Source: Olivibacter sitiensis DSM 17696
GTDB lineage: Bacteria; Bacteroidota; Bacteroidia; Sphingobacteriales; Sphingobacteriaceae
Assembly: GCF_000427965.1 (NCBI RefSeq)
Contig: NZ_ATZA01000001.1
Location: 62,001 to 126,000, forward strand
Direction: 5' to 3'
DNA: 64,000 bases
The position numbers and the translations under genes were made by a program. The notes under the pieces are model-generated. The model did not search any database and was not told where the DNA came from. It worked only from the letters and a program-made list of their open reading frames with translations. Below, one piece after another: positions 1 through 64,000 of this stretch (position 1 is the stretch's first letter; each line of letters opens with the position of its first letter).

Positions 1-1
1 G

Positions 2-1357
2 GGGCCATGGCGCGCAGCACAGCAGTTCGTAGACGTATTGGAAAAAAGCAATACCCTATCAAAACTGGAACAGATCAACGTGCTGCTATATGGGTCTTTG
101 GCAAAGACCGGCAAGGGGCACGGTACGGATATCGCCATTTTGCTGGGGCTTTCTGGAGATGATCCGGTTACCTTCGATGTAAGCCAGGTGATGCCCAAGG
201 TGGAGAAAATCAAATCGTCCAGTGTACTGAAGGTGGGCGGCAAGAAGCGCGTTGCTTTTGATTATGCGTCACATATGAACTTCCTATATGCCGAAAGCCT
301 TCCGTTTCACCCCAATGCGGTTACTTTTCACGCTTTCTTTGCCGATGGAACGGCGCGTTCGGAAACCTATTATTCCATTGGAGGGGGATTTGTTTCTCAA
401 GGAAAAGAGAGCAAACAGGAAGCAATGGACATTGAGCTCACCTTTCCAGTCAGTACGGCAAGGGAATTGATGGTATGGTGCATGCGCACGGGCTTGAAGG
501 TTTCCGAGATCGTGCTGGAAAATGAGCACGCCTGGCGTACCGAACGCCAGACGCAGGAAGGCGTGATGATGCTTTTCCGTACCATCAGGGATTGTATCTA
601 TCGCGGTTGCCATACCGAGGGGAAGTTGCCCGGAGGGCTTCATGTGGAAAGGAGAGCGGCAAGGCTGAACAGGAAATTGCTGCAAGGGAGAACCTATACG
701 GACTATGACTCTTGGATAGCAGCGATTCGCGAAGGAGGCAATTCTTTTCAGTACACCTTGGATTGGGTGAGCTGTTTTGCATTAGCGGTTAACGAGGAGA
801 ATGCCTCTTTTGGACGCGTGGTCACTGCACCTACCAACGGGGCAGCGGGCGTCATACCTGCCGTGTTGCAGTATTTTATCACCTTTTACGACAGCTATCA
901 AGAGGAGAAAATCATAGAGTTCATTGCCGCTGCCTCGGAAATTGGCAGTATTTTCAAAAAGGGCTCTACCATATCTGCCGCCATGGGCGGTTGCCAGGCG
1001 GAGATAGGCGTATCTTCGGCCATGGCCGCCGCGGCACTGACAGAGTGCTTGGGTGGTTCGCAGCGACAGGTGCTGATGGCCGCAGAGATAGCCATGGAAC
1101 ATCACTTGGGACTTACCTGCGACCCCATAGGCGGATTGGTGCAGATTCCGTGTATTGAACGCAATACCATGGGAGCCATAAAGGCCATTACGGCATCGCA
1201 GTTGGCCTTGCAGACCAATCCGGATAAGGCGAAGGTAAGTTTGGATGCCGTGGTGAATACCATGTGGGAAACCGCACAGGATATGAACGTAAAGTACAAG
1301 GAAACTTCCGATGGCGGCCTGGCTACCAATATTCCGCTGAGCTTGCCGGAGTGTTAG
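2..1357 (+). CDS. sdaA: L-serine ammonia-lyase (serine deaminase), 5' end outside window
   Basis: Iron-sulfur L-serine dehydratase, converting L-serine to pyruvate and ammonia in the cytoplasm. The frame is open from base 2 and reads GPWRAAQQF before the first possible internal start (TTG at 38). That fits the conserved N-terminal segment of the beta domain (SSSHTxGPWRAA), so the gene starts upstream of the window and only its first residues are missing. The alpha domain follows, with the glycine-rich segment [13 protein letters not shown], the cysteine motif MGGCQAEIG and the segment [18 protein letters not shown]; the three cysteines there are the family's cluster ligands. It is a single-chain enzyme (beta plus alpha). 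It ends 136 bases before the M28 peptidase, with a hairpin-rich spacer between. The family call is firm; the paralogue designation is by convention. Confidence 0.93.
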
Positions 1358-1364
1358 ATAGATA

Positions 1365-1470
1365 TGCGACGTGCGATATGAGATGTGCGACCAAAGGTCA
1401 AAGACTAATGCTTTGCACGTGTTCATTAGCATGGACTTTAGTCCTTCTGCTTTGGACTCATGGATGTCCT
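1365..1470. repeat. Hairpin-rich intergenic spacer, possible REP-like remnant
   Basis: This short spacer holds a degenerate direct repeat (GCGACGTGCGA / GAGATGTGCGA). It also has three small inverted repeats: CTAATG 1405-1410 with CATTAG 1424-1429, the near-palindrome GGACTTTAGTCC at 1433-1444, and GGAC 1454-1457 with GTCC 1466-1469. No protein is encoded. The arrangement resembles bacterial REP elements, but only this copy is visible, so the identity is inference. Confidence 0.35.
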
Positions 1471-1493
1471 GCTACTTAAAATTAACACATAAT

Positions 1494-2423
1494 ATGTTTA
1501 AATTTATCGGTGTTCTTCTAGTTGTTTTTTGTTCCTGCCATACCACCAAGCCCGTGGCGCAGGAGCAGACAGGTGTAAAGCTTTTACATGATTTGGCGGT
1601 ATTGTCTTCCGATCGTTTTGAAGGGCGGCGAACCGGCACCCCAGGCAATGCACTGGCAAGAGACTATATCGTTCACCGTTTTGATAGCTTGGGACTCCAG
1701 ACGTTTGGAGGTAATTACGTGTCGGATTTTTCCTTTAAAAATAGGCAAGACTCCGTCATTCAAGGAAAGAACGTAGTGGGCTTTGTGCAAGGAAAAGGGA
1801 AGGGATATATTGTCGTGAGTGCACATTACGATCATCTGGGAATCAGAAATGGAGAGATATTTAACGGTGCGGACGACAATGCATCTGGTTCTGCGGCACT
1901 CTTGCAATTTGCCGAGTATTTTTCCAAGCACCAGCCTGAGCACTCCATTATTTTTGCGGCCTTCGATGCGGAAGAAATGGGACTGCAGGGAGCCAAAGCC
2001 TTTGTAGCAAGTCCTCCCGTGGCGCTCGGCGATATCAAATTGAACATCAATATGGACATGATAGCGCATAATGACAAAGGGGAGCTCTATGCTGCCGGCA
2101 CTTTCTATTATCCGGAATTGAAACCCTATCTGAAGAGCGATGATGAGCGGGTGAATATCTTATTGGGACATGACGACCCTAAGCTTGGTCACGATGATTG
2201 GACCAATCAAAGCGATCAAGGCGCTTTTCATGCCAAAGAAATCCCCTTCCTTTATTTTGGAGTGGAAGACCATAAGGACTACCACAAGGTAACGGATACG
2301 TTTGAGAACATCAATCGTGCTTTTTATGTTGCCGCGGTAGGGCAGATCCAAAAGACGATAGCAAGATTGGATGTTGGGCTATATAAGCAGCAGGTATTTC
2401 GGAAGTCCGTTATCAGCAAGTGA
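1494..2423 (+). CDS. M28-family zinc aminopeptidase, lipoprotein
   Basis: Secreted metallopeptidase of family M28 (309 aa), probably membrane-anchored and trimming peptides in the periplasm. The ATG at 1494 is preferred to the earlier in-frame starts because it begins a lipoprotein signal, MFKFIGVLLVVFCSC, with the lipidated Cys near residue 13-15. Metal ligands are all visible: H111 in HYDHLG, Asp in GADDNASG (about 128), the EE pair in DAEEMGL (160-161), D188 in NMDMIA and H264 in DYHKVTDTF. The acidic catalytic residue is the first Glu of the EE pair. Its stop codon abuts the stop of the convergent S41 gene with no spacer. Substrate is unknown. Confidence 0.9.
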   Translation: MFKFIGVLLVVFCSCHTTKPVAQEQTGVKLLHDLAVLSSDRFEGRRTGTPGNALARDYIVHRFDSLGLQTFGGNYVSDFSFKNRQDSVIQGKNVVGFVQGKGKGYIVVSAHYDHLGIRNGEIFNGADDNASGSAALLQFAEYFSKHQPEHSIIFAAFDAEEMGLQGAKAFVASPPVALGDIKLNINMDMIAHNDKGELYAAGTFYYPELKPYLKSDDERVNILLGHDDPKLGHDDWTNQSDQGAFHAKEIPFLYFGVEDHKDYHKVTDTFENINRAFYVAAVGQIQKTIARLDVGLYKQQVFRKSVISK

Positions 2424-4091
2424 TTATTTTTGCTTCATAAACTTATCCTCGATCATACCCTTGAATTCATGGCGCTTGCCTATCCTTAACAGTTGTCGAG
2501 AGCCAGTCACATTACGACTTCTGGTAGACATGATTTTGTTGCTGCTCGCTATGCTATTTGTAGATGGCGCCAAGATGTTGAGTGCCTGTGCCAGATAAGC
2601 TTCCCTCACGTCACCGAAATCGTAGTTGCCAAAATCCCTGTCATTGCCCGTAGAGGAATTATACATGTTAGTGCCTCCGATCTCTCCGCCAGGTGTGAAG
2701 CCGGCAAAGTAGTCGCCTAGGTCTTGCGAGTTTCTGGTAGAAAAAAGTGAGTAATAGACATTGTATCGATTTTCCAGCACCATGGGGAAAAAGCCTATGG
2801 GTTTGCCGTAGGTGGTAGTACCTACTAAGCTCACAGTCATTACGGGGCGCAGGCTGTTGATGACCAGTTCGCTGGCCGATGCAGTCTCGTCCGTGACCAG
2901 GAAAACCACGCGGGATATGTTGTTTAAAGAACCCTTTTTCGAGAAATTGGCTTTCTGCACTTCGGGTGAGTAGTCGATATCGGCATAGGTGCCGCCCCTC
3001 GGTATGATGGCACCTGAGCCATCGCGCATAGGTTGATTCTTCAATATCGTAGCTTTGCCATCGCGCATGGTCTGGTTGTAATACTCTACATACATGGTGC
3101 CAGAGGTACCATTGGGTACTATGAGATTCACTAGATGCTCGGCCGTGCTTACATAGCCACCACCATTGTAACGTAGGTCAATGACCAAGTCGGTCACCCC
3201 GCCAGCAGCAAAAACCGCAAAAATGGAGTCCAATTTGGGTATGGAATTTTCTTCTGTAGAAAAGCGGGCATAGGCTAGGTAGCCTATTTTCTTGCCGCTC
3301 CTTTCAAGGATACTGTCCTTGTAGATGGGACTGCTTTTGTATACCGTTTTGTTCAATGTAGCTTCATAGTCGCTGCCGTCCTTTCGTTTGCCCTTGATAG
3401 CAATGGTGGATGGGTCGTTTAGCAGTTCGTTGATGATAATACTTCTCTCGGTATTGTCAAAGGCGGCCACGGTGCCGATATTTTTTCCATTGATGCTGCT
3501 GATACTAGCTCCTCTCGTTAGGCCGATCCTGTGGGCGGGTGAGTTTTCGTCCACGGCATTTAAGAAGAGGGTGTATTTGCTCTCGTCATCATCATTTATC
3601 AAGAGCGATATGAGATGTATGCCAATGTCATTGCCGTTTCCTTCGAGATTGACGGCGTTGATCTTTCCCTGTATGCCTGCGCTTGCTTCGGGATTGATGC
3701 TTTCTCTGTCCTCGATATATGAAAACTTGGTGTAAGTCTCATTATCTTCAGTTATTAAATCGTAGTTACTGGTAGAATACCTTGCTATGGCTAGTAAGTT
3801 GTTTTCATATTTGTCCAGATTGGTACTGCCGCTGGTATATTGCCTGGGATTGAATGTATTGTAACTTGGAAGGTTCTCGTTCCAGTAGTAAATTTCCTTG
3901 GCGTAGAGAAAAATAGAGTCATTGGTAAGTTCCACTCGATCTGTAGTAGGCGTATGCAGACTATCGTCCGCATCTGTTGCAGGCGAGTCCTTTTTACAGG
4001 CACTTGTAGCCAAGAGAGCCACTATGCAAACTCGTATTGACCATTTTTGTGATGTGGCGCTATATATGTTCATCATACTAAGTATCTTCAT
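2424..4091 (-). CDS. S41-family peptidase, lipoprotein (paralogue 1)
   Basis: Tail-specific-protease-type serine peptidase (555 aa) with a lipoprotein signal (LLATSAC, Cys about residue 33). After a low-complexity linker comes a Bacteroidota-type N-terminal domain (YYWNENLPSYN), a PDZ-like segment (NSPAHRIGLTRGASISSING), then the S41 core. The nucleophile Ser lies in TASASELVINSLRP and the general-base Lys is probably that of YGKPIGF. The substrate-binding strand is DLVIDLRYNGGG. An in-frame ATG at 4076 is a possible alternative start. It is transcribed divergently from its paralogue at 4233-5669, with 141 bases between. Function in the envelope is unknown; processing of surface proteins is a guess. 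Confidence 0.88.
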   Translation of the reverse strand: MKILSMMNIYSATSQKWSIRVCIVALLATSACKKDSPATDADDSLHTPTTDRVELTNDSIFLYAKEIYYWNENLPSYNTFNPRQYTSGSTNLDKYENNLLAIARYSTSNYDLITEDNETYTKFSYIEDRESINPEASAGIQGKINAVNLEGNGNDIGIHLISLLINDDDESKYTLFLNAVDENSPAHRIGLTRGASISSINGKNIGTVAAFDNTERSIIINELLNDPSTIAIKGKRKDGSDYEATLNKTVYKSSPIYKDSILERSGKKIGYLAYARFSTEENSIPKLDSIFAVFAAGGVTDLVIDLRYNGGGYVSTAEHLVNLIVPNGTSGTMYVEYYNQTMRDGKATILKNQPMRDGSGAIIPRGGTYADIDYSPEVQKANFSKKGSLNNISRVVFLVTDETASASELVINSLRPVMTVSLVGTTTYGKPIGFFPMVLENRYNVYYSLFSTRNSQDLGDYFAGFTPGGEIGGTNMYNSSTGNDRDFGNYDFGDVREAYLAQALNILAPSTNSIASSNKIMSTRSRNVTGSRQLLRIGKRHEFKGMIEDKFMKQK

Positions 4092-4120
4092 GCAATATTA
4101 ATGTATTTAAATGTTAATAA

Positions 4121-4152
4121 TTGTTAATCTTATTTGTTGTTTTTTATATTTG
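4121..4152 (+). promoter_or_regulatory. Bacteroidota-type promoter for the second S41 gene
   Basis: A -33 TTG at 4121-4123 is followed after 21 bases by the -7 box TATATTTG at 4145-4152, matching TAnnTTTG exactly. The start codon at 4233 leaves a leader of roughly 75 bases. Confidence 0.55.
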
Positions 4153-4232
4153 AATGGATTTAATTGATATCATTGAGTCAAAGGGCCAATGATGCTGAAA
4201 GTTTACGAGTTTAATACTGCTAAAATAGTCAA

Positions 4233-5669
4233 ATGATAAAATTTTACAATGCTCTTGTTTTGCTAGCCTTTGGTCTGGTATTGATTTCCTGCAGCAAGGA
4301 TGAAGATAATAATGATGTCGATAGTGCCAATAGCCTGGTTAATAGATGGATGGTCGACAGTATGCGCATTTATTATTACTGGAATAACCAAGTGCCAGGA
4401 AACGCATCACTGGATTTCGATAAAGATCCGGAGGACTTCTTTGAGGACTTACTAAGCGACGACGATCGCTTTTCGTACATCGGCAACGCTGACGAGATGG
4501 AAAGTTCATCTAGCGGGATATCGAGGACGGCGGGTCTGAGCATAGGATTAGTGAGGCTCAGCGCATCTTCCAATGATGTCTTGGCGTTCGTACGTTATGT
4601 ACTTAAGGATTCGCCGGCGTACCAGCAAGGACTAAGGCGAGGAGATATAATCCTTAAGTTCAATGAAGTAAGTCTGAGCGTCAGCAATTATAATACCGTC
4701 CTTTCCTCTTCGTATTATGGAAACGACCCTTATACGGTGGTCACTGGTAGAATAGAAAACAATACGATCTATGAAGATAAAACCATTACGTTGACACCGG
4801 TACAGTTTACGGAGCAGGCTGTTCATCAAGCACAAGTTTTGGAGACCAATAGCGGTCGAAAAGTGGGGTACATGTTTTACAACCAGTTTATTGCCAATCA
4901 GGCGTCGCAATTGGTGGATTCCATAGCAAAACTGAAAAACGCAGGTATAGAAGACTTGATATTGGATTTGCGTTACAACCCCGGAGGATTTGTGTCTACT
5001 GCCGGAATGCTATGTGGCCTTATTCAGAACAACTTTGATGAGAACAGCCAATTTTTACAATATGTTTTTAACGGCAACTTTGGTAACGAAGTTGCAAGCT
5101 ACTTACAAACGATAGGATCTGGGAACATTGCTGCGGTAAAGAGTAATAACCTGAATCTTAACCGTGTATTTATATTGGCCACCAACAATTCGGCCTCCGC
5201 AAGTGAACTGGTCATCAACAACCTGAGGCCTTTTTTGGGAGATGCCAATGTTATTCATATCGGTAAGACAACGGTAGGCAAGAACGAAGGGTCCTTCTTG
5301 ATTAAAGACAGGAGAACCCCTAGGCAGATAGAATGGGGGATACAACCCATTGTACTGAAGATCGCCAATAGCAACGGATATGGTGATTATCCAAATGGTC
5401 TTTCTCCTACCTATGACGTAGATGAATGGGATGTGCTCCCCTTTGTGGAGCTTGGGTCTGCAAGTGATCCTTTGGTAGCAAAAGCCCTTTCGCTGATAGA
5501 TCCTTCCATGGCTAGTGCTGCCACGTCCAGCAAGGTGATGAGCATTAGGTCGAGAACAACGAGCGAAAGACTCTCGTTGACACCATTAGAAGACTTTGAG
5601 GATAAAAGTAGAGTGGCACTGCCACTGGATGTCTCTGAGCTATTTGAACATGGAGCCGTCCTCAAGTGA
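4233..5669 (+). CDS. S41-family peptidase, lipoprotein (paralogue 2)
   Basis: Second S41 peptidase (478 aa) of the same architecture as its divergent neighbour. The lipoprotein signal ends in LVLISCSKDE (Cys about 20), followed by YYWNNQVPGN, a PDZ-like segment with DSPAYQQGLRRGDIILKFN, then DLILDLRYNPGGF and the nucleophile motif NSASASELVINNLRP. The Lys of TTVGKNEGS matches the general base. Both paralogues keep the phrase SxKxMSxRSR near the C terminus, which is outside the catalytic core. The pair probably arose by duplication and inversion. A small inverted repeat (ATTTCTG/CAGAAAT, 5689-5705) follows before the convergent lipB. Confidence 0.88.
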   Translation: MIKFYNALVLLAFGLVLISCSKDEDNNDVDSANSLVNRWMVDSMRIYYYWNNQVPGNASLDFDKDPEDFFEDLLSDDDRFSYIGNADEMESSSSGISRTAGLSIGLVRLSASSNDVLAFVRYVLKDSPAYQQGLRRGDIILKFNEVSLSVSNYNTVLSSSYYGNDPYTVVTGRIENNTIYEDKTITLTPVQFTEQAVHQAQVLETNSGRKVGYMFYNQFIANQASQLVDSIAKLKNAGIEDLILDLRYNPGGFVSTAGMLCGLIQNNFDENSQFLQYVFNGNFGNEVASYLQTIGSGNIAAVKSNNLNLNRVFILATNNSASASELVINNLRPFLGDANVIHIGKTTVGKNEGSFLIKDRRTPRQIEWGIQPIVLKIANSNGYGDYPNGLSPTYDVDEWDVLPFVELGSASDPLVAKALSLIDPSMASAATSSKVMSIRSRTTSERLSLTPLEDFEDKSRVALPLDVSELFEHGAVLK

Positions 5670-5700
5670 GATTGCAATTGTCGCGGTAAAGATTTCTGTG

Positions 5701-6402
5701 TCAGAAATCAGTTAATTCCATCCCAAAAAGGGCGGCAAAATGTCCTTTTAGTTTTTCTTTTACATTCAACATATCGACATCGTATCCCAGCTCCTTTTGC
5801 AAGGAGGTGACGGCCTTGTCGGCTATGCCACAGGGTACAATGTTGGCGAAATAATCCAACTGCGTATTGAGGTTGAAGGCGAAGCCGTGCATGGTGACCC
5901 AACGACTGCTACGAACACCTATGGCACATATTTTTCTGGCGTTGGGCTTGTCTGCATCGAGCCATACACCCGTATAGCCTGGGTAACGACCCGCTTCAAT
6001 GCCGTAATCTTTCAGTGTGAGGATCACCGCCTCTTCTATATAGCGCAGGTATTTGTGGATGTCGGTAAAGAAGTTATCTAGATCTAGGATGGGATAACCT
6101 ACCAACTGGCCTGGGCCGTGATAAGTGATATCGCCACCACGGTTGATTTTGTAATAGGTGGCATGTTTTTCCTCGAGCGCCTCATCGTCCAAAAGGAGGT
6201 GCTCGGGCTTGCCACTCTTGCCTAAGGTATATACATGGGGGTGTTCCACGAATATCAGGTAGTTTTCGGTTGGGATGTCTTCACCCTTGGTGCGGTTATC
6301 TACCTTGCGCTGCACGATGCTGTTGAACAGCTCTTCCTGCCTATCCCAAGCCTCTTGATAGTCTACCTGCCCCCAATCCTGAAAAATAACACGTTTGTTC
6401 AT
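5701..6402 (-). CDS. lipB: Octanoyltransferase (lipoate biosynthesis)
   Basis: Transfers octanoate from octanoyl-ACP to lipoyl domains of 2-oxoacid dehydrogenases and the glycine cleavage system, the first step of lipoate synthesis. Family motifs are present: RGGDITYHGPGQLVGYP (88-104), the catalytic Lys in ARKICAIGV (K157) and the nucleophile Cys in NIVPCGI (C191). The ATG at 6402 (MNKRVIFQDW) is chosen over the one at 6426 because a TAnnTTTG box on this strand occupies 6424-6431 and would overlap the longer start. Length of 233 aa is normal. The phosphopantetheinyl transferase gene lies upstream in the same orientation. Confidence 0.95.
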   Translation of the reverse strand: MNKRVIFQDWGQVDYQEAWDRQEELFNSIVQRKVDNRTKGEDIPTENYLIFVEHPHVYTLGKSGKPEHLLLDDEALEEKHATYYKINRGGDITYHGPGQLVGYPILDLDNFFTDIHKYLRYIEEAVILTLKDYGIEAGRYPGYTGVWLDADKPNARKICAIGVRSSRWVTMHGFAFNLNTQLDYFANIVPCGIADKAVTSLQKELGYDVDMLNVKEKLKGHFAALFGMELTDF

Positions 6403-6423
6403 TAGATTACTTGCTAGCACGTG

Positions 6424-6431
6424 CAAAGGTA
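6424..6431 (-). promoter_or_regulatory. -7 box for lipB
   Basis: The minus strand reads TACCTTTG here, an exact TAnnTTTG match, about 22 bases upstream of the ATG at 6402. It argues against the upstream ATG at 6426. The nearest -33 candidate (TTG, 6457-6455) is 23 bases away, slightly long. Confidence 0.45.
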
Positions 6432-6464
6432 TGTTTTTTTGCTTGTTGTCGTGCCAAGTGATTG

Positions 6465-7139
6465 TCAGAATGTCCTCTCGTCAACGTAGCCTATCATATA
6501 GTCGCCAAAGCGCTCATAATAGACTTTGTAACGGCCATCCATCTTGGAGCCACTAAGGCGGGTGAAAAGGTGGCCCCCTTGGGGGTTAAACTGAAAAGGC
6601 TCCACGAGCATATTGTCTTTGAATGAGACCCCTTTGTTGCCCTGTAGTTTATATACAGCTTCCTTTGCGCACCAACAGGCGGTAAGCATATCTATTCGGT
6701 TTTCTCCTTCTGCGATATGGTCCAGCTCAATGGAAGACAGGAATTTTCTGGCGATGATATCGATTTTTGGCTTTACCAGTTCCATATCTATCCCTACGTC
6801 GTATTTGTCGCTCATCATTACGGCTGCATAGTCAAAAGAATGGCTCAAGGATATCTTTTCACTGAAGTTGCTGAGGAAAGGTTTTCCATTTGCATCGGAG
6901 GGGCATTCGATATAACCTGTTGTGTTCAGCATAGTACGGAGCAAGGCCCTGGTTCCAAGCCAGTTCAAGGTACGTTTGCCTTTGTTGAGTTTTTTGAGGA
7001 AAGCCAGCTCATCTTGCTTCAGCTGTAGCTTGGCAAGTAGCTCGTCGGCGTTCTCCTCAATTCTCCAAATGGCAAAGCGTGTATGTGTGTCTATATTCTT
7101 CTCGTAAACCAGCGGCATGGCAAAAATGCTATTTCCCAA
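6465..7139 (-). CDS. 4'-phosphopantetheinyl transferase superfamily protein
   Basis: Sfp-type phosphopantetheinyl transferase (224 aa), which loads the CoA-derived arm onto carrier proteins. Magnesium and CoA-binding motifs are visible: KISLSHSFDYAAV, VGIDMELV (Asp/Glu ligands near 117-119) and WCAKEAVYKLQG (Glu and Lys near 155-160). An in-frame ATG at 7118 (MPLVYEKN) is an alternative start and aligns better with short family members. No polyketide or peptide synthetase is nearby, so it may serve the fatty-acid carrier protein or a distant cluster. It lies 62 bases upstream of lipB and is divergent from dcd. Confidence 0.87.
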   Translation of the reverse strand: MGNSIFAMPLVYEKNIDTHTRFAIWRIEENADELLAKLQLKQDELAFLKKLNKGKRTLNWLGTRALLRTMLNTTGYIECPSDANGKPFLSNFSEKISLSHSFDYAAVMMSDKYDVGIDMELVKPKIDIIARKFLSSIELDHIAEGENRIDMLTACWCAKEAVYKLQGNKGVSFKDNMLVEPFQFNPQGGHLFTRLSGSKMDGRYKVYYERFGDYMIGYVDERTF

Positions 7140-7177
7140 AAATGCTAATTATTCGTTACATATTCGCTTTTTAGGTG

Positions 7178-7185
7178 TAATTTTG
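7178..7185 (+). promoter_or_regulatory. -7 box for dcd, very close to the start codon
   Basis: TAATTTTG matches TAnnTTTG exactly and ends nine bases before the A of the dcd ATG at 7194. If used, the transcript would have a leader of only a few bases or none. No convincing -33 TTG is seen at normal spacing. Confidence 0.45.
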
Positions 7186-7193
7186 CCCGAACT

Positions 7194-7730
7194 ATGATTT
7201 TGTCGGATAAAAGAATTCTAGAAGAAATAGAAAAGGGCACCATAGTGATCGAACCTTTTAGGAAAGATTGCCTGGGAACCAATTCTTATGACGTGCATCT
7301 GGGCAAGTATTTGGCCACCTATGAGAATAGGGTATTGGATGCTAAACAACATAATGGGATCGTTCATTTTGAAATTCCCAAGGACGGTTTTGTATTGCAA
7401 CCGCATACCCTATACCTGGGGGTGACCATGGAATATACCGAAACGCATAAGCATGTTCCCTTTCTGGAGGGAAAATCCAGTACCGGACGCCTCGGCATCG
7501 ACATTCACGCAACGGCTGGCAAAGGCGATGTGGGCTTTTGCAATACATGGACCTTGGAGATTTCCGTGGCGCAGCCCGTGCGCATATATGCCGGCATGCC
7601 TATCGGTCAGCTGATCTACTTTGTCGTAGAAGGTGATATAGAGACTTTTTACAGTACCAAAGGCAATGCCAAGTATAACAATAAGACGACAAAACCCGTG
7701 GAGAGCATGATGTGGAAGAACCAATTTTAG
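7194..7730 (+). CDS. dcd: dCTP deaminase
   Basis: Deaminates dCTP to dUTP (178 aa), feeding dTMP synthesis. The signature segment [19 protein letters not shown] is followed by [12 protein letters not shown], where the Glu of WTLE corresponds to the catalytic base. The N terminus ([15 protein letters not shown]) is typical of the family. The C-terminal tail (about 150-178) contains the [12 protein letters not shown] segment that closes over the triphosphate. The last four bases overlap the end of prfB on the other strand. Whether the product is a bifunctional deaminase/dUTPase cannot be told from sequence alone. Confidence 0.94.
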
Positions 7731-8816
7731 TTCTCCCGGCCAAACTCCATTAAGTAACTTTTGAGAAATTCATCTATTTCCCCATCCAAGACCGCCTGTG
7801 TGTTGGATGTTTCGTGGTTGGTTCTCAAATCCTTGACCAGTTTATATGGATGCAGCACATAGTTGCGTATCTGAGAGCCCCATTCAATCTTCTTTTTATT
7901 GCCTTCAATAGCAGCGGTGGTTTCCATGCGCTTGCGCATTTCTATCTCGTACAGCTGTGATTTCAGCAAGCGCAAGGCGTTTTCCTTGTTTTGCAGTTGG
8001 GAGCGCGACTCTTGGTTTTTGATGACTATACCCGATGGTTTGTGGTGCAGGCGCACGGCCGTTTCCACTTTGTTCACGTTTTGTCCTCCTGCGCCGCCAG
8101 AGCGAAAGGTATCCCATTCTATCTCCGAATCCTTCACCTCGATTTCTATCGTGTCATCTACCAATGGATAGACATAGACCGAAGCAAAGCTGGTATGTCT
8201 TTTGGCATTGGAATCGAAAGGCGATACGCGCACCAGACGGTGCACACCATTTTCTCCCTTTAGGTAGCCATAGGCAAAATCGCCCTCGAATTGCAAGGTG
8301 ACTGTTTTCACCCCAGTCACGTCACCCTCTTGCGAATCCTGTTCACTCACCTTGTAGCCGTTCTTCTCTCCCCACATGATGTACATGCGCATGAGCATGG
8401 CGGCCCAGTCGCAGCTTTCCGTTCCCCCCGCACCAGCCGTGATCTGCAATACGGCGTTCAGTTGGTCTTCCTCGGCACTGAGCATGTTTTTAAATTCCAG
8501 CTCTTCCAAGCTAGTGAGGGCTTGCTGGTACTGTTCGTCCATTTCCTTTTCGGAAGCATCGCCACTTTGGAAAAACTCAAACAGCACAAAGGTGTCGTCC
8601 AGCGTACTTTTTGCTTGGTCGAAGCTGTCTGTCCAACTTTTTTTGTTCTTGATGCTGTGGAGCACCTTTTCGGCGTCCTTGGGATTGTCCCAAAAGGTAG
8701 GATCCAGTGTTTGTTGTTGCTCCTTTTCTATCTCTGCTTTTTTGGCATCGATGTCAAAGATGCCTCCTCAGGGAACTTAGCCTATCCCTCAAATCCTGAA
8801 TATTTTCTTTGGTCAT
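7727..8816 (-). CDS. prfB: Peptide chain release factor 2, made by programmed +1 frameshift
   Basis: Release factor that reads UGA and UAA. The gene begins at ATG 8816 and translates 20 codons ([20 protein letters not shown]) to an in-frame TGA at 8756-8754. A +1 shift at CTT TGA C continues as [15 protein letters not shown] and onward to 7727, giving a 362-residue protein of normal RF2 length. The codon-recognition motif SPF lies in VRVSPFDSN and the peptidyl-hydrolysis motif GGQ in [11 protein letters not shown]. The two frames together are one intact gene, not a pseudogene. UGA in the shift site lets RF2 control its own synthesis. It is convergent with dcd. Confidence 0.96.
8753..8768 (-). 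promoter_or_regulatory. prfB +1 recoding site with internal Shine-Dalgarno
   Basis: On the minus strand AGGAGG (8768-8763), a three-base spacer CAT and the slippery sequence CTTTGAC (8759-8753) reproduce the classic RF2 autoregulatory frameshift site with the same spacing as in E. coli. Both reading frames join at this point without loss of conserved sequence. Confidence 0.95.
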
Positions 8817-8820
8817 GGCG

Positions 8821-8828
8821 CAAAGATA
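8821..8828 (-). promoter_or_regulatory. -7 box for prfB, adjacent to the start codon
   Basis: The minus strand reads TATCTTTG, an exact TAnnTTTG, ending five bases before the prfB ATG at 8816. Use of this box would give an essentially leaderless mRNA. A possible -33 element (TTTG, 8857-8854) is 25 bases away, longer than usual. Confidence 0.4.
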
Positions 8829-8883
8829 GCGAAAAAAAGGAATTTACTTTTGCCAAAGCGCTATTACAGCTGCACTTTTGGAG

Positions 8884-9741
8884 CTAATAGGCACTTGAAT
8901 AGGTGTTCCGATATACGAGCGGACTCAATCCTTTGATCTCCTTGAAAATTTTGTGAAAACTGGTGATGTTGAAGAAACCACTTTCAAAACCAACCTCTTT
9001 GATGCTCAGCTCCCTTGACAGCAGGAGATTGCAAGCATGTCCAATGCGGATTTCCAATAAGAAACGGGTATAGGTCTTACCGGTACGGGACTTGAAGTAA
9101 CGGCAAAAGGAATGTGGGCTAAGTCCCACCTTGTCCGCGACCTCGCCGATGCCTATTTTTTCCTTGAAATGTGCCATAGAGTATTCATAGATAGTGCTGA
9201 TACGCTTATCCTCACTCTTTTCCAAGGTGGGTTGAAAGGCTGCTCCACATATGGGGTCTAATTGTTCCTCAATGGACAACTCTGTAAGTAATTGCAGCAA
9301 ATAGATAATCTTGCGGTTGGAAGAGCATTCGGTCATCTGGTTGATGAGGTTGACACAGGTTGTCTTGGAGACACCGCCTATCTCCAGTCCCCTTTTCGCC
9401 CTTAGGAGCAGCTGATATATTGCCTGGTTTTCGGGTAACAGCAGAAAGTCCTTTCCCCAGAAATGAGGGTGGAAATGGATGACCTTCACATCGGTTTCTG
9501 GATGTTGGCTCAGATCAAAATGCCAGTAGTGGGGCAAATAAGCGCCTAACAGAATCAATTGCCCGCCACGAAAATTCTTCGTACTATCACCGATGAACTG
9601 TGTTCCTTGGCCTTTGCTTACATAGACGAGTTCCACCTCGGGGTGGTAATGCCAGATGTTGTTCATTTGAGGTTGTTTGTCTATCCGCACGCTGAAAGAT
9701 TCAGTGGTGCTCGTCGCAACTTTTAGAAATTTTGGTCTCAT
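8884..9741 (-). CDS. AraC-family transcriptional regulator, likely of the fucose cluster
   Basis: Cytoplasmic regulator (285 aa) with an N-terminal cupin sensor (about 15-135, including IWHYHPEVELVYV and a GGQLILLG turn) and a C-terminal double helix-turn-helix of the AraC/XylS type (about 180-280, LSPHSFCRYFKSRTGKTY and GFESGFFNITSFHKIFKEIKG). It is divergent from the permease that opens the L-fucose cluster, so it is probably that cluster's sugar-responsive activator. A minus-strand TAAATTTG at 9769-9762 serves as its likely -7 box. The inducing ligand is inferred from context only. Confidence 0.9.
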   Translation of the reverse strand: MRPKFLKVATSTTESFSVRIDKQPQMNNIWHYHPEVELVYVSKGQGTQFIGDSTKNFRGGQLILLGAYLPHYWHFDLSQHPETDVKVIHFHPHFWGKDFLLLPENQAIYQLLLRAKRGLEIGGVSKTTCVNLINQMTECSSNRKIIYLLQLLTELSIEEQLDPICGAAFQPTLEKSEDKRISTIYEYSMAHFKEKIGIGEVADKVGLSPHSFCRYFKSRTGKTYTRFLLEIRIGHACNLLLSRELSIKEVGFESGFFNITSFHKIFKEIKGLSPLVYRNTYSSAY

Positions 9742-9761
9742 GTATTACCGTACTTAGTGTG

Positions 9762-9769
9762 CAAATTTA
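9762..9769 (-). promoter_or_regulatory. -7 box for the AraC-family regulator
   Basis: The minus strand reads TAAATTTG (TAnnTTTG), ending 21 bases before the regulator's ATG at 9741. A -33 candidate TTTG at 9797-9794 is 24 bases upstream, at the long end of the accepted range. Confidence 0.4.
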
Positions 9770-9861
9770 GCATGAATGTCCCGTATCGTAGGACAAACAG
9801 GGTAAAATAGTTTAATTTTTTGTTAAACCGAATGACTGCATTGATCCTTAAAAGAGCGTAC

Positions 9862-9892
9862 TTGCGATGTTCTTCTGTGGTAGGTATATTTG
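9862..9892 (+). promoter_or_regulatory. Promoter of the L-fucose utilisation cluster
   Basis: A -33 TTG (9862-9864) and the -7 box TATATTTG (9885-9892) are separated by 20 bases. The permease ATG at 9937 follows after 44 bases. The region between the two divergent starts (9742-9936) is where the AraC-type regulator would be expected to bind; I see no obvious direct repeats there. Confidence 0.5.
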
Positions 9893-9936
9893 ACGTATTA
9901 CACATCGGGAAGAACCCCAATAAAACCTTATCAATT

Positions 9937-11202
9937 ATGATGAAGAAACAGCGAATCATTATTCCCATTGTTCTGGTGACCTCTCTGTTCTTTTTATGGG
10001 CATTGCTGCACAACCTCAATCCCATACTCATTCCACATCTTAGAAAAGCATTTAGTCTCAATGACTTTCAATCCTCGCTGATAGACGCGTCGGCCTATAT
10101 CAGCTACTTCGTTATAGCCATACCTGCTGGCCTTTTTATGCAGCGTTATAGTTACAAGGGGGGCATCATATTGGGTTTGTTGCTGTATGCCCTTGGGGCG
10201 CTGACGGTCATACCCGCAGCTAGCGAACGGAGCTATATTTTGTTCCTTGTTGCTATTTTCATCATCGCTGCAGGGGCTACCTTTTTGGAAACGGCGGCCA
10301 ATCCCTATATTTCTGTATTGGGTAGTGAGGAGACGGCGACAAGAAGGCTCAATTTGGCACAGTCGTTCAATGGTTTGGGGGCGGTACTGGCTCCTATTTT
10401 GGGTGGCCATTTTATCCTTTCGGGTATTGAATATTCCGACGAAGAATTGACGAACATGGCTCCCACAGCACTGAATCAATATCTGCAAACGGAATCGGAT
10501 GCTATAAAAATGCCCTATCTGGTAATAGCAGGAGCGGTATTCTTTCTGCTTCTGCTTTTCGTCGTCACACGCTTGCCTGATGGCCGCGTTGCGGAAAATG
10601 AAGGGGAAGCCCACCATGTGGGTAAGTTTAGCTTAAAGATTTTCAGGCACAAGCATTTTGCAATGGCTGTGCTCAGCCAGTTTTTTTACATCGGTGCGCA
10701 GGTGGGGATAGGTAGTTTCTTCATCCGTTTTGCCAGGGAGGCTTCCAGTATGGGAGAAAAGCAAGCCGCATTTCTTTTTGGTTCCATTGCCATGACCGGC
10801 TTTATGGCCGGACGTTTTCTGGGAACTTTTTTGATGAACTATATAGCCCCCAACAAACTGTTGGCCATCTATGGGCTCATCAGCTTTCTGCTCTGCCTAT
10901 CGGCGGTGCTGTTGGATGGCAATAATGCCCTGTATAGTCTCATGGCGGTACCTTTTTTCATGTCCATCATGTATCCCACCATTTTTTCTCTTGGCATCCA
11001 GAAGCTCAGTTCGCAGGATACCAAGATCGCTTCTTCTTTTTTGGTCATGTCCATTGTGGGAGGTGCCCTCTTTCCGGTGTTGATGGGCTTGATGTCCGTG
11101 GAGGCAAATAGCATTCAATTGGCTTATAGCATACCGGCCCTTTGCTTCCTGTTTGTGTTTTATTACGGTATTTCGGGATATAAGATAACATCAAAGATAT
11201 GA
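9937..11202 (+). CDS. fucP: L-fucose:H+ symporter family permease (MFS)
   Basis: Twelve-helix major-facilitator transporter of the FucP family (421 aa) in the inner membrane, importing L-fucose or a related 6-deoxysugar with protons. The first helix contains IPIVLVTSLFFLWALLHNLN, close to the FucP consensus in which an acidic residue usually follows the helix start. The family phrase AGATFLETAANPYI lies near residue 120 and SFNGLGAVLAPILG near 145. The ATG at 9937 (MMKKQRII) is preferred to the in-frame upstream start at 9820, which would lie before the promoter. It overlaps the mutarotase gene by four bases (ATGA). Substrate assignment rests on family plus the downstream catabolic genes. Confidence 0.88.
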   Translation: MMKKQRIIIPIVLVTSLFFLWALLHNLNPILIPHLRKAFSLNDFQSSLIDASAYISYFVIAIPAGLFMQRYSYKGGIILGLLLYALGALTVIPAASERSYILFLVAIFIIAAGATFLETAANPYISVLGSEETATRRLNLAQSFNGLGAVLAPILGGHFILSGIEYSDEELTNMAPTALNQYLQTESDAIKMPYLVIAGAVFFLLLLFVVTRLPDGRVAENEGEAHHVGKFSLKIFRHKHFAMAVLSQFFYIGAQVGIGSFFIRFAREASSMGEKQAAFLFGSIAMTGFMAGRFLGTFLMNYIAPNKLLAIYGLISFLLCLSAVLLDGNNALYSLMAVPFFMSIMYPTIFSLGIQKLSSQDTKIASSFLVMSIVGGALFPVLMGLMSVEANSIQLAYSIPALCFLFVFYYGISGYKITSKI

Positions 11203-11528
11203 AGAAATATGCATTGGCGCTGGATCTGAAAGCTGACGAGCAGCTCATCCGCGAGTATGACGAATATCATAGAAGGGTATGGCCCGAGATTAGGGAGTCC
11301 ATTATCGCTTCTGGAGTGCAAAGTATGGAGATCTACCGTGTGTCCAATAGGCTGTTCATGATCATGGAGGTAAACGACGACTTTACTTTTGAGCACAAGG
11401 CAGAGATGGATGCACAAAATCCAAAGGTACAGGAATGGGAGGCCCTGATGTGGAAATACCAGCAGGCGCTGCCTTCGGCGCGGCAAGGGGAGAAATGGCA
11501 GCTAATGGAACGAATTTTTAAACTTTGA
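11199..11528 (+). CDS. L-rhamnose/L-fucose mutarotase (RhaM/DUF718 family)
   Basis: Small cytoplasmic aldose 1-epimerase of the RhaM fold (109 aa), interconverting alpha and beta anomers of the imported deoxysugar. Family features are KKYALALDLK at the start, the catalytic-region segment EYHRRVWPEI with the conserved His and Trp, and a C-terminal WQLMERIFKL. Its start overlaps the permease stop (ATGA), so translation is coupled. Position inside the fucose cluster suggests L-fucose as substrate; family members also act on L-rhamnose. Confidence 0.88.
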   Translation: MKKYALALDLKADEQLIREYDEYHRRVWPEIRESIIASGVQSMEIYRVSNRLFMIMEVNDDFTFEHKAEMDAQNPKVQEWEALMWKYQQALPSARQGEKWQLMERIFKL

Positions 11529-11541
11529 GAACATCACAGCG

Positions 11542-13194
11542 ATGAGTAACAGATATCTACAGATACATCCGGCAGATAATGTGCTGGTAGCTTTGCAGGA
11601 TTTGCCCGCGGGGACAGAAGTACGTTTTGAAGGCAGTGTATTTACCCTGCCCCAAAGCGTGGCCGCCAAGCACAAATTCACCCTGCATCCGCTGAATAGC
11701 GGTGACGCCGTTTATATGTATGGCGTACTGGTGGGCAGAACCAATGAAGCGTTGCCTTTGGGCGAGCCCATTACCACGGAGAATATTCATCATGCGGCGG
11801 AGGAGTTCTCCCTGGGCAAGCGCAAGCTGGAATGGCAGCGACTGGACGTAAGTGCTATCTCCGCGAAAACCTTTATGGGCTATCATCGCAGCGATGGGCA
11901 GGTGGGCACGGCCAACTATTGGCTCGTCATCCCCATGGTGTTCTGCGAGAACAGAAATGTGCTCGTGATGAAAGAGGCGCTTGAAAAGCGGCTAGGTTAC
12001 AGGGCCTCTTCCAAGTACGAAATGGAGGTGGAGCAGCTTGTGGCATTGTATAAGCAAGGGAGCGACGTAGCCCAAATACTCGCCACTGATTTATATGGCA
12101 CGACCAAGGACAGTAAGAACGACAGGCTCTTCCCAAACCTGGACGGCATTAAATTTCTCAATCACGAAATGGGATGTGGCGGCACCAGAATGGATTCAGA
12201 TGCGTTATGTGGGCTCTTGGCAGGGTATATCGTACACCCCAATGTAGCCGGAGCCACTGTATTGAGCTTGGGTTGCCAGCATGCGCAGGCCGATATTCTC
12301 CGCAAGGAAATAGCAAAAAGGAGCCCACATTTTGACAAACCCTTATACGTTTTTGAACAGCAGCAGATGGGCACGGAGCAGTCCATGTTGCAAGAAGCTT
12401 TGAAGCAAACATTTGCAGGGCTTGTCAAGGCCAACGAAAACGAGCGTTCGCCTGCTCCCATATCCAAGCTGTGCGTAGGCCTGGAATGCGGAGGCTCCGA
12501 TGGTTTCTCGGGTATATCTGCCAATCCAGCCTTAGGTTATCTTTCGGATATGTTGGTCAGCATCGGGGGGAGCGTCATTTTGGCCGAGTTTCCCGAGCTG
12601 TGCGGTGTGGAACAGGAGTTGAGCGACCGCTGCAAGGATGAAGAAACGGCACAAAAATTCATCCACTTGATGAGAACCTATAATGCCAAGGCCGAGGCGG
12701 ATGGGTCGGGCTTTTATGCCAATCCCTCACCCGGGAATATTCGTGACGGTTTGATCACCGATGCCATCAAATCGGCAGGAGCAGCCAAGAAGGGTGGGAC
12801 ATCTCCCGTGCAGGCGGTGGTGGATTATCCAGAGCTAGCCAATGGTCCTGGCCTCAACCTGCTATGTACGCCGGGCAATGATGTGGAGAGCACCACGGCA
12901 GAGGTGGCGGCCGGGGCCAACCTGGTCTTGTTTACCACGGGGCTGGGTACGCCTACCGGCAATCCCATTGCACCCGTCATCAAGATTTCGACCAACACCA
13001 AGACCTATGAAAAGATGCCCGACATCATTGATATCAATTGCGGTACCATTATAGAAGGAACGGAAAGCGTGGCCGAGGCGGCACATCGCATATTGGACTA
13101 TGTCATCGAGGTGGCAAGTGGACGCACGGAGGCAAAGGCCGTTCAATTGGGGCAGGATGACTTTATTCCTTGGAGAAGGGGTGTCTCTTTGTAG
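11542..13194 (+). CDS. UxaA-family sugar-acid dehydratase, probable L-fuconate dehydratase
   Basis: Member of the altronate/galactarate dehydratase family (550 aa), iron-dependent enzymes removing water from sugar acids. The N-terminal SAF domain (about 1-95) starts with LQIHPADNVLVAL, and the second domain (about 110-550) shows NYWLVIPMVFCENRNV, the cysteine motif EMGCGGTR, GLECGGSDGFSG and TTGLGTPTGNPIAPVIKI. In this cluster it most likely converts L-fuconate to 2-keto-3-deoxy-L-fuconate. In the well-known route that step is done by an enolase-superfamily enzyme, so this would be a non-homologous replacement, as in Campylobacter jejuni's fucose locus. The exact substrate is inferred from neighbours. 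Confidence 0.85.
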   Translation: MSNRYLQIHPADNVLVALQDLPAGTEVRFEGSVFTLPQSVAAKHKFTLHPLNSGDAVYMYGVLVGRTNEALPLGEPITTENIHHAAEEFSLGKRKLEWQRLDVSAISAKTFMGYHRSDGQVGTANYWLVIPMVFCENRNVLVMKEALEKRLGYRASSKYEMEVEQLVALYKQGSDVAQILATDLYGTTKDSKNDRLFPNLDGIKFLNHEMGCGGTRMDSDALCGLLAGYIVHPNVAGATVLSLGCQHAQADILRKEIAKRSPHFDKPLYVFEQQQMGTEQSMLQEALKQTFAGLVKANENERSPAPISKLCVGLECGGSDGFSGISANPALGYLSDMLVSIGGSVILAEFPELCGVEQELSDRCKDEETAQKFIHLMRTYNAKAEADGSGFYANPSPGNIRDGLITDAIKSAGAAKKGGTSPVQAVVDYPELANGPGLNLLCTPGNDVESTTAEVAAGANLVLFTTGLGTPTGNPIAPVIKISTNTKTYEKMPDIIDINCGTIIEGTESVAEAAHRILDYVIEVASGRTEAKAVQLGQDDFIPWRRGVSL

Positions 13195-13270
13195 TTGTTG
13201 GTTAATTAGTTGATTGGTAGATTAGCCATTAGTTTATTGGCCATATGGAAGTTTCTAGGCAGCTTTAGTC

Positions 13271-13306
13271 TTTTTTATTTTTTACTTTTTGTTTTTTACT
13301 TTTTAA
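13271..13306 (+). repeat. T-rich leader before the first SDR gene
   Basis: Thirty-six bases almost wholly of T runs broken by single A, C or G end one base before the ATG at 13308. A near copy lies before the FAH gene at 14091-14123. The two share TTTTTTATTTTTT at the left and TTTTTTA(A)CTTTTTAAT at the right. No Shine-Dalgarno is present. Role is unknown. Confidence 0.5.
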
Positions 13307-13307
13307 T

Positions 13308-14072
13308 ATGTTCAGTTTAGAAAATAAAGTAGCCATCGTCACAGGTGGCGGCAGTGGTATAGGAAGAGCCATTAGCAAGCTTTTTGCCCAGCAAGGGGCT
13401 ACGGTGCATATCGTGGAGCTAAGCCATGAGGCCGGTGCCGGTGTGCTCCAAGAAATAAGGGAAAGCGGAGGCGAGGTGTTCATACACGTCTGCGACGTGA
13501 GCAAGCAGGAGCAATTGACGGCCATTGTGCAGCAAATGGACAAAGTGGATATATTGGTAAACAATGCGGGCATAGCGCATGTTGGTAATCTGGAAAATTG
13601 CCATAGCGCAGATTTTGAACGTATCTTCAATGTGAATGTGAAAGGGGCATATAATGCACTTTATGCGGTAGTGCCCAAGATGAAGGAACACCGGAGCGGC
13701 GTCATCCTCAATTTGGCTTCAATAGCGGCACAGGTGGGCATCACGGACAGGTTTGCCTACTCCATGAGCAAGGGCGCCATTGCTGCCATGACCCTGTCCG
13801 TCGCCAGGGACTATATCGCATATGGCATACGTTGCAATAGCATTTCCCCTGCTCGGGTACACACCCCTTTTGTGGATGGCTTTTTGGCCAAGAATTACCC
13901 TGGACAAGAGAAAGGGATGTTTGAGAAATTGGCCCAGAGCCAGCCTATAGGCCGCATGGCCAAGCCTGAAGAGATAGCGGGATTGGTGCTGTACCTCTGT
14001 TCGGACGAAGCCTCCTTCATTACGGGCAATGACTATCCCATAGATGGCGGCTTTATTAAATTGAATAATTGA
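13308..14072 (+). CDS. SDR oxidoreductase, probable 2-keto-3-deoxy-L-fuconate dehydrogenase
   Basis: Classical short-chain dehydrogenase (254 aa). The NAD(P)-binding motif GGGSGIGRA (13-21), NNAG (85-88) and catalytic S138, Y151 and K155 (YSMSK) are all intact. The C-terminal end GNDYPIDGGF is standard. In the non-phosphorylated fucose pathway an SDR oxidises 2-keto-3-deoxy-L-fuconate to the 2,4-diketo acid, which is the substrate of the FAH-type hydrolase encoded next, so this role is the likeliest. It could instead be the first dehydrogenase of the pathway. It follows the dehydratase after 113 bases that end in a T-rich tract. Confidence 0.8.
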   Translation: MFSLENKVAIVTGGGSGIGRAISKLFAQQGATVHIVELSHEAGAGVLQEIRESGGEVFIHVCDVSKQEQLTAIVQQMDKVDILVNNAGIAHVGNLENCHSADFERIFNVNVKGAYNALYAVVPKMKEHRSGVILNLASIAAQVGITDRFAYSMSKGAIAAMTLSVARDYIAYGIRCNSISPARVHTPFVDGFLAKNYPGQEKGMFEKLAQSQPIGRMAKPEEIAGLVLYLCSDEASFITGNDYPIDGGFIKLNN

Positions 14073-14090
14073 TGAATAGAAGCAGGCATG

Positions 14091-14123
14091 TTTTTTATTT
14101 TTTGTTTTTTAACTTTTTAATTT
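14091..14123 (+). repeat. T-rich leader before the FAH gene (second copy)
   Basis: A T-rich tract closely similar to that at 13271-13306, shorter by one ACTTTTT unit. It ends seven bases before the ATG at 14130. It sits inside the operon, so it is unlikely to be a promoter of the usual type. Confidence 0.5.
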
Positions 14124-14129
14124 ACAACC

Positions 14130-14987
14130 ATGAAATTGATTAGGTACGGCGATGCCGGAAGAGAAGAAATAGGCGTACAAATAGATGGCAGAAACTACGA
14201 TGTCTCTGCTTTGGGAGGCGATTACAACGAGGAGTTCTTTGCTGATGACGGCCTTGCCCGGCTGGAAGAATTTGTGAAGGCCAATGAAGGTGAACTCATT
14301 GAAATACCTGAAGGTACGCGCTTGAGTAGCCCCATAGCGCGGCCCTCCAAGATCGTTTGCATTGGACTGAACTATCGCGACCATGCGGAAGAGACGAAAG
14401 CAAAGATTCCGACAGAGCCGATTATATTCATGAAATCGACCACTTCCTTGATCGGCCCCGATGATGATATCGTCATTCCGCGCAATTCTACCAAGACCGA
14501 TTGGGAGGTAGAGCTAGGTGTAGTGATAGGTACCAAGGCCTCTTATGTAGAACCGTCCGAGGCGATGGACTATGTGGCCGGCTATGTGCTGCACAATGAT
14601 GTTTCCGAACGCGAGTACCAACTGGAGCGAGGCGGCACCTGGGACAAGGGAAAAGGCTGCGACACCTTTGCTCCGATAGGGCCCATATTGGCCACGAAAG
14701 ATGAAATCAAAGACACGAACAATATCAGGCTTTGGCTGAGCGTGAATGGCCAGGTGATGCAAGATGGTAACACCAGCAATCTCATTTTCGATATTCCCTA
14801 TTTGGTGTCCTACGTGAGCCAGTTTATGACCCTGTTGCCGGGTGATGTGATTTCTACGGGTACGCCTGCCGGAGTAGGTCTTGGCTTCAATCCCCCCATC
14901 TACCTACAGCCTGGCGATGTGGTAGAATTGGGAGCCGATGGACTGGGAGTGGCCAGGCAAAAGGTGGTAGCCTATCAAAAGCCATAG
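14130..14987 (+). CDS. Fumarylacetoacetate hydrolase family, probable 2,4-diketo-3-deoxy-L-fuconate hydrolase
   Basis: FAH-fold C-C bond hydrolase (285 aa). After a short N-terminal domain (1-65) the catalytic domain begins with KIVCIGLNYRDHAEE and continues with PIIFMKSTTSL, WEVELGVVIG (metal-binding Glu pair), VSEREYQLERGG and ISTGTPAGVGLG. These are the usual metal and substrate-binding elements. In this cluster it should split 2,4-diketo-3-deoxy-L-fuconate to pyruvate and L-lactate, ending the pathway without aldolase. It lies five bases upstream of the lactonase gene. Other beta-diketone substrates cannot be excluded. Confidence 0.85.
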   Translation: MKLIRYGDAGREEIGVQIDGRNYDVSALGGDYNEEFFADDGLARLEEFVKANEGELIEIPEGTRLSSPIARPSKIVCIGLNYRDHAEETKAKIPTEPIIFMKSTTSLIGPDDDIVIPRNSTKTDWEVELGVVIGTKASYVEPSEAMDYVAGYVLHNDVSEREYQLERGGTWDKGKGCDTFAPIGPILATKDEIKDTNNIRLWLSVNGQVMQDGNTSNLIFDIPYLVSYVSQFMTLLPGDVISTGTPAGVGLGFNPPIYLQPGDVVELGADGLGVARQKVVAYQKP

Positions 14988-14992
14988 CGCGT

Positions 14993-15823
14993 ATGGAGCG
15001 TATAGATGCCCATCAGCACTTTTGGCATTACGATTCCATAAGGGATAGCTGGATCACGGAAGAGATGCGCGCTATCGCCAGGGATTTCCTGCCCACCAAT
15101 GTCTTGCCATCTATGCAGGCCGCAGGTATATCGGGTTGTGTGGCCGTACAGGCAGACCAGTCGCAGGCCGAAACCGATTTCCTCCTGGTCCTTGCAGAAA
15201 AATACGATGCGATAAAAGGAGTAGTGGGCTGGATTGACCTTCTGGATCTAAACATAGAAGCACATTTGGAAAAGTATAGCAGCTCTCCTAAGCTCAAGGG
15301 CTTTAGGCATATTCTGCAAGCAGAAGATATTGCCATTGTTCAAGAAAAAAGATTTCGGGAAGGAATAAAGGCATTGGGGAAGTATGGGTATACTTATGAT
15401 ATATTGGTCCATAGGCACCAGATCGCGTCTATTGCCGCATGGGTGGGCGATTTTGAGGAACAGCGCTTTGTGCTGGATCATCTCGGCAAGCCGAATATAA
15501 ATGGGAAGGAGCGGGCGCCATGGAAAGAAGATGTAAGCAAGTTGGCCGCACATGAGCAGGTCTATTGCAAGCTGTCTGGGCTTTTCGCGGAAGATATAAA
15601 CTGGAAAGGCTGGCGTGCCGACGATTTTTCTTTCTATATCGAACATGTATTGGAAGCATTTGGGCCGGGGCGTGTTATTTTCGGGACGGATTGGCCCGTG
15701 TGTACATTGGCAGCATCTTATGAACAGGTAGCTGATTTGATAGAGGGTTTCTTGAGTTCACTTTCTATGGATGAGCAAGCACAGATTTGGGCACTGAATG
15801 CCAAGGATTTTTATGGTTTGTAA
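14993..15823 (+). CDS. Amidohydrolase family 2, probable L-fucono-1,5-lactonase
   Basis: TIM-barrel hydrolase (276 aa) of the amidohydrolase superfamily. The metal motif IDAHQHFWHYD opens the protein, His residues follow in LKGFRHI, VHRHQIA and LDHLGKP, and the late Asp lies in FGTDWPVCTL. These match COG3618 lactonases that open L-fucono- and L-rhamnono-lactones. It would hydrolyse the lactone formed by the fucose dehydrogenase. It begins five bases after the FAH gene and is followed 12 bases later by an SDR gene. Confidence 0.85.
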   Translation: MERIDAHQHFWHYDSIRDSWITEEMRAIARDFLPTNVLPSMQAAGISGCVAVQADQSQAETDFLLVLAEKYDAIKGVVGWIDLLDLNIEAHLEKYSSSPKLKGFRHILQAEDIAIVQEKRFREGIKALGKYGYTYDILVHRHQIASIAAWVGDFEEQRFVLDHLGKPNINGKERAPWKEDVSKLAAHEQVYCKLSGLFAEDINWKGWRADDFSFYIEHVLEAFGPGRVIFGTDWPVCTLAASYEQVADLIEGFLSSLSMDEQAQIWALNAKDFYGL

Positions 15824-15835
15824 TATTGGGACGAT

Positions 15836-16615
15836 ATGGATTTGGGGCTAAAAGATAAAGTCATTCTGGTGACGGGCGGAGCCAAGGGAATAGGTAGGGG
15901 CATTGTAGATGCGCTAGCGCGGGAAGGTGCCCTGCCCATCATCATAGGCCGCAACGAACGGGATAATGAACAGGCCCGGCAAGAACTAATGAACGCGGGA
16001 TATCAGGTAGCTACGGTACTGGCCGAGCTGACTCGGCCCGAAGCTTGCGAGATGGCCGTACGCGAGGCCGTAGAAAAATACGGACGCATAGATGGCCTAG
16101 TGAACAATGCGGGTGTGAATGACAATGTGAGCCTAGCCGAAGGCACCTACGCAAGCTTTATGGATAGCCTGCACAAGAGCCTCGTACACTACTACCTGAT
16201 GGCGCACTTTGCCTTACCCGAACTGAAGAAGAACGGCGGTAGCATACTCAATATAGGGTCTAAGGTGGCAGAGACCGGTCAAGGTGGAACATCGGGCTAT
16301 GCAGCCTCCAATGGCGCACGCAATGCCTTAACACGCGAATGGGCCGTGGAACTGCTACCCCATCAGGTACGCGTGAATGCCATCATTGTGGCAGAATGTT
16401 GGACTCCGCTGTACGAAAAATGGCTAGCATCCCTGCCTGATGGTGATGAAAAACTAGAAACAATTACCCGAAATATCCCTTTGGGAAGGCGGATGACCAC
16501 CTCGCAGGAGATAGCCGATATGGCCGTTTTTCTGCTATCACCACGCTCTAGCCATACCACCGGGCAACTTATCCATGTAGATGGAGGCTACGTGCATTTG
16601 GATAGAGGGATTTAG
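15836..16615 (+). CDS. SDR oxidoreductase, probable L-fucose dehydrogenase with YxxxN active site
   Basis: Short-chain dehydrogenase (259 aa) like L-fucose dehydrogenases, which oxidise L-fucose to the lactone. The cofactor motif GGAKGIGRG (14-22) and NNAG (90-93) are normal, catalytic Ser is S142 and Tyr is Y155 in GYAASNGARNAL. The usual YxxxK lysine is replaced by Asn159 (AAT codon), unlike the other SDR of this cluster, which keeps it. The segment TGQGGTSGYAA is otherwise as expected for the family. Either the family branch uses Asn, or activity is reduced or altered. It ends overlapping the convergent helicase gene by four bases. Confidence 0.8.
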   Translation: MDLGLKDKVILVTGGAKGIGRGIVDALAREGALPIIIGRNERDNEQARQELMNAGYQVATVLAELTRPEACEMAVREAVEKYGRIDGLVNNAGVNDNVSLAEGTYASFMDSLHKSLVHYYLMAHFALPELKKNGGSILNIGSKVAETGQGGTSGYAASNGARNALTREWAVELLPHQVRVNAIIVAECWTPLYEKWLASLPDGDEKLETITRNIPLGRRMTTSQEIADMAVFLLSPRSSHTTGQLIHVDGGYVHLDRGI

Positions 16616-19506
16616 GCAAGCAGCTCCTTGATGTCATCCGAGGTGAGGGACTTCACGAAGGTCTCCTCCGTGGTGATCAATTGGTCTGCTACGGTCTTTT
16701 TCCGATTTTGTAGGGAAAGGATCTTTTCTTCTACGCTGTCCTTGGTGATGAATTTATAGATAAAGACATTTTTCTTTTGCCCTATCCTGTGCGATCGGTC
16801 AATGGCCTGCTGTTCCACGGCAGGGTTCCACCAGGGGTCGAGGATGAATACATAGTCGGCTTCTATCAGGTTGAGCCCCACGCCGCCGGCCTTAATGGAT
16901 ATGAGGAACAGTTTGATGTTGTCGTTTTGACGAAAACTGGTGACTACTTCCTCCCTGTTCTTGGTGGAGCCATCCAGATAGGCATAGTCGAGCCCCTCTT
17001 GGCCAAAATGCTGCTTGAAGAGGTCGAGCTGGCGCACAAACTGCGAAAAGATAAGCACCTTGTGGCCCCTGCTCAGCACGTTTTCCAAGGTGTACAACAC
17101 ATTGTCAAACTTACCTGAACCATTCTCGTAAGTTTGGTCCAGCATCTTGGGGTGATTGGCTATTTGCCTTAGTTTGGTGAGTCCCTGCAATACCTGTATG
17201 GACGAGAGGCCGAGGGTTTCGCCCTCGGTATTGAGTATTAGGTTGCGGTATTCCGATTTGATGGACTCGTACTTCTGGGCCTGCTCTTCGCTCATGTCGC
17301 AATAGATGACCTGCTCCGTTTTTGGAGGCAGCTCGGTGGCTACCTGTGCCTTGGTACGCCTCAGCATGAAGGGTTTTATTATGGCTTGCAGCTTGCGGGC
17401 CTTTTCTTCATCTTTTTTCTTTTCTATGGGAGTGACATATTCGTTCAGGAAATAGCTGTGCCCACCCAGCAAGCCCGGGTTGAGGAAAGTCATCTGGCTC
17501 CATAGATCGGCCACTGAATTTTCCAAGGGCGTACCGCTTAGAATGAGCTTGTGTTTGCCCTTCAATTTCTTTACGGCAAGAAAAGATTGCGAGCTGGGGT
17601 TTTTGATGATTTGGCTTTCGTCCAATATGATGTAATGAAAGAAGAACTCGCTAAGCAGGTCCATATCTATCCGTGCGATGCCATAAGTGGTAATCACTAC
17701 GTCGACCGAGGAGAAAATAGCTGCATTTTTACTCCTGTTGGTGCCCGTATGGGAGAGTATTCGCAGGTCGGGGGCAAACTTCTGCGCTTCCTGTAGCCAA
17801 TTGTAGATAAGCGAGGTGGGCATCACAATAAGGGAGGGAGTGGTGCCATTTCCCAAGATCTCTTGCTCTTCCTTTTCCTTTTGGAGTAAGGCCAGCGTCT
17901 GTATGGTCTTCCCCAGCCCCATATCATCCGCAAGACATCCCCCGAAATGGTATTTCTTCAGAAAATGGAACCAATCATAGCCCGCTTTTTGGTAATGTCT
18001 CAGCTTAGCCTTGAAGTTGAGGGGCACGGCATAGGGCTCTATATGCTCAAAGTCGACCAATTTGCTCAATTTGCGTTCCATGCTCAGGTAGGCTATGCCT
18101 CCGTCATCCAGCCGATCGAGGAGGCCAAGGTGGTATTTCTGCAAGTGCAATTGATCTCCAGATTGGGAAAAATGAAAAAGATCGCTAAACTTTGCAAACC
18201 AACTTTCCGGAATAATGGCTATCTCCCCCGATGGAAGTGTGAATTCCCTTTTATTGTTCAGGATGTGTTCCTTAAGGGACATGAAAGGAATCTGATAATT
18301 GCCAAATTTCACGGTGGCCTTGACATCAAACCAGTCATTGTCTTCCGTCACCTCCATATTGATGGAGGTCTGTGCCAAGAGGTATTTTTTCTTGTTGGTT
18401 TCACTGTCTACCTTAAAACCCATTTCCTGCAATTTGTCGTAGTGCTCGTTGAGCCAAGCCATGAGGGCATAGGGATCAGTGGAGGGGTTGCCTGCCAGCT
18501 GTAGGGAGACAAACATATCCGGTCTTTTTTCCAGTCCAAGCGCAAGAAGTTTTTCCAGCTTATTGCTTTCCCATTGTAGCGATCTCTTGATGCGATGAAA
18601 GACGTAGCGGTCTTCTTCTTCGCGGTGTTCTAGTTTCACGCTCACTTTATGTTCACTTCCCGCAGGGAAAGTGTAGGGGCCGTACTTAAAAAATAGTTCC
18701 AGGAATGGTCCCGCCTGTTGAGGATCAATGATTTTGAGAATAGGAGTGCCTTCGTGCTGATAGGTTTTGATTTCAAACCCTTCGGCATACACATGATGTT
18801 TCTCTATCAGACCCTTGACGAAGCGGTCGTAATAGGTGGGTTCCGAGCTGCGAGGTATGGAAATATAGCGCTTGTTGAGAAATGGGAGGAGCTTCTTGCC
18901 GTCCAGTGCTTGGTCAAAATGGTACAGCGTGTCTTCCAAGAGCATGCGTGCCGGTTCGTTGACTATGATCTGCGCATCCTTGAACATAAACTCGATGCGG
19001 ATACCCTGGTATTTGATCGTAGGAAAATAGCGCGTCTCCTCTTCGCTGCGCCTGAAGTGAAACAGTATGGAAGCAGGCTCGGAAGCCAATTTTACTTCAC
19101 GCTCCACGGGCCAGCCTTCTTTGCTCATTAGATAAAGGGGCTTTTCGCCAATGAGGGAGAAAATCTGATTGAGTACATGCTCTATCTTGGGCCTAATATA
19201 GGCATATAACTTTTTGTCAAAGATAGATTGGAAGAACTCGGTCGCGCGGATTGGCTTTTTGTGCATCCGTTTTATTAAGGCTCCTTGTTCTAGTCCATCC
19301 ATCAATTTGATGAGCTTGAGATCGGTAGCATCCATGGAAGCAGCAAAATCCTTGGCCGTATGGCTGAAGATGCGTTGGTGCGTGAGCGAAAAGCCCCCAT
19401 CTGCATTGAGCTGTACGATATGGGGCTCCATGACGTAGTCCAAAAATTCGTGTTTGCAAAGGGAATAAACTAAAGCATAAGGCTTTTGCGTATCTATCCG
19501 TACCAT
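16612..19506 (-). CDS. SNF2-family DEAD/DEAH-like helicase
   Basis: Large SF2 ATPase of the SNF2/HepA type (964 aa), likely a DNA translocase acting on nucleoprotein complexes. The N-terminal half (about 1-490) is a poorly conserved region of the kind found in bacterial SNF2 proteins. Helicase motifs follow: Walker A in LADDMGLGKTIQT, motif II as DESQ in YIILDESQIIKN, motif III SGTPLEN, then the C-terminal domain with IFSQFVRQLD, SIKAGGVGLNL and the motif VI segment QQAIDRSHRIGQ. A SWIM zinc motif is not seen at the N terminus. It has no operon partner and is convergent with the fucose cluster. Confidence 0.92.
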   Translation of the reverse strand: MVRIDTQKPYALVYSLCKHEFLDYVMEPHIVQLNADGGFSLTHQRIFSHTAKDFAASMDATDLKLIKLMDGLEQGALIKRMHKKPIRATEFFQSIFDKKLYAYIRPKIEHVLNQIFSLIGEKPLYLMSKEGWPVEREVKLASEPASILFHFRRSEEETRYFPTIKYQGIRIEFMFKDAQIIVNEPARMLLEDTLYHFDQALDGKKLLPFLNKRYISIPRSSEPTYYDRFVKGLIEKHHVYAEGFEIKTYQHEGTPILKIIDPQQAGPFLELFFKYGPYTFPAGSEHKVSVKLEHREEEDRYVFHRIKRSLQWESNKLEKLLALGLEKRPDMFVSLQLAGNPSTDPYALMAWLNEHYDKLQEMGFKVDSETNKKKYLLAQTSINMEVTEDNDWFDVKATVKFGNYQIPFMSLKEHILNNKREFTLPSGEIAIIPESWFAKFSDLFHFSQSGDQLHLQKYHLGLLDRLDDGGIAYLSMERKLSKLVDFEHIEPYAVPLNFKAKLRHYQKAGYDWFHFLKKYHFGGCLADDMGLGKTIQTLALLQKEKEEQEILGNGTTPSLIVMPTSLIYNWLQEAQKFAPDLRILSHTGTNRSKNAAIFSSVDVVITTYGIARIDMDLLSEFFFHYIILDESQIIKNPSSQSFLAVKKLKGKHKLILSGTPLENSVADLWSQMTFLNPGLLGGHSYFLNEYVTPIEKKKDEEKARKLQAIIKPFMLRRTKAQVATELPPKTEQVIYCDMSEEQAQKYESIKSEYRNLILNTEGETLGLSSIQVLQGLTKLRQIANHPKMLDQTYENGSGKFDNVLYTLENVLSRGHKVLIFSQFVRQLDLFKQHFGQEGLDYAYLDGSTKNREEVVTSFRQNDNIKLFLISIKAGGVGLNLIEADYVFILDPWWNPAVEQQAIDRSHRIGQKKNVFIYKFITKDSVEEKILSLQNRKKTVADQLITTEETFVKSLTSDDIKELLA

Positions 19507-19602
19507 ATATCGAATGCCAGTTTCATTAAAAAAGCTTTAAAGATAGGAATTATACATGAAATGCGAGTTTTCTCCCGATGTAAAAATTAATTTTTATTTC
19601 CG

Positions 19603-19610
19603 TAATTTTG
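19603..19610 (+). promoter_or_regulatory. -7 box for purL
   Basis: TAATTTTG matches TAnnTTTG and ends 21 bases before the purL ATG at 19632. The corresponding -33 region is A/T-rich with no clear TTG. No purine operator was recognised. Confidence 0.4.
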
Positions 19611-19631
19611 TGCCATCAAATAACAACGAAA

Positions 19632-22600
19632 ATGATTTATTTCTTCGGAAACCAATCCAATACCATTTTTGCCGTACAAATAGAACGACCGCTCGTAGTG
19701 CCCGAAATCTCGAAACTGAACTGGCTCTTTGGGGAGGCATACTTGATAGAAGAATCCGTTTTGACGGATTTTTTTGTTGGTCCCCGCGCCGCCATGGTCA
19801 CTCCATGGAGTACCAATGCAGTGGAGATTACCCAAAACATGGGCATAAGCGGCATCTTACGCATAGAGGAATTCCACCGGGTGGAGGAGGGGTTTGCCGA
19901 TTTCGATCCCATGCTATTGCAGAAATACAGTAAGCTGGACCAAGAGATATATACCATACATATACAGCCCGAACCGGTCTTGGAAGTAGACGACATCGCT
20001 GCCTATAACCAGCAGGAAGGACTTTCATTGAGCGCCGACGAGGTAGATTACCTCAACAAGCTGGCCGACCGTCTTGGACGTAGGCTGACAGACTCGGAGG
20101 TGTTTGGTTTCTCGCAGGTCAATTCAGAGCATTGTCGCCACAAGATATTCAATGGCACCTTCATCATAGACGGGAAAGAGATGCCCAGTTCCTTGTTTAA
20201 GCTCATCAAAAAGACTGCAGAAGTCAACCCCAATGGTATCGTATCGGCCTATAAAGACAATGTAGCTTTCTTGAAAGGGCCACGTGTGCAGCAGTTTGCG
20301 CCCAAAAGCGCTGATGTACCGGACTACTATGAAGTGAAGGAGTTTGACTCGGTATTGTCTATCAAGGCCGAAACGCACAATTTTCCCACAACCGTGGAGC
20401 CCTTTAATGGCGCTGCTACGGGCTCCGGTGGCGAAATCAGGGATAGGCTGGCCGGTGGCCAGGGAGCCATTCCGCTGGCGGGAACTGCCGTGTATATGAC
20501 AGCACTTTCGCGTTTGGAAAACGACAGGCCATGGGAGCAGGCCATGGCCGAACGCCAATGGCTGTACCAAACCCCGATGGACATCCTCATCAAGGCCTCC
20601 AATGGCGCTTCCGATTTTGGGAACAAGTTTGGCCAGCCCCTCATTGCTGGTTCTGTGCTGACCTTCGAGCATGAGGAGAGCGGGCGCAAACTGGGTTACG
20701 ATAAGGTCATTATGCTGGCTGGTGGCGTGGGATATGGCAAGGCCGATCAGGCTAAGAAGCACGTGCCCAAGACTGGCGATAAGATTGTGGTGTTGGGTGG
20801 CGACAATTACCGTATTGGTATGGGAGGTGCGGCGGTTTCTTCGGCCGATACGGGAGCCTTTGGCTCGGGCATCGAACTCAATGCCGTGCAGCGTTCCAAT
20901 CCCGAAATGCAAAAGCGGGCCGCCAATGCCATCCGTGCCATGGTAGAGAGCGACCACAACGACATCGTGTCCATCCACGATCACGGTGCCGGTGGGCACC
21001 TGAACTGCCTGTCCGAGCTGGTGGAAGAGACCGGGGGCAAGATAGACCTGGATAAGCTGCCCGTGGGCGATCCAACGCTCTCTGCCCGAGAAATCATTGG
21101 CAATGAGTCCCAGGAACGCATGGGACTAGTGATTGCGGAAGAGCATCTTGCAGCGCTGAAGCGCATAGCGGACAGAGAGCGCGCCCCGATGTATACCGTA
21201 GGAGACGTGACGGGCGACCACCGCTTCACGTTCGAGTCCTCGTCCACGGGAGAAAAGCCGATGGACCTGGAACTGAAAGACATGTTCGGCAGCTCGCCCA
21301 AGACCATCATGGAAGATACGGCAGTAGAGCGCCAATACAAGCCACTGGATTACGATATAGATAACCTATCTGCCTACCTCGAACAGGTACTGCAACTGGA
21401 AGCGGTGGCCTGCAAGGATTGGCTGACCAATAAGGTGGATCGTTGCGTGGGTGGCAGGGTGGCCAAGCAGCAGTGTGCAGGTCCTTTGCAGCTGCCCCTC
21501 AACAATTGTGGCGTAATGGCACTCGATTTTCAGGGGAAGGATGGTATCGCCACTTCCGTGGGGCATGCCCCGCTATCGGCATTGATAGATCCCGCCGCGG
21601 GTAGCCGCATTGCGGTAGCCGAAGCCCTGTCCAACATCGTGTGGGCACCGCTCAAGGAAGGGATCAGGAGCGTTTCGCTGTCGGCCAACTGGATGTGGGC
21701 CTGTAAGAATGAAGGGGAAGATGCCCGCCTGTACGAGGCCGTTCAGGCCTGCTCTGACTTTGCCATCGCATTGGGAATCAATATCCCCACGGGCAAAGAT
21801 TCCCTATCCATGAAACAAAAATACCCCGATGGCGATGTCATTGCTCCTGGTACGGTCATCATATCGGCAGGTGGACATTGTACGGATATCACGGCAGTGG
21901 TAGAGCCGGTGCTGCGAAAAGGTGGAGGCCACATTTACTACATTAACCTTTCAGGGGATAAATATAAACTGGGTGGTACTTCTTTTGCCCAGATACGCAA
22001 CGCCATAGGCAATGAGACGGCCGATATACAAGATGCTGCAGCTTTCAAGAAAGCTTTTGATGCCGTGCAGGAATTGATAAAAGCGGGTGAAATTCAGGCA
22101 GGACACGACATTGGCAGTGGCGGATTGATCACTACCCTATTGGAATTGTGTTTTGCGGATCGCAACTTGGGTGCGCAAATCGACTTGAGTAGCCTGGGCG
22201 AAGCCGACATCGTAAAAGTGCTTTTTGCGGAGAACATAGGCTTGGTATTTCAGGCAGAGGAAGAGGTTGAGTCGTTGCTTACAAACGAAGGCATCGCTTT
22301 TCATAAAATAGGAACCGTACTGGAAGAGCCTGCGCTCCATGTGTCCAATGGCGGAAGTAGCACATGGAATTTCGATATCGACCATTTGCGCGACGTGTGG
22401 TTCAAGACTTCTTATTTGCTGGATCAGAAACAAAGTGGCACACTAAAGGCTAAAGAACGTTTTGAGCACTACAAAGACCATGTATTGCGGTATGTGTTTC
22501 CGGCTGCTTTTGATGGTAAAAAGCCGGTGATAGACAACACGCGCCCGAGGCCAAAGGCTGCCATCATTCGTGAGAAAGGTAGCAACTCGGAACGCGAACT

Positions 22601-23294
22601 GGCCAATGCGCTTTACCTAGCCGGTTTTGACGTAAAGGATGTGCACATGACCGATCTCATCAGCGGACGGGAAACACTGGAAGACATCCGCTTCATTGGT
22701 GCCGTGGGGGGCTTCTCCAATTCGGATGTTCTCGGATCCGCAAAGGGCTGGGCAGGGGCTTTTCTGTACAATGAGCAGGCAAGGGAAGCTTTGCAACAAT
22801 TCTTTGATCGAGAGGATACCCTATCAGTGGGTATTTGCAACGGTTGCCAATTGTTTATCGAACTGGGACTCATCAATAAAGACCATGCCGATAAACCCAA
22901 GATGCTTCACAACGACAGCCACAAGCACGAAAGCGGTTTCACCTCGCTAACTATTCAAGAAAACAATTCGGTGATGCTGAAGAGCCTGGCAGGAAGTACG
23001 CTGGGCGTGTGGATATCGCATGGCGAGGGCAAGTTCCACCTACCGTACGCCGAAGACCAATACCGTATCGTGGCCAAATATGGTTATGAAACCTATCCTG
23101 CTAACCCAAATGGGTCTGACTATAACACGGCCATGCTGTGTGATGAGAGTGGCAGGCATCTGGTGATGATGCCACACATCGAACGGTCCTTGTTCCAATG
23201 GCACTGGGCACACTACCCCATGGGCAGAAAGGACGAGGTGTCGCCTTGGATAGAGGCCTTCGTGAATGCCAGGAAATGGCTGGAAAAACATTAA
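19632..23294 (+). CDS. purL: Phosphoribosylformylglycinamidine synthase, single-chain
   Basis: Fourth step of purine synthesis: converts FGAR, glutamine and ATP to FGAM. The long single-chain form (1220 aa) carries the PurS-like N-terminal domain, linker (GFSQVNSEHCRHK), two ATP-binding AIR synthase-like halves (ETHNFPTTVEPFNGAATGSGG; HDIGSGG) and the C-terminal class I glutaminase. The latter shows the nucleophile Cys in GICNGCQLF and the acidic/His region in MPHIERSLFQWHW. The ATG at 19632 (MIYFFGNQSN) is chosen because the in-frame start at 19608 lies in the -7 box. A strong terminator follows at 23314-23348. Confidence 0.97.
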   Translation: MIYFFGNQSNTIFAVQIERPLVVPEISKLNWLFGEAYLIEESVLTDFFVGPRAAMVTPWSTNAVEITQNMGISGILRIEEFHRVEEGFADFDPMLLQKYSKLDQEIYTIHIQPEPVLEVDDIAAYNQQEGLSLSADEVDYLNKLADRLGRRLTDSEVFGFSQVNSEHCRHKIFNGTFIIDGKEMPSSLFKLIKKTAEVNPNGIVSAYKDNVAFLKGPRVQQFAPKSADVPDYYEVKEFDSVLSIKAETHNFPTTVEPFNGAATGSGGEIRDRLAGGQGAIPLAGTAVYMTALSRLENDRPWEQAMAERQWLYQTPMDILIKASNGASDFGNKFGQPLIAGSVLTFEHEESGRKLGYDKVIMLAGGVGYGKADQAKKHVPKTGDKIVVLGGDNYRIGMGGAAVSSADTGAFGSGIELNAVQRSNPEMQKRAANAIRAMVESDHNDIVSIHDHGAGGHLNCLSELVEETGGKIDLDKLPVGDPTLSAREIIGNESQERMGLVIAEEHLAALKRIADRERAPMYTVGDVTGDHRFTFESSSTGEKPMDLELKDMFGSSPKTIMEDTAVERQYKPLDYDIDNLSAYLEQVLQLEAVACKDWLTNKVDRCVGGRVAKQQCAGPLQLPLNNCGVMALDFQGKDGIATSVGHAPLSALIDPAAGSRIAVAEALSNIVWAPLKEGIRSVSLSANWMWACKNEGEDARLYEAVQACSDFAIALGINIPTGKDSLSMKQKYPDGDVIAPGTVIISAGGHCTDITAVVEPVLRKGGGHIYYINLSGDKYKLGGTSFAQIRNAIGNETADIQDAAAFKKAFDAVQELIKAGEIQAGHDIGSGGLITTLLELCFADRNLGAQIDLSSLGEADIVKVLFAENIGLVFQAEEEVESLLTNEGIAFHKIGTVLEEPALHVSNGGSSTWNFDIDHLRDVWFKTSYLLDQKQSGTLKAKERFEHYKDHVLRYVFPAAFDGKKPVIDNTRPRPKAAIIREKGSNSERELANALYLAGFDVKDVHMTDLISGRETLEDIRFIGAVGGFSNSDVLGSAKGWAGAFLYNEQAREALQQFFDREDTLSVGICNGCQLFIELGLINKDHADKPKMLHNDSHKHESGFTSLTIQENNSVMLKSLAGSTLGVWISHGEGKFHLPYAEDQYRIVAKYGYETYPANPNGSDYNTAMLCDESGRHLVMMPHIERSLFQWHWAHYPMGRKDEVSPWIEAFVNARKWLEKH

Positions 23295-23313
23295 GCAAGA
23301 ACCTATTGACTAT

Positions 23314-23348
23314 AAAAAGGGGGTAATTACCACGATACCCCCTTTTTT
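23314..23348 (+). terminator. Rho-independent terminator after purL
   Basis: GGGGGTA (23319-23325) pairs with TACCCCC (23336-23342), extended by A5 on the left and T6 on the right, with a ten-base loop. The T run directly follows the stem. It separates purL from the sigma factor promoter. Confidence 0.85.
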
Positions 23349-23381
23349 ATGTGCAAATTGTTACAAATAGGCGTTTATCTA

Positions 23382-23412
23382 TTTGACGAATGGATTGCTG
23401 TGTTTATATTTG
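23382..23412 (+). promoter_or_regulatory. Promoter of the ECF sigma factor gene
   Basis: TTTG at 23382-23385 and TATATTTG at 23405-23412 are spaced by 19 bases, a textbook Bacteroidota -33/-7 pair. The ATG at 23440 follows 27 bases after the -7 box. This also shows that the in-frame TTG at 23383 is not the start. Confidence 0.65.
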
Positions 23413-23439
23413 CGAGACCACATTATAACAAACCACATT

Positions 23440-24027
23440 ATGATAGGCTATCGAGACTTTGCCGATACCGAGTTATTGTCTAGATTAAAAGAAAATTGCC
23501 ACGAATCTTTCCAAAAAATCTATCGTCGATATTGGAAAGTGTGTTTTTTACAATTATACCGTAAGTCAGGCAATAAAGAGCTAGCGGAAGAATTGACCCA
23601 GAACGTGTTCGTATCGCTTTGGGAAAGGCGATCGATCGTGGTTATCGCCAATTTGTCGTCCTACCTTCAGACCGCTGCCAGATATGCATTTATCAATCAT
23701 CTGAAGACCATGCTCCAGCTAGATAACTATGCGGACTACCAAAAGCAGCATGGCAAAACAGACTGCAATAACCTAGAAGAGCAATTGGCCGTTCAAGACC
23801 TACTATCTGCCATAGAGAAAGGCATCAACATGCTCCCCCTCAAAACCAGAAAAATATTTGTCTTGAGCCGATTAGAGTACCAGTCGGTGAAGGAAATTTC
23901 CAGAGCACTTAAAATTTCCGAAAAAGCAGTCGAATACCATATCACCCAATCGCTGAAGATCATGCGAGTGGTCTTGAAGGATTACATCATCGTGATGGTG
24001 TTGCTAGCTATTTTGCCCATTGCCTAA
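23440..24027 (+). CDS. RNA polymerase sigma-70 factor, ECF (FecI-like)
   Basis: Extracytoplasmic-function sigma factor (195 aa) of the Bacteroidota FecI family. Region 2 spans about 15-85 (ESFQKIYRRYWKVCFLQLY, then AEELTQNVFVSLWERR), region 4 about 125-180 with the helix-turn-helix EYQSVKEISRALKISEKAVEYH. The C terminus is hydrophobic (KDYIIVMVLLAILPIA), as in several members. It is followed 97 bases later by its FecR-type anti-sigma factor and then by susC/susD, so it probably drives those genes when the outer-membrane receptor is occupied. Confidence 0.93.
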   Translation: MIGYRDFADTELLSRLKENCHESFQKIYRRYWKVCFLQLYRKSGNKELAEELTQNVFVSLWERRSIVVIANLSSYLQTAARYAFINHLKTMLQLDNYADYQKQHGKTDCNNLEEQLAVQDLLSAIEKGINMLPLKTRKIFVLSRLEYQSVKEISRALKISEKAVEYHITQSLKIMRVVLKDYIIVMVLLAILPIA

Positions 24028-24124
24028 AAAAAAACAAAAAAATCTTAGGGATGTGGCCTTTTTGTTTTACTATATTATATGAAAGGCTCTCTTAAAGCCG
24101 AATTAACTAATTAGTAGAACCATT

Positions 24125-25165
24125 ATGAGTCGCAAGGCATTTCGTGATTTATTGGAGCGGTATCTAAAAGGTAAATGCTCGCCAAAGGAACAGAAAATCG
24201 TGCGTCAATGGTATGATTTGCTCGATACCGACAGGGACTTTGAGTTAGGAGATGCCGACTTTGATGAGATAGAAGCGCGCCTATGGAGCCAAATTAGCCA
24301 GAAGACGACCACCATAAACCAAGTTAATAATACCGAAGCACGAGATAACGGTCATAAATCACTGTCCGTTAAGAAACCCTTGTTGGCCATTGCAGTTTGT
24401 ATGGTTTTATTGATCATGGTATCTTGGTGGATAAACAATGGGAAGAGTAGTGCTATGGGGGAGCCTAGTTTTTTGACTTCAGCAAGCAGTAAGGTTATCG
24501 TCGTAAGCAATGAGCATGATCGTCCGAAATTAATAATCCTGCCCGATTCGTCTACTATAGAATTATACAAAGGATCCGAGGTGAAATACGCAAAGCGATT
24601 TGATGAAAACAGGAAAATTTTATTGAAAGGAGACGCTCTTTTCGATGTGAAGAAGAATGCCCATTCTCCTTTTGTAGTTTATCGTGAAGGAACGATAACA
24701 AAGGTACTTGGTACCAGGTTTTTGATTAAAGGTGATGGAGAGCAGGGTAGCAGTGAGGTTATCGTATATGACGGAAAGGTAGAGGTCATGGAGAATAATG
24801 AAAAAAGGAACTTGATTGCCAGGATGATGACAAAACCAGCACGCGTGAGCCTATCCGTCAATCAACGGGCTATCGTGCAAAAAGACAAACATACCATCTG
24901 TGAGACTATCGTGGAACATCCCATGCCTTTAGAAACTAAACAAAATCTGTTGAAAGCCGGTAGCTTCGACGAAATGCCACTCGATAAGTTGACAGAGAAG
25001 TTGAGCGACATCTACGGCATAGGCATTAAGGCCGAACCGAATGTGGGACATCTTACATTTACGGGCAATCTGGATAATCTGGAGCTGTTCAGTTTGTTGG
25101 AGATGATTTGTTGTGTAACCGCCACCAAGTACGAAATAAAAGGGAAAGAAATTTTTATTCAATAA
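24125..25165 (+). CDS. FecR-family anti-sigma factor
   Basis: Inner-membrane sigma regulator (346 aa). The cytoplasmic N-terminal part (1-80) binds the sigma factor; one membrane helix lies at about 82-103 (LLAIAVCMVLLIMVSWW). The periplasmic FecR domain (about 130-230) includes LPDSSTIELYKGSEVKYAKRF, ALFDVKKNAHSPFVVY and VLGTRFLIKG, and the DUF4974 domain closes the protein (about 275-346, SFDEMPLDKLTEKLSDIYGI). DUF4974 is expected to touch the STN domain of the SusC protein encoded next. Gene order sigma, FecR, SusC, SusD is the standard trans-envelope signalling arrangement. Confidence 0.93.
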   Translation: MSRKAFRDLLERYLKGKCSPKEQKIVRQWYDLLDTDRDFELGDADFDEIEARLWSQISQKTTTINQVNNTEARDNGHKSLSVKKPLLAIAVCMVLLIMVSWWINNGKSSAMGEPSFLTSASSKVIVVSNEHDRPKLIILPDSSTIELYKGSEVKYAKRFDENRKILLKGDALFDVKKNAHSPFVVYREGTITKVLGTRFLIKGDGEQGSSEVIVYDGKVEVMENNEKRNLIARMMTKPARVSLSVNQRAIVQKDKHTICETIVEHPMPLETKQNLLKAGSFDEMPLDKLTEKLSDIYGIGIKAEPNVGHLTFTGNLDNLELFSLLEMICCVTATKYEIKGKEIFIQ

Positions 25166-25234
25166 TTAATGACCAATTTCAAACAAGCTAAATAAATGTG
25201 CCTATGAATATAACCTGATTATAGTGATGAAAAA

Positions 25235-25262
25235 GACCGACAATATGGGGGTATTGTCGGTC
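25235..25262 (+). promoter_or_regulatory. Perfect hairpin between fecR and susC
   Basis: GACCGACAATA (25235-25245) and TATTGTCGGTC (25252-25262) form an 11-bp perfect stem with a six-base loop rich in G. No T run follows. It lies 69 bases after the FecR stop and 47 before the SusC start, and may attenuate readthrough, mark RNA processing or protect the susC mRNA. Confidence 0.6.
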
Positions 25263-25309
25263 ATAAGTTAAAATCATGATTTTTTTGCGAACCATAATTT
25301 TTCGAATTT

Positions 25310-28300
25310 ATGAAAAAAGAACGAATTATTGCTTTAATAAAAATAGCGATGAGAATATCCTTTGTTCATGCCCTATTAATATCTATTGGCGGATTTACTT
25401 CGTATGCCAATCCGGCAGATGCACAAGGGGCATTGGAGAAAACAGTTATTATAACTAAAACCAGGATGAGTCTAAAAAACTTCTTGGAGAGCTTGGAAAA
25501 ACAGTCTCAGGTAAAGTTTTTATATAGCCCTTCTGTTATAAACACACACCGCACTGTAGAGGTTGGTGCGCAACAAAAAGATTTGAAATCAGTGTTGGAC
25601 GCTACATTGATTCCGCTAGGGATCCATTATAAAATAGATAATGAACGCATTCTATTGATACAAAACAGACAAGATATAGAAATAAGCGGTACCGTGACAG
25701 ATGCGGGGACGAAAATGACCCTACCTGGGGTAAGTGTATTGATAAAAGGAGCCCAAACTGGGGGTACTATAACGAACGGCCAAGGAGAATATAAATTAAA
25801 GGTAAAGGTGAATGACGTCATCGTGGTTTCATTTGTGGGCTACACAAGCCATGAATTTACGGTGACGGCCTCACAGCAAACATATAATGTGAACCTGCAT
25901 CCAGAGATGAGCAATCTCGAGGAAGTGGTGGTAACGGGTTATTCAAGCCAACGCAGGAGAGACATCACGGGATCTGTAGCCGTGGTCAACGTAGGCGAGC
26001 TTAAAAGCCAGCCAGCTTCTTCCGCCGTAGAGGCTTTGCAAGGGCGGGCACCTGGCGTTAATATCGTGACGGATGGTGCTCCAGGTTCTACGCCACAGAT
26101 CCGCATCAGGGGTTTCAGTACCATCAACAATAACGAGCCTTTGTATGTGATAGACGGCGTGCCGTACGAGGGTAAGCTGAGCTGGTTGAATCAGAACGAT
26201 ATCGAGAGCATGCAGGTACTGAAAGATGCATCGGCCGCCTCCATTTATGGTGCACGGGCAAACAACGGGGTCATCATCGTGACCACCAAACAAGGGGTGT
26301 CTGGCAAACCAAATATCACGCTAGACGCCAATTACGGCACGCAGATGCCGCGGAAGAGTGGTTTCCCCACTATGATGAATCCTACGCAATATGCAGAAAA
26401 CCTTTATCTGTCGTATCGAAATTCAGGCTTGAATCCCGCCAGTGCGCTGGCCGATATGTATGGCGGCGGGGACAACCCCGTTCTACCCGAATACCTACTT
26501 GCCGGTGGGGCCATTGGATTTGAGGTGACGCCCGAGGCGGCAGATCTGTCCAATTACAACTATTCTAGGGATGGGTCCACATTTTACCAAATTACACGGG
26601 CCAATCAGGCGGGAACGGACTGGTTTGATGAGATTATGGGAAGCGCCCCCATGCAGAATTATCAGCTGGGTGCTACGGGTGGCAGCGAGAATACCACCTA
26701 TGCGGTATCGGCAGGTTATCTCGGTCAAAAAGGCATTATTTCCCATACAGGTTTCGAACGTTTCAATTTTCGTTCAAATACCCAGATAAAAGCCCTGAAC
26801 GGCAAGTTTCGCTTTGGCGAGAACGCCCAATACAGCTATACGGAAAACTTCGGTATGGGCTCCAATGTGAACGTACCGGGCGAATACCAGGATGAGGGCA
26901 GTGCACTAGGCTTTGCCTATCGGATACCGACTATTGTGCCCGTATATGATGTAATGGGCAATTTTGCGGGAACGCGTGGCGGCATGTTGGGAAATGCTCA
27001 AAACCCAATGTCTATGCTTTATCGTGCCAAGGACAATAAGAATAGAAGCAATTTCTTTTTTGGAAACATCTATGGTGAGGTGGATCTCATAAATGGCTTG
27101 ACAGCCCGCACGGCCTTTGGCTTGCGCTATGAAAACTACAATGGACTGAGCATGGCATATCCAAATTTGGAGCACTCTGAGGGAAGCAACAATAATAATT
27201 TAAGTGAATATCAGGGATATACTACTGAATGGACTTGGACAAATACCTTAAACTACAAGCTGAACATCGCCGATGAACATAACTTAAACATATTAGCCGG
27301 TACGGAAGCCATTAGTAACCGCAATAGGCAGTTGAATGGTGGTAGGAATAACTTCTTTATACTAGGAGACCTCGACTATTATTACCTGAATGCTGGAACC
27401 GCCAATATTAGCAATGCCAGTACGGGCTCTATAGGAACGCTCTTCTCTTTGTTTGCCAAGGCAGACTATTCGTTTAAGGATCGCTACCTGCTAAGTGCTA
27501 CTGTACGGCGCGATGGATCTTCTAACTTTGGTACGGAAAACAAATATGGGGTCTTCCCGGCAGGAAGTATCGCCTGGCGTTTATCGCAGGAAGAATTCAT
27601 GAGCGGAGCAGAATGGCTCACCGACCTGAAATTTCGTGTTTCCTATGGTATTACCGGTAACCAGCGTATACCCGCCTTCCAGTATCTCAATAGGCTACAG
27701 TCATCGCTCATCACCTCCACCTATCCCATAGATGGGCAGGGAAGTACCACGGGAGTAAGACAAAATGCCTACAGCAACGAGGCCGTGAAGTGGGAAGAAG
27801 TAGCTCAGTTCAATATAGGGGCAGATTTTACCTTGTTCAATGGCCAGATTGATGGATCATTCGATTGGTACAATAAGAAGACTACCGACATGCTTTATCA
27901 AGTCCCCTTACCATCCGTTGCTGTAGGTGGAGGCGCTTCCCCTTACGTAAACGTGGGCGACATGCAGAATAAGGGCATCGAACTGAGCCTGGGCTATCAT
28001 TATGGCAGGGTAGATGACAGGCCGTTTAAGTTCGACGTAGGTTTGAACTTCTCCAGGAACGTGAATGAAGTAACTAGCTTGGCACCTGGGGTGACACAGC
28101 AGATTTATGGTAATTTCAGAAGCTTAAGTACTACCGTATTGCGCGCGGGAGCACCGTTTGGTTCTTTCTTTGGTTACCAAGTGTCGGGCACCTACCAAAG
28201 TGAGGCGGAACTAGCTTCAGAAGCTACCTATCCAGGCGCCCGCGTAGGGGGCTTAAAATATGCCGACATCAACGGTGATGGCGTCATCAATCCAGAAGAC

Positions 28301-28831
28301 CGGACTATCATCGGAAATCCTTTTCCGGATTTTGTCTACTCATTGAGCCTCAACGCATCCTATAAGAACTTCGATATATCCATGTTCTTTAACGCCTCGC
28401 AAGGCAACGATCTCTATGAGGCAACTCGTTATTTTACCGATTTCACAACATTTGATGGAGCTCTTACCACCCGTCTGTTGGATGCTTGGAGCCCGACAAA
28501 TACAGGCAGTAATATTCCGTCCTTGTACCGCGGAGCATCTGATTTTGAATACGCGTCTTCCAGCTACTATGTGCAGGACGGCAGCTTCTTCCGGATGCGA
28601 AACCTTCAAATAGGTTATAACCTGCCCACGGACAACCTGTTTGGCAAGGAATGGGGAATAACGAAAATGCGCATTTACCTGGGAGCTACCAACTTGTTTA
28701 CCATCACCAATTATACCGGTCTGGATCCAGAGGTGAGCCAGGCCAACAGTACCTTTCCGGTACTTGGCGTAGATCGGGGTATCTATCCGGTAAATAGGCA
28801 GTTTTTGGTAGGCGTGAATTTTGGCTTTTAA
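25310..28831 (+). CDS. SusC/RagA-family TonB-dependent outer membrane receptor with STN domain
   Basis: Outer-membrane nutrient importer (1173 aa). After the signal peptide come an STN domain (about 50-117, MSLKNFLESLEKQSQVKFLY and LKSVLDATL), which signals to FecR, and a carboxypeptidase-like domain (about 123-205, ISGTVTDAGTKMTLPGVSV). A TonB box/plug follows from about 205 (EEVVVTGYSSQRRRDITGSV; IRIRGFSTINNNEPLYVIDG; YGARANNGVIIVTTK), then the beta-barrel to the terminal Phe (GVNFGF). It forms a pair with the SusD lipoprotein 11 bases downstream. No glycosidase, sulfatase or peptidase is linked, so the substrate is unknown. Confidence 0.96.
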   Translation: MKKERIIALIKIAMRISFVHALLISIGGFTSYANPADAQGALEKTVIITKTRMSLKNFLESLEKQSQVKFLYSPSVINTHRTVEVGAQQKDLKSVLDATLIPLGIHYKIDNERILLIQNRQDIEISGTVTDAGTKMTLPGVSVLIKGAQTGGTITNGQGEYKLKVKVNDVIVVSFVGYTSHEFTVTASQQTYNVNLHPEMSNLEEVVVTGYSSQRRRDITGSVAVVNVGELKSQPASSAVEALQGRAPGVNIVTDGAPGSTPQIRIRGFSTINNNEPLYVIDGVPYEGKLSWLNQNDIESMQVLKDASAASIYGARANNGVIIVTTKQGVSGKPNITLDANYGTQMPRKSGFPTMMNPTQYAENLYLSYRNSGLNPASALADMYGGGDNPVLPEYLLAGGAIGFEVTPEAADLSNYNYSRDGSTFYQITRANQAGTDWFDEIMGSAPMQNYQLGATGGSENTTYAVSAGYLGQKGIISHTGFERFNFRSNTQIKALNGKFRFGENAQYSYTENFGMGSNVNVPGEYQDEGSALGFAYRIPTIVPVYDVMGNFAGTRGGMLGNAQNPMSMLYRAKDNKNRSNFFFGNIYGEVDLINGLTARTAFGLRYENYNGLSMAYPNLEHSEGSNNNNLSEYQGYTTEWTWTNTLNYKLNIADEHNLNILAGTEAISNRNRQLNGGRNNFFILGDLDYYYLNAGTANISNASTGSIGTLFSLFAKADYSFKDRYLLSATVRRDGSSNFGTENKYGVFPAGSIAWRLSQEEFMSGAEWLTDLKFRVSYGITGNQRIPAFQYLNRLQSSLITSTYPIDGQGSTTGVRQNAYSNEAVKWEEVAQFNIGADFTLFNGQIDGSFDWYNKKTTDMLYQVPLPSVAVGGGASPYVNVGDMQNKGIELSLGYHYGRVDDRPFKFDVGLNFSRNVNEVTSLAPGVTQQIYGNFRSLSTTVLRAGAPFGSFFGYQVSGTYQSEAELASEATYPGARVGGLKYADINGDGVINPEDRTIIGNPFPDFVYSLSLNASYKNFDISMFFNASQGNDLYEATRYFTDFTTFDGALTTRLLDAWSPTNTGSNIPSLYRGASDFEYASSSYYVQDGSFFRMRNLQIGYNLPTDNLFGKEWGITKMRIYLGATNLFTITNYTGLDPEVSQANSTFPVLGVDRGIYPVNRQFLVGVNFGF

Positions 28832-28842
28832 TATTAACGAGT

Positions 28843-30573
28843 ATGAAGATGAAAAGATTTAAATATGCATTTGTTGGATTGTCGTTGCTTTTTGCGATCA
28901 TATCCTGTAGTAGAGATTTTCTGGAACTCAACCCTCAGGGTGAACTCACCATCCCGCAGATAGAAAGTAGAGAAGGCGTGGAAGGACTGCTCATAGGCTC
29001 ATATGCCTTATTGAACGGTAATACGATAGAGGGACTATGGGGGAATTATGCTTCAGCTCCCAGCCAGTGGTTGTTGGGAGAGGTTGCCGCAGACAATGCG
29101 CATAAGGGAAGCAACAATGGGGATCAGCCAAACATGAACCTCATAGAACGGCACCTGCCGACAAGTACCAACGATAACCTGCAGGTTTTGTGGAACCGTT
29201 CCTTCGAAGGTATCGTACGGTGCAACAATACGTTAAGGGTATTGGCATCTGTACAAGAAAGAGGGGAAGATAGTTTTGATGCTGAGCGCGCCGTGCAGAT
29301 TCAGGCAGAGGCACGTTTGCTCAGGGCGCATTACTATTTCCTCATCCACAGGGTTTTCGTCAACCTTCCTTGGATAGATGAAAGCATAACTACTACGGAA
29401 GATGCCGTCAATACGCCTAATAGTAGCAATGTAGTCCCCCAAATTGAAGCTGATCTCCGTTTTGCCGTGGAAACTCTCACGATAGAAAAGTATAATGGGG
29501 AAGTTGGTCGGGTAAATTTGACAGTAGCACAAGCTTATCTGGGCAAATTCCTGCTGTACCAACAACGACACGATGAGGCATTACCTTTTTTGGAAGCCGT
29601 TATTGCGAGCAAACCGGATATCAGGGGCCTTTCGTTTACGGAAAACTACGATATAGCTAGCGAGAACGGAGTAGAATCCATTTTTGAAGTACAGCACGGG
29701 CTCAATCCCGATGGCGGTGGAGATAATGCCAATGTGGGCGATATGCTCAATTTCTTTTACGGCAGTGCGCCGGTAAGCTGTTGCGGCTTTTTCCAACCAT
29801 CCTTTGACCTGGTCAATGCCTATAGGGTGGATGCAAATGGACTTCCTCTGCTGGACGGCAGCTACCGTACAGATCCCTATATGTCAGACTTTGGGCTTAC
29901 CGGCGCAGCCAAGACCAACTATCAGGTAGATCGCACACTGCGAGTAGACCCGCGTTTGGACTATACCGTGGGCCGTAGGGGAGTGCCTTTTAGAGATTGG
30001 GGGGTAATGCCAGGCGATGCGTGGATACGTGATCCGGGCTTTGCAGGGCCATTCGTTGGTATGAAGCATACCATAGAGCTGGCTCAGTTGGCTGCCAATA
30101 GCGTGGCAGGTACGCCGCAGGTGACGGGCCTGAACGTGAAGATCATCCGCTTGGCAGATGTCTATTTGATGGCGGCCGAGTGCAAGGTGGAGTCGGGAGA
30201 TCTCGCGGGAGCACTTGCCTTGGTCAATGCCGTGAGAGAACGTGCCGCGACATTGGGGCCGAAGATGGTAGGCGGACAGCCTATAGCGAATTATCAGGTA
30301 GCGCCCTATCCCGCTTTTCCCAGTGCGGACTATGCCAGAAATGCCGTGCGCTTTGAGAGACGCCTGGAACTGGCCTTGGAAGGTCATCGTTTCTATGACC
30401 TGGTGAGGTGGGGCATAGCGCAACAGGTCATCAATAGCTATTCTTCTTTTGAGGGCACGTATTTGAGCATCTCCAGAGCTATTGATTTCCAGCCGCACAA
30501 TGAATACTATCCTATACCGCAGGACGAGATAGACCGAAGCGGAGGATTTTTGACCCAAAATTCGGGTTATTAG
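28843..30573 (+). CDS. SusD/RagB-family nutrient-binding lipoprotein
   Basis: Surface lipoprotein (576 aa) that caps the SusC barrel and binds substrate. The lipoprotein signal ends in LLFAIISCSRDFLEL (Cys about 23). TPR-containing RagB/SusD features are QAEARLLRAHYYFLIHRVF, LADVYLMAAECKVESG, ALALVNAVRERA, and the C-terminal FERRLELALEGHRFYDLVRWG. Length and order are typical. It starts 11 bases after susC and is followed by a terminator at 30597-30633, closing the transcription unit. Confidence 0.96.
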   Translation: MKMKRFKYAFVGLSLLFAIISCSRDFLELNPQGELTIPQIESREGVEGLLIGSYALLNGNTIEGLWGNYASAPSQWLLGEVAADNAHKGSNNGDQPNMNLIERHLPTSTNDNLQVLWNRSFEGIVRCNNTLRVLASVQERGEDSFDAERAVQIQAEARLLRAHYYFLIHRVFVNLPWIDESITTTEDAVNTPNSSNVVPQIEADLRFAVETLTIEKYNGEVGRVNLTVAQAYLGKFLLYQQRHDEALPFLEAVIASKPDIRGLSFTENYDIASENGVESIFEVQHGLNPDGGGDNANVGDMLNFFYGSAPVSCCGFFQPSFDLVNAYRVDANGLPLLDGSYRTDPYMSDFGLTGAAKTNYQVDRTLRVDPRLDYTVGRRGVPFRDWGVMPGDAWIRDPGFAGPFVGMKHTIELAQLAANSVAGTPQVTGLNVKIIRLADVYLMAAECKVESGDLAGALALVNAVRERAATLGPKMVGGQPIANYQVAPYPAFPSADYARNAVRFERRLELALEGHRFYDLVRWGIAQQVINSYSSFEGTYLSISRAIDFQPHNEYYPIPQDEIDRSGGFLTQNSGY

Positions 30574-30596
30574 TCGTAAAACGGCATAAAAACAGT

Positions 30597-30633
30597 AGAA
30601 GGGTGTCAAAAGGGGAGCTTTTGGCGCCCTTCT
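30597..30633 (+). terminator. Hairpin terminator after susD
   Basis: AGAAGGGTGTCAAAAG (30597-30612) pairs over 16 positions with CTTTTGGCGCCCTTCT (30618-30633), with two G-U pairs and a five-base loop. A short pyrimidine-rich stretch follows rather than a long T run. Confidence 0.7.
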
Positions 30634-30750
30634 GCCATTTTCAGGAATCGGAGTTATAAGGTCATATCCATTCCGCTGCTTGATTCGGGTATATAATCTG
30701 TGCTGTATCTTAAATAAGGGGCACATAAAGGTTTTCTGGAAAAAACTTGT

Positions 30751-30758
30751 TAGCTTTG
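30751..30758 (+). promoter_or_regulatory. -7 box before the gene at 30785
   Basis: TAGCTTTG matches TAnnTTTG exactly and ends 26 bases before the ATG at 30785. No TTG is found at the proper -33 distance, although TTTT is. It supports the start at 30785 rather than the in-frame upstream start. Confidence 0.4.
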
Positions 30759-30784
30759 ACTATTCTTTATCTAAATCAACCTTT

Positions 30785-31423
30785 ATGAATAGTAAGTACG
30801 TAATGCTCTTGTTGGCAACGATGATCATCAATTCGTATTCTTTGTTTGGCCAAGACTTTTATGGTGAATGGAAACGCAAAAATTGGTCGGCGTCCTACCT
30901 CTTTGGATTGCAAGAAAGTTCCAAGAAAGATTACTATGGCAATAGCCATACCCTATCCATGAAGAGGTATATCGGCATATCAGATATTGCAGATGCCCAT
31001 GTCTTGGCAGACTACGCTTACATACAGGGAAGTGGTGCCGAGAGCTTCCACCATTATGCCATTGGCGCTGGGGTTTCTGTTTTTCCCGCCTATATTGTGG
31101 GGATGTTTAAGAAAAAGGATGTATATATACAAAGCTATCACGGTAAGGAGCATAGAACCAATAAAGACAAATATTTCTTAGACCTGTCCGTTCGTTATGG
31201 CATTAACGATATGGATTTCAACTTGGTGAGCAGCGCACTTTTTCATGTATATACTTTTTCTTTAAGGAAACATGATATGTTGTCCACCCCACGGGATGGG
31301 CTATCGCCCGTCATAGGGCTGTTCCTTTACAACAGGAAGAAGGATGCAGGACCAATTTTGGAAGATGGAAGCAGTGTCAATTCCTTGATGTTCTATACCT
31401 TAGGCCTGTCCTATCATTTCTGA
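30785..31423 (+). CDS. Secreted beta-rich protein, possibly a small outer membrane barrel
   Basis: Unrecognised protein of 212 aa. It has a clear signal peptide (MNSKYVMLLLATMIINSYSLFGQ, cleavage after about 23). The mature part alternates hydrophobic and polar residues with many aromatics (WSASYLFGL; YIGISDIADAHVLADYAYI; ALFHVYTFSLRKH) and ends LGLSYHF. A terminal Phe is the usual assembly signal of outer membrane barrels. The in-frame start at 30680 would add a stretch unlike a signal peptide and lie before the -7 box, so ATG 30785 is chosen. It lies alone after the susCD unit. Function is not predictable. Confidence 0.7.
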   Translation: MNSKYVMLLLATMIINSYSLFGQDFYGEWKRKNWSASYLFGLQESSKKDYYGNSHTLSMKRYIGISDIADAHVLADYAYIQGSGAESFHHYAIGAGVSVFPAYIVGMFKKKDVYIQSYHGKEHRTNKDKYFLDLSVRYGINDMDFNLVSSALFHVYTFSLRKHDMLSTPRDGLSPVIGLFLYNRKKDAGPILEDGSSVNSLMFYTLGLSYHF

Positions 31424-31564
31424 TTGAAAGCGCATTGCCCCATGCTTTGCTAATCTGTCTAGCATGTGCCATTTTTATTATGTGGACGTGTTGACGCAAC
31501 ATTTTCGACATTGCATTGTTGCCTACTAAGCAATCAACAGATATTGTCATTTTGATTTTGGTAT

Positions 31565-33232
31565 ATGGCGACGATTTCAGGGAATAAGGTGGGATGGCGC
31601 AAGCGGGGCCTATGGATAGGTGTGGGCTTGGCATTGCTATTGGTACTCGCCGCCATTGCTAGCACGGTGATGGAAAGGAAATTTCCCGACAAGCTTAGGG
31701 CTACTGTTTACGATAAATCGAATGGAGTGTATGCCCTTACATTCAAAACATTTAAGGTGAGCCTTTGGCGGGGAGCAATGACCGCCGATAGTATCGAGCT
31801 AAAACCCGATACTTCCCGTTTGGTAGATCTTGCCGATAGCCTGAAACCTAGTAGTCTATATGACGTGCAAATAAAGGCAATAAGTATAAGCGGTGCGTCA
31901 CTATGGCGTTACCTCTTGCATGGTAAAATTAAGCTAAGCTCGCTTAAAGTAGACGAGCCAAATCTCACCATTACCCATCTGCGGCAAGATAGCACCTCCA
32001 GTGATGAGCAAGAGAAAAGTTTGTACGAATCTATTCCCGAATTTTTGCAAGGTGCACAGATAGGACATGTCGCTCTGGACAGCATGTCTTTGCATTGGAC
32101 AGATAGACGTATCCCGAAGGTCGTTACCAGCGCTGCCATCGGGAAGTTTTCCGTAGAGCTTCGCAGCCTTGTATTAGATTCGGCCAGCCTGAAGCGCGAA
32201 GATCGGGTTTTCTTTGCTAGGGATATAATGCTTGATTCGGATGGGTTACGTTATGAAGAGGAGGGAGGGATGTATCGCTTCCGTACGGGCAAGGTTCATC
32301 TATCTACAAAGGAGGAGGTATTAGAACTTGCCGACTTCAGTTGCACGCCCCTGTTCCCCGAAATGGAATTTGCCAGGCGGCTGGTGTACCAAGGAGATCG
32401 ATTCGATATCCATATAGCCCATCTCCGTATGGACCAGCTCGATTTCAAGCAGATGGAAAGTGCAAAGTCGTTTAGTGCCAAGCGCGTAGCTATAGACGGC
32501 GCACTGCTAAAAGTATTTGTCCATAAAGGGATGCCGGACGACCCGAATAAAGGGCCGGCGGCCTTTCCGGCTATTGCCTTTCAACAACTGAAGCTCCCAG
32601 TCAAGGTGGATACCGTTATCCTCAAGCAATCGAATATCCACTATCGCGAGTACAATCCAAAGGCAAAGCGAATAGGCGAAGTAAACTTTCAGCGGCTCAA
32701 TGGCACCATTAGTCATGTAACCAATATGGATGCCGAACTGCAAAAGGACAAGTGGGTGCGCTTTCTGCTGCAGACGCAGTTTATGGGTGCTACGAAGCTC
32801 GACCTAAATGTCAATATAGACATGACCGATCCCAATGCTGCTTTCAACTACAAGGGCAGCTTAGCCCCCCGCGATCTCTCCTTCGCCAATAGTTTCCTGG
32901 AGCCCTTGGCACTGATACGCGTAGAGCAAGGCAGCTTGCAAGGCTTGCATTTTCAAGTGGCAGGCAATAAGTTTGGAGCACAGTCAAACGTGACGATCTT
33001 GTATCGCGATCTAAAAGTAGCTACCTTACGTGAAGATAGTGGAGAGATCGAGAAGAGGGGGCTGTTTTCCCTTTTTGTCAATTGGCTGAAAGTAAACGAT
33101 AGCAATCCGGAGAAGGAAGGGGAACAGCCCAAGCACAGCTCGGTGAGGTATGACCACCCACAAGGGCGCTCGTTTTTCAACCTCTTGTGGAAGTCCTTAA
33201 TGGCGGGCATACAGGATACGGCAATGAAATAA
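31565..33232 (+). CDS. AsmA/DUF748-like envelope protein, tandem paralogue 1
   Basis: Large protein (555 aa) with one N-terminal membrane helix (about 16-36, LWIGVGLALLLVLAAIAST) and a long beta-repeat extracytoplasmic part resembling AsmA-like proteins. Recurrent phrases such as TFKVSLWRGAMTADSIELKPD, IKLSSLKVDEPNLTI and IGHVALDSMSLHW suggest repeated strands of a lipid-transfer groove. The C-terminal third has RVEQGSLQGLHFQVAG and ends with NDSNP, then SFFNLLWKSLMAGI, a tail shared with the next gene. It starts 141 bases after the previous gene and is 50 bases upstream of its paralogue. A role in moving lipids between membranes is inference from fold type. Confidence 0.7.
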   Translation: MATISGNKVGWRKRGLWIGVGLALLLVLAAIASTVMERKFPDKLRATVYDKSNGVYALTFKTFKVSLWRGAMTADSIELKPDTSRLVDLADSLKPSSLYDVQIKAISISGASLWRYLLHGKIKLSSLKVDEPNLTITHLRQDSTSSDEQEKSLYESIPEFLQGAQIGHVALDSMSLHWTDRRIPKVVTSAAIGKFSVELRSLVLDSASLKREDRVFFARDIMLDSDGLRYEEEGGMYRFRTGKVHLSTKEEVLELADFSCTPLFPEMEFARRLVYQGDRFDIHIAHLRMDQLDFKQMESAKSFSAKRVAIDGALLKVFVHKGMPDDPNKGPAAFPAIAFQQLKLPVKVDTVILKQSNIHYREYNPKAKRIGEVNFQRLNGTISHVTNMDAELQKDKWVRFLLQTQFMGATKLDLNVNIDMTDPNAAFNYKGSLAPRDLSFANSFLEPLALIRVEQGSLQGLHFQVAGNKFGAQSNVTILYRDLKVATLREDSGEIEKRGLFSLFVNWLKVNDSNPEKEGEQPKHSSVRYDHPQGRSFFNLLWKSLMAGIQDTAMK

Positions 33233-33282
33233 TTATTTTAGCGACTAATAAACTTAAATAGTAGTATGTTGTTTTTCGTGAT

Positions 33283-35058
33283 ATGAAAACGTTCGTAAAG
33301 TGGTTCTTGGGAATAATTGCCTTTTTGGCCATCCTACTGGGAGGCGGCCTGTGGTATTTGAGCAATCATTGGCGCCCGCTTCTCAATGAGCAGATTCACG
33401 CCTTGGTCATCAGTTCCAGTGATAGCCTCTATCATGTGGAGTACGACGATTTTGATTTCAACCTGGCCACAGGCAATGCCGAGGTCAGGAATTTCCGGCT
33501 CATTCCCGATACCAATGTGTACAATCAGCTGAAAGCTCAGCAAAAGGCACCCGACAATCTCTATGAGCTGGAGGTTGCCAAATTGCTGATAAGAGATTTC
33601 CATCCTAGACGAATCTATTCAGAAAGGAGACTCAATATAGACCAAATTGTCATTGACCATCCTACGATCAAGATCATCAACGATAATCAGCCCTATAACG
33701 ATACGGTGCAGCATAACGGAGATGAAAAGAGCCTTTACGAACGGATTTCGCCAGTGATGAAAGAGTTGCGCGTGGAACATGTGGCACTCAAGAATATCGA
33801 CTTTACCCATGTGAACCGGAGTAATAGGCAGGAAAAATCCACCAGCTTGCGCAATGTGAATGTCAACGTGACGGATATATTGATAGATTCCACTTCGCAA
33901 AAAGACTTGAACCGATTCTACAATGCCAAGTCGGTAGATTTTGAATTGGACAAATACCGCATGGCCACGGGCGATAGCCTGTATTATTTGGATGTAGATG
34001 GCATCGCTTTTTCTACTTCCAGGCGCAGTATTTCGCTGGGAAAAGTGAAATTGACGCCACGCTACAACAGAACGGACTTCTACAAGAAAGTGAAACTGGC
34101 CAAAGAGCGCTATGACATTGCCTTCGATTCACTCAGCATCAACAATATTGACCTGTTCAAGCTGGTCAAGCAGCAGAAGTTGTTTGCCGGCAACCTGAAA
34201 CTGGGAAAAGGCACTGTGGAGATCTATAAGAATGGGCTGTATCCCAAGAAACCAAAAAAGGCCAAGGTGCATGCTTTCCCCATTCAGCAGTTGAGCAAGC
34301 TGGCTTTGGATCTTAAGATAGATACATTGCTGCTGGGCGAAGCCTTCATCAGATACACGGAGCTGAACGGCAAGACGCAGCAAACCGGCAGTGTTTTCTT
34401 TAGCAAGACACATGGTTCCTTTTACAACATTACCAATGATTCGGCCTCGCTGGCCAAGAATAAAGTGCTGACGGCCAAGATCGATTCGCGCTTCATGGGC
34501 AATGGTCATTTGGATATTACATTCAAGTTTGACCAAAAAGATCAATGGGGTGCCTTTAGCTACAGTGGGAGCCTTAAGAACATGAACGGAACGGCACTCA
34601 ATCCGCTTACGAAGCCATTGGCCATGATAGAGGTCAGTTCGGGCAATTTGAACGACCTCCGTTTTGATGTACAGGCAAATGAGAAGCTGGCCAAAGGGAT
34701 GGTCTCGTTTCGCTACAACAACCTAAAGGCGGTTATACTCAAGAAAGACGATAAGACGGGCAAAGTGGCGAAGATGGGGATGGTGTCTACACTGGCCAAT
34801 GCGTTCATCATTAACGACAGCAATCCCGATGCCAACGACATGTTCCATCCAGGGCCCATCCACTATCAAAGGCCGCCCGAAGCTTCTTTCTTTAATTTCT
34901 TGTGGAAAAGCCTTTTCGAAGGAGTGAAAGCCAGCGTAGGTGTCTCCAAGGAAAGGGAAGCCAGGTTGATGAATACCGCTGAGGGAGCATCTGGCACCGC
35001 AAAAAAGGTAAAGGGATTCTTTAAGGGAGTATTTGGCAAAGAGAAGGAAAAGAAGTAG
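33283..35058 (+). CDS. AsmA/DUF748-like envelope protein, tandem paralogue 2
   Basis: Paralogue (591 aa) of the preceding gene with the same layout: a membrane helix at about 7-28 (FLGIIAFLAILLGGGLWYL), strand-rich middle with DFDFNLATGNAEVRNFRLIPD, LNIDQIVIDHPTIKI and LRVEHVALKNIDFTHV, and the common C-terminal elements MIEVSSGNLNDLRFDVQ, FIINDSNPDAND and SFFNFLWKSLFEGV. It then has an extra basic tail of about 45 residues ending in KKVKGFFKGVFGKEKEKK. Because this tail follows the shared motif, it may be a cytoplasm-independent, membrane-interacting extension. Its stop codon lies within the stem of the bidirectional terminator. Function unknown. Confidence 0.7.
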   Translation: MKTFVKWFLGIIAFLAILLGGGLWYLSNHWRPLLNEQIHALVISSSDSLYHVEYDDFDFNLATGNAEVRNFRLIPDTNVYNQLKAQQKAPDNLYELEVAKLLIRDFHPRRIYSERRLNIDQIVIDHPTIKIINDNQPYNDTVQHNGDEKSLYERISPVMKELRVEHVALKNIDFTHVNRSNRQEKSTSLRNVNVNVTDILIDSTSQKDLNRFYNAKSVDFELDKYRMATGDSLYYLDVDGIAFSTSRRSISLGKVKLTPRYNRTDFYKKVKLAKERYDIAFDSLSINNIDLFKLVKQQKLFAGNLKLGKGTVEIYKNGLYPKKPKKAKVHAFPIQQLSKLALDLKIDTLLLGEAFIRYTELNGKTQQTGSVFFSKTHGSFYNITNDSASLAKNKVLTAKIDSRFMGNGHLDITFKFDQKDQWGAFSYSGSLKNMNGTALNPLTKPLAMIEVSSGNLNDLRFDVQANEKLAKGMVSFRYNNLKAVILKKDDKTGKVAKMGMVSTLANAFIINDSNPDANDMFHPGPIHYQRPPEASFFNFLWKSLFEGVKASVGVSKEREARLMNTAEGASGTAKKVKGFFKGVFGKEKEKK

Positions 35059-35109
35059 TAATGGCTTTACCAAAGTTGTGCGCAGGCAAACTTTGGTAAA
35101 GCTATTACT
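35057..35109. terminator. Bidirectional terminator between the AsmA-like gene and ilvE
   Basis: AGTAATGGCTTTACCAAAGTT (35057-35077, 21 bases) pairs throughout with the segment at 35089-35109, with a single G-U pair and an 11-base loop. It sits between two convergent genes and overlaps the TAG stop of the plus-strand gene. Confidence 0.8.
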
Positions 35110-35116
35110 CTTATTA

Positions 35117-36187
35117 CTAACCTACAAGGAAATTCCATCCAAAAGGATCTTCTATTTTGCCATAGCGAAGCTCATTGAGATAGTGCAATACCTTATTGGA
35201 GAATTCCCTCGTTTCGGGAGCTGGCAAGGTGTAGATTTCACCTTCGTGACCTATTTCGGATATAGGGGTTAAAGTTGCAGCCGTTCCGGCAGCAAAAGCC
35301 TCCGTTACATTGCCAGCCTTTATGCCGTCTATAAGCTCCTGCACGGTAACGTCCCTTGTTTCGGTAGGGATGCCCCAGTGCTCTGCTATCGACATGATGC
35401 TGTAACGCGTGACGCCTTGCAACACAGTGTCTGAACCAGGGGTTACGAGTGTACCATTTAGCATGAAAACGAGGTTGGCCGTTCCAGCTTCTTCAATGTA
35501 CTTGTGTTCCTTGGCATCGGTCCATATCAGCTGGTCGAAGCCTTGCTCCTGTGCCAGGCGAGTAGGGTATAGGGAAAGAGCGTAGTTGCCCGCATTTTTT
35601 GAAAAACCTACACCGCCCTTTGCCGCACGGGTGTATTCGGTCTCTACCTTTACGCGCAAGGGTTTGTTGTAATAGGCTCCCACTGGACATGTGATAACTA
35701 CAAATTTGTAGGATTTTGAAGGATGTACGCCCAAAGCGGGCTCGGTGGCAAACATAAATGGCCTGATGTATAGCGAACATCCTTCCTTTTCAGGCACCCA
35801 ATCCCTGTCTAGATCTACAAGTTGTTTGAGACCATCCATGAAAATTTCGGTCGGCACCTCGGGCATTTCCAGCCGTAAGGCCGATCGGTTAAAGCGTTCG
35901 TGATTTTTATCTGGCCTGAAGATACTCACGCGGCCATCAGCAAATTTGTAGGCTTTAATGCCCTCAAAAATTGCTTGGCCATAATGCAAGGCAGACGATG
36001 CGGGGCTTAGGTTGAAGTTGGTGTAAGGCACTATGCTCACTTCTTTCCATTCACCGTCATCGTAGTCGGCCACCAACATGTGGTCTGACATGATCTTGCC
36101 AAATGCCAAGTTGTTGAAATCCACTTCTCCTATACGAGAATTTTCGTTCGGAACAACCTTGATGCTATATTTCTCCTCCGTCATCAT
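35117..36187 (-). CDS. ilvE: Branched-chain amino acid aminotransferase
   Basis: PLP-dependent class IV aminotransferase (356 aa), final step of leucine, isoleucine and valine synthesis and first step of their breakdown. Fold-type IV motifs are ALHYGQAIFEGIKAY, the lysine region SKNAGNYALSL (PLP Lys about K197), EEAGTANLVFML with the conserved Glu, and the phosphate-binding TRYSIMSIAEHWGI and AFAAGTAATLTPI. Length fits the eukaryotic-type BCAT subgroup common in Bacteroidota. No other ilv gene is nearby. The start is one of two adjacent ATG codons (36187 or 36184). Confidence 0.95.
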   Translation of the reverse strand: MMTEEKYSIKVVPNENSRIGEVDFNNLAFGKIMSDHMLVADYDDGEWKEVSIVPYTNFNLSPASSALHYGQAIFEGIKAYKFADGRVSIFRPDKNHERFNRSALRLEMPEVPTEIFMDGLKQLVDLDRDWVPEKEGCSLYIRPFMFATEPALGVHPSKSYKFVVITCPVGAYYNKPLRVKVETEYTRAAKGGVGFSKNAGNYALSLYPTRLAQEQGFDQLIWTDAKEHKYIEEAGTANLVFMLNGTLVTPGSDTVLQGVTRYSIMSIAEHWGIPTETRDVTVQELIDGIKAGNVTEAFAAGTAATLTPISEIGHEGEIYTLPAPETREFSNKVLHYLNELRYGKIEDPFGWNFLVG

Positions 36188-36347
36188 ATTAATTTGTTTT
36201 ATTAGAAAATGCTAAGCACGCTAAGAGCGCACAAGTTAGTGACTATTTGATAAAAAGAGCAACGAAATAGACGGATATTTTTTGCTACAACGTCACAACG
36301 GCACGAATGGGCTCCATACGGGGGGAGATACATGTGAAGTGCAAGGC

Positions 36348-36377
36348 TTGGATTGCCAATCTTTTTTCTTAAGTTTG
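36348..36377 (+). promoter_or_regulatory. Promoter of the TlpA/DUF4369 gene
   Basis: TTG at 36348-36350 and TAAGTTTG at 36370-36377 are 19 bases apart, a good -33/-7 pair. The ATG at 36415 lies 38 bases after the -7 box. The rest of the 227-base spacer (36188-36414) contains nothing else I can name. Confidence 0.6.
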
Positions 36378-36414
36378 TTTATTGATGAACAAATGATGAA
36401 CTAAATTGATAAGA

Positions 36415-37524
36415 ATGAAAAGAGTGATATTGAGCGCTATATTGGCTACACCACTGGCAGTATTCTGTCAGGAAACCTATACTATCGAAGGGAAAGTAGG
36501 CGATTTGAATGCTCCTGCAAAAGTATACCTTTCCACTCGCGGTGGCTTGGATTCTGCTGATATTGTGAACGGTGTTTTCAAATTTTCTGGAGAGGTAGAG
36601 CGCCCTACCGCGGCCACTTTGGTACTGGCTCACAAAGGTGAGGATATCCGGCAACAGCGTGAGGCCGATGCCTTGAACCTGTACCTTGTCGAGGGCACCA
36701 CTACCGTGGCCTCTGCCGATTCGCTTTCCAAGGCTACGCTCGCCGGAACGGAACTCAACAAAGATCAGGGAGAGCTAAATGTAGCCCTGCGCGAGGTGAA
36801 AAAGCTAGAGGCAGATTTGATGTCTTTCTACTATGGCACCTCTGACGAACAACGTCAGTCGCCGGATTTCGAAAAACAGGTGGAAGAAAAGGTGGAAGCC
36901 ATGCAGTCTGCCCAGTTAAAGGTGCAGGAAGATTTTGTGAAGACGCACCCTTCCAGCTTAGTAAGCCTCTATACGGTGTCGCGGATAGATCCAAAGCGCG
37001 ACTTTGAGAAATCAAAGGCCTTGTTTGAGATCCTATCCAACGATCTCAGGGATTCGGAGATTGGTAAGGAATATAGAGAGCGCCAAGACAAAGTGGCAGC
37101 TACTCAGGTAGGGAAAATAGCTCCGGAATTCACACAGGCAGATACGACCGGCAAGCCCGTATCGCTCTCGTCTTTCAAGGGTAAGTACGTGCTGGTAGAC
37201 TTTTGGGCCAGCTGGTGCGTCCCTTGTCGTCAGGAAAACCCCAATGTAGTAGCGGCATTCAACAAATACAAGGACAAGAACTTCACCGTGCTGGGCGTTT
37301 CTCTAGATAGGCCCAATGCGCGCGAGGCCTGGCTGGGCGCCATTAAGGCCGATGGCTTGGCATGGACACAAGTATCCGACCTGAAGTTCTGGGAAAATGA
37401 GGTGGCTGTGCAGTATGGTGTGAGGAGCATCCCGGCCAATTACCTCATCGATCCAGAAGGCAAGATCGTGGCCGTAGACTTGAGGGGAGAAGATTTGGTC
37501 AGCAAACTGGAAGAACTGCTTTAG
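36415..37524 (+). CDS. TlpA-family disulfide reductase with DUF4369 domain
   Basis: Periplasmic thiol-disulfide oxidoreductase (369 aa). It has a signal peptide (MKRVILSAILATPLAVFC), an N-terminal DUF4369 beta domain (about 22-110, YTIEGKVGDLNAPAKVYL), a helical linker, and a C-terminal thioredoxin fold (about 235-369). The redox motif is WASWCVPCRQENP; the cis-proline loop is VRSIPANYLIDPEG. It is monocistronic, with its own promoter and terminator (37543-37580). Such proteins reduce cytochrome c or other exported proteins; the specific partner is not evident here. Confidence 0.9.
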   Translation: MKRVILSAILATPLAVFCQETYTIEGKVGDLNAPAKVYLSTRGGLDSADIVNGVFKFSGEVERPTAATLVLAHKGEDIRQQREADALNLYLVEGTTTVASADSLSKATLAGTELNKDQGELNVALREVKKLEADLMSFYYGTSDEQRQSPDFEKQVEEKVEAMQSAQLKVQEDFVKTHPSSLVSLYTVSRIDPKRDFEKSKALFEILSNDLRDSEIGKEYRERQDKVAATQVGKIAPEFTQADTTGKPVSLSSFKGKYVLVDFWASWCVPCRQENPNVVAAFNKYKDKNFTVLGVSLDRPNAREAWLGAIKADGLAWTQVSDLKFWENEVAVQYGVRSIPANYLIDPEGKIVAVDLRGEDLVSKLEELL

Positions 37525-37542
37525 GCAAAGACCAAAATTAAG

Positions 37543-37580
37543 AAGAAGGGCTAGATCTGTTATAAGATCTGGCTCTTCTT
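37543..37580 (+). terminator. Hairpin terminator after the TlpA gene
   Basis: AAGAAGGGCTAGATCT (37543-37558) pairs with AGATCTGGCTCTTCTT (37565-37580) over 16 positions including G-U pairs, with a six-base loop. Confidence 0.7.
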
Positions 37581-37673
37581 ATCTTAGTTGTACGCTGTAG
37601 CGTAGGCCCCGCAATCTGAACATTATTCCTCCGAGTATTGGGGTGGAAGCCCATTTGCCAAATGAACAAATAC

Positions 37674-38282
37674 CTAGCAATCGGGTACCATGCCCATGGT
37701 CATGCCATTTGGACTCCATATGGGAACCAGCCTCATTTGGCAGCCCTCACCATCCTCGGAATCTGTCACCTCGCGCGAGGTCCTAAATGCCAGTTTCAGC
37801 GTTGAACCTTTTGGAAAAGGATCTGAGTTCTCCAAAAAAAGAACATTCATGTCCATAAAAACCAATTTCTCGCGGGCGTCGCCCGAGAAGTGAATCTGTT
37901 GTACGCTATTGGTCATTTCGCCCTCTATTTCTTGATCTACAATACGGAAGTTTATCGCCTCATTTTCGGAAAAGAAGTTTTCGCCGCGTTGCTGGCCCCT
38001 GACCTTGAAAGTAATCTCTCCGGAGGCGTCAAAATCAGCGCGAAACACCAGGGATATAGAGTCGTTAGTTGGTTCAATGGCGGCTACCGTTCCTTTTCCC
38101 TCGAAGGTGTGGACGACTTTGCCGTCAATAAGCAGTTCGCCCTTGGCCTCTCCTGTATAGGGTTGTCCACCGTATTTTTCGCTGAAGGAAGCTTCATGTT
38201 CTTGTCCGCCCTGCTCGTCCTTGCTACAGGCAATGCCTATTGCCAATAGACAGGAAAATAGTATATTGATAGGTCTTTTCAT
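37674..38282 (-). CDS. Hypothetical lipoprotein
   Basis: Small lipoprotein (202 aa) with signal MKRPINILFSCLLAIGIACSKDEQ, lipidated Cys near 19. The rest is predicted beta-rich and acidic, with GKGTVAAIEPTNDSISLVFRA and a repeated GEITFKV / GEMTNSV style, ending in a Cys-containing tail (GCQMRLVP; VPDC). The two C-terminal cysteines could form a disulfide. ATG 38282 is used; ATG 38288 is equally possible. I do not recognise the family. It is divergent from the methyltransferase gene, with about 150 bases between. Confidence 0.75.
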   Translation of the reverse strand: MKRPINILFSCLLAIGIACSKDEQGGQEHEASFSEKYGGQPYTGEAKGELLIDGKVVHTFEGKGTVAAIEPTNDSISLVFRADFDASGEITFKVRGQQRGENFFSENEAINFRIVDQEIEGEMTNSVQQIHFSGDAREKLVFMDMNVLFLENSDPFPKGSTLKLAFRTSREVTDSEDGEGCQMRLVPIWSPNGMTMGMVPDC

Positions 38283-38421
38283 GATCAATGTATTTCAGTC
38301 AGTAGATATTTGTACTCAAATACAAAGGTACCCTTGGCCCAAAAAGGTATCAATCCTAGAATACCGTGAATTTATCTAAAGGGAATTGCGCTGTCTTGCA
38401 ATCTATATCTCTTCCAATTTA

Positions 38422-38429
38422 TATCTTTG
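38422..38429 (+). promoter_or_regulatory. -7 box abutting the methyltransferase start
   Basis: TATCTTTG (TAnnTTTG) ends six bases before the ATG at 38435, implying a leaderless or nearly leaderless transcript. Confidence 0.4.
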
Positions 38430-38434
38430 ATGCC

Positions 38435-39016
38435 ATGACGGAAGAAATAAACCAACCGGTGCCAATGGCCTATGCGGCCATTGCCAAAGCGACCGAAGTC
38501 AGCGGCTTCACCATGCCATCGGACATACATACCTGCTCTTTGCTGCGCACGCTGGCGGCGAGCAAACCCTCGGGCCGTTTCCTGGAGTTGGGGACAGGTA
38601 CGGGTCTTTCCACCGCATGGATACTGGGCGGCATGGATGAGGCCTCTACGCTGGTTTCCGTCGACTATGACGAGGCCTTTCTGGACATAGCACGAGGAGA
38701 GCTGGGGCATGATGCACGCCTTACCTTGGTGCACGCGGATGGCGAAGCATGGATCAAGGCCAATGAGGGGCAACGGTTCGACTATATCTTTGCCGATACC
38801 TGGCATGGAAAGTACCTGCTGCTTGACGAAACACTGGACATGCTGAACAAGGGAGCGCTCTACATCGTGGATGATATGCTGCCACAGGCCAACTGGCCGG
38901 AAGGGCATAAGGAGAAAGCTGTTCAATTCGTAGAGGCACTGGAGAGCAGAAAGGACCTGTTCTTGACCAAGCAGCACTGGGCTACGGGTATTATCGTAGC
39001 CGTGAAAAAGCTATAG
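38435..39016 (+). CDS. Class I SAM-dependent O-methyltransferase
   Basis: Cytoplasmic methyltransferase (193 aa) resembling family 3 O-methyltransferases. Motif I is FLELGTGTGLSTAW, followed by the acidic loop VSVDYDEAFLDIA, motif with FADTWHGKY and the VDDML segment typical of this family. The ATG at 38435 (MTEEINQPV) gives the usual N terminus, while the in-frame start at 38366 would precede the -7 box. It stops four bases before the end of the convergent serB-like gene. The acceptor substrate is unknown. Confidence 0.86.
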   Translation: MTEEINQPVPMAYAAIAKATEVSGFTMPSDIHTCSLLRTLAASKPSGRFLELGTGTGLSTAWILGGMDEASTLVSVDYDEAFLDIARGELGHDARLTLVHADGEAWIKANEGQRFDYIFADTWHGKYLLLDETLDMLNKGALYIVDDMLPQANWPEGHKEKAVQFVEALESRKDLFLTKQHWATGIIVAVKKL

Positions 39017-39020
39017 CGCG

Positions 39021-40313
39021 CTAATACAATATCCTCAGTTTGATGGTTGTGTCGATCTTCTTCAGCTCCTTTAGCAGCTTGGGATCATAGCCTTTGCTGA
39101 TATCGGTGATGACATAGCCGATGTTGCCTTTGGTCATCAGGAACTGGGCCACGATGTTGATTTGGTTTTCGGCAAAGATGTTGTTTATCTGCGCCATGAT
39201 GCCGGGTACATTGTGGTGGATGTGGATGAGGCGGTGTGCCTGGTGCATGCGGGGCAGCTTCATATTGGGGAAGTTGACACTTTTTTCCGTATCGCCCTTG
39301 TTGATGAAGTCAATCATGCGCTTGGGAATGAACTCGTCGGCATTGCGCTTGCCCTTTTTGTTGTCGAACAGCACGATGCCTAGCTGATTGCAGATGTTTC
39401 TGTCTATATGTTCCTTGCTATTGCCCAGGTAGCCAATGGTCTTTAACTTGAGTGCCTGGCTCAGTTTGTCGTTCGGCACTTTGATGTCGTCCGCCACCAG
39501 CATCATGCCCACATCCTTCAGTTCCTTTTGGTCTATGTCGTTCAGGTAGCGCACGGTGAAGCCATCCCTTTTCAGCAAATAGATGCTAAGTTCGGGTACC
39601 TTGCCTACGATGAGGCAGGAGATACGGTTCTTGGGATAAGAGATGGCCCTAGGTAGGTGGTTCACATAGAGAAATTCGTCAAAGTTGGGTGTAATATGGT
39701 CTGCTCTTTCCGTGACGGATTTACGTTCGATGTTTTCCGTAAAGGCATAGAACTTTTCTATCAGACCCGATTCTTTCAGCTGAAAATCCGAATAGCCATC
39801 GCCAATGCCGTAGATAACCCCGTCCAATTGCAGTTGTTTCAGTAGCTTCACCTTACCATTCTCTTCCGAGAGGGGGTTGCTTTCGTCGTAGCCCGTGATA
39901 TTGTCATTCTCGTCAAATTTGAACGAATTGGCATAGATGTTTTCTTCCTTGATGCCGTACTTGGTGACAATGGGTGTGATAAATTCCTTGAAACCACCCG
40001 ACACGATCAAGACCTCATCGCTGTGCTCTTTGAAGAAATCCTTATTGCGGAGAAAAGAAGCGGAAACCTTTTTGCTCAGGACATGTACCAGCTTTTCAAG
40101 GTGCTGTTTGTTGGCTTCCAATAATTTGACACGCCCAGATAGACTTTCCCTGAAGGAAATGCGCCCTTCCATAGCAGCATTGGTGAGCCGCTCGATTTCT
40201 TTGTAAATGAGGTCCCTGGCGGGATGGTTTTCCAGGGAGATGAGCGAAAGCTCGTCAAGCGCTTCTACTTGGGTGAATGTACTGTCGAAGTCGATGATGT
40301 AGTAATGTTTCAT
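39021..40313 (-). CDS. serB: Phosphoserine phosphatase fused to a SerA-derived regulatory region
   Basis: The N-terminal part (1 to about 215) is a HAD-IB phosphatase with DFDSTFT (8-14), IVSGGF and GDGYSDFQL, consistent with phosphoserine phosphatase. Residues about 228-325 resemble the N-terminal substrate domain of 3-phosphoglycerate dehydrogenase (KLKTIGYLGNSKEHID, LGIVLFDN). Residues about 345-430 closely resemble SerA's C-terminal ACT domain (SVNFPNMKLP, HIHHNVPGIMAQINNIFAE, GYVITDI, RILY). The NAD-binding Rossmann domain that should lie between them is missing, so dehydrogenase activity is not expected. The ACT domain suggests feedback control by serine. ATG 40313 is preferred (seven bases after the epimerase stop) over 40340. 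Confidence 0.85.
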   Translation of the reverse strand: MKHYYIIDFDSTFTQVEALDELSLISLENHPARDLIYKEIERLTNAAMEGRISFRESLSGRVKLLEANKQHLEKLVHVLSKKVSASFLRNKDFFKEHSDEVLIVSGGFKEFITPIVTKYGIKEENIYANSFKFDENDNITGYDESNPLSEENGKVKLLKQLQLDGVIYGIGDGYSDFQLKESGLIEKFYAFTENIERKSVTERADHITPNFDEFLYVNHLPRAISYPKNRISCLIVGKVPELSIYLLKRDGFTVRYLNDIDQKELKDVGMMLVADDIKVPNDKLSQALKLKTIGYLGNSKEHIDRNICNQLGIVLFDNKKGKRNADEFIPKRMIDFINKGDTEKSVNFPNMKLPRMHQAHRLIHIHHNVPGIMAQINNIFAENQINIVAQFLMTKGNIGYVITDISKGYDPKLLKELKKIDTTIKLRILY

Positions 40314-40320
40314 AGCAGTG

Positions 40321-41307
40321 CTATTGATGGTTGCTTCCATGATTGTTGATGGCTATTGCGATGTCTTGTAAACTATGATCTATTGGTTTGAAATGAAAAT
40401 CCAGGAGTTTCCTGATTTTTTCATTGGAGTAGGCCTGCTTTTTTTGTGCAGAGCGAACGGTATCTTTTGTGAGTTTGGCGCGTTTTCCATTGAATATGCT
40501 GGCCAACTTGGCTGCGCGCCAGGTCAGCTGAAGAACGGTATTGCTTAGTTTTTTCGTTGGTGCTTGCACACCCAGGTATTGAGCTGTTTTTTGAAAAAGA
40601 GATTGGTAGGAAAGATTCTCGGCATTGAGGATGAAGCGCTCATGGCTGATGTCAGACTCCATAAGGGCAATGGCGATAGTAGCCACATCTTCCACGTCGA
40701 CCACGCCGATACTGCCCGTGGGGTAGTAGGGAAGCCCCCTTTTTACCGTATAGAAAAGCGCTCCGCTACCACTTTCTCCGGCATGGGCACCAATGATGAC
40801 GGACGGATTGATGATAACAGCATCCAGGCCCTCTTCCATAGAGCGCCAAACCTCCATTTCGGCCTCGTACTTGGAGATGGCATAGCTACTTTGCTTGCCG
40901 TTGAACTCCCAGATATCGTTTTCCGTGGCCAGCTGTTTGTTGGGAGCAGGCTCACCTATGGCGGCGATGGAGCTTACATGAAGTAGGCGGACACCGTTTT
41001 CCAGCGCTAGGTTGGCCACATGGGCTGTACCCTCTACATTGGTCTCCAGCAGCTGTTGCCTGTCCTGGGGATCGAGCGATACAAATGCGGCGCAATGGTA
41101 TACCTGGGTTGCGCCCGAGAATGCATCCTGCAATTCGAAGTAATTGTTGAGGGCGGCATCTACCCATTCCATTTGGGGGTGTTTCGACAGGTCGGCAGGT
41201 ATTTGTGAGGTGGGTCTTTTGGTGGCGCGGACCTTTTTGCCACTTGTAAGCAATTGTCTTATAAGGGTGGAGCCCAAAAATCCTGTTCCGCCGGTTACCA
41301 GTATCAC
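40321..41307 (-). CDS. NAD-dependent epimerase/dehydratase family protein
   Basis: Extended short-chain dehydrogenase (328 aa). Cofactor motif GGTGFLGSTLI (6-16) is at the N terminus, the catalytic Tyr-Lys pair is in SSYAISKYEAE, and NPSVIIGAHAG follows. It resembles the dihydroflavonol-reductase-like and sterol-dehydrogenase-like branch, which often acts on uncharacterised lipids or secondary metabolites. It lies seven bases upstream of the serB-like gene in the same orientation, so the two are likely cotranscribed. Substrate unknown. Confidence 0.85.
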   Translation of the reverse strand: MILVTGGTGFLGSTLIRQLLTSGKKVRATKRPTSQIPADLSKHPQMEWVDAALNNYFELQDAFSGATQVYHCAAFVSLDPQDRQQLLETNVEGTAHVANLALENGVRLLHVSSIAAIGEPAPNKQLATENDIWEFNGKQSSYAISKYEAEMEVWRSMEEGLDAVIINPSVIIGAHAGESGSGALFYTVKRGLPYYPTGSIGVVDVEDVATIAIALMESDISHERFILNAENLSYQSLFQKTAQYLGVQAPTKKLSNTVLQLTWRAAKLASIFNGKRAKLTKDTVRSAQKKQAYSNEKIRKLLDFHFKPIDHSLQDIAIAINNHGSNHQ

Positions 41308-41423
41308 GTTTAATTTATTCTTGATAGATCCAAAACACTTTCAAAAGTAAGCTATTAAATGGATATTTGCACAAAATAATTAGTTAAGCCGTTTTTTGTT
41401 ACCACCTTTATATTTATACCTGC

Positions 41424-42608
41424 ATGTCATTGATCGATTTTTTTGCTCCCGTAGATCTCCAGAAACTAACCCCTTCCAGTGGATTCTTCACCAGTCAATT
41501 GGGTAGCCATATCCTTATCCATAGCGATATGTTTCCCAATCACGAAGAGGAAAGTTTCGATTTGGCGTTGTTTGGGGTGCTGGACGACCGTAGGGCCGTG
41601 GGCAATCAAGGCTGCGCCTTGGCTCCCGATTATATTCGTGAGCGCCTGTATGCCCTACATAAAGGTGACTACAAGATCAAAATGGCAGACCTTGGTAATA
41701 TAAAAGCAGGAGAAACGGTGGCCGATACTTATGCGGCCGTGAAGACCGTGGTGGCCGAGCTATTGAAGAAGAATATCGTGCCCATCATCTTGGGAGGAGG
41801 GCAAGACCTCACTTATCCCCAATATGCCGCCTATGAGGAATTGGAGCAGAGAGTAGATCTCGTGGTGATCGACTCGCACTTTGACCTCGACGATGATATC
41901 GATGAGCAATTGGAAAATACATCCCACACTTTTCTGTCTAAGATATTGCTTCATCAGCCCAACTATTTGTTTAACTATAGCAATGTGGGTTACCAAACAT
42001 ATTATACAAGTCAAGATAGCTTGCGCGTGATGGAGAAGCTCTATTTTGATGCCTACCGGCTGGGTCTTTTCGCCAACGGGAAGATCGATCAATCCGAACC
42101 TGTGATACGAAATGCCGACCTGCTGAGCTTTGATGTCAGCGCCATACGCTCTTCGGACGCATTAGCCAATGCCAACGCCACACCCAATGGCTTCTATGGA
42201 GAGCAGGCCTGTCAGATATGCCGCTATGCGGGCATGAGCGATAAGCTGTCGTCCATCGGCTTTTACGAGATGAACCCAGCCTATGACCAAAATGGGCAGA
42301 CGGCCACTTTGTTGTCGCAGATGATCTGGTATTTTATCGATGGCTATTACAATAGAAAAAAGGACTTCCCCTTACAACCCAAGACATCCTATATTATCTA
42401 CCGTGCTGCACTGAGCGAAAACGAGCACGAACTGGTCTTCGTGAAAAGCAAGAAATCCGACCGCTGGTGGATGCAAGTACCTTACCCCAATACGAAATCG
42501 GCCAATGAACGCTTCCATATGGTTCCTTGCCGATACGAGGACTACCAGATGGCCGTAGATGGCGAGATGCCCGACCTATGGTGGCGTACGTACCAGAAAT
42601 TGGTGTAG
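41424..42608 (+). CDS. Arginase/formimidoylglutamase-fold protein with altered metal site
   Basis: Ureohydrolase-fold protein (394 aa), usually annotated formimidoylglutamase in this phylum. The fold motifs align: GGGQDLTYP (124-132), DSHFDLDD (150-157), SFDVSAI (235-241) and YEMNPAYD. In active enzymes they read GGDHS, DAHxD, SFDxDxxDP and EVNPxxD. Here the first metal-binding His is Gln127 and the second Asp of the third motif is Ser239, so each manganese site loses a ligand. About 80 extra residues at the C terminus (WWMQVPYPN, DLWWRTYQKLV) are not part of the arginase core. No histidine-utilisation genes are nearby. A likely pseudoenzyme or an enzyme with different chemistry. Confidence 0.82.
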   Translation: MSLIDFFAPVDLQKLTPSSGFFTSQLGSHILIHSDMFPNHEEESFDLALFGVLDDRRAVGNQGCALAPDYIRERLYALHKGDYKIKMADLGNIKAGETVADTYAAVKTVVAELLKKNIVPIILGGGQDLTYPQYAAYEELEQRVDLVVIDSHFDLDDDIDEQLENTSHTFLSKILLHQPNYLFNYSNVGYQTYYTSQDSLRVMEKLYFDAYRLGLFANGKIDQSEPVIRNADLLSFDVSAIRSSDALANANATPNGFYGEQACQICRYAGMSDKLSSIGFYEMNPAYDQNGQTATLLSQMIWYFIDGYYNRKKDFPLQPKTSYIIYRAALSENEHELVFVKSKKSDRWWMQVPYPNTKSANERFHMVPCRYEDYQMAVDGEMPDLWWRTYQKLV

Positions 42609-42721
42609 ATTGGTGGCTCCCGGTCGTTCTCACAGTTGATGCGGCCAAATTCACATTTCAGCATCTTGCCACAAGATACTCCTCGTATATTTATGGCCAT
42701 ACGGAAAAATACCATAAAATA

Positions 42722-44203
42722 ATGAAGCGGATAAGTTATATAAATCGTGGTATCACCCTATGCCTGCTTTTTTTAATGGGCCGGGGGGATGCGTTAGGGC
42801 AAAAACTGAGCGGTAAGTTCCAGCATCTCAACAACAAGGAGTTGATTGTGATGACACTCCGCGACTTTGTCTACATGGAAAGAGATACGTTGTATGCAGA
42901 CGATGATGGTTATTTTGCGTTGGAGCTGCAGATGGACACACCCGGCTATATATGGTTATGGGGTTCTGATTTCAGGAATGAGGAGATCTATCTCCTGCCC
43001 AAGGCTGACCTGCACATCGAGGCCGATTGCTCCGATGCGTTGACGTTTTGGCAAACGCAACGATATACCGGTTCTGCTGCCTTGTATAATAATTTCCTTG
43101 CCGACCTGCGGCGCAATAAGTTACTAAAAGAGCATGCCTATGACGCAAAGACATATCGCCTGCCCAAGGAAGAGTTTGTTCCTGCCATAAACAAGTATTA
43201 TGCCTTACGCGATAGTATCAAAAGGGCTTTTTTTGAGGGCAATGTGCATATTTCAGGCTTGAAAGACTTCATGCTATTGGACAGTATACATAAGGCATAT
43301 AACCAGATATCTGTGTGGCGCTCTTATATGCAATTTCTCCCCAAGGAAGAGCAAAACACATTTTACGCGAAATATATAGCACCTTATGCATACGATCAGC
43401 AGAATGATTGGCATTACTTGACCTCTAGTAATTACCGATGGTTTTTTGCTGCCCATACTAGACGACAATTTGATTTGGCCAACGAAGAAGGACAAAAGCA
43501 GGGACATGAGCCATTGGCCTATCATGCCTATTATGAAAGAGTACCCGAATTAATGGGAAAGAGCCTCATATGGCCCCTGCAACGTTATGTGGTCGAAACT
43601 ATATTGGAGGGTATGACCATGGAATATAAAACGGCGGAAGATAGCTTACTTTCATATTATGACCGTACTATGAATGCCCTTTATACCATTATGGGACATG
43701 AAGAAAGGAAAAAATCCTATAGGACGAAAATCTCCGACATCAAACTATTTAGGCTTGCCGTTATGGCGGGGCAACCTGCTTTTCCGTTCGAGCTTCGGGA
43801 TACCTTGGGCAATACCATCCACCTAGCCGACCTCGCGGGAAAAACGGTATATGTCGATTTTTGGGCCAGCTGGTGCGGACCCTGCATTGCCGAGTTTCCA
43901 GCAGCCAGGGAATTGGAAGCTGAATTCAAAAGTGACGATCGTCTACTGTTTATCTCCGTGTCATTGGACGACAGGGAAACAGATTGGAGAAAGGGCATCA
44001 AGCAGCACAAGCCGGTTGGACAACAGTACTGGGCTCAAGGCGGTTTCAAGAGCGAATTGGCCAAGCGATACAACGTGTATGCCATTCCGCACTATATGTT
44101 ACTGGACGAAGGAGGGAGGTTTGTCCAGTACAAAGCTCCGCGACCCAGTCAGGGGGGATTACAGGAAATGCTCCATGCCATCTTAAAAGAGGAAAAGAAA
44201 TGA
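42722..44203 (+). CDS. TlpA-family redoxin upstream of the LytS kinase
   Basis: Exported thioredoxin-like protein (493 aa). A signal peptide (MKRISYINRGITLCLLFLMG) leads into an N-terminal beta domain (about 25-115) with GYIWLWGSDF, a helical domain (about 120-340) and a C-terminal thioredoxin fold with YVDFWASWCGPCIAEFP near residues 375-395. The cis-Pro loop is VYAIPHYMLLDEG. The start at 42722 is chosen because upstream in-frame starts lie inside the previous gene. Its stop overlaps the start of the kinase gene by four bases (ATGA), so the redoxin and kinase are translationally coupled. Confidence 0.85.
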   Translation: MKRISYINRGITLCLLFLMGRGDALGQKLSGKFQHLNNKELIVMTLRDFVYMERDTLYADDDGYFALELQMDTPGYIWLWGSDFRNEEIYLLPKADLHIEADCSDALTFWQTQRYTGSAALYNNFLADLRRNKLLKEHAYDAKTYRLPKEEFVPAINKYYALRDSIKRAFFEGNVHISGLKDFMLLDSIHKAYNQISVWRSYMQFLPKEEQNTFYAKYIAPYAYDQQNDWHYLTSSNYRWFFAAHTRRQFDLANEEGQKQGHEPLAYHAYYERVPELMGKSLIWPLQRYVVETILEGMTMEYKTAEDSLLSYYDRTMNALYTIMGHEERKKSYRTKISDIKLFRLAVMAGQPAFPFELRDTLGNTIHLADLAGKTVYVDFWASWCGPCIAEFPAARELEAEFKSDDRLLFISVSLDDRETDWRKGIKQHKPVGQQYWAQGGFKSELAKRYNVYAIPHYMLLDEGGRFVQYKAPRPSQGGLQEMLHAILKEEKK

Positions 44204-45798
44204 CTATTGACCGTTTTCGCTGTTTTCTTTGTTTTGTCCTGCTTTTATCGGGCATGACTTGGGCCAAGGCCGAAGAATACTACTCTGGGGGCCCTATACC
44301 CATCGTACTTAAGGTGTTCGGCGAGTTGACCGAAATGAGCGAATGGCCTCAAGGTCTCTCCGATAAGTACAAAGGAAAAATGAAATGTTTTCGCTTTGCC
44401 AGTCGCTATGTGGGGATGAATGCTGATTTTGGTTCGCCCTATTTTGATGACATCTTGTTGGGTGGTAAGGATAGGTCGGCAAGGGGGCGCAAGTACTATT
44501 ACAAAGTGCTGGACAGGCAGGAAAATGAGGTAACAAGGCATGCCATAGCCACCAAATTGGTCAGCAGGCATCCGAATGAATATGAGTTGATTCAGAACGT
44601 GATCAAGGTAAATAGGACAATACTTGATACCGCCATTCAAGTGCAGGATTTTTTATTGATCAATTTTTATGATAACGCGAACGATACCTTGATACAGGGG
44701 TATTACCTGGAAAGAGAGCCAATGCCTCTACAGCTGAAAAGCTATCGCAACTATGACGGTGGGGAAGTCATCATTACGGGGTACCTGACGAGCGATACAG
44801 CCGAGTCCAAGCGCTGGGAACGCGTGAACGAGCTGATTGAGACAAAGTACGGTCAGGCGCTTCGCTTGGTTTTTGGTAAGCCTACGGCCCTTATGGGCAA
44901 TCTGGGTTTGGAATATCAGTTGGTCAAGGATGGGCATACAGATACCCTGTCGGGAAAGAGCGATGGGGCAAGCATCGTATTGAAGCAATTGGAGGCGGGG
45001 AACGACTACTTGTTGACCGTAAGGTATGACTTCCAACCGGAATCACAATACGCCCGTCGCTACAGAATACGGGTGGTGCCGCTTTGGTACCAAACCACGC
45101 GTTTTTACGCCATTTCAAGTGGTCTTCTTTTTGCCGCGCTGGCAGGAGCTTTTTTATATACGATGTTGCTACGCTTGCGCAAGGCGAAAGAGTCGCAGTC
45201 CGAAACCACGCAGCAGCTCTTGTCCTTACAAGCCCAGCTCAACCCCCATTTCATCTTCAATGCGCTGAGTTCCATTCAGGGATTGAACAATACCGATAGG
45301 GTGGAGGAGGCCAACCAGTATCTGGGGGAATTCAGCTCCTTGCTGCGCAACACGCTCAAAAGCAGCGAGTCCATCACCAATACCTTGGATAAGGAGTTGG
45401 AAGTGCTTCGGGTGTACCTCAATCTGGAAAAGCTTCGTTTTGGATTTCGCTGGGAGATCGTCGTGGATGAATCCATACAAAGCGCCACCGTAGAGATCCC
45501 TACCCTCTTGCTGCAGCCTTTAGTGGAAAATGCAGTGAAGCACGGCGTGGCTGGTTTGGGCGAGGTGGGAGAAATTGTTCTTATGGTAAAGCGTTCCGAT
45601 GAGGACCTTTTGATCGAAATAAGAGACAGTGGATATGGGTTCTTGGAAAAGGAGGTAAATTTGGGCTATGGAATGAAGTTGACGAATGAACGTATTCGTC
45701 TTCATAATAGCATTAATCGAGATAGGCAAATACGATTGGATTATCGGATGGACACCAAAACAAGTGCAATGCTTACTTTTGTGAATTGGTTTTTATAA
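44200..45798 (+). CDS. LytS-type sensor histidine kinase with extracytoplasmic domain
   Basis: Sensor kinase (532 aa). After a signal-like N terminus (1-24) is a large extracytoplasmic domain (about 25-300), a membrane helix at about 304-323, then the cytoplasmic kinase. The His_kinase motif LNPHFIFNALSSIQ places the phosphoacceptor near H350; the ATPase N-box is LLLQPLVENAVKHGV and the G-box DSGYGF. A LytTR response regulator follows after 16 bases. The sensor domain is not one I recognise; its position beside a TlpA protein suggests it may sense envelope redox or sulfhydryl state. That is inference. Confidence 0.88.
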   Translation: MTIDRFRCFLCFVLLLSGMTWAKAEEYYSGGPIPIVLKVFGELTEMSEWPQGLSDKYKGKMKCFRFASRYVGMNADFGSPYFDDILLGGKDRSARGRKYYYKVLDRQENEVTRHAIATKLVSRHPNEYELIQNVIKVNRTILDTAIQVQDFLLINFYDNANDTLIQGYYLEREPMPLQLKSYRNYDGGEVIITGYLTSDTAESKRWERVNELIETKYGQALRLVFGKPTALMGNLGLEYQLVKDGHTDTLSGKSDGASIVLKQLEAGNDYLLTVRYDFQPESQYARRYRIRVVPLWYQTTRFYAISSGLLFAALAGAFLYTMLLRLRKAKESQSETTQQLLSLQAQLNPHFIFNALSSIQGLNNTDRVEEANQYLGEFSSLLRNTLKSSESITNTLDKELEVLRVYLNLEKLRFGFRWEIVVDESIQSATVEIPTLLLQPLVENAVKHGVAGLGEVGEIVLMVKRSDEDLLIEIRDSGYGFLEKEVNLGYGMKLTNERIRLHNSINRDRQIRLDYRMDTKTSAMLTFVNWFL

Positions 45799-45814
45799 AT
45801 AAACGGTCGGTTCT

Positions 45815-46561
45815 ATGAATGCACTGTTAGTGGATGATGAGGTAAACAACTTGGACAATTTGCAGGCCCTGCTCGGCAAGCATTGTCCGGAAGTATCGGT
45901 TGTGGGTAGAGCCGGCAATGTAGATACGGCACTTGAGCTTGTTCAATTGCACCGCCCAGACTTGATTTTCCTCGATATTCAGATGCCCGATAAAAATGGG
46001 TTTGAGCTGTTGAAGGCTTTGCCTGAAAGGGATATGGAAGTGATCTTTGTGACAGCTTACGATCAGTACGGTATACAAGCTGTGAAGTTTTCGGCCATCG
46101 ACTATCTGTTAAAGCCCATCAATATAGAAGAGATGAAAGGGGCGGTAGATAAGGTGAGACAGCGCTTGGAAAATCGAAAACGCAATCTGCAACTCGAAAA
46201 CCTGCTTGGCATCATCGAACAGCGCGTTGCAAAGGAAAATCACCGCATAGCCTTGCCTTCGCAAAAAGAGGTTCGTTTGGTGGAAGTTCAGCAAATCGTT
46301 CGGTGTGAGGCAACCAACAACTATACCAGTTTCTACCTGCTTTCGGGAGAAGAACTAGTTGTGTCCCGGCCTATATACGAATATGAAGAGCTATTGTCCC
46401 ATTATGGCTTTGTCCGATGCCACCAGAGCCATTTGGTCAATCGGAAACACGTACTCTCGTTTTTAAAGGAAGACGGGGGATACTTGCGCTTGGCCGACGG
46501 TTATAAGATACCCGTCTCTAGACAGAAAAAAGAAGAGGTAAAACGGTTGCTGGGATTTTAG
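45815..46561 (+). CDS. LytTR-family response regulator
   Basis: DNA-binding regulator (248 aa). The receiver domain spans 1-120 with the phosphoacceptor Asp in LIFLDIQMPD (about D52), the switch TAYDQYG and the conserved Lys in LLKPIN. The LytTR domain covers about 145-248 with NNYTSFYL and CHQSHLVNRKHV. It is the cognate partner of the upstream kinase (spacing 16 bases). Target genes are not evident within the window; the 311-base spacer to blaI follows. Confidence 0.94.
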   Translation: MNALLVDDEVNNLDNLQALLGKHCPEVSVVGRAGNVDTALELVQLHRPDLIFLDIQMPDKNGFELLKALPERDMEVIFVTAYDQYGIQAVKFSAIDYLLKPINIEEMKGAVDKVRQRLENRKRNLQLENLLGIIEQRVAKENHRIALPSQKEVRLVEVQQIVRCEATNNYTSFYLLSGEELVVSRPIYEYEELLSHYGFVRCHQSHLVNRKHVLSFLKEDGGYLRLADGYKIPVSRQKKEEVKRLLGF

Positions 46562-46574
46562 TTCAGTGGGTGTA

Positions 46575-46763
46575 TCTCGCTACATTTCGACAAGCTCAAT
46601 GACCGCTCGACATGATGGGTCGAAGATCATCATGCGGTGCTAGCGCAAGCCTAAGGGAACATTCCACAAGGGGCGGATAAGCTGTCTCGCTGCATTTCGA
46701 CCTTTTCTAAAATTAGCAGCATAATTGTTTGGATTAATCTTAGAATGCTCAATGACCGCTCGA
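46575..46763. repeat. Two copies of an intergenic repeat, one interrupted by a hairpin insert
   Basis: Copy 1 occupies 46575-46610 and starts TCTCGCTACATTTCGACAAG. Copy 2 has the same left part at 46685-46701 (TCTCGCTGCATTTCGAC) and the same right part at 46747-46763 (GCTCAATGACCGCTCGA), separated by a 45-base insert bounded by TTCTAA (46705-46710) and TTAGAA (46740-46745). Between the copies CATGATG pairs with CATCATG (46611-46634). No gene is seen in the 311-base spacer 46562-46872. Similar sequences are familiar in Bacteroidota intergenic regions; the class is inference. Confidence 0.6.
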
Positions 46764-46815
46764 TGGCTGCTGCACCATTCAAGATATTCGTACAATTGAA
46801 GATATTCATGAATAT

Positions 46816-46863
46816 TTTGAATATACGATTTTTGTCGTATCTTTACCTACGATCAAAATCGTA
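46816..46863 (+). promoter_or_regulatory. blaI promoter overlapped by two BlaI-type operators
   Basis: Two palindromes with the same half-sites and six-base spacers occur: TACGA-N6-TCGTA at 46824-46839 and again at 46848-46863, 24 bases apart. Between a -33 TTTG (46816-46819) and -7 TATCTTTA (46838-46845) lies the first operator; the second follows the -7 box and ends nine bases before the ATG at 46873. This is the arrangement expected for BlaI/MecI autoregulation. Confidence 0.75.
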
Positions 46864-46872
46864 TGATAAGAA

Positions 46873-47256
46873 ATGAGCAATAGACTGAAGCCAACGGAGA
46901 GCGAACTGGAAATATTAGGCGTGCTTTGGCAAGATGGCGCCAGCACGGTAAGGCAAGTGCACAACGTCATTACTGAGCGCCGCGAGGTAGGCTATACCAC
47001 CACGCTGAAGGTGATGCAGAATATGCTGGAGAAAGGATTGGTCAGTAGAGACGAGTCGAGCATGACCCATGTGTACGAGGCTCTCGTGAATAAAAAAAGT
47101 CTAGGAAAGCAGCTGATAGGTAAATTGACCAACGACCTGTTTTCCGGATCTGTTTCCCAATTGGTGATGCAGGCCCTGGGCAGTCAGCAGCCCAGTTCGG
47201 CAGAATTGAGGGAAATAAGGAAATACCTGGATAAACTAAAGAACAAGAAAAAATGA
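46873..47256 (+). CDS. BlaI/MecI/CopY-family transcriptional repressor
   Basis: Winged-helix repressor (127 aa) of the Penicillinase_R family. Its N-terminal DNA-binding domain (about 5-80, LKPTESELEILGVLWQDG and EVGYTTTLKVMQNMLEKGLV) and C-terminal dimerisation helices (about 85-127) are typical. The gene overlaps the M56 gene by four bases (ATGA), so repressor and membrane protease are coupled. Two palindromic operators lie just upstream. In staphylococcal systems the M56 partner triggers cleavage of the repressor; the same is likely here but the target genes and the trigger are unknown. Confidence 0.95.
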   Translation: MSNRLKPTESELEILGVLWQDGASTVRQVHNVITERREVGYTTTLKVMQNMLEKGLVSRDESSMTHVYEALVNKKSLGKQLIGKLTNDLFSGSVSQLVMQALGSQQPSSAELREIRKYLDKLKNKKK

Positions 47257-48608
47257 ACTGGGCTATTGATCATATCTTGGAAGCCATAGGATGGAGCATT
47301 GTCCATTCACTGTGGTTGGGTGCTATTCTTTATGTGCTACTGCTGTCTATGTTTAGGGCATTCCCTTCCTTAGATGCCAAGATGCGGCACCATCTTGCCT
47401 ACTTGGCTATGAGCTTTTTGTTCTTCCTCTTTGCGGGGATATTTCTCTACATCGCCGTCTTTTCTACTGGTGCGGTACAGGAGAATGTGCCAACGGCTAC
47501 GGTCGTGTGGCGATTGCCTAAGAGCAAAATAGCCCACTTGATGGACTACCTGTCGATGGCCTATCTGGTAGGCCTATCTGTTCAGCTCCTCTTGCTCCTT
47601 TTTTCCTACTACCGTGTCATGCGACTGAGAAAGACGGGTATTGTAGAACCTTCCGATGAACTCCATGGGTTGTTCCATCGAGTAAGGACCTACATGGGCG
47701 TTGGCCATCAGGTGTGTTTTTACCTGTCAGAGAAAGTAAGTACACCGCTTGTCATAGGCTTCATCAAACCTATTGTCTTATTTCCCGTGTCTCTCATTTC
47801 CCATTTGGATATGGTGCAGGTCGAGGCCATCCTCATCCATGAACTGGCGCACGTACGAAGGAACGACTACCTGCTCAACATATTTAGGCTATGTATGCGT
47901 ACTTTTCTTTTTTTCAACCCTTTTTCACTGTTAATCGACAAGCTGGTGAGGGATGAGCGAGAACATGCCTGCGACGAGATCGTATTACAAAGGACAGGAG
48001 CCCCCATTTTTTATGCAGAAACCCTTTTTAAGCTTGCCTTGCTACAGCAGCATCAACGAAGAAATGCGTTTTCCTTGGCGACTATGGGTAGGGGCAGATC
48101 GCAATTGGCTCATCGCATCCAACGGATTACGGCGATAAGAAAACAGCGTACTTGCATGCAGCACCAATTGATTACCATCGCCTTGATCTTTTTTGCCACT
48201 TTGGCTTTGGCATGGATCAAACCAAAACCACCAGGGGAAGTTCCGCCAGTCGAACAGTTCACTATCCGTATTGTCGATGGCTACAGGAAGGAATGGACAT
48301 TTCGCTCGAGTAACATGCAAGGTTTATGGGACTCATTAGATAATGTCAAGGGAGGGGGCTTCACCATTATAGATAACGAGAATGACATGGAACTAGTAGA
48401 CGCACTCCTAAAAATGCGGAAAATAGATTCAAACACGTCCGATTCGTTGAGACGCCTGTATGAATATGCGAAACGGCAGGGAAGGGAGGACTCCGTGTTC
48501 ACCTCGAAGGATGGAAAGACAAAGATTACCTTTATGTCATCAGGCTGTAGCTACATCGAAAATCTGTCGGGAAATACTCCTACACCGCCTTTCAATAGTA
48601 AAAAATGA
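47253..48608 (+). CDS. BlaR1/MecR1-type M56 membrane metalloprotease lacking a PBP sensor domain
   Basis: Membrane protease sensor (451 aa). Transmembrane helices lie at about 15-35, 48-70, 100-120 and 304-321. The zinc motif HELAH is at 196-200, and RDEREHACDEIVL contains the third ligand region. BlaR1 has a roughly 250-residue penicillin-binding domain at its C terminus; here only about 130 residues follow the last helix (322-451), with no SxxK motif, so beta-lactam sensing in the usual manner is unlikely. The tail contains IRIVDGYRKEWTFRSS and repeated charged helices. It overlaps blaI and the downstream TlpA gene by four bases at each end. Confidence 0.9.
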   Translation: MNWAIDHILEAIGWSIVHSLWLGAILYVLLLSMFRAFPSLDAKMRHHLAYLAMSFLFFLFAGIFLYIAVFSTGAVQENVPTATVVWRLPKSKIAHLMDYLSMAYLVGLSVQLLLLLFSYYRVMRLRKTGIVEPSDELHGLFHRVRTYMGVGHQVCFYLSEKVSTPLVIGFIKPIVLFPVSLISHLDMVQVEAILIHELAHVRRNDYLLNIFRLCMRTFLFFNPFSLLIDKLVRDEREHACDEIVLQRTGAPIFYAETLFKLALLQQHQRRNAFSLATMGRGRSQLAHRIQRITAIRKQRTCMQHQLITIALIFFATLALAWIKPKPPGEVPPVEQFTIRIVDGYRKEWTFRSSNMQGLWDSLDNVKGGGFTIIDNENDMELVDALLKMRKIDSNTSDSLRRLYEYAKRQGREDSVFTSKDGKTKITFMSSGCSYIENLSGNTPTPPFNSKK

Positions 48609-50002
48609 ACCAATTGTCCTTGAAACCAATTCTCGTACTTGTTTTATCAGTGTCAGGCTTTCTGTTTTCTAAGGGCTTTGCCCAAACCGAAAGTGTGGCA
48701 TTGCAAAGGAACATCCTGCAACAAAACATCCTGTTAAGAGATGTCATCATACCCCAATTGGAAAAGCACAAATTGCTCTTAAATACGGCAGAAAAGATAG
48801 ATAGCCTCTGTTGGACCATTAAAAGTCACTGGGAGCGTTATGTGGACGATTCCTTGAAGGTACAATCTTGGTTGCCCGAGCCCATTCTCAAGAACATGGA
48901 TGCCTATGCTTATATCCTGTGCATGAAGAGCCTGGAAGAAAAAATCGAACAAGATGATTGGGATACCCTGGACAAGTATCTTTTTAGTGAATACCTGCTG
49001 CCTTCCTTAGAAAGGGATTTGAATTATATAAAAGAAAATCATCTGGCTTATAAAGATCTGGAAATCATATGGATGCCTACTCTGAACAATGTGCTGTGGT
49101 ATGGGGTCAAATACGCATGGGACAAGCCTGCCTTTGATCGGTTCTCTGCCGTTTACTATGGTTTGGACCAGCTATTGCGCACAAAGGTCCCTATGGAAAC
49201 CACCTTGCAAAAACATAGGAGCAGTCTTTTTAATGCCATGCAGTGGTATCGCTATGATGTGGAGTCAAAAAGATATTTCTTTAATGGCCAATCAGACTTA
49301 GCTTTTTCCAATTGGGTAGCGGGTCTTTCGGCTAATAACTATCCAAAACCACTTGCCCTACCTTTTGGCAAAACCTTGCTAGATTACTTTTTAGACCGAG
49401 AGGAAAAAGACAAATGCTTTGCTGTTTTGAATAATTTAATGATCAATGTGGATGAAGATCTTCTGCCCAGAGATAGCCTGATCACATGGTATTCTAAGGT
49501 TGACAAAGAATATGGGCAGCAACTATACGAGGGCATGGATCATAAATTGTCTGGTAATAGGTTTGTAAAAAGAATGGCACTAGAAAAGGTGGTGTTACCA
49601 GGCGAGTGGAAGTTGTTGAACAAGCTCTTGAATGATGAAAAGATCAAGCAGGCGAACTATATTTTGGTAGACTTCTGGTATACCTCCTGCATACCATGCT
49701 TGAATGAGATTCCGGCATTGAATGCCTTTCACGAGAAATTGGCAGAACGTGATGGGATAGTGTTTTTGTCCATCAATGCCGATCATTTTGTTACGCGCAA
49801 AGACAAGTCTTATGTCAAAAAGATCATGGATGAAAAGGGGGTTGACTTTCCAGTATTTTTCGATGACGAAGTCCATCAGCTAACCAGACAACTGAAAGTC
49901 AATGGCTACCCTGCCAAGTTTATCTTAGACGCCGAAGGCTATTTGGTCACAAAGGCAGACGGAAGTGACATGACATTGAAAACATTCGAATCCTTTTATT
50001 AG
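48605..50002 (+). CDS. TlpA-family redoxin in the blaI-M56 operon
   Basis: Exported thioredoxin-fold protein (465 aa) with a signal peptide (MNQLSLKPILVLVLSVSGFL, cleavage near 27). A helical N-terminal domain of about 310 residues precedes the C-terminal thioredoxin domain with ILVDFWYTSCIPCLNEIPAL (redox motif CIPC) and a cis-Pro loop (VNGYPAKFILDAEG). Its start overlaps the M56 stop as ATGA, making it the third member of a tightly coupled operon. The N-terminal part is not recognised. It may be the protein that carries the envelope signal or the target of the regulation. Confidence 0.86.
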   Translation: MNQLSLKPILVLVLSVSGFLFSKGFAQTESVALQRNILQQNILLRDVIIPQLEKHKLLLNTAEKIDSLCWTIKSHWERYVDDSLKVQSWLPEPILKNMDAYAYILCMKSLEEKIEQDDWDTLDKYLFSEYLLPSLERDLNYIKENHLAYKDLEIIWMPTLNNVLWYGVKYAWDKPAFDRFSAVYYGLDQLLRTKVPMETTLQKHRSSLFNAMQWYRYDVESKRYFFNGQSDLAFSNWVAGLSANNYPKPLALPFGKTLLDYFLDREEKDKCFAVLNNLMINVDEDLLPRDSLITWYSKVDKEYGQQLYEGMDHKLSGNRFVKRMALEKVVLPGEWKLLNKLLNDEKIKQANYILVDFWYTSCIPCLNEIPALNAFHEKLAERDGIVFLSINADHFVTRKDKSYVKKIMDEKGVDFPVFFDDEVHQLTRQLKVNGYPAKFILDAEGYLVTKADGSDMTLKTFESFY

Positions 50003-50018
50003 TACAATGCCGTAATGA

Positions 50019-50813
50019 TCACTTCTTATTAGAAAACAACCAAGGCAATAAATCTGGCTCGGCAAAAGCCGGATCCCAACTATTGTGGTCGGCTTCTGGG
50101 TAAAACGTGCTCTTGGGCTGAGCACCTAGGTGCTGCAATTCGGCTACGATATCGTGTGAGAAAGTGGGTGGAACGACGTCGTCTCGCTCGCCATGGAATA
50201 TCCACAAGGGCATATGTTTGTATTTTTTGGCATTGCTGGGCAGGTCTCCCCCGCAAATGGCAAAAGCCGCGGCAAAGACCTTGGGCTTTCTGCGAAGCGT
50301 TTCATAGGTGCCCATGCCACCCATGGAAAGGCCACCGACATACACCTGGTCCAGCTTGGTAGTTGGCTCTTTCAGGGTCTTTTCCAACAGCCCGATGAAC
50401 AGTTTCATGCCCTTGGTCGGTTTCCCTTTCTTTTGAAAATGGAAGGAACGCTTGCCCAGACTGTCGGTCTGGATATGCACATTGCTCCAATAGCTATCGC
50501 TAGGGCACTGAGGGAAGATGACGATGGCTGGGTAATCGTTTCGGATATCTGATGCTACGAACAGCTTGGCTCCGTGTACCAATTGACTCTGGTTGTTGTT
50601 GCCGCGTTCCCCTGCTCCATGAAGTACGAAAAGGACAGGATAACTTTTTCCCGCATCGTAGTCTCTAGGGTAGAGGATGCGGTATGGAAGGGTGTCTTGT
50701 CCTTTAACAAATAGTTTTGCCTCAAAGGCCTCGACAACCGTTTTGTCCTGCGCATGGGATATACCAAAAGACAGGAACAGGGCGAACAAGGTGTATTTTA
50801 GTGTGCGTATCAT
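50019..50813 (-). CDS. Alpha/beta-hydrolase, secreted PHB-depolymerase-like esterase
   Basis: Secreted serine hydrolase (264 aa) with signal peptide MIRTLKYTLFALFLSFGISHA. The nucleophile motif GLSMGG places Ser near 163, with acid in HGERDDVV and His in ADHNSWDP. The opening strand PVLFVLHGAGERG forms the oxyanion-hole region. Similar proteins are annotated phospholipase/carboxylesterase or feruloyl-esterase-like. The ATG at 50813 (MIRTLK) is 13 bases after the preceding esterase gene; the ATG at 50840 would overlap that gene. Natural substrate is unknown. Confidence 0.86.
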   Translation of the reverse strand: MIRTLKYTLFALFLSFGISHAQDKTVVEAFEAKLFVKGQDTLPYRILYPRDYDAGKSYPVLFVLHGAGERGNNNQSQLVHGAKLFVASDIRNDYPAIVIFPQCPSDSYWSNVHIQTDSLGKRSFHFQKKGKPTKGMKLFIGLLEKTLKEPTTKLDQVYVGGLSMGGMGTYETLRRKPKVFAAAFAICGGDLPSNAKKYKHMPLWIFHGERDDVVPPTFSHDIVAELQHLGAQPKSTFYPEADHNSWDPAFAEPDLLPWLFSNKK

Positions 50814-50826
50814 AAGTATAGCTTTA

Positions 50827-51774
50827 TTATTTTTTTCCAAAGCCCAATTGGTCGAGCCACGCTATGGCATGGACAAACCAATCATCGCTGGTGGTACGGT
50901 TGTGCAAGCCAAAACCGTGCCCTCCATTGGAATAGGTAATGAGTTTGTGGGCTATACCCTGTTTTGCCAAGGCTTCGTCAAAGTGTCTGCTATTGGCAAT
51001 GGGGACGGCCGTATCGTCTTCGGCATGCACCAAAAAGGTAGGTGGGGTGTCCTTATCTACCTGCAATTCATTGGAATACAACTTTACATCCTCTGCACTG
51101 GCCGATTTGCCCAAGAGATTTTCCCGAGAGCCCATGTGCGTGATGCTGCTGTCCATACTGATGACCGGATAGATGAGCAACATGAAGTCGGGACGAAGAG
51201 AGATACCTCCCGTATCACCGATCTTGGAATCCTTGAAATGCGTACCTGCAGTGGAAGCCAGGTGACCACCGGCAGAAAAGCCCATGATCCCTATCTTGTT
51301 AGGGTCTATGCCGTAAGACGATGCGTTTTTGCGTACCAAATAAATGGCCTGCTGCGCATCTTGAAGGGCTCCGATACGCTTATCTTCCATAATAATATTG
51401 TTTGGAAGCCTGTTTTTTACAACAAATGCGGCAATGCCCCGTGCATTGAATGCTCGGGCCACTTCTTCGCCCTCATGTTGAAAAGCCAGGCCAACATAGC
51501 CACCGCCGGGAAATATGATGACAGCGCTGCCCGTAGTTCTCTCCCTGGGCGCAGGGTAATAGCGCATGGTGGGGACACTGATGCCGGTGACGAAGGCATT
51601 ACTGCCATCGCGCCCATCCACTTTTTCCTTGAGTTTGACGGAGGCTGGTTTTGTGTTCGGTATTTTCCCTTCGGGATAGATGGGTATATAGTCGGACTCT
51701 TGGGCTTTCATGTTTTTTGCCTGGAAAATCATCGTCAGTAAACAGATGGAATAGATCAATATATGTTTCATCAT
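50827..51774 (-). CDS. Alpha/beta-hydrolase, acetyl-xylan-esterase-like
   Basis: Secreted esterase (315 aa) of the hormone-sensitive-lipase/BD-FAE-like type. It has a signal peptide (MMKHILIYSICLLTMIFQ), the oxyanion motif IFPGGGYVGLA, nucleophile GFSAGGHLAS and late triad residues in HAEDDTAVP and NGGHGFGLHN. It precedes the second esterase gene by 13 bases, and the pair are probably cotranscribed. Together they could deacetylate hemicellulose side chains, though no glycoside hydrolase is linked. Start is one of two adjacent ATG codons (51774 or 51771). Confidence 0.86.
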   Translation of the reverse strand: MMKHILIYSICLLTMIFQAKNMKAQESDYIPIYPEGKIPNTKPASVKLKEKVDGRDGSNAFVTGISVPTMRYYPAPRERTTGSAVIIFPGGGYVGLAFQHEGEEVARAFNARGIAAFVVKNRLPNNIIMEDKRIGALQDAQQAIYLVRKNASSYGIDPNKIGIMGFSAGGHLASTAGTHFKDSKIGDTGGISLRPDFMLLIYPVISMDSSITHMGSRENLLGKSASAEDVKLYSNELQVDKDTPPTFLVHAEDDTAVPIANSRHFDEALAKQGIAHKLITYSNGGHGFGLHNRTTSDDWFVHAIAWLDQLGFGKK

Positions 51775-51793
51775 ATTAGGTTATTATTGGTCA

Positions 51794-52189
51794 TCATTCA
51801 AGTGCTTTCATCAATAGCTGTCTACGGCTGACATGATCGAAGGAAAAGACCTTGTATTCCTGTTCTAGCAGGTCGTATAATGCAACGACTTTATGCCAAA
51901 GGGCTTTTCGCTGATTGTCATCTTCCATGAGCCCTGCCAGTTCATCTATAAAAGCGGCGAGCATCCGTAGCTCCTCCGCTTCGTATTGTCGCTGCTTCAC
52001 CTCGAGCAAGAATATGTCAATGGGTGTACGGGATAAATAAGCTTCTGTCATGTCATAATAGTGAGTTAGTGTATCCCTTACCTCACTCAAGGCCAAGTCT
52101 TCCTTATCTTCCAATATCTGCCGCTTCACCTTGTCCAGCACGTGGCCAAGGAGCTGCATCTGGGCCATTAATGAATCTCTTTTTAGCAT
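51794..52189 (-). CDS. Small helical protein of unknown function
   Basis: A 131-residue, leucine- and glutamate-rich cytoplasmic protein without signal peptide, starting MLKRDSLMAQMQLLGHVLDK and predicted all-helical with heptad-like spacing (EVRDTLTHYYDMTEAYL, EAEELRMLAAFIDELAGLM). A possible tetratricopeptide-like arrangement is not proven. Its stop lies 19 bases before the esterase gene in the same direction. I do not recognise the family with certainty. Confidence 0.65.
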   Translation of the reverse strand: MLKRDSLMAQMQLLGHVLDKVKRQILEDKEDLALSEVRDTLTHYYDMTEAYLSRTPIDIFLLEVKQRQYEAEELRMLAAFIDELAGLMEDDNQRKALWHKVVALYDLLEQEYKVFSFDHVSRRQLLMKALE

Positions 52190-52257
52190 TTTTTCTATAT
52201 ATTCTATCTGTTGGGGCGTAGTTGTTAGGGCCTATGGCGATACGCCCCAACAATGAT

Positions 52258-53052
52258 TTACCAGCTCCCACTAGCGCCACCGCCGCCAAAGCTACCGCCA
52301 CCAAAACCGCCAAAACCACCGCCTCCGCCACCGAAGCCGCCCCCACCTCCGAAGCCTCCTCCGCCACGGTGTCCGCCGCGGCCTAGCCCTCCCAGCATGG
52401 TGAGCCAAAAGAGATCGGAACTACCTCTGCCCCCAATGACTTGGCCTCCACCGCCTTTGCCTCCGCCACCTCTGGAGAGGACAGCAATCACGATAATGAC
52501 CAATATTACAAAGAAAAGCACGCCACCTATATTATTGCCACGGGAAGCTTTTTTCGGATCGGCCTTGAACTCGCCCTTGGTATAAGCTATGAGCGCATCA
52601 GTGGCCTTATCTATGCCCACAAAGTAGTCACCTTGCCTAAAGGCTGGTGTAATGATCTCGCGAATAATCTTAAAGGCGATGGCATCGGGTACAGCTCCTT
52701 CCAGTCCATAGCCCGTTTGTATGGTCACCTTGCGGTCGTCCTTAGCGACCAGCAACAAAATGCCGTTGTTCTTTCCATTGCTGCCAATGCCCCATTTCTG
52801 GGCCAGCTGCACGCCGTAGTCGGCAATGTCATAATCGCCCACCGAGCGCATCACTACTACCGCTATTTGATTGGACGTACTATCGTCAAATGCTACCAGC
52901 TTGCTTTCTAGAAATTGTTTCTCATTGCTACTCAAAGTGTTGGAGTAGTCCGTCACCAGTGTTTTTGACTGTGCGGGAAAATCCTGCGCCGATAGCCATG
53001 GAGAAGACAACAGTAAGAAAAAGGAAAGTAACAGCCGGAATAAAATGCGCAT
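52258..53052 (-). CDS. TPM-domain protein with glycine-rich C terminus (YgcG-like)
   Basis: Membrane-anchored TPM-domain protein (264 aa). It has a signal peptide (about 1-22, FRLLLSFFLLLSSPWLSA), the TPM domain (about 30-150, KTLVTDYSNTLS, NGILLLVAKDDRKVTI, QTGYGLEGAVPD), a membrane helix at about 176-192 (IGGVLFFVILVIIVIAVLS) and a cytoplasmic tail made largely of glycine with Phe and Ser (from about 195) ending GASGSW. The tail is the origin of the low-complexity DNA at 52268-52470. It is the last gene of a lemA-TPM-TPM operon. Such proteins are often associated with envelope stress, but the role is undefined. Confidence 0.9.
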   Translation of the reverse strand: MRILFRLLLSFFLLLSSPWLSAQDFPAQSKTLVTDYSNTLSSNEKQFLESKLVAFDDSTSNQIAVVVMRSVGDYDIADYGVQLAQKWGIGSNGKNNGILLLVAKDDRKVTIQTGYGLEGAVPDAIAFKIIREIITPAFRQGDYFVGIDKATDALIAYTKGEFKADPKKASRGNNIGGVLFFVILVIIVIAVLSRGGGGKGGGGQVIGGRGSSDLFWLTMLGGLGRGGHRGGGGFGGGGGFGGGGGGFGGFGGGSFGGGGASGSW

Positions 53053-53062
53053 GGATATTGGT

Positions 53063-53506
53063 TTAATCTTTTTTCTGTTTGTCTAGGAATACGATTTCGT
53101 TTGGCAGCTCATTTTTGTTGTCTTCCTGAGAAGGGAAAAGAACCTGCAATTTTTCGCCTACACATGCAATGCCCGCCAGTATGCCATTGGTGAGGTGATC
53201 TTCCTTGAAGTGAACAAGCATTTTTTGCTTGGTGTCTTCCCAGAAGTTGCTGCCAACTTGTTCATGGATACCCTTGTCGCCGATGATGGCAAACTTATGG
53301 TCATTCATTGACATATAGATAAGTACTCCATTGTGGAGGTTTGTTTTGTGCATACCCAAGTTGTAAAAGCTCTCCCGAGCACGTTCCATGACATCGCCCG
53401 GACAATACTGCTCTATACATACTCGGATCTCACCAGAGGTGTGCGCTTCCGCTTCGCCAATGGCTTGGGCTATCTGCTCCTGCTTGTGCTTGCTGAATAT
53501 ATCCAT
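53063..53506 (-). CDS. TPM-domain protein, short form
   Basis: Soluble TPM domain protein (147 aa) without signal peptide. The domain occupies most of the length: HTSGEIRVCIEQYCPGDVM, GVLIYMSMNDHKFAIIGDKG and DHLTNGILAGIACVGEKL. The ATG at 53506 (MDIFSKHKQE) is 14 bases after the lemA stop, whereas the longer in-frame start overlaps lemA, so the short form is chosen. It lies 11 bases upstream of the membrane TPM gene. Role is unknown. Confidence 0.86.
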   Translation of the reverse strand: MDIFSKHKQEQIAQAIGEAEAHTSGEIRVCIEQYCPGDVMERARESFYNLGMHKTNLHNGVLIYMSMNDHKFAIIGDKGIHEQVGSNFWEDTKQKMLVHFKEDHLTNGILAGIACVGEKLQVLFPSQEDNKNELPNEIVFLDKQKKD

Positions 53507-53519
53507 AGAAAATTTGAGC

Positions 53520-54098
53520 TTAAAACGACACTGTTGGGGCTTTGTCAGCTCCGGCACTTGATTGGAAATAGCCTTTTGCTTTGAAGCCAAATATCCCTGC
53601 CATTAGATTATTAGGGAATGCCCGTATGGTCGAATTGTACTGTTGCGTGGCTTCGTTAAAATTTCTTCTGGCTACTGAAATCCTATTTTCCGTGCCTTCC
53701 AGCTGAGCTTGTAAGGCCTGAAAATTCTCGGTAGCGCGCAACTGAGGGTAGTTTTCTGCTACAGCCATTAGCCTGCTCAACGAACCCGACAAGGCGTTCT
53801 GCGCATCTTCGAATTGCTTGATAGCTTCTGGCGTCAGTTCGCTGGCGTCGATATTGATAGAAGTTGCCTTCGAACGGGCTTCTATCACTTGGGTAAGCGT
53901 TTCCTGCTCAAAATTGGCAGCACCCTTTACGGTATTGACCAAATTCGGGATAAGATCGGCACGGCGTTGGTAGGCATTCTCTACTTCGGCCCACTTAGAT
54001 TGTACGTTTTCATCCAACTTGACCATGGTGTTATAACCACATGAACTCAAGGAGAAAAGAGCGAAGAGCCCTACAATACCAAAAATAAATCTTTTCAT
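53520..54098 (-). CDS. lemA: LemA-family protein
   Basis: Coiled-coil LemA protein (192 aa). The N terminus is lipoprotein-like (FIFGIVGLFALFSLSSC, Cys about 20) rather than a simple anchor, then YNTMVKLDENVQSKWAEVENAYQRRADLIPNL marks the start of the family domain, with LTQVIEARSKAT and ENRISVARRNFNEATQQYN further on. It is first in the operon with two TPM proteins, the usual association of this family. The biochemical role is unknown; the surface-exposed coiled coil may be extracytoplasmic. Confidence 0.93.
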   Translation of the reverse strand: MKRFIFGIVGLFALFSLSSCGYNTMVKLDENVQSKWAEVENAYQRRADLIPNLVNTVKGAANFEQETLTQVIEARSKATSINIDASELTPEAIKQFEDAQNALSGSLSRLMAVAENYPQLRATENFQALQAQLEGTENRISVARRNFNEATQQYNSTIRAFPNNLMAGIFGFKAKGYFQSSAGADKAPTVSF

Positions 54099-54212
54099 TT
54101 TTTCTAATTTGTTGTTTTGATAAACTGATAACAGTTTGAAGCGAATAAATTAAGGCAATTTTTACTTGAAAATCGAATAATTTGTGAAAATCATTTTTTT
54201 GTTACTATTTCT

Positions 54213-54220
54213 TAACTTTG
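54213..54220 (+). promoter_or_regulatory. -7 box before the FAD oxidoreductase
   Basis: TAACTTTG matches TAnnTTTG and ends 32 bases before the ATG at 54252. No TTG at the usual -33 distance was seen. The divergent spacer to lemA (54099-54251) contains no other recognisable element. Confidence 0.35.
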
Positions 54221-54251
54221 TGCTTTCTGCGATAAAAACGTAGCAAATAGC

Positions 54252-55796
54252 ATGCAAAAAGAACTGGAACTTGCCATTCTTCCTGAAAAAATGGAAGATT
54301 TGGTTCACATCAAGATGGAAGCTGCCAAAAAGGCTGGGCTTTCTCCCAAGCGTATCTTGGGAGTCCGTATAAGAAAACGGTCGATAGACGCTAGGGGAAA
54401 GCAAGTGCTCTACCGCGTGCGCGTATTGCTCTTCATAGATGAGCCGGAACCAAATTCCACCTTTGAAGTCAGCTATCCAATGGTATCCGATGTATCACCT
54501 GTTATTATAATCGGAGCCGGACCCGCAGGACTTTTTGCCGCTCTTCAATGTATAGAGAATCACCTGAAGCCGATTGTGATAGAACGTGGCAAGGATGTGA
54601 AAGAAAGGCGAAGGGACCTCGCTCTATTGAACAAGGAAGGAATAGTAAACGAAGATTCCAATTATTGCTTTGGTGAAGGTGGGGCAGGGACTTACTCGGA
54701 TGGCAAGCTTTATACGCGATCCAATAAAAGGGGCGACATAGAAAAGGTATTGCAGATTTTCGTAGCCCATGGTGCCACCGAGGATATCTTGGTAGACGCC
54801 AGGCCACATATAGGTACCAATAAGCTGCCGCACATCATAGAGCGCATGCGTCAAACTATCTTAGAACATGGAGGCGAAATATGTTTCAACAGCCGTGTGG
54901 TAGATATCGTGGTGGAGCAGCAGCAAGTAAGAGGTGTCGCGTTGGCTACGGGAGAGGAAGTGCGTGCAGATAAGGTGATTTTGGCCACTGGACATTCTGC
55001 CAGAGATATTTTTGAACTGTTCCAAAAAAAGCAATGGGAGGTTGAGGCTAAGGCCTTTGCCCTGGGCGTCCGCATTGAACACCCTCAGTCCGTTGTAGAT
55101 CGTGTGCAATACCACTGTGATGTGCGAAGTGAATTTTTACCGCCGGCCTACTACAGCTTGGTGGAGCAGGTAGAGGGACGAGGCGTATTTTCCTTTTGCA
55201 TGTGCCCTGGAGGTATCATCGCTCCCTGTGCCACGGGACAAGGAGAGGTTGTAGTCAATGGGTGGTCGCCTTCCAAGCGTAATAATCCCTATGCCAATTC
55301 GGGTACAGTGGTACAGATCAACCTAGAGGATGTGCCAGGCAGCAGGCAAGATGCTTTTGCCATGCTTCGGTTCCAACAAGCGGTGGAGCGAAAAGCTTTT
55401 GAGCTGGGTGGAGGTGCGCTGGTGGCGCCGGCACAGCGGATGGTCGACTTTGTGGAAGGGAGAATATCCACAGACTTGCCAGTCAATTCATATAAACCTG
55501 GACTCAGTTCAGCAGACCTAAAGGAGGTATTGCCAGGCTTTGTGCATAGTGCATTGAAGGGGGCCTTACCCTTGTTTGGACAGAAAATGAAAGGCTACTA
55601 TACCAATGAAGCCGTACTGGTGGGGGTAGAATCGCGCACTTCCTCACCCATACGCATACCTCGGGATAAGGATACGTTGCAGCATCCGCAAATAGTAGGA
55701 CTATATCCATGTGGTGAAGGTGCTGGCTACGCTGGGGGCATCGTCTCGGCGGCCATTGACGGAATCAATTGTGCCAATGCCTGTATAGGGTGCTGA
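54252..55796 (+). CDS. FAD-dependent oxidoreductase (COG2509-like)
   Basis: Flavoprotein (514 aa). An N-terminal domain of about 85 residues precedes the dinucleotide motif VIIIGAGPAGLFAALQ (about 84-99). The NYCFGEGGAGTYSDGKL motif is characteristic of the COG2509 family, and the second FAD contact is LATGHSARDIF. The C-terminal segment has GLYPCGEGAGYAGGIVSAAIDG. Function of this family is not known biochemically; it occurs singly across many phyla. It lies alone between lemA (divergent) and the GldK-like gene (convergent). Confidence 0.9.
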   Translation: MQKELELAILPEKMEDLVHIKMEAAKKAGLSPKRILGVRIRKRSIDARGKQVLYRVRVLLFIDEPEPNSTFEVSYPMVSDVSPVIIIGAGPAGLFAALQCIENHLKPIVIERGKDVKERRRDLALLNKEGIVNEDSNYCFGEGGAGTYSDGKLYTRSNKRGDIEKVLQIFVAHGATEDILVDARPHIGTNKLPHIIERMRQTILEHGGEICFNSRVVDIVVEQQQVRGVALATGEEVRADKVILATGHSARDIFELFQKKQWEVEAKAFALGVRIEHPQSVVDRVQYHCDVRSEFLPPAYYSLVEQVEGRGVFSFCMCPGGIIAPCATGQGEVVVNGWSPSKRNNPYANSGTVVQINLEDVPGSRQDAFAMLRFQQAVERKAFELGGGALVAPAQRMVDFVEGRISTDLPVNSYKPGLSSADLKEVLPGFVHSALKGALPLFGQKMKGYYTNEAVLVGVESRTSSPIRIPRDKDTLQHPQIVGLYPCGEGAGYAGGIVSAAIDGINCANACIGC

Positions 55797-55814
55797 CCTT
55801 TACAGGCATTGACA
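55772..55814. terminator. Possible terminator at the end of the FAD oxidoreductase gene
   Basis: TGCCAATGCCTGTA (55772-55785) pairs with TACAGGCATTGACA (55801-55814) over 14 positions with one wobble or mismatch. The stem overlaps the coding end and lies between two convergent genes, so it could serve both. Confidence 0.45.
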
Positions 55815-55818
55815 AAGC

Positions 55819-57105
55819 TTATTTCAGTTTATACTTTCGGGTCTTCACTTGATCCCCGGGAAGCTCGAATGCCGGCATCACGCAACGAAAACCTATGTAT
55901 GAACGGGGCATATCCTGCTCCTCGTAATTTCTGGTGTCGCTATTGAGCATGGGACCAGGATCTTTCCACGAACCACCTCGTACTACCTTCCTTTTCATCA
56001 GAGGGTTGGCAGAGTCCGGTACATCGTGCAATAGCACGGGATTAAGATCGTTCACAAATGCCGTAGCCGATGGACTGTAGGCATCCAATGTCCACTCGCT
56101 CACGTTACCCGCCATATTGTAAATGCCAAAGGCGTTGGGAGTATAGGATTTTGCAGGCAGCGTAAAGGTAGATCCATCTCTGGAATAGGTACCTTCACCT
56201 TGTTTGAAGTTAAGGGCAAGTCTTTCCTTTCCCGTTTTTTTGTGTTCAATGGTTTTTACCGTTCGGTCTGTAGTGTCCATAGGGTCAACCTTTCCTTCTG
56301 CGGCATATTGCCATTGCGCTTCCGTAGGCAGGGAGAAGATATAGTCATAATCTCTAAGGATCGGGGTCTTTTTAAGCTCTGCGGCTAGCATTGACCCTTT
56401 CCAGTCGGCATATGCTCGGGCTTGCTTCCATGTAACTCCTACTACGGGATAGTTTTCGTATAGCTTATTGATAAAATAATTTTGGTCCATGGTCTGCATT
56501 TGAGAGTTGGGGAAGTCCTGCGACCAAACATCCACCTTGGGCAATACGGGAATCTTCTCATGTACATAACGTCCCGTTGGCTGTCCCGTCATCTCGGCGT
56601 AGTGTAAATCGTACTTTACCTTCTCGGGATCCAATACTTTAGCACCGCCCACTGAAATAAACATCCCCTGTAGTTTCTGCTTCTCATCCGGTGTCCCATT
56701 TTTATACAGCGGGGAGCGTTTGCGTATCTTGCTCCAGTCTATAAAACGGGAGGAAGAATCGCCACCGTTTGATTTGAGGTAGTAGCTGTCGTCCTTTAAA
56801 TAGTCCGCAATGGCGATTGAATCTGCTACCCAATAAACAAATTGACGATATTGACTGTTGGTTACCTCCGTTTTGTCGATAAAAAAAGCAGTGACGCTGA
56901 CGTAGCGCCTGATGGCAGCGCTATCGTCCATGTTTTTGTAAAGGACGGATCCAGACGGCACATACACCATTCCCGGCGGCGTGGGCAAGGACCTTCTCGT
57001 ATATGAAGGTGTATTTGGTATGTCCGTAAACTTGTTGGACTTACAGGCTCCCAAAAACAGGGAAATAAAAAACCCTAGAAAATATAAATAGCTGTTTCGA
57101 TTCAT
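55819..57105 (-). CDS. GldK-like FGE-sulfatase-domain lipoprotein, without gldLMN
   Basis: Lipoprotein (428 aa, start MNRNSYLYFLGFFISLFLGAC, Cys about 21) with a formylglycine-generating-enzyme/sulfatase-modifying fold. It reads like GldK/PorK of the type IX secretion and gliding system: PPGMVYVPSGSVLYKN, FFIDKTEVTNSQYRQFVYWV, FSLPTEAQWQYAAEG, GIYNMAGNVSEWTLDAYSP, VVRGGSWKDPGP and SYIGFRCV. GldK is normally encoded with gldL, gldM and gldN, none of which is here: an FAD oxidoreductase and hsp20 flank it. The ATG at 57105 is preferred to 57156, which lacks a signal. It may be a paralogue with a separate envelope role. Confidence 0.85.
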   Translation of the reverse strand: MNRNSYLYFLGFFISLFLGACKSNKFTDIPNTPSYTRRSLPTPPGMVYVPSGSVLYKNMDDSAAIRRYVSVTAFFIDKTEVTNSQYRQFVYWVADSIAIADYLKDDSYYLKSNGGDSSSRFIDWSKIRKRSPLYKNGTPDEKQKLQGMFISVGGAKVLDPEKVKYDLHYAEMTGQPTGRYVHEKIPVLPKVDVWSQDFPNSQMQTMDQNYFINKLYENYPVVGVTWKQARAYADWKGSMLAAELKKTPILRDYDYIFSLPTEAQWQYAAEGKVDPMDTTDRTVKTIEHKKTGKERLALNFKQGEGTYSRDGSTFTLPAKSYTPNAFGIYNMAGNVSEWTLDAYSPSATAFVNDLNPVLLHDVPDSANPLMKRKVVRGGSWKDPGPMLNSDTRNYEEQDMPRSYIGFRCVMPAFELPGDQVKTRKYKLK

Positions 57106-57259
57106 TGATCTGCTCAAATTCGTGTGATTAAGGCTACATGTAATTTGATGCTGCAAAGTAACGAATTACAAAAGCAATATCAAACTCCAAAATATAGTAC
57201 GCTGTGAGGCACCAATAATGTTTTCAAAGCAGCATGTTTTGGTTGTTGCCAAGCGGCAA

Positions 57260-57320
57260 AATGACAAGATGTTAAATCTCTTGGGGACAAAAAGTCAGTT
57301 TTTGATGTTATTTTGTCATT
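57260..57320. promoter_or_regulatory. Inverted repeat AATGACAA...TTGTCATT upstream of hsp20
   Basis: AATGACAA (57260-57267) and TTGTCATT (57313-57320) are perfect inverted copies in the 324-base spacer between the GldK-like gene and hsp20. No CIRCE element is present. A regulator-binding function is possible but untested. The rest of the spacer shows nothing else I can name with confidence. Confidence 0.4.
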
Positions 57321-57418
57321 GCTGGGCGCTTGTATGCATTGGCATATTTATTGATTTCACATAGGCGTAATTGATCTTCATTTTAAATGACTTCAATGTT
57401 TATTGGTTTAATTAAAAA

Positions 57419-57424
57419 AGGAGG
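57419..57424 (+). promoter_or_regulatory. Strong Shine-Dalgarno of hsp20
   Basis: AGGAGG, within the longer AAAGGAGGTT, is five bases before the ATG at 57430 and two before the ATG at 57427. It is exceptional in this window, where most genes lack such a sequence. It favours 57430 as the start. Confidence 0.7.
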
Positions 57425-57429
57425 TTATG

Positions 57430-57882
57430 ATGACACTTATCAAAAGAAATGGAAACAGTTTATCTGGCGTTCCTGCGTTGTTCGACGATTTTTTCGCCAG
57501 TGATTTCTTCAATTGGGGTAGCAACAGTCGTTATTCGGCCTTAAGCGCTACATTGCCCGCCGTTAACATCAAGGAAACTGATGACCATTATGAGGTGGAA
57601 ATGGCTGCTCCGGGCATGCAGAAGGATGATTTTAAGGTAGAACTTAACGGCAATACCCTGACAATTTCTTCTGCCAAAAATGATGAAAAGAAAGAAGAAC
57701 TTGAAGGCTATAGCCGGCGGGAATTTAGCTGTCAATCTTTTGAGCGTAATTTCACTTTGCCAAAAGATGTGGTAGACGAAGACAAGATTGAGGCCCATTA
57801 CGAAAATGGATTGCTTCGGCTTAGTATCCCAAAAAGGGAAGAAGCGAAGAAAAAAGCACCTCGTCTTATAGAGATTTCTTAA
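57430..57882 (+). CDS. Small heat-shock protein, Hsp20/alpha-crystallin family
   Basis: ATP-independent chaperone (150 aa) that holds unfolding proteins. The alpha-crystallin domain (about 40-135) opens with AVNIKETDDHYEVEMAAPGM and includes the C-terminal GLLRLSIPKRE, with the IxI-type tail at PRLIEIS. The N-terminal region (FDDFFASDFFNWG) is short and aromatic, as usual. The start is the second ATG (57430) because of spacing to the Shine-Dalgarno. It has an inverted repeat upstream and a strong hairpin after the stop, and stands alone. Confidence 0.94.
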   Translation: MTLIKRNGNSLSGVPALFDDFFASDFFNWGSNSRYSALSATLPAVNIKETDDHYEVEMAAPGMQKDDFKVELNGNTLTISSAKNDEKKEELEGYSRREFSCQSFERNFTLPKDVVDEDKIEAHYENGLLRLSIPKREEAKKKAPRLIEIS

Positions 57883-57903
57883 TAGATTTATTAAACAACG
57901 TTT

Positions 57904-57946
57904 AAGCAAATGGGGCCCGTGATGAAATCGCGGGCCCCATTTGCTT
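57904..57946. terminator. Perfect 16-bp hairpin between hsp20 and asd
   Basis: AAGCAAATGGGGCCCG (57904-57919) pairs exactly with CGGGCCCCATTTGCTT (57931-57946), with an 11-base loop. The two genes are convergent, so it probably terminates both. Neither side has a long T run. Confidence 0.8.
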
Positions 57947-57985
57947 GCAGAGACAATTCCTTAATTATCTTTAGATAATAGGTGA

Positions 57986-58975
57986 TTATACCAATCCTTT
58001 TTCTACCAAATATTCGGCAATTTGTACGGCATTGGTAGCAGCTCCCTTGCGTAGATTATCTGCCACTACCCAAAGGTTCAAGCTATTGTCTTGACTTTCG
58101 TCTCTACGGATACGACCTACAAACACTTCATCTTTGCCATGCGCATCTTTGGGCATCGGGTATTTTAGGTTTGCAGGGTCGTCTACTACCACGACACCAG
58201 ACTGCTGAGCCAATAGCGTTTTTACGTCGTTTATGTCAAAGTCGTTCTCGAACTCAATGTTGACCGCTTCGGAATGGCCACCCATCACGGGGATGCGAAC
58301 AGTGGTAGCCGTTACACGAATGCTATCGTCGCCCATGATCTTGTTGGTTTCCTTGATCATTTTCATTTCTTCCTTAGTATAGCCATTCTCCTGGAATACG
58401 TCTATCTGTGGAATGACATTCAAATCGATGGTATATGGATATGCCTTTTCGCCCTCCTTGCCTGCACGCTCGTCCATCAATTGCTGCACAGCTTTTACAC
58501 CCGTACCGGTCACGGATTGATAGGTAGAAACCACTACACGCTTGATCTTGTATTTCTCGTGCAAAGGTTTCAATACGACGACCATTTGTATGGTAGAGCA
58601 ATTGGGATTGGCGATAATCTTGTCCTCGGCAGTCAGCACGTGGGCATTTACTTCCGGAACGACCAATTTTTTCGTAGGATCCATGCGCCAAGCGGACGAA
58701 TTGTCTACCACGGTAATGCCAGCCTCTGCAAATTTTGGGGCATATTCCGTAGAGGTACCTCCGCCAGCGGAAAATAAGGCGACATCGGGCTTCTGGGCAA
58801 TCGCTTCGTCGGGTGTCACCACCTTGTACTTCTTTCCCTTGAACTCGATTTCCTTACCCTTACTTTTCTCAGAGGCAACCGGAATCAATTCATCTACAGG
58901 GAAATTGCGCTCTGCTAATACTTTTAACATCTCCGTACCTACAAGGCCGGTAGCGCCAACGACAGCAATTTTCAT
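57986..58975 (-). CDS. asd: Aspartate-semialdehyde dehydrogenase
   Basis: Reduces aspartyl phosphate to the semialdehyde (329 aa), a branch-point of lysine, threonine and methionine synthesis. Motifs are VGATGLVGTEML (NADP binding), FSAGGGTSTEYAP, the catalytic Cys in ANPNCSTIQMVV (about 127), STYQSVTGTG and the catalytic His in MGGHSEAVN. The final segment DNLRKGAATNAVQIAEYL is typical. Upstream a minus-strand TATGTTTG at 59043-59036 is the probable -7 box, giving a leader of about 55 bases. Confidence 0.97.
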   Translation of the reverse strand: MKIAVVGATGLVGTEMLKVLAERNFPVDELIPVASEKSKGKEIEFKGKKYKVVTPDEAIAQKPDVALFSAGGGTSTEYAPKFAEAGITVVDNSSAWRMDPTKKLVVPEVNAHVLTAEDKIIANPNCSTIQMVVVLKPLHEKYKIKRVVVSTYQSVTGTGVKAVQQLMDERAGKEGEKAYPYTIDLNVIPQIDVFQENGYTKEEMKMIKETNKIMGDDSIRVTATTVRIPVMGGHSEAVNIEFENDFDINDVKTLLAQQSGVVVVDDPANLKYPMPKDAHGKDEVFVGRIRRDESQDNSLNLWVVADNLRKGAATNAVQIAEYLVEKGLV

Positions 58976-59035
58976 TTTTTTGTTTTTCTTTTTTTGTTAA
59001 TCGATAATAAATTTTTACTTTGAAAACTCGAACGC

Positions 59036-59043
59036 CAAACATA
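59036..59043 (-). promoter_or_regulatory. -7 box for asd
   Basis: The minus strand reads TATGTTTG, an exact TAnnTTTG match, 61 bases upstream of the asd ATG. No TTG is present at the expected -33 distance. Confidence 0.35.
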
Positions 59044-59129
59044 CAAAAAATACATAGATCTCTTATAGTCGGCTTTTATTTTTTGTGCATTGGTTTTCAG
59101 TGTTTTGATCTTACTTGTAATTAACCTTT

Positions 59130-60734
59130 ATGGATATGATCAGACAAAAACTCTCCCTTTTGGGCTTATTGGTATTTATGTTCTTCTTGTTTGCCAGCGT
59201 GGCTTACGCCAATCATAAGCATGGTGAAGAAGATGAACAGAAGTTGTTGCCAAGCGAAATGAATTACCTTGTTTTTCTGGATACCTTCGATGATGTATTG
59301 GAAAACTCTTGGGTGGGCGACAGGCAGTATTTCACAACCGCTAGCCATAGCCTCGCCGCTATGGGGTCTTACCTCTCACCTATTTCATTGCTTCGGCCAA
59401 GTAGGCGATTGCTAAATACGGCTTGGGAAATGGGCGTTCGTATGTCGGGGTCTTTTTCTTCCGAAACCTACCTGCGCATATACCTAGCTAGTGATGACGC
59501 CAATATCAAACGGGCGCATAAGAGTTATCAACTACAGATCTCGGGCGACGACGGCGCTGTTATTTATCAGCTGTGGCATCAAAATGGGTCTGGTAAAACA
59601 TTACTTTATGAGAGTAAGACGGCAAAAGAAAGCCCCTCCTTTTTCAAGGCTAGGATACGAATAGCCTGCGATATGGAAGGAATATGGCGGTTGTGGTTGG
59701 CTGATGGTGACAACGGAGCTTTTCTGATCCTGCCCAATACAGCAGAAGATGGTGATATACCCAATATAGATCCTCTCTTTAATGTGGCCTACACAGGCAT
59801 TCAGTTTTATTATCTGCCAGCTAGGCAACAGGACCTCTTACTGGATTATTTCCTGATGCGCAAACTGGGTGAGGAATCCGATGAACAGATCGCAATAGCG
59901 CATGAAGAGGTCATCATCAATGAACTGCTCAGCAATCCCTATAGTGGGGGTGTGGAGTTTGTGGAACTTTTCAACCGCTCACAGCGGGTGTTGGACATCG
60001 GTGCGCTCTACCTGGCTAGGGAGACCAATGGGAGGTTAGAGCAGTTTAGACCCATTGCCCGAAATGGGCTGTTGCTGCAACCAAGGGCTTATAAGGTTCT
60101 GAGCGTTAATAGTGAGCAAATTAGGCAATACTATTATACGCCAGATGAAACGGCCTTGCATGAGATGAATATGCCACAAATAAATAATAATGAGGGACAT
60201 ATACTACTTGTGCGATCGGATAGTGCCATTGTGGATGATTTGCGCTACCACTCAGGCATGCATTCTCCTTTCATGAACAACGCTAAGGGCGTTTCGCTCG
60301 AAAAAATTGATCCAAGCAGATCTTCTTCCGAATCCAGCAATTGGGCATCGGCTTCCTCTGCTGCAGGCTATGCTACTCCCGGATACAAAAATTCGCAAGC
60401 GAGCGACGGACTTTATGAAACAACATTGTGGCTTACGAGCAGGACCGTTTCTCCAGATGACGATGGTTTTGAGGACAAATTAGAGCTGAATTATGTATGG
60501 GATAAGGAAGGTGTGATGGCCAATGTGTGGATATATGACGACAAAGGAAATGTGGTGAAAGAACTAGGGCATGCCTATAGCATGGGGACCGAAGGCATAA
60601 TTGTATGGGATGGCTTTACATACCGGAGCGAAAGAGCAAAAATGGGACTCTATATCCTTCATCTGGAGACCTATCACATCGATGGATGGCGAAAGGTGTA
60701 CAAGTTCAGTTTTGCCGTAGCTTATAGGCAGTAA
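59130..60734 (+). CDS. Secreted protein with lamin-tail and FlgD-like domains
   Basis: Exported protein (534 aa) with signal peptide (MDMIRQKLSLLGLLVFMFFLF...VAYA). The N-terminal part (about 40-270) is laminin-G-like in style (FLDTFDDVLENSWVGDRQYF, IYLASDDANI). A lamin-tail domain follows (about 270-420, EVIINELLSNPYSGGVEFVELFNRS, YLARETNGRL). The C-terminal part (about 430-534) has TVSPDDDGFEDKLEL, then a FlgD-Ig-like strand series ending WRKVYKFSFAVAYRQ. It could be a surface or extracellular protein of the kind exported by type IX secretion in relatives. No direct operon partner is present. Confidence 0.78.
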   Translation: MDMIRQKLSLLGLLVFMFFLFASVAYANHKHGEEDEQKLLPSEMNYLVFLDTFDDVLENSWVGDRQYFTTASHSLAAMGSYLSPISLLRPSRRLLNTAWEMGVRMSGSFSSETYLRIYLASDDANIKRAHKSYQLQISGDDGAVIYQLWHQNGSGKTLLYESKTAKESPSFFKARIRIACDMEGIWRLWLADGDNGAFLILPNTAEDGDIPNIDPLFNVAYTGIQFYYLPARQQDLLLDYFLMRKLGEESDEQIAIAHEEVIINELLSNPYSGGVEFVELFNRSQRVLDIGALYLARETNGRLEQFRPIARNGLLLQPRAYKVLSVNSEQIRQYYYTPDETALHEMNMPQINNNEGHILLVRSDSAIVDDLRYHSGMHSPFMNNAKGVSLEKIDPSRSSSESSNWASASSAAGYATPGYKNSQASDGLYETTLWLTSRTVSPDDDGFEDKLELNYVWDKEGVMANVWIYDDKGNVVKELGHAYSMGTEGIIVWDGFTYRSERAKMGLYILHLETYHIDGWRKVYKFSFAVAYRQ

Positions 60735-60770
60735 GCAACGGTTCTTTTACTCTGATTACACCGTATACAA

Positions 60771-60813
60771 AAAAGAAGCCGCCTCATAATTGACTTATGA
60801 GACGGCTTCTTTT
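60771..60813. terminator. Bidirectional terminator between the lamin-tail gene and the metalloprotease
   Basis: AAAAGAAGCCGCCTCATAA (60771-60789) and TTATGAGACGGCTTCTTTT (60795-60813) form a 19-bp stem with one C-A mismatch on this strand (G-U on the other) and a five-base loop. A/T runs flank the GC-rich stem on both sides, as for a bidirectional terminator. Confidence 0.85.
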
Positions 60814-60833
60814 GAAATAAGAACTTCTCTTCC

Positions 60834-63407
60834 TTACTTGGGCTCCAGCGCTTGCTGGATACGTGCTGCCAAATCTTGCAAATGGTATTTGCTCAGACTG
60901 TCGCCCATAGCTGGTGTAGCATTCTTTATCTTGGTTTGCAATGAGATCAATTGCCCTCTGGCGATACTGCTAATGTCGGACTTGGTGGGGTCTGGCATAC
61001 GCTCGCGCAGAGCGGCAGGGGGTGGGCTCAACAAGGCAGCAAGATTATCCACATAGTTTTTCTGCAAGTTACGCTTAAAGATATCGATCGGTTTTCTACT
61101 TGCCAATTCGCCCCAGACGCCTTTGTCCAGATCTGCAAACAAGTTATCTATCGTATAAGCGTTTTTACCTAACTGTGTCTCCGCTTTCAGGATATTGCCT
61201 AGGTTTCTGGCCGATAGCAAACGGGAGACGGTACTGTTTTGTACCCTGCCCACCGCAGCTACAGGATCGGTACCGGAAAGGTCGGCTATTTGGTAGTCTA
61301 CCAACCATGTAGGTGTACTGAATACTTCCTTGTTGAGGAAGGCCATGGCCCTGCGTTGCTTTTCGACAGGCGTGAATTCATAAACAGTACCTTGTTGCTC
61401 TACCGTTTTAGGTGTTTCGTAGATACCACCCACATTTTTGGCTACATGGCCTGCATAACGGCCAAATTGGGTGACAACTTGTTCGTACATGGTGGCAAGA
61501 CCTTCGTATTTTTCGTTTGCTTGCTTGGTCCATATCGTCAAATTCGGCACTATGCGTTGCAGGTTTTTAATACCATAGCTGCTGGCCAGCATGGCGTCGT
61601 CGCCCAAGTCCTCGTTTTGCGAGCGGGGATCGTCCGGATTGCTTTCTGTGCCAAACCAGTACTTGGGATCATCGGCCTTGGCTAGTATCCATTTGTTGAG
61701 TGTAGGTGTTTCTTCAGCGGCGCTTTTGGCATCTGGAATGAGCTTATACCCCCATTCGATGGCCCATTTGTCATAATGGTTGATACGCGGGTACAGATCG
61801 CTGCCCGATATGCCGTCGCCAGGCTGCGCCACATAGTTGAAACGCGCATAGTCCATGATGGAGGCGGCATGGCCGTTTTCCTTGATCCAATTGGGATCTC
61901 TCAATTTCTCTACTGGATAGGCAGAGCTGGAACCGTAGTTGTGGCGTAGCCCCAGGGTGTGCCCCACCTCATGCGAGGAAACGAAACGGATGAGATCACC
62001 CATCAGCTCGTCGTCAAATTCCATTTTGCGGGCCCGCTCGTCATTTGGCGAAGCTTGTACGAAATACCAGTTGCGCAGTAGTAACATTACGTTATGGTAC
62101 CAATTGATATGGCTTTCGATGATCTCGCCACTGCGGGGATCGTTTACATTTGGTCCGCTCGCGTTGGGAATATCCGATGGTTTGTAGACAATAGCCGCAT
62201 AGCGAGCGTCTTCCAAGGACCATTCGGGGTCTTCTTCTGGCGTGGGGGCCCTTTTGGCTACGATGGCATTCTTGAATCCAGCTTGCTCAAAAGCTTTTTG
62301 CCAATCGTTGACACCTGCAATGAGGTACGGCACCCATTTTTCCGGTGTGGCAGGGTCAATATAGTAAACAATTTGTTTCTTTGGTTCTACCAATTCGCCA
62401 CGAAGGTATTTTTCCATATCCTCTGCCTTGGGTTCCAAGCGCCATCTGGTAATGAGCGATTGCCGTTTTACGCCCTGTGGGTTGGCATCAAAATCAGTAT
62501 AGCCTACAGCAAAAAAACCTACCCTGTTGTCAAAGTAGCGGCCCTGCATGGGTACCTTGGGTAGCAATACCATGGAAGTGTTCAACTCAACGGTAGCCTC
62601 ACCGCCAGACATTCCGGCGCCTCTCGCGGCAGGGGCACCACCCGCCCCGCCAGCACCTCCTTGGGGAGGGGTCTTTGCATAAGTTTTTACTGTCTTGATT
62701 TCCGTGTTCTGCGGATAGGAACTGACGCCACCGATATAGGAACGGTCTTTTTGTAACTGACCCAATCTCAAAGAGGTCTTGGACGACGAGCTGAAAAAGA
62801 ACACGTCATTGTCGCCGTCAATGAAGGCAGTCATGTCAATAATGACGCTTTTGTTTCCCTTGCCGAAAGCTGTAACGTCAAAACTGCCCACAATAGGCTG
62901 TATGTTGGAGTTCATCACGGCTCGGTACATGGCCTGCGTGCTGTCTGAGCGTTCGGAGAAAGATATTTTCCTCAAAAAGACCTTGTTGTTCGGTCCCTTG
63001 TCAAAACGGATAACATTGCGGTTGATCTGGTCGCCCGCATAGCCACTCATGCCCGAACGAAGGTCTGCCGCCGATTTTGAAAGACGGTTTACCACCAGAA
63101 TGTCCCGGTTCAGTAAAGAATCGGGTAGTTCAAAATAGTATTTGTCTTCCTGAAAGTAGACGTTGAACATCCCGCTATCAATCTTGGCGTCCTTTTTTAT
63201 AAAGGCATCGAATTTCTTGGGTTCCACCTTGCGGGGGCCTTGTTGGCCAGCAGGTCTTGCAGAAGTATCCCGCACTGTGCCAGGACCAGTCGCTGCTGCG
63301 GCCGAGGCAACAGACTTTTGCTGGGTTTTTTTCTTGGAAGAGCAGGCAGGGACAGATAATAGTATTGCTGCGCTAATGCCGGTGATAAATAGAGTTTTCT
63401 TCAACAT
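60834..63407 (-). CDS. Zinc-dependent metalloprotease with DUF5117/DUF5118 domains, lipoprotein
   Basis: Large exported metalloprotease (857 aa). The lipoprotein signal is LLSVPACSSKKK (Cys about 22), followed by a low-complexity linker, DUF5118 (about 65-125), DUF5117 (about 135-330, including a Gly/Ala-rich insert near 245-275) and the catalytic domain with HEVGHTLGLRHNYG (zincin motif HExxHxxxxxH). A Met-turn-like segment ASIMDYARFNYV follows. The C terminus (about 690-857) is a conserved helical domain. Substrates are unknown; several Bacteroidota carry multiple copies. It is divergent from tpx. Confidence 0.93.
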   Translation of the reverse strand: MLKKTLFITGISAAILLSVPACSSKKKTQQKSVASAAAATGPGTVRDTSARPAGQQGPRKVEPKKFDAFIKKDAKIDSGMFNVYFQEDKYYFELPDSLLNRDILVVNRLSKSAADLRSGMSGYAGDQINRNVIRFDKGPNNKVFLRKISFSERSDSTQAMYRAVMNSNIQPIVGSFDVTAFGKGNKSVIIDMTAFIDGDNDVFFFSSSSKTSLRLGQLQKDRSYIGGVSSYPQNTEIKTVKTYAKTPPQGGAGGAGGAPAARGAGMSGGEATVELNTSMVLLPKVPMQGRYFDNRVGFFAVGYTDFDANPQGVKRQSLITRWRLEPKAEDMEKYLRGELVEPKKQIVYYIDPATPEKWVPYLIAGVNDWQKAFEQAGFKNAIVAKRAPTPEEDPEWSLEDARYAAIVYKPSDIPNASGPNVNDPRSGEIIESHINWYHNVMLLLRNWYFVQASPNDERARKMEFDDELMGDLIRFVSSHEVGHTLGLRHNYGSSSAYPVEKLRDPNWIKENGHAASIMDYARFNYVAQPGDGISGSDLYPRINHYDKWAIEWGYKLIPDAKSAAEETPTLNKWILAKADDPKYWFGTESNPDDPRSQNEDLGDDAMLASSYGIKNLQRIVPNLTIWTKQANEKYEGLATMYEQVVTQFGRYAGHVAKNVGGIYETPKTVEQQGTVYEFTPVEKQRRAMAFLNKEVFSTPTWLVDYQIADLSGTDPVAAVGRVQNSTVSRLLSARNLGNILKAETQLGKNAYTIDNLFADLDKGVWGELASRKPIDIFKRNLQKNYVDNLAALLSPPPAALRERMPDPTKSDISSIARGQLISLQTKIKNATPAMGDSLSKYHLQDLAARIQQALEPK

Positions 63408-63565
63408 TTAGTGTATAAGTTTGTATAATATTTTAGATGTACTAAGTTTAGGAGGTAAAAGTACTTTTTCGCCGGAGGATTGCGTCCATTTGTTGTCAGG
63501 ATTTCTGTAAAAATGATGTTGCAGACGGGAATGTATAATCCAATAGAAATCGGGTATTTTTTGTT

Positions 63566-63573
63566 TATGTTTG
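63566..63573 (+). promoter_or_regulatory. -7 box for tpx
   Basis: TATGTTTG matches TAnnTTTG and ends 37 bases before the ATG at 63610. The matching -33 region does not show a TTG. No OxyR or PerR box was recognised. Confidence 0.4.
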
Positions 63574-63609
63574 ACAAGGTTTAAAATAGAATTTCATAAA
63601 AAAGAGAAT

Positions 63610-64000
63610 ATGGCAAAAGTAACATTAAAGGGAAATGAGATAAGCACGATAGGTGACTTGCCCCAAGTTGGAACAGTAGCACCTGATTTTATCTTGGTAG
63701 CGGTAGATCTTTCTGAAAAGAAATTGTCGGATTTTGCAGGCAAAAAGATTATCTTGAATATTTTCCCTAGCATCAACACTGGTGTCTGCGCAGCATCTGT
63801 GAGGGAGTTCAATAAAGATGCAGCAGCCCTGGACAATACCGCGGTATTATGCATATCGAAGGATTTGCCTTTTGCTCAGGCTCAATTTTGTGGAGCGGAA
63901 GGAATAGAGAATGTGGTTATGTTGTCCGACTTTCGTTCCGACTTTGGCAAGCAATATGGTGTCGAGTTTGTTGATGGACCACTGAAGGGATTATTAAGTC
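63610..64000 (+). CDS. tpx: Thiol peroxidase (atypical 2-Cys), 3' end outside window
   Basis: Periplasmic-type or cytoplasmic peroxiredoxin reducing hydrogen and alkyl peroxides. 130 codons are present before the window ends; full family members have about 165-168 residues. The peroxidatic Cys60 is in the motif [12 protein letters not shown] and the resolving Cys94 in QFCGAEGIE, at the family's usual spacing. The N-terminal [21 protein letters not shown] is standard for Tpx. Truncation is due only to the window boundary. Confidence 0.95.

Follow-up and report, generated by a model that had tools for sequence, protein, structure and literature searches.

Two adjacent envelope-signal operons in Olivibacter sitiensis, each probably with a TlpA-like redoxin as its cargo

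Layout of the locus

The window, that is the whole stretch of 64,000 nucleotides of the Olivibacter sitiensis DSM 17696 genome that was analysed (contig NZ_ATZA01000001.1, positions 62,001 to 126,000), contains six neighboring genes, all on the forward strand. The first, tlpA1 (42722–44203), encodes a TlpA-like redoxin with a signal-peptide-like start and a WCGPC motif (Pfam Thioredoxin_8, 2e-13) and is followed by lytS (44200–45798), encoding a sensor kinase of the His_kinase family with an N-terminal exported-type domain (1.8e-21), and by lytR (45815–46561), encoding a LytTR response regulator (Response_reg, 8.2e-23; LytTR, 1.7e-17). After an intergenic spacer (46562–46815), in which 17-nt direct repeats form two pairs, come blaI (46873–47256) for a Penicillinase_R repressor (1.8e-23), a gene for an M56 membrane metalloprotease with the motif HELAH (47253–48608; Peptidase_M56, 3.4e-31) and tlpA2 (48605–50002), encoding a second redoxin with a signal-peptide-like start, an orphan N-terminal region and a SCIPC motif (Redoxin, 2.9e-10). 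A motif check of the window proteins found HELAH, NPHFIFN, ENAVKH and LDIQMP all intact.

Four-base gene overlaps are frequent inside operons. At this locus ATGA junctions connect tlpA1 with lytS (44200–44203), blaI with the M56 gene (at 47253) and the M56 gene with tlpA2 (at 48605), while lytS and lytR are separated by a gap of 16 bp without overlap. Between lytR and blaI there are 311 bp (46562–46872) that hold the 17-nt repeats and a putative blaI promoter. In all these respects the first-pass annotation of this DNA is borne out: the six genes are present in the order it had given, each domain is confirmed by Pfam, and the three ATGA junctions are where it had placed them. The genes are, however, two units, tlpA1-lytS-lytR (unit A) and blaI-M56-tlpA2 (unit B), and not the one system that it had proposed.

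Pfam matches of the Thioredoxin_8/Redoxin type are confined to the C-terminus of both TlpAs. Like the TlpA/ResA oxidoreductases both proteins have a C-terminal thioredoxin fold with a CxxC motif, but unlike these each has in addition an N-terminal part of some 340 residues, and their scores with the ResA model, 60 and 47, stay below its cut-off of 170. The large unrecognised helical domains that had been noted in front of the thioredoxin folds indeed carry no Pfam name; orphan status, however, holds only for the N-terminal part of TlpA2, as TlpA1 has distant full-length homologues (L105_7037, 27% identical over 451 aa; L127_3845, 24% over 493 aa). For the 312-residue N-terminal part of TlpA2 no credible homologue was found in 395 genomes including its own, the best E value among the 394 other genomes of the class being 0.0025. 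AF2 models from single sequences are of low confidence (mean pLDDT 35 for TlpA1 and 41 for TlpA2). Judged by their starts, read by eye, both redoxins are probably exported. They may act on thiols in the envelope. Since the 5.05-Mb genome contains 23 Thioredoxin_8 matches, two redoxins within six genes are only mildly unusual.

The LytSR unit and its candidate operator

LytS proper has a membrane sensor of the 5TM-5TMR type. No Pfam match to such a sensor was found in the window LytS at E values up to 1, and by eye its sensor part consists of a signal-peptide-like start, an exported-type domain and one membrane span. A near full-length relative of this sensor part occurs in one of 150 other genomes of the family (G028, whose LytS homologue is 39% identical to that of the window over 540 aligned positions), and weaker relatives are found in G076, G123, G147 and G283 and, outside the family, in G716. 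Weak matches to the sensor also appear in G576, G597 and G617, there in frames of more than 1000 residues. LytR is 52–63% identical to the four homologues compared and 48% identical to a paralogue at the locus C30 of its own genome.

The surroundings of these genes differ from genome to genome. In G147 the order is tlpA424-lytS-lytR with gaps of 61 bp and 0 bp; in G028 tlpA507 lies 261 bp upstream of lytS-lytR and tlpA495 is convergent and forms a separate unit; in G076 and G123 a protein of another kind (408–420 aa) follows lytS-lytR and no redoxin is nearby. The locus C30 holds lytS578-lytR271-tlpA510 in the same direction with 59 bp from lytR to tlpA, and its LytS is 40% identical to the window LytS over 210 aa; it was fetched for its redoxin and is thus not an unbiased find. 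LytSR-linked redoxins stand at two of the six other loci obtained with the LytS query (p about 0.002, assuming an estimated 4300 or so genes per genome).

What could LytR bind to? A comparison of upstream regions revealed a candidate LytTR-type operator, TCACAG..TTCACAT with a period of 21 bp, at 42630–42656 on the forward strand, and a consensus scan a putative unit A promoter (TTG, 17 bp, TATATTTA) at 42666–42693 on the same strand, with 9 bp between the candidate operator and the TTG. With one mismatch allowed, the strict form TCACR-N15-TTCACAT matches the window only once, exactly and before tlpA1 (0.66 expected), and in the loci scanned it occurs only upstream of LytSR-linked genes, namely the window tlpA1, lytS and tlpA495 of G028, and lytS of G076, G123, G283 and G716. 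When the spacer was set to other lengths between 8 and 25, the strict pattern gave 0 or 1 matches. The motif was derived post hoc by comparing what lies upstream in the window and in G028, and G076 was then seen to have it; the matches in G123, G283 and G716 are out of sample, G123 and G283 being near copies of each other. The relaxed form TCAC[AG]-N16-TCACA has 13 matches in the 1.84 Mb scanned, as compared with 0–6 at each of 23 other spacings. Eight of the 13 lie at LytSR-linked promoters, that is before the lytS operon of seven genomes and before G028 tlpA495, and five elsewhere. The site in G147, about 60 bp before tlpA424 of the tlpA424-lytS-lytR operon, matches the relaxed pattern only. 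The repeat was not found before G028 tlpA507, beside lytS, nor at the C30 lytS-lytR-redoxin locus, so that it stands at seven of the eight examined loci of this LytSR lineage. At G283 and G716, which were covered without their downstream flank, lytS comes straight after the repeat.

Passages of PMC6193735 describe LytTR repeats as 9 bp-12 bp-9 bp, in most cases 10 bp ahead of the −35 element, and the 21-bp period and 9-bp distance found here fit this published geometry. The same 9 bp separate the repeat from TTTG at G028 tlpA495; a clear promoter behind the repeat was not recognised in G076, G123, G283 or G716, and the one seen before G028 lytS is doubtful. By sequence, unit A resembles known LytTR systems (LytSR, BtsSR, AgrCA, ComDE) in having a regulator with receiver and LytTR DNA-binding domain, a kinase of the His_kinase family, a direct repeat with 21-bp period just before a putative promoter and, by the position of that repeat, a self-regulated operon. 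It differs in its TCACA half-sites, in a redoxin as first gene and in a sensor with one membrane span (by eye) instead of the multi-span sensor of LytS, and the NCBIfam models for BtsR and LytR match the window LytR below their cut-offs (137 vs 246 and 112 vs 375).

A redoxin gene lies directly behind the repeat in three of the seven genomes (the window, G147 and G028, in the last case as a separate unit), and these redoxins are alike in the thioredoxin domain only. As the redoxin genes vary while the site is kept, the best reading is that the redoxin is an output of LytR.

The BlaI-M56 unit

The putative blaI promoter (TTTG, 18 bp, TATCTTTA; consensus scan) at 46816–46845 is overlapped by two TACGA-N6-TCGTA dyads on the forward strand: candidate BlaI operator 1 (TACGATTTTTGTCGTA, 46824–46839) between the promoter elements and candidate operator 2 (TACGATCAAAATCGTA, 46848–46863) 24 bp downstream of operator 1. 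TACG-type dyads were found at 40 of 57 blaI genes of a first set. In the whole O. sitiensis genome the exact dyad pattern occurs at seven places, a reversed control pattern at two. Two of the seven are those at the window blaI, two lie at the start of a paralogous blaI (C60) and three inside long open frames, namely C1:178179 and C1:178308 (129 bp apart) and C33:19411. Since exact sites elsewhere are at a paralogous blaI or intragenic, tlpA2 is the sole non-regulatory gene seen under the window BlaI. That tlpA2 is tied to BlaI-M56 in the window, by operon and by operator, and that a redoxin is tied to LytSR behind the repeat in three of seven genomes and, without the repeat, in the C30 operon, upholds the part of the earlier interpretation that linked the redoxins to these circuits.

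The M56 protein has the HExxH motif of a protease, its gene stands beside blaI, and BlaI combines the Penicillinase_R domain with dyads that, by sequence, lie at its own promoter. The protein is, however, without the beta-lactam sensor of BlaR1. Its C-terminal tail, some 125 residues long as counted in the sequence, holds no SxxK. A C-terminal beta-lactam-binding sensor with an acylated serine is not seen: no S..K motif was found anywhere in the protein, and the blaR1_generic model matches residues 94–313 only (86.4 bits against a cut-off of 400). The BlaI-specific NCBIfam models also match below their cut-offs. Compared with BlaI-BlaR1 and MecI-MecR1, for which we take the BlaR1 logic from passages of PMC7593790, unit B shares the overlap of blaI with the M56 gene, the promoter dyads and a local cargo gene, but lacks the class-D beta-lactamase-like sensor domain with SxxK, and its cargo is a redoxin. 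As a side observation, the recognition helices of the four close-gap redoxin-linked BlaI proteins read LKQMQVM, LKLMQVM and LKVMQNM, the usual helix being LKLMQIM.

How general is the pairing of M56 proteases with redoxins? The M56 loci analysed are part of the matches listed, mostly the better-scoring ones. Among them blaI lies directly upstream of M56 in 129 of 147 cases, and a redoxin comes next in five of these 129 (L081, L117, L123, L190 with a distance of 448 bp, and the window), as judged by our own ORF picks and home-made profiles, by which a very divergent redoxin may be missed. With a hold-out of 40 further BlaI-M56 pairs among the matches listed, which contained no redoxin, M56-redoxin pairs are rare, at four of 168 other BlaI-M56 pairs. 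Of the 79 co-directional genes directly after M56, 4 encode redoxins, compared with 2 among 373 further co-directional genes (p = 0.0099, among the matches listed), an enrichment that becomes weak when pooled with the hold-out (p = 0.033). In an M56 tree of 54 rows, built by a quick method, four changes are needed to explain the four redoxin-linked rows with a close gap, the shuffled mean being 3.9; in view of this scatter we reject a conserved M56-redoxin clade, and the suggested conservation of the pair finds no support. Among the matches listed, no redoxin stands directly downstream of the M56 genes most closely related to that of the window (L101, L102, L104 and L105; 99*). L105, which is without blaI, carries on the same strand, two genes upstream of M56, a redoxin that shares 27% identity with TlpA1 over 451 aa, and this could be an older M56-redoxin link missed by a downstream-only count. 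When the genome collection was scanned with M56, no more than four loci came up, distant ones that belong to other phyla. The third genes of seven other BlaI-M56 pairs encode TPR proteins (three), an outer-membrane beta-barrel, a TonB_C protein, a propeller and a protein without match, and because of this variety the third place looks like a place for variable cargo.

One block or two circuits

The operators of the two units differ, and the window scans found no exact BlaI site at tlpA1 and, at up to one mismatch, no LytR-type site near blaI. A BlaI-like sequence with two mismatches at 42672–42687 is uninformative, because the window holds 24 matches at up to two mismatches with 15.5 expected. 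A BlaI regulon shared by both units was rejected, as tlpA1 lacks an exact site.

Moreover, the block is missing at its place in all four congeners. All five genomes of the genus carry the flanking arginase-family gene, which in the four congeners adjoins the orthologue of the esterase encoded at 50827–51774 (55–61% identical), which means that both modules and the 273-aa esterase at 50019–50840 are absent there. In the four congeners a search with the LytS sensor found no match, TlpA2 finds weak matches to thioredoxin domains only, in two of the four, and other M56 genes are present in numbers of three to six each (among the matches listed). The GC content of 42609–50002 is 0.453 and that of the flanks 0.478 and 0.461, hence no strong anomaly.

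No other examined locus has both modules, so that conservation of the six-gene order, on which a combined system would lean, is not seen in relatives. Some LytS-type gene lies near M56 at three of 174 loci among the matches listed (L072, L108 and L126), with the redoxin absent, and at none of the 40 hold-out loci. The regulators at L072 and L126 are only 29–31% identical to LytR, and in our reading these loci do not speak for a joint module.

It had also been proposed that the redoxins are part of the signal in a thiol-sensing system, for which exported cysteines of the sensors should be conserved. The window LytS has cysteines at positions 8, 11 and 63, the first two within the signal-peptide-like start, and the M56 protein has one in its tail, C432. 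In the alignment C63 has no counterpart in G028, which has no cysteine, or in G076. The cysteines before the kinase motif are C122 in G147, C47 in G076, C331 in G123 and G283 and C321 in G716, of which C331 and C321 lie, by eye, close to the membrane span. In the other four redoxin-linked M56 proteins there is no cysteine beyond residue 252, which leaves C432 unmatched. As the positions in the sensors vary, a conserved thiol switch is not seen, and the data do not support a joint thiol-sensing system in which the redoxin is the signal.

Interpretation

We consider it probable, judging from the sequence features described, that the locus consists of two independent self-regulating envelope-signal operons that lie side by side, with a redoxin as cargo of each. 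In unit A an envelope signal would activate the LytS kinase, and phosphorylated LytR would bind the TCACA repeat that lies shortly before the tlpA1 promoter and raise expression of tlpA1-lytS-lytR in a positive feedback, with the redoxin as output. In unit B BlaI would occupy the two dyads over its own promoter until activated M56 inactivates it, leading to derepression of blaI-M56-tlpA2, so that the redoxin would take the place of the beta-lactamase of the bla system. Operator binding, the direction of control (activation or repression) and BlaI proteolysis are the steps that we infer in this scheme.

It could alternatively be imagined that each redoxin modulates its own sensor, as a feedback or accessory factor, and is thereby input and output at once. 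The position in the operon and the self-regulation sites would suit such a role, and coupled translation favors matched amounts of both proteins; yet the redoxins behind the repeat are alike in the thioredoxin domain only while LytR is 52–63% conserved, a divergence with which no fixed partner surface is expected, and tlpA495 of G028 is a separate unit. We regard this as rather unlikely. Mere chance, with frequent redoxin genes rearranged into two accessory operons without functional link, would agree with the 23 Thioredoxin_8 matches in the genome and, among the matches listed, with the rarity of M56-redoxin pairs, their four tree changes, the empty hold-out and the weak pooled enrichment. 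It accounts poorly for the LytSR-linked redoxins at two of six other loci, for the repeat before the unlinked tlpA495 and for the C30 operon, and we hold it to be unlikely. One combined envelope system for sensing redox or thiol stress, with each redoxin belonging to the signal that its own sensor receives, was the original proposal for the six genes. It draws on the ATGA coupling of redoxin and sensor in both units, on one exported-type cysteine each in LytS (C63) and in the M56 tail (C432), and on the LytS-type genes near BlaI-M56 at L072, L108 and L126. With different operators without exact cross-sites, cysteine positions that are kept neither in LytS relatives nor in other redoxin-linked M56 proteins, a block that is missing in four of four congeners, and four nearest M56 relatives without a redoxin directly downstream (among the matches listed), we judge it improbable.

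If the redoxins are outputs, as in the arrangement of two independent operons that we prefer, tests of the redoxin as sensor would aim at the wrong place. These genomes are rich in M56 proteases encoded beside blaI, and a BlaI-M56 operon with one redoxin as only visible cargo and with its likely operators located offers a small testable case. Likewise, the TCACA repeat is a concrete candidate operator for the LytSR lineage, which lets its targets be listed. Among titles and the openings of abstracts, a coverage that includes few subscription journals, no publication dealing with operons of the BlaI-M56-redoxin or LytSR-redoxin kind was found.

A more far-reaching and, taken as a whole, doubtful though conceivable view is that of a family of envelope-signal switches with exchangeable periplasmic redoxin cargo, of which the window would hold one of each kind in an acquired envelope-repair block. 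The LytSR lineage would have swapped redoxins behind a largely fixed TCACA repeat, and BlaI-M56 operons would have taken up redoxins repeatedly, their half-site shifting from the common TACGAA. TACG-N8-CGTA dyads were found at 52 of 132 blaI genes; TACGAA is missing in all four close-gap redoxin-linked cases and in one of the 48 non-redoxin blaI genes with dyads, and is present in the other 47 (p = 2e-5, post hoc). In a hold-out for which the prediction was fixed beforehand TACGAA was present in 33 of 33 non-redoxin operators, the set containing no redoxin-linked operon. L190, with its redoxin 448 bp after M56, has no dyad, and L117 and L123 have one dyad each.

Genomic surroundings

About 6 kb upstream of the two units, the window encodes a further TlpA-like redoxin (36406-37524), which has a counterpart at the same place in all four congeners, and in this respect tlpA1 and tlpA2 differ from it, as such counterparts are missing for both. 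The gene for the 273-aa esterase (50019-50840), which forms the edge of the accessory block, likewise has no counterpart in the syntenic stretch of these four genomes. Two pairs of 17-nt direct repeats lie at 46575-46763, within the lytR-blaI spacer, and a 19-base core finds no exact match elsewhere in the fetched loci.

Related loci

A second LytSR-redoxin operon, with the gene order lytS-lytR-tlpA, is found on contig C30 of the same genome (L144, 3026-7114). The TCACA repeat, the putative LytR operator upstream of tlpA1, is absent from this operon, and another LytS-type pair lies divergent from it (1082-2967). In genome G028 lytS-lytR is flanked by two redoxin genes, tlpA495 and tlpA507 (L139, 4051-9780), the former being convergent and preceded by a TCACA repeat of its own, the latter being without one. 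Behind their TCACA-repeat LytSR loci, G076 and G123 carry a gene for a protein of 408-420 residues (L140, 8201-9427; L141, 7442-8704), possibly an alternative cargo.

At the close-gap redoxin-linked BlaI operons the operator half-sites differ from the common TACGAA (window, 46824-46863; blaI upstream regions of L081, L117 and L123), and the recognition helix of BlaI is also changed in these four operons. The BlaI-M56 pairs of L254, L255, L256, L257 and L260 are followed after 29-35 bp by a gene for an 815-aa protein; in L165, the neighbouring protein of similar size is of the outer-membrane beta-barrel type.
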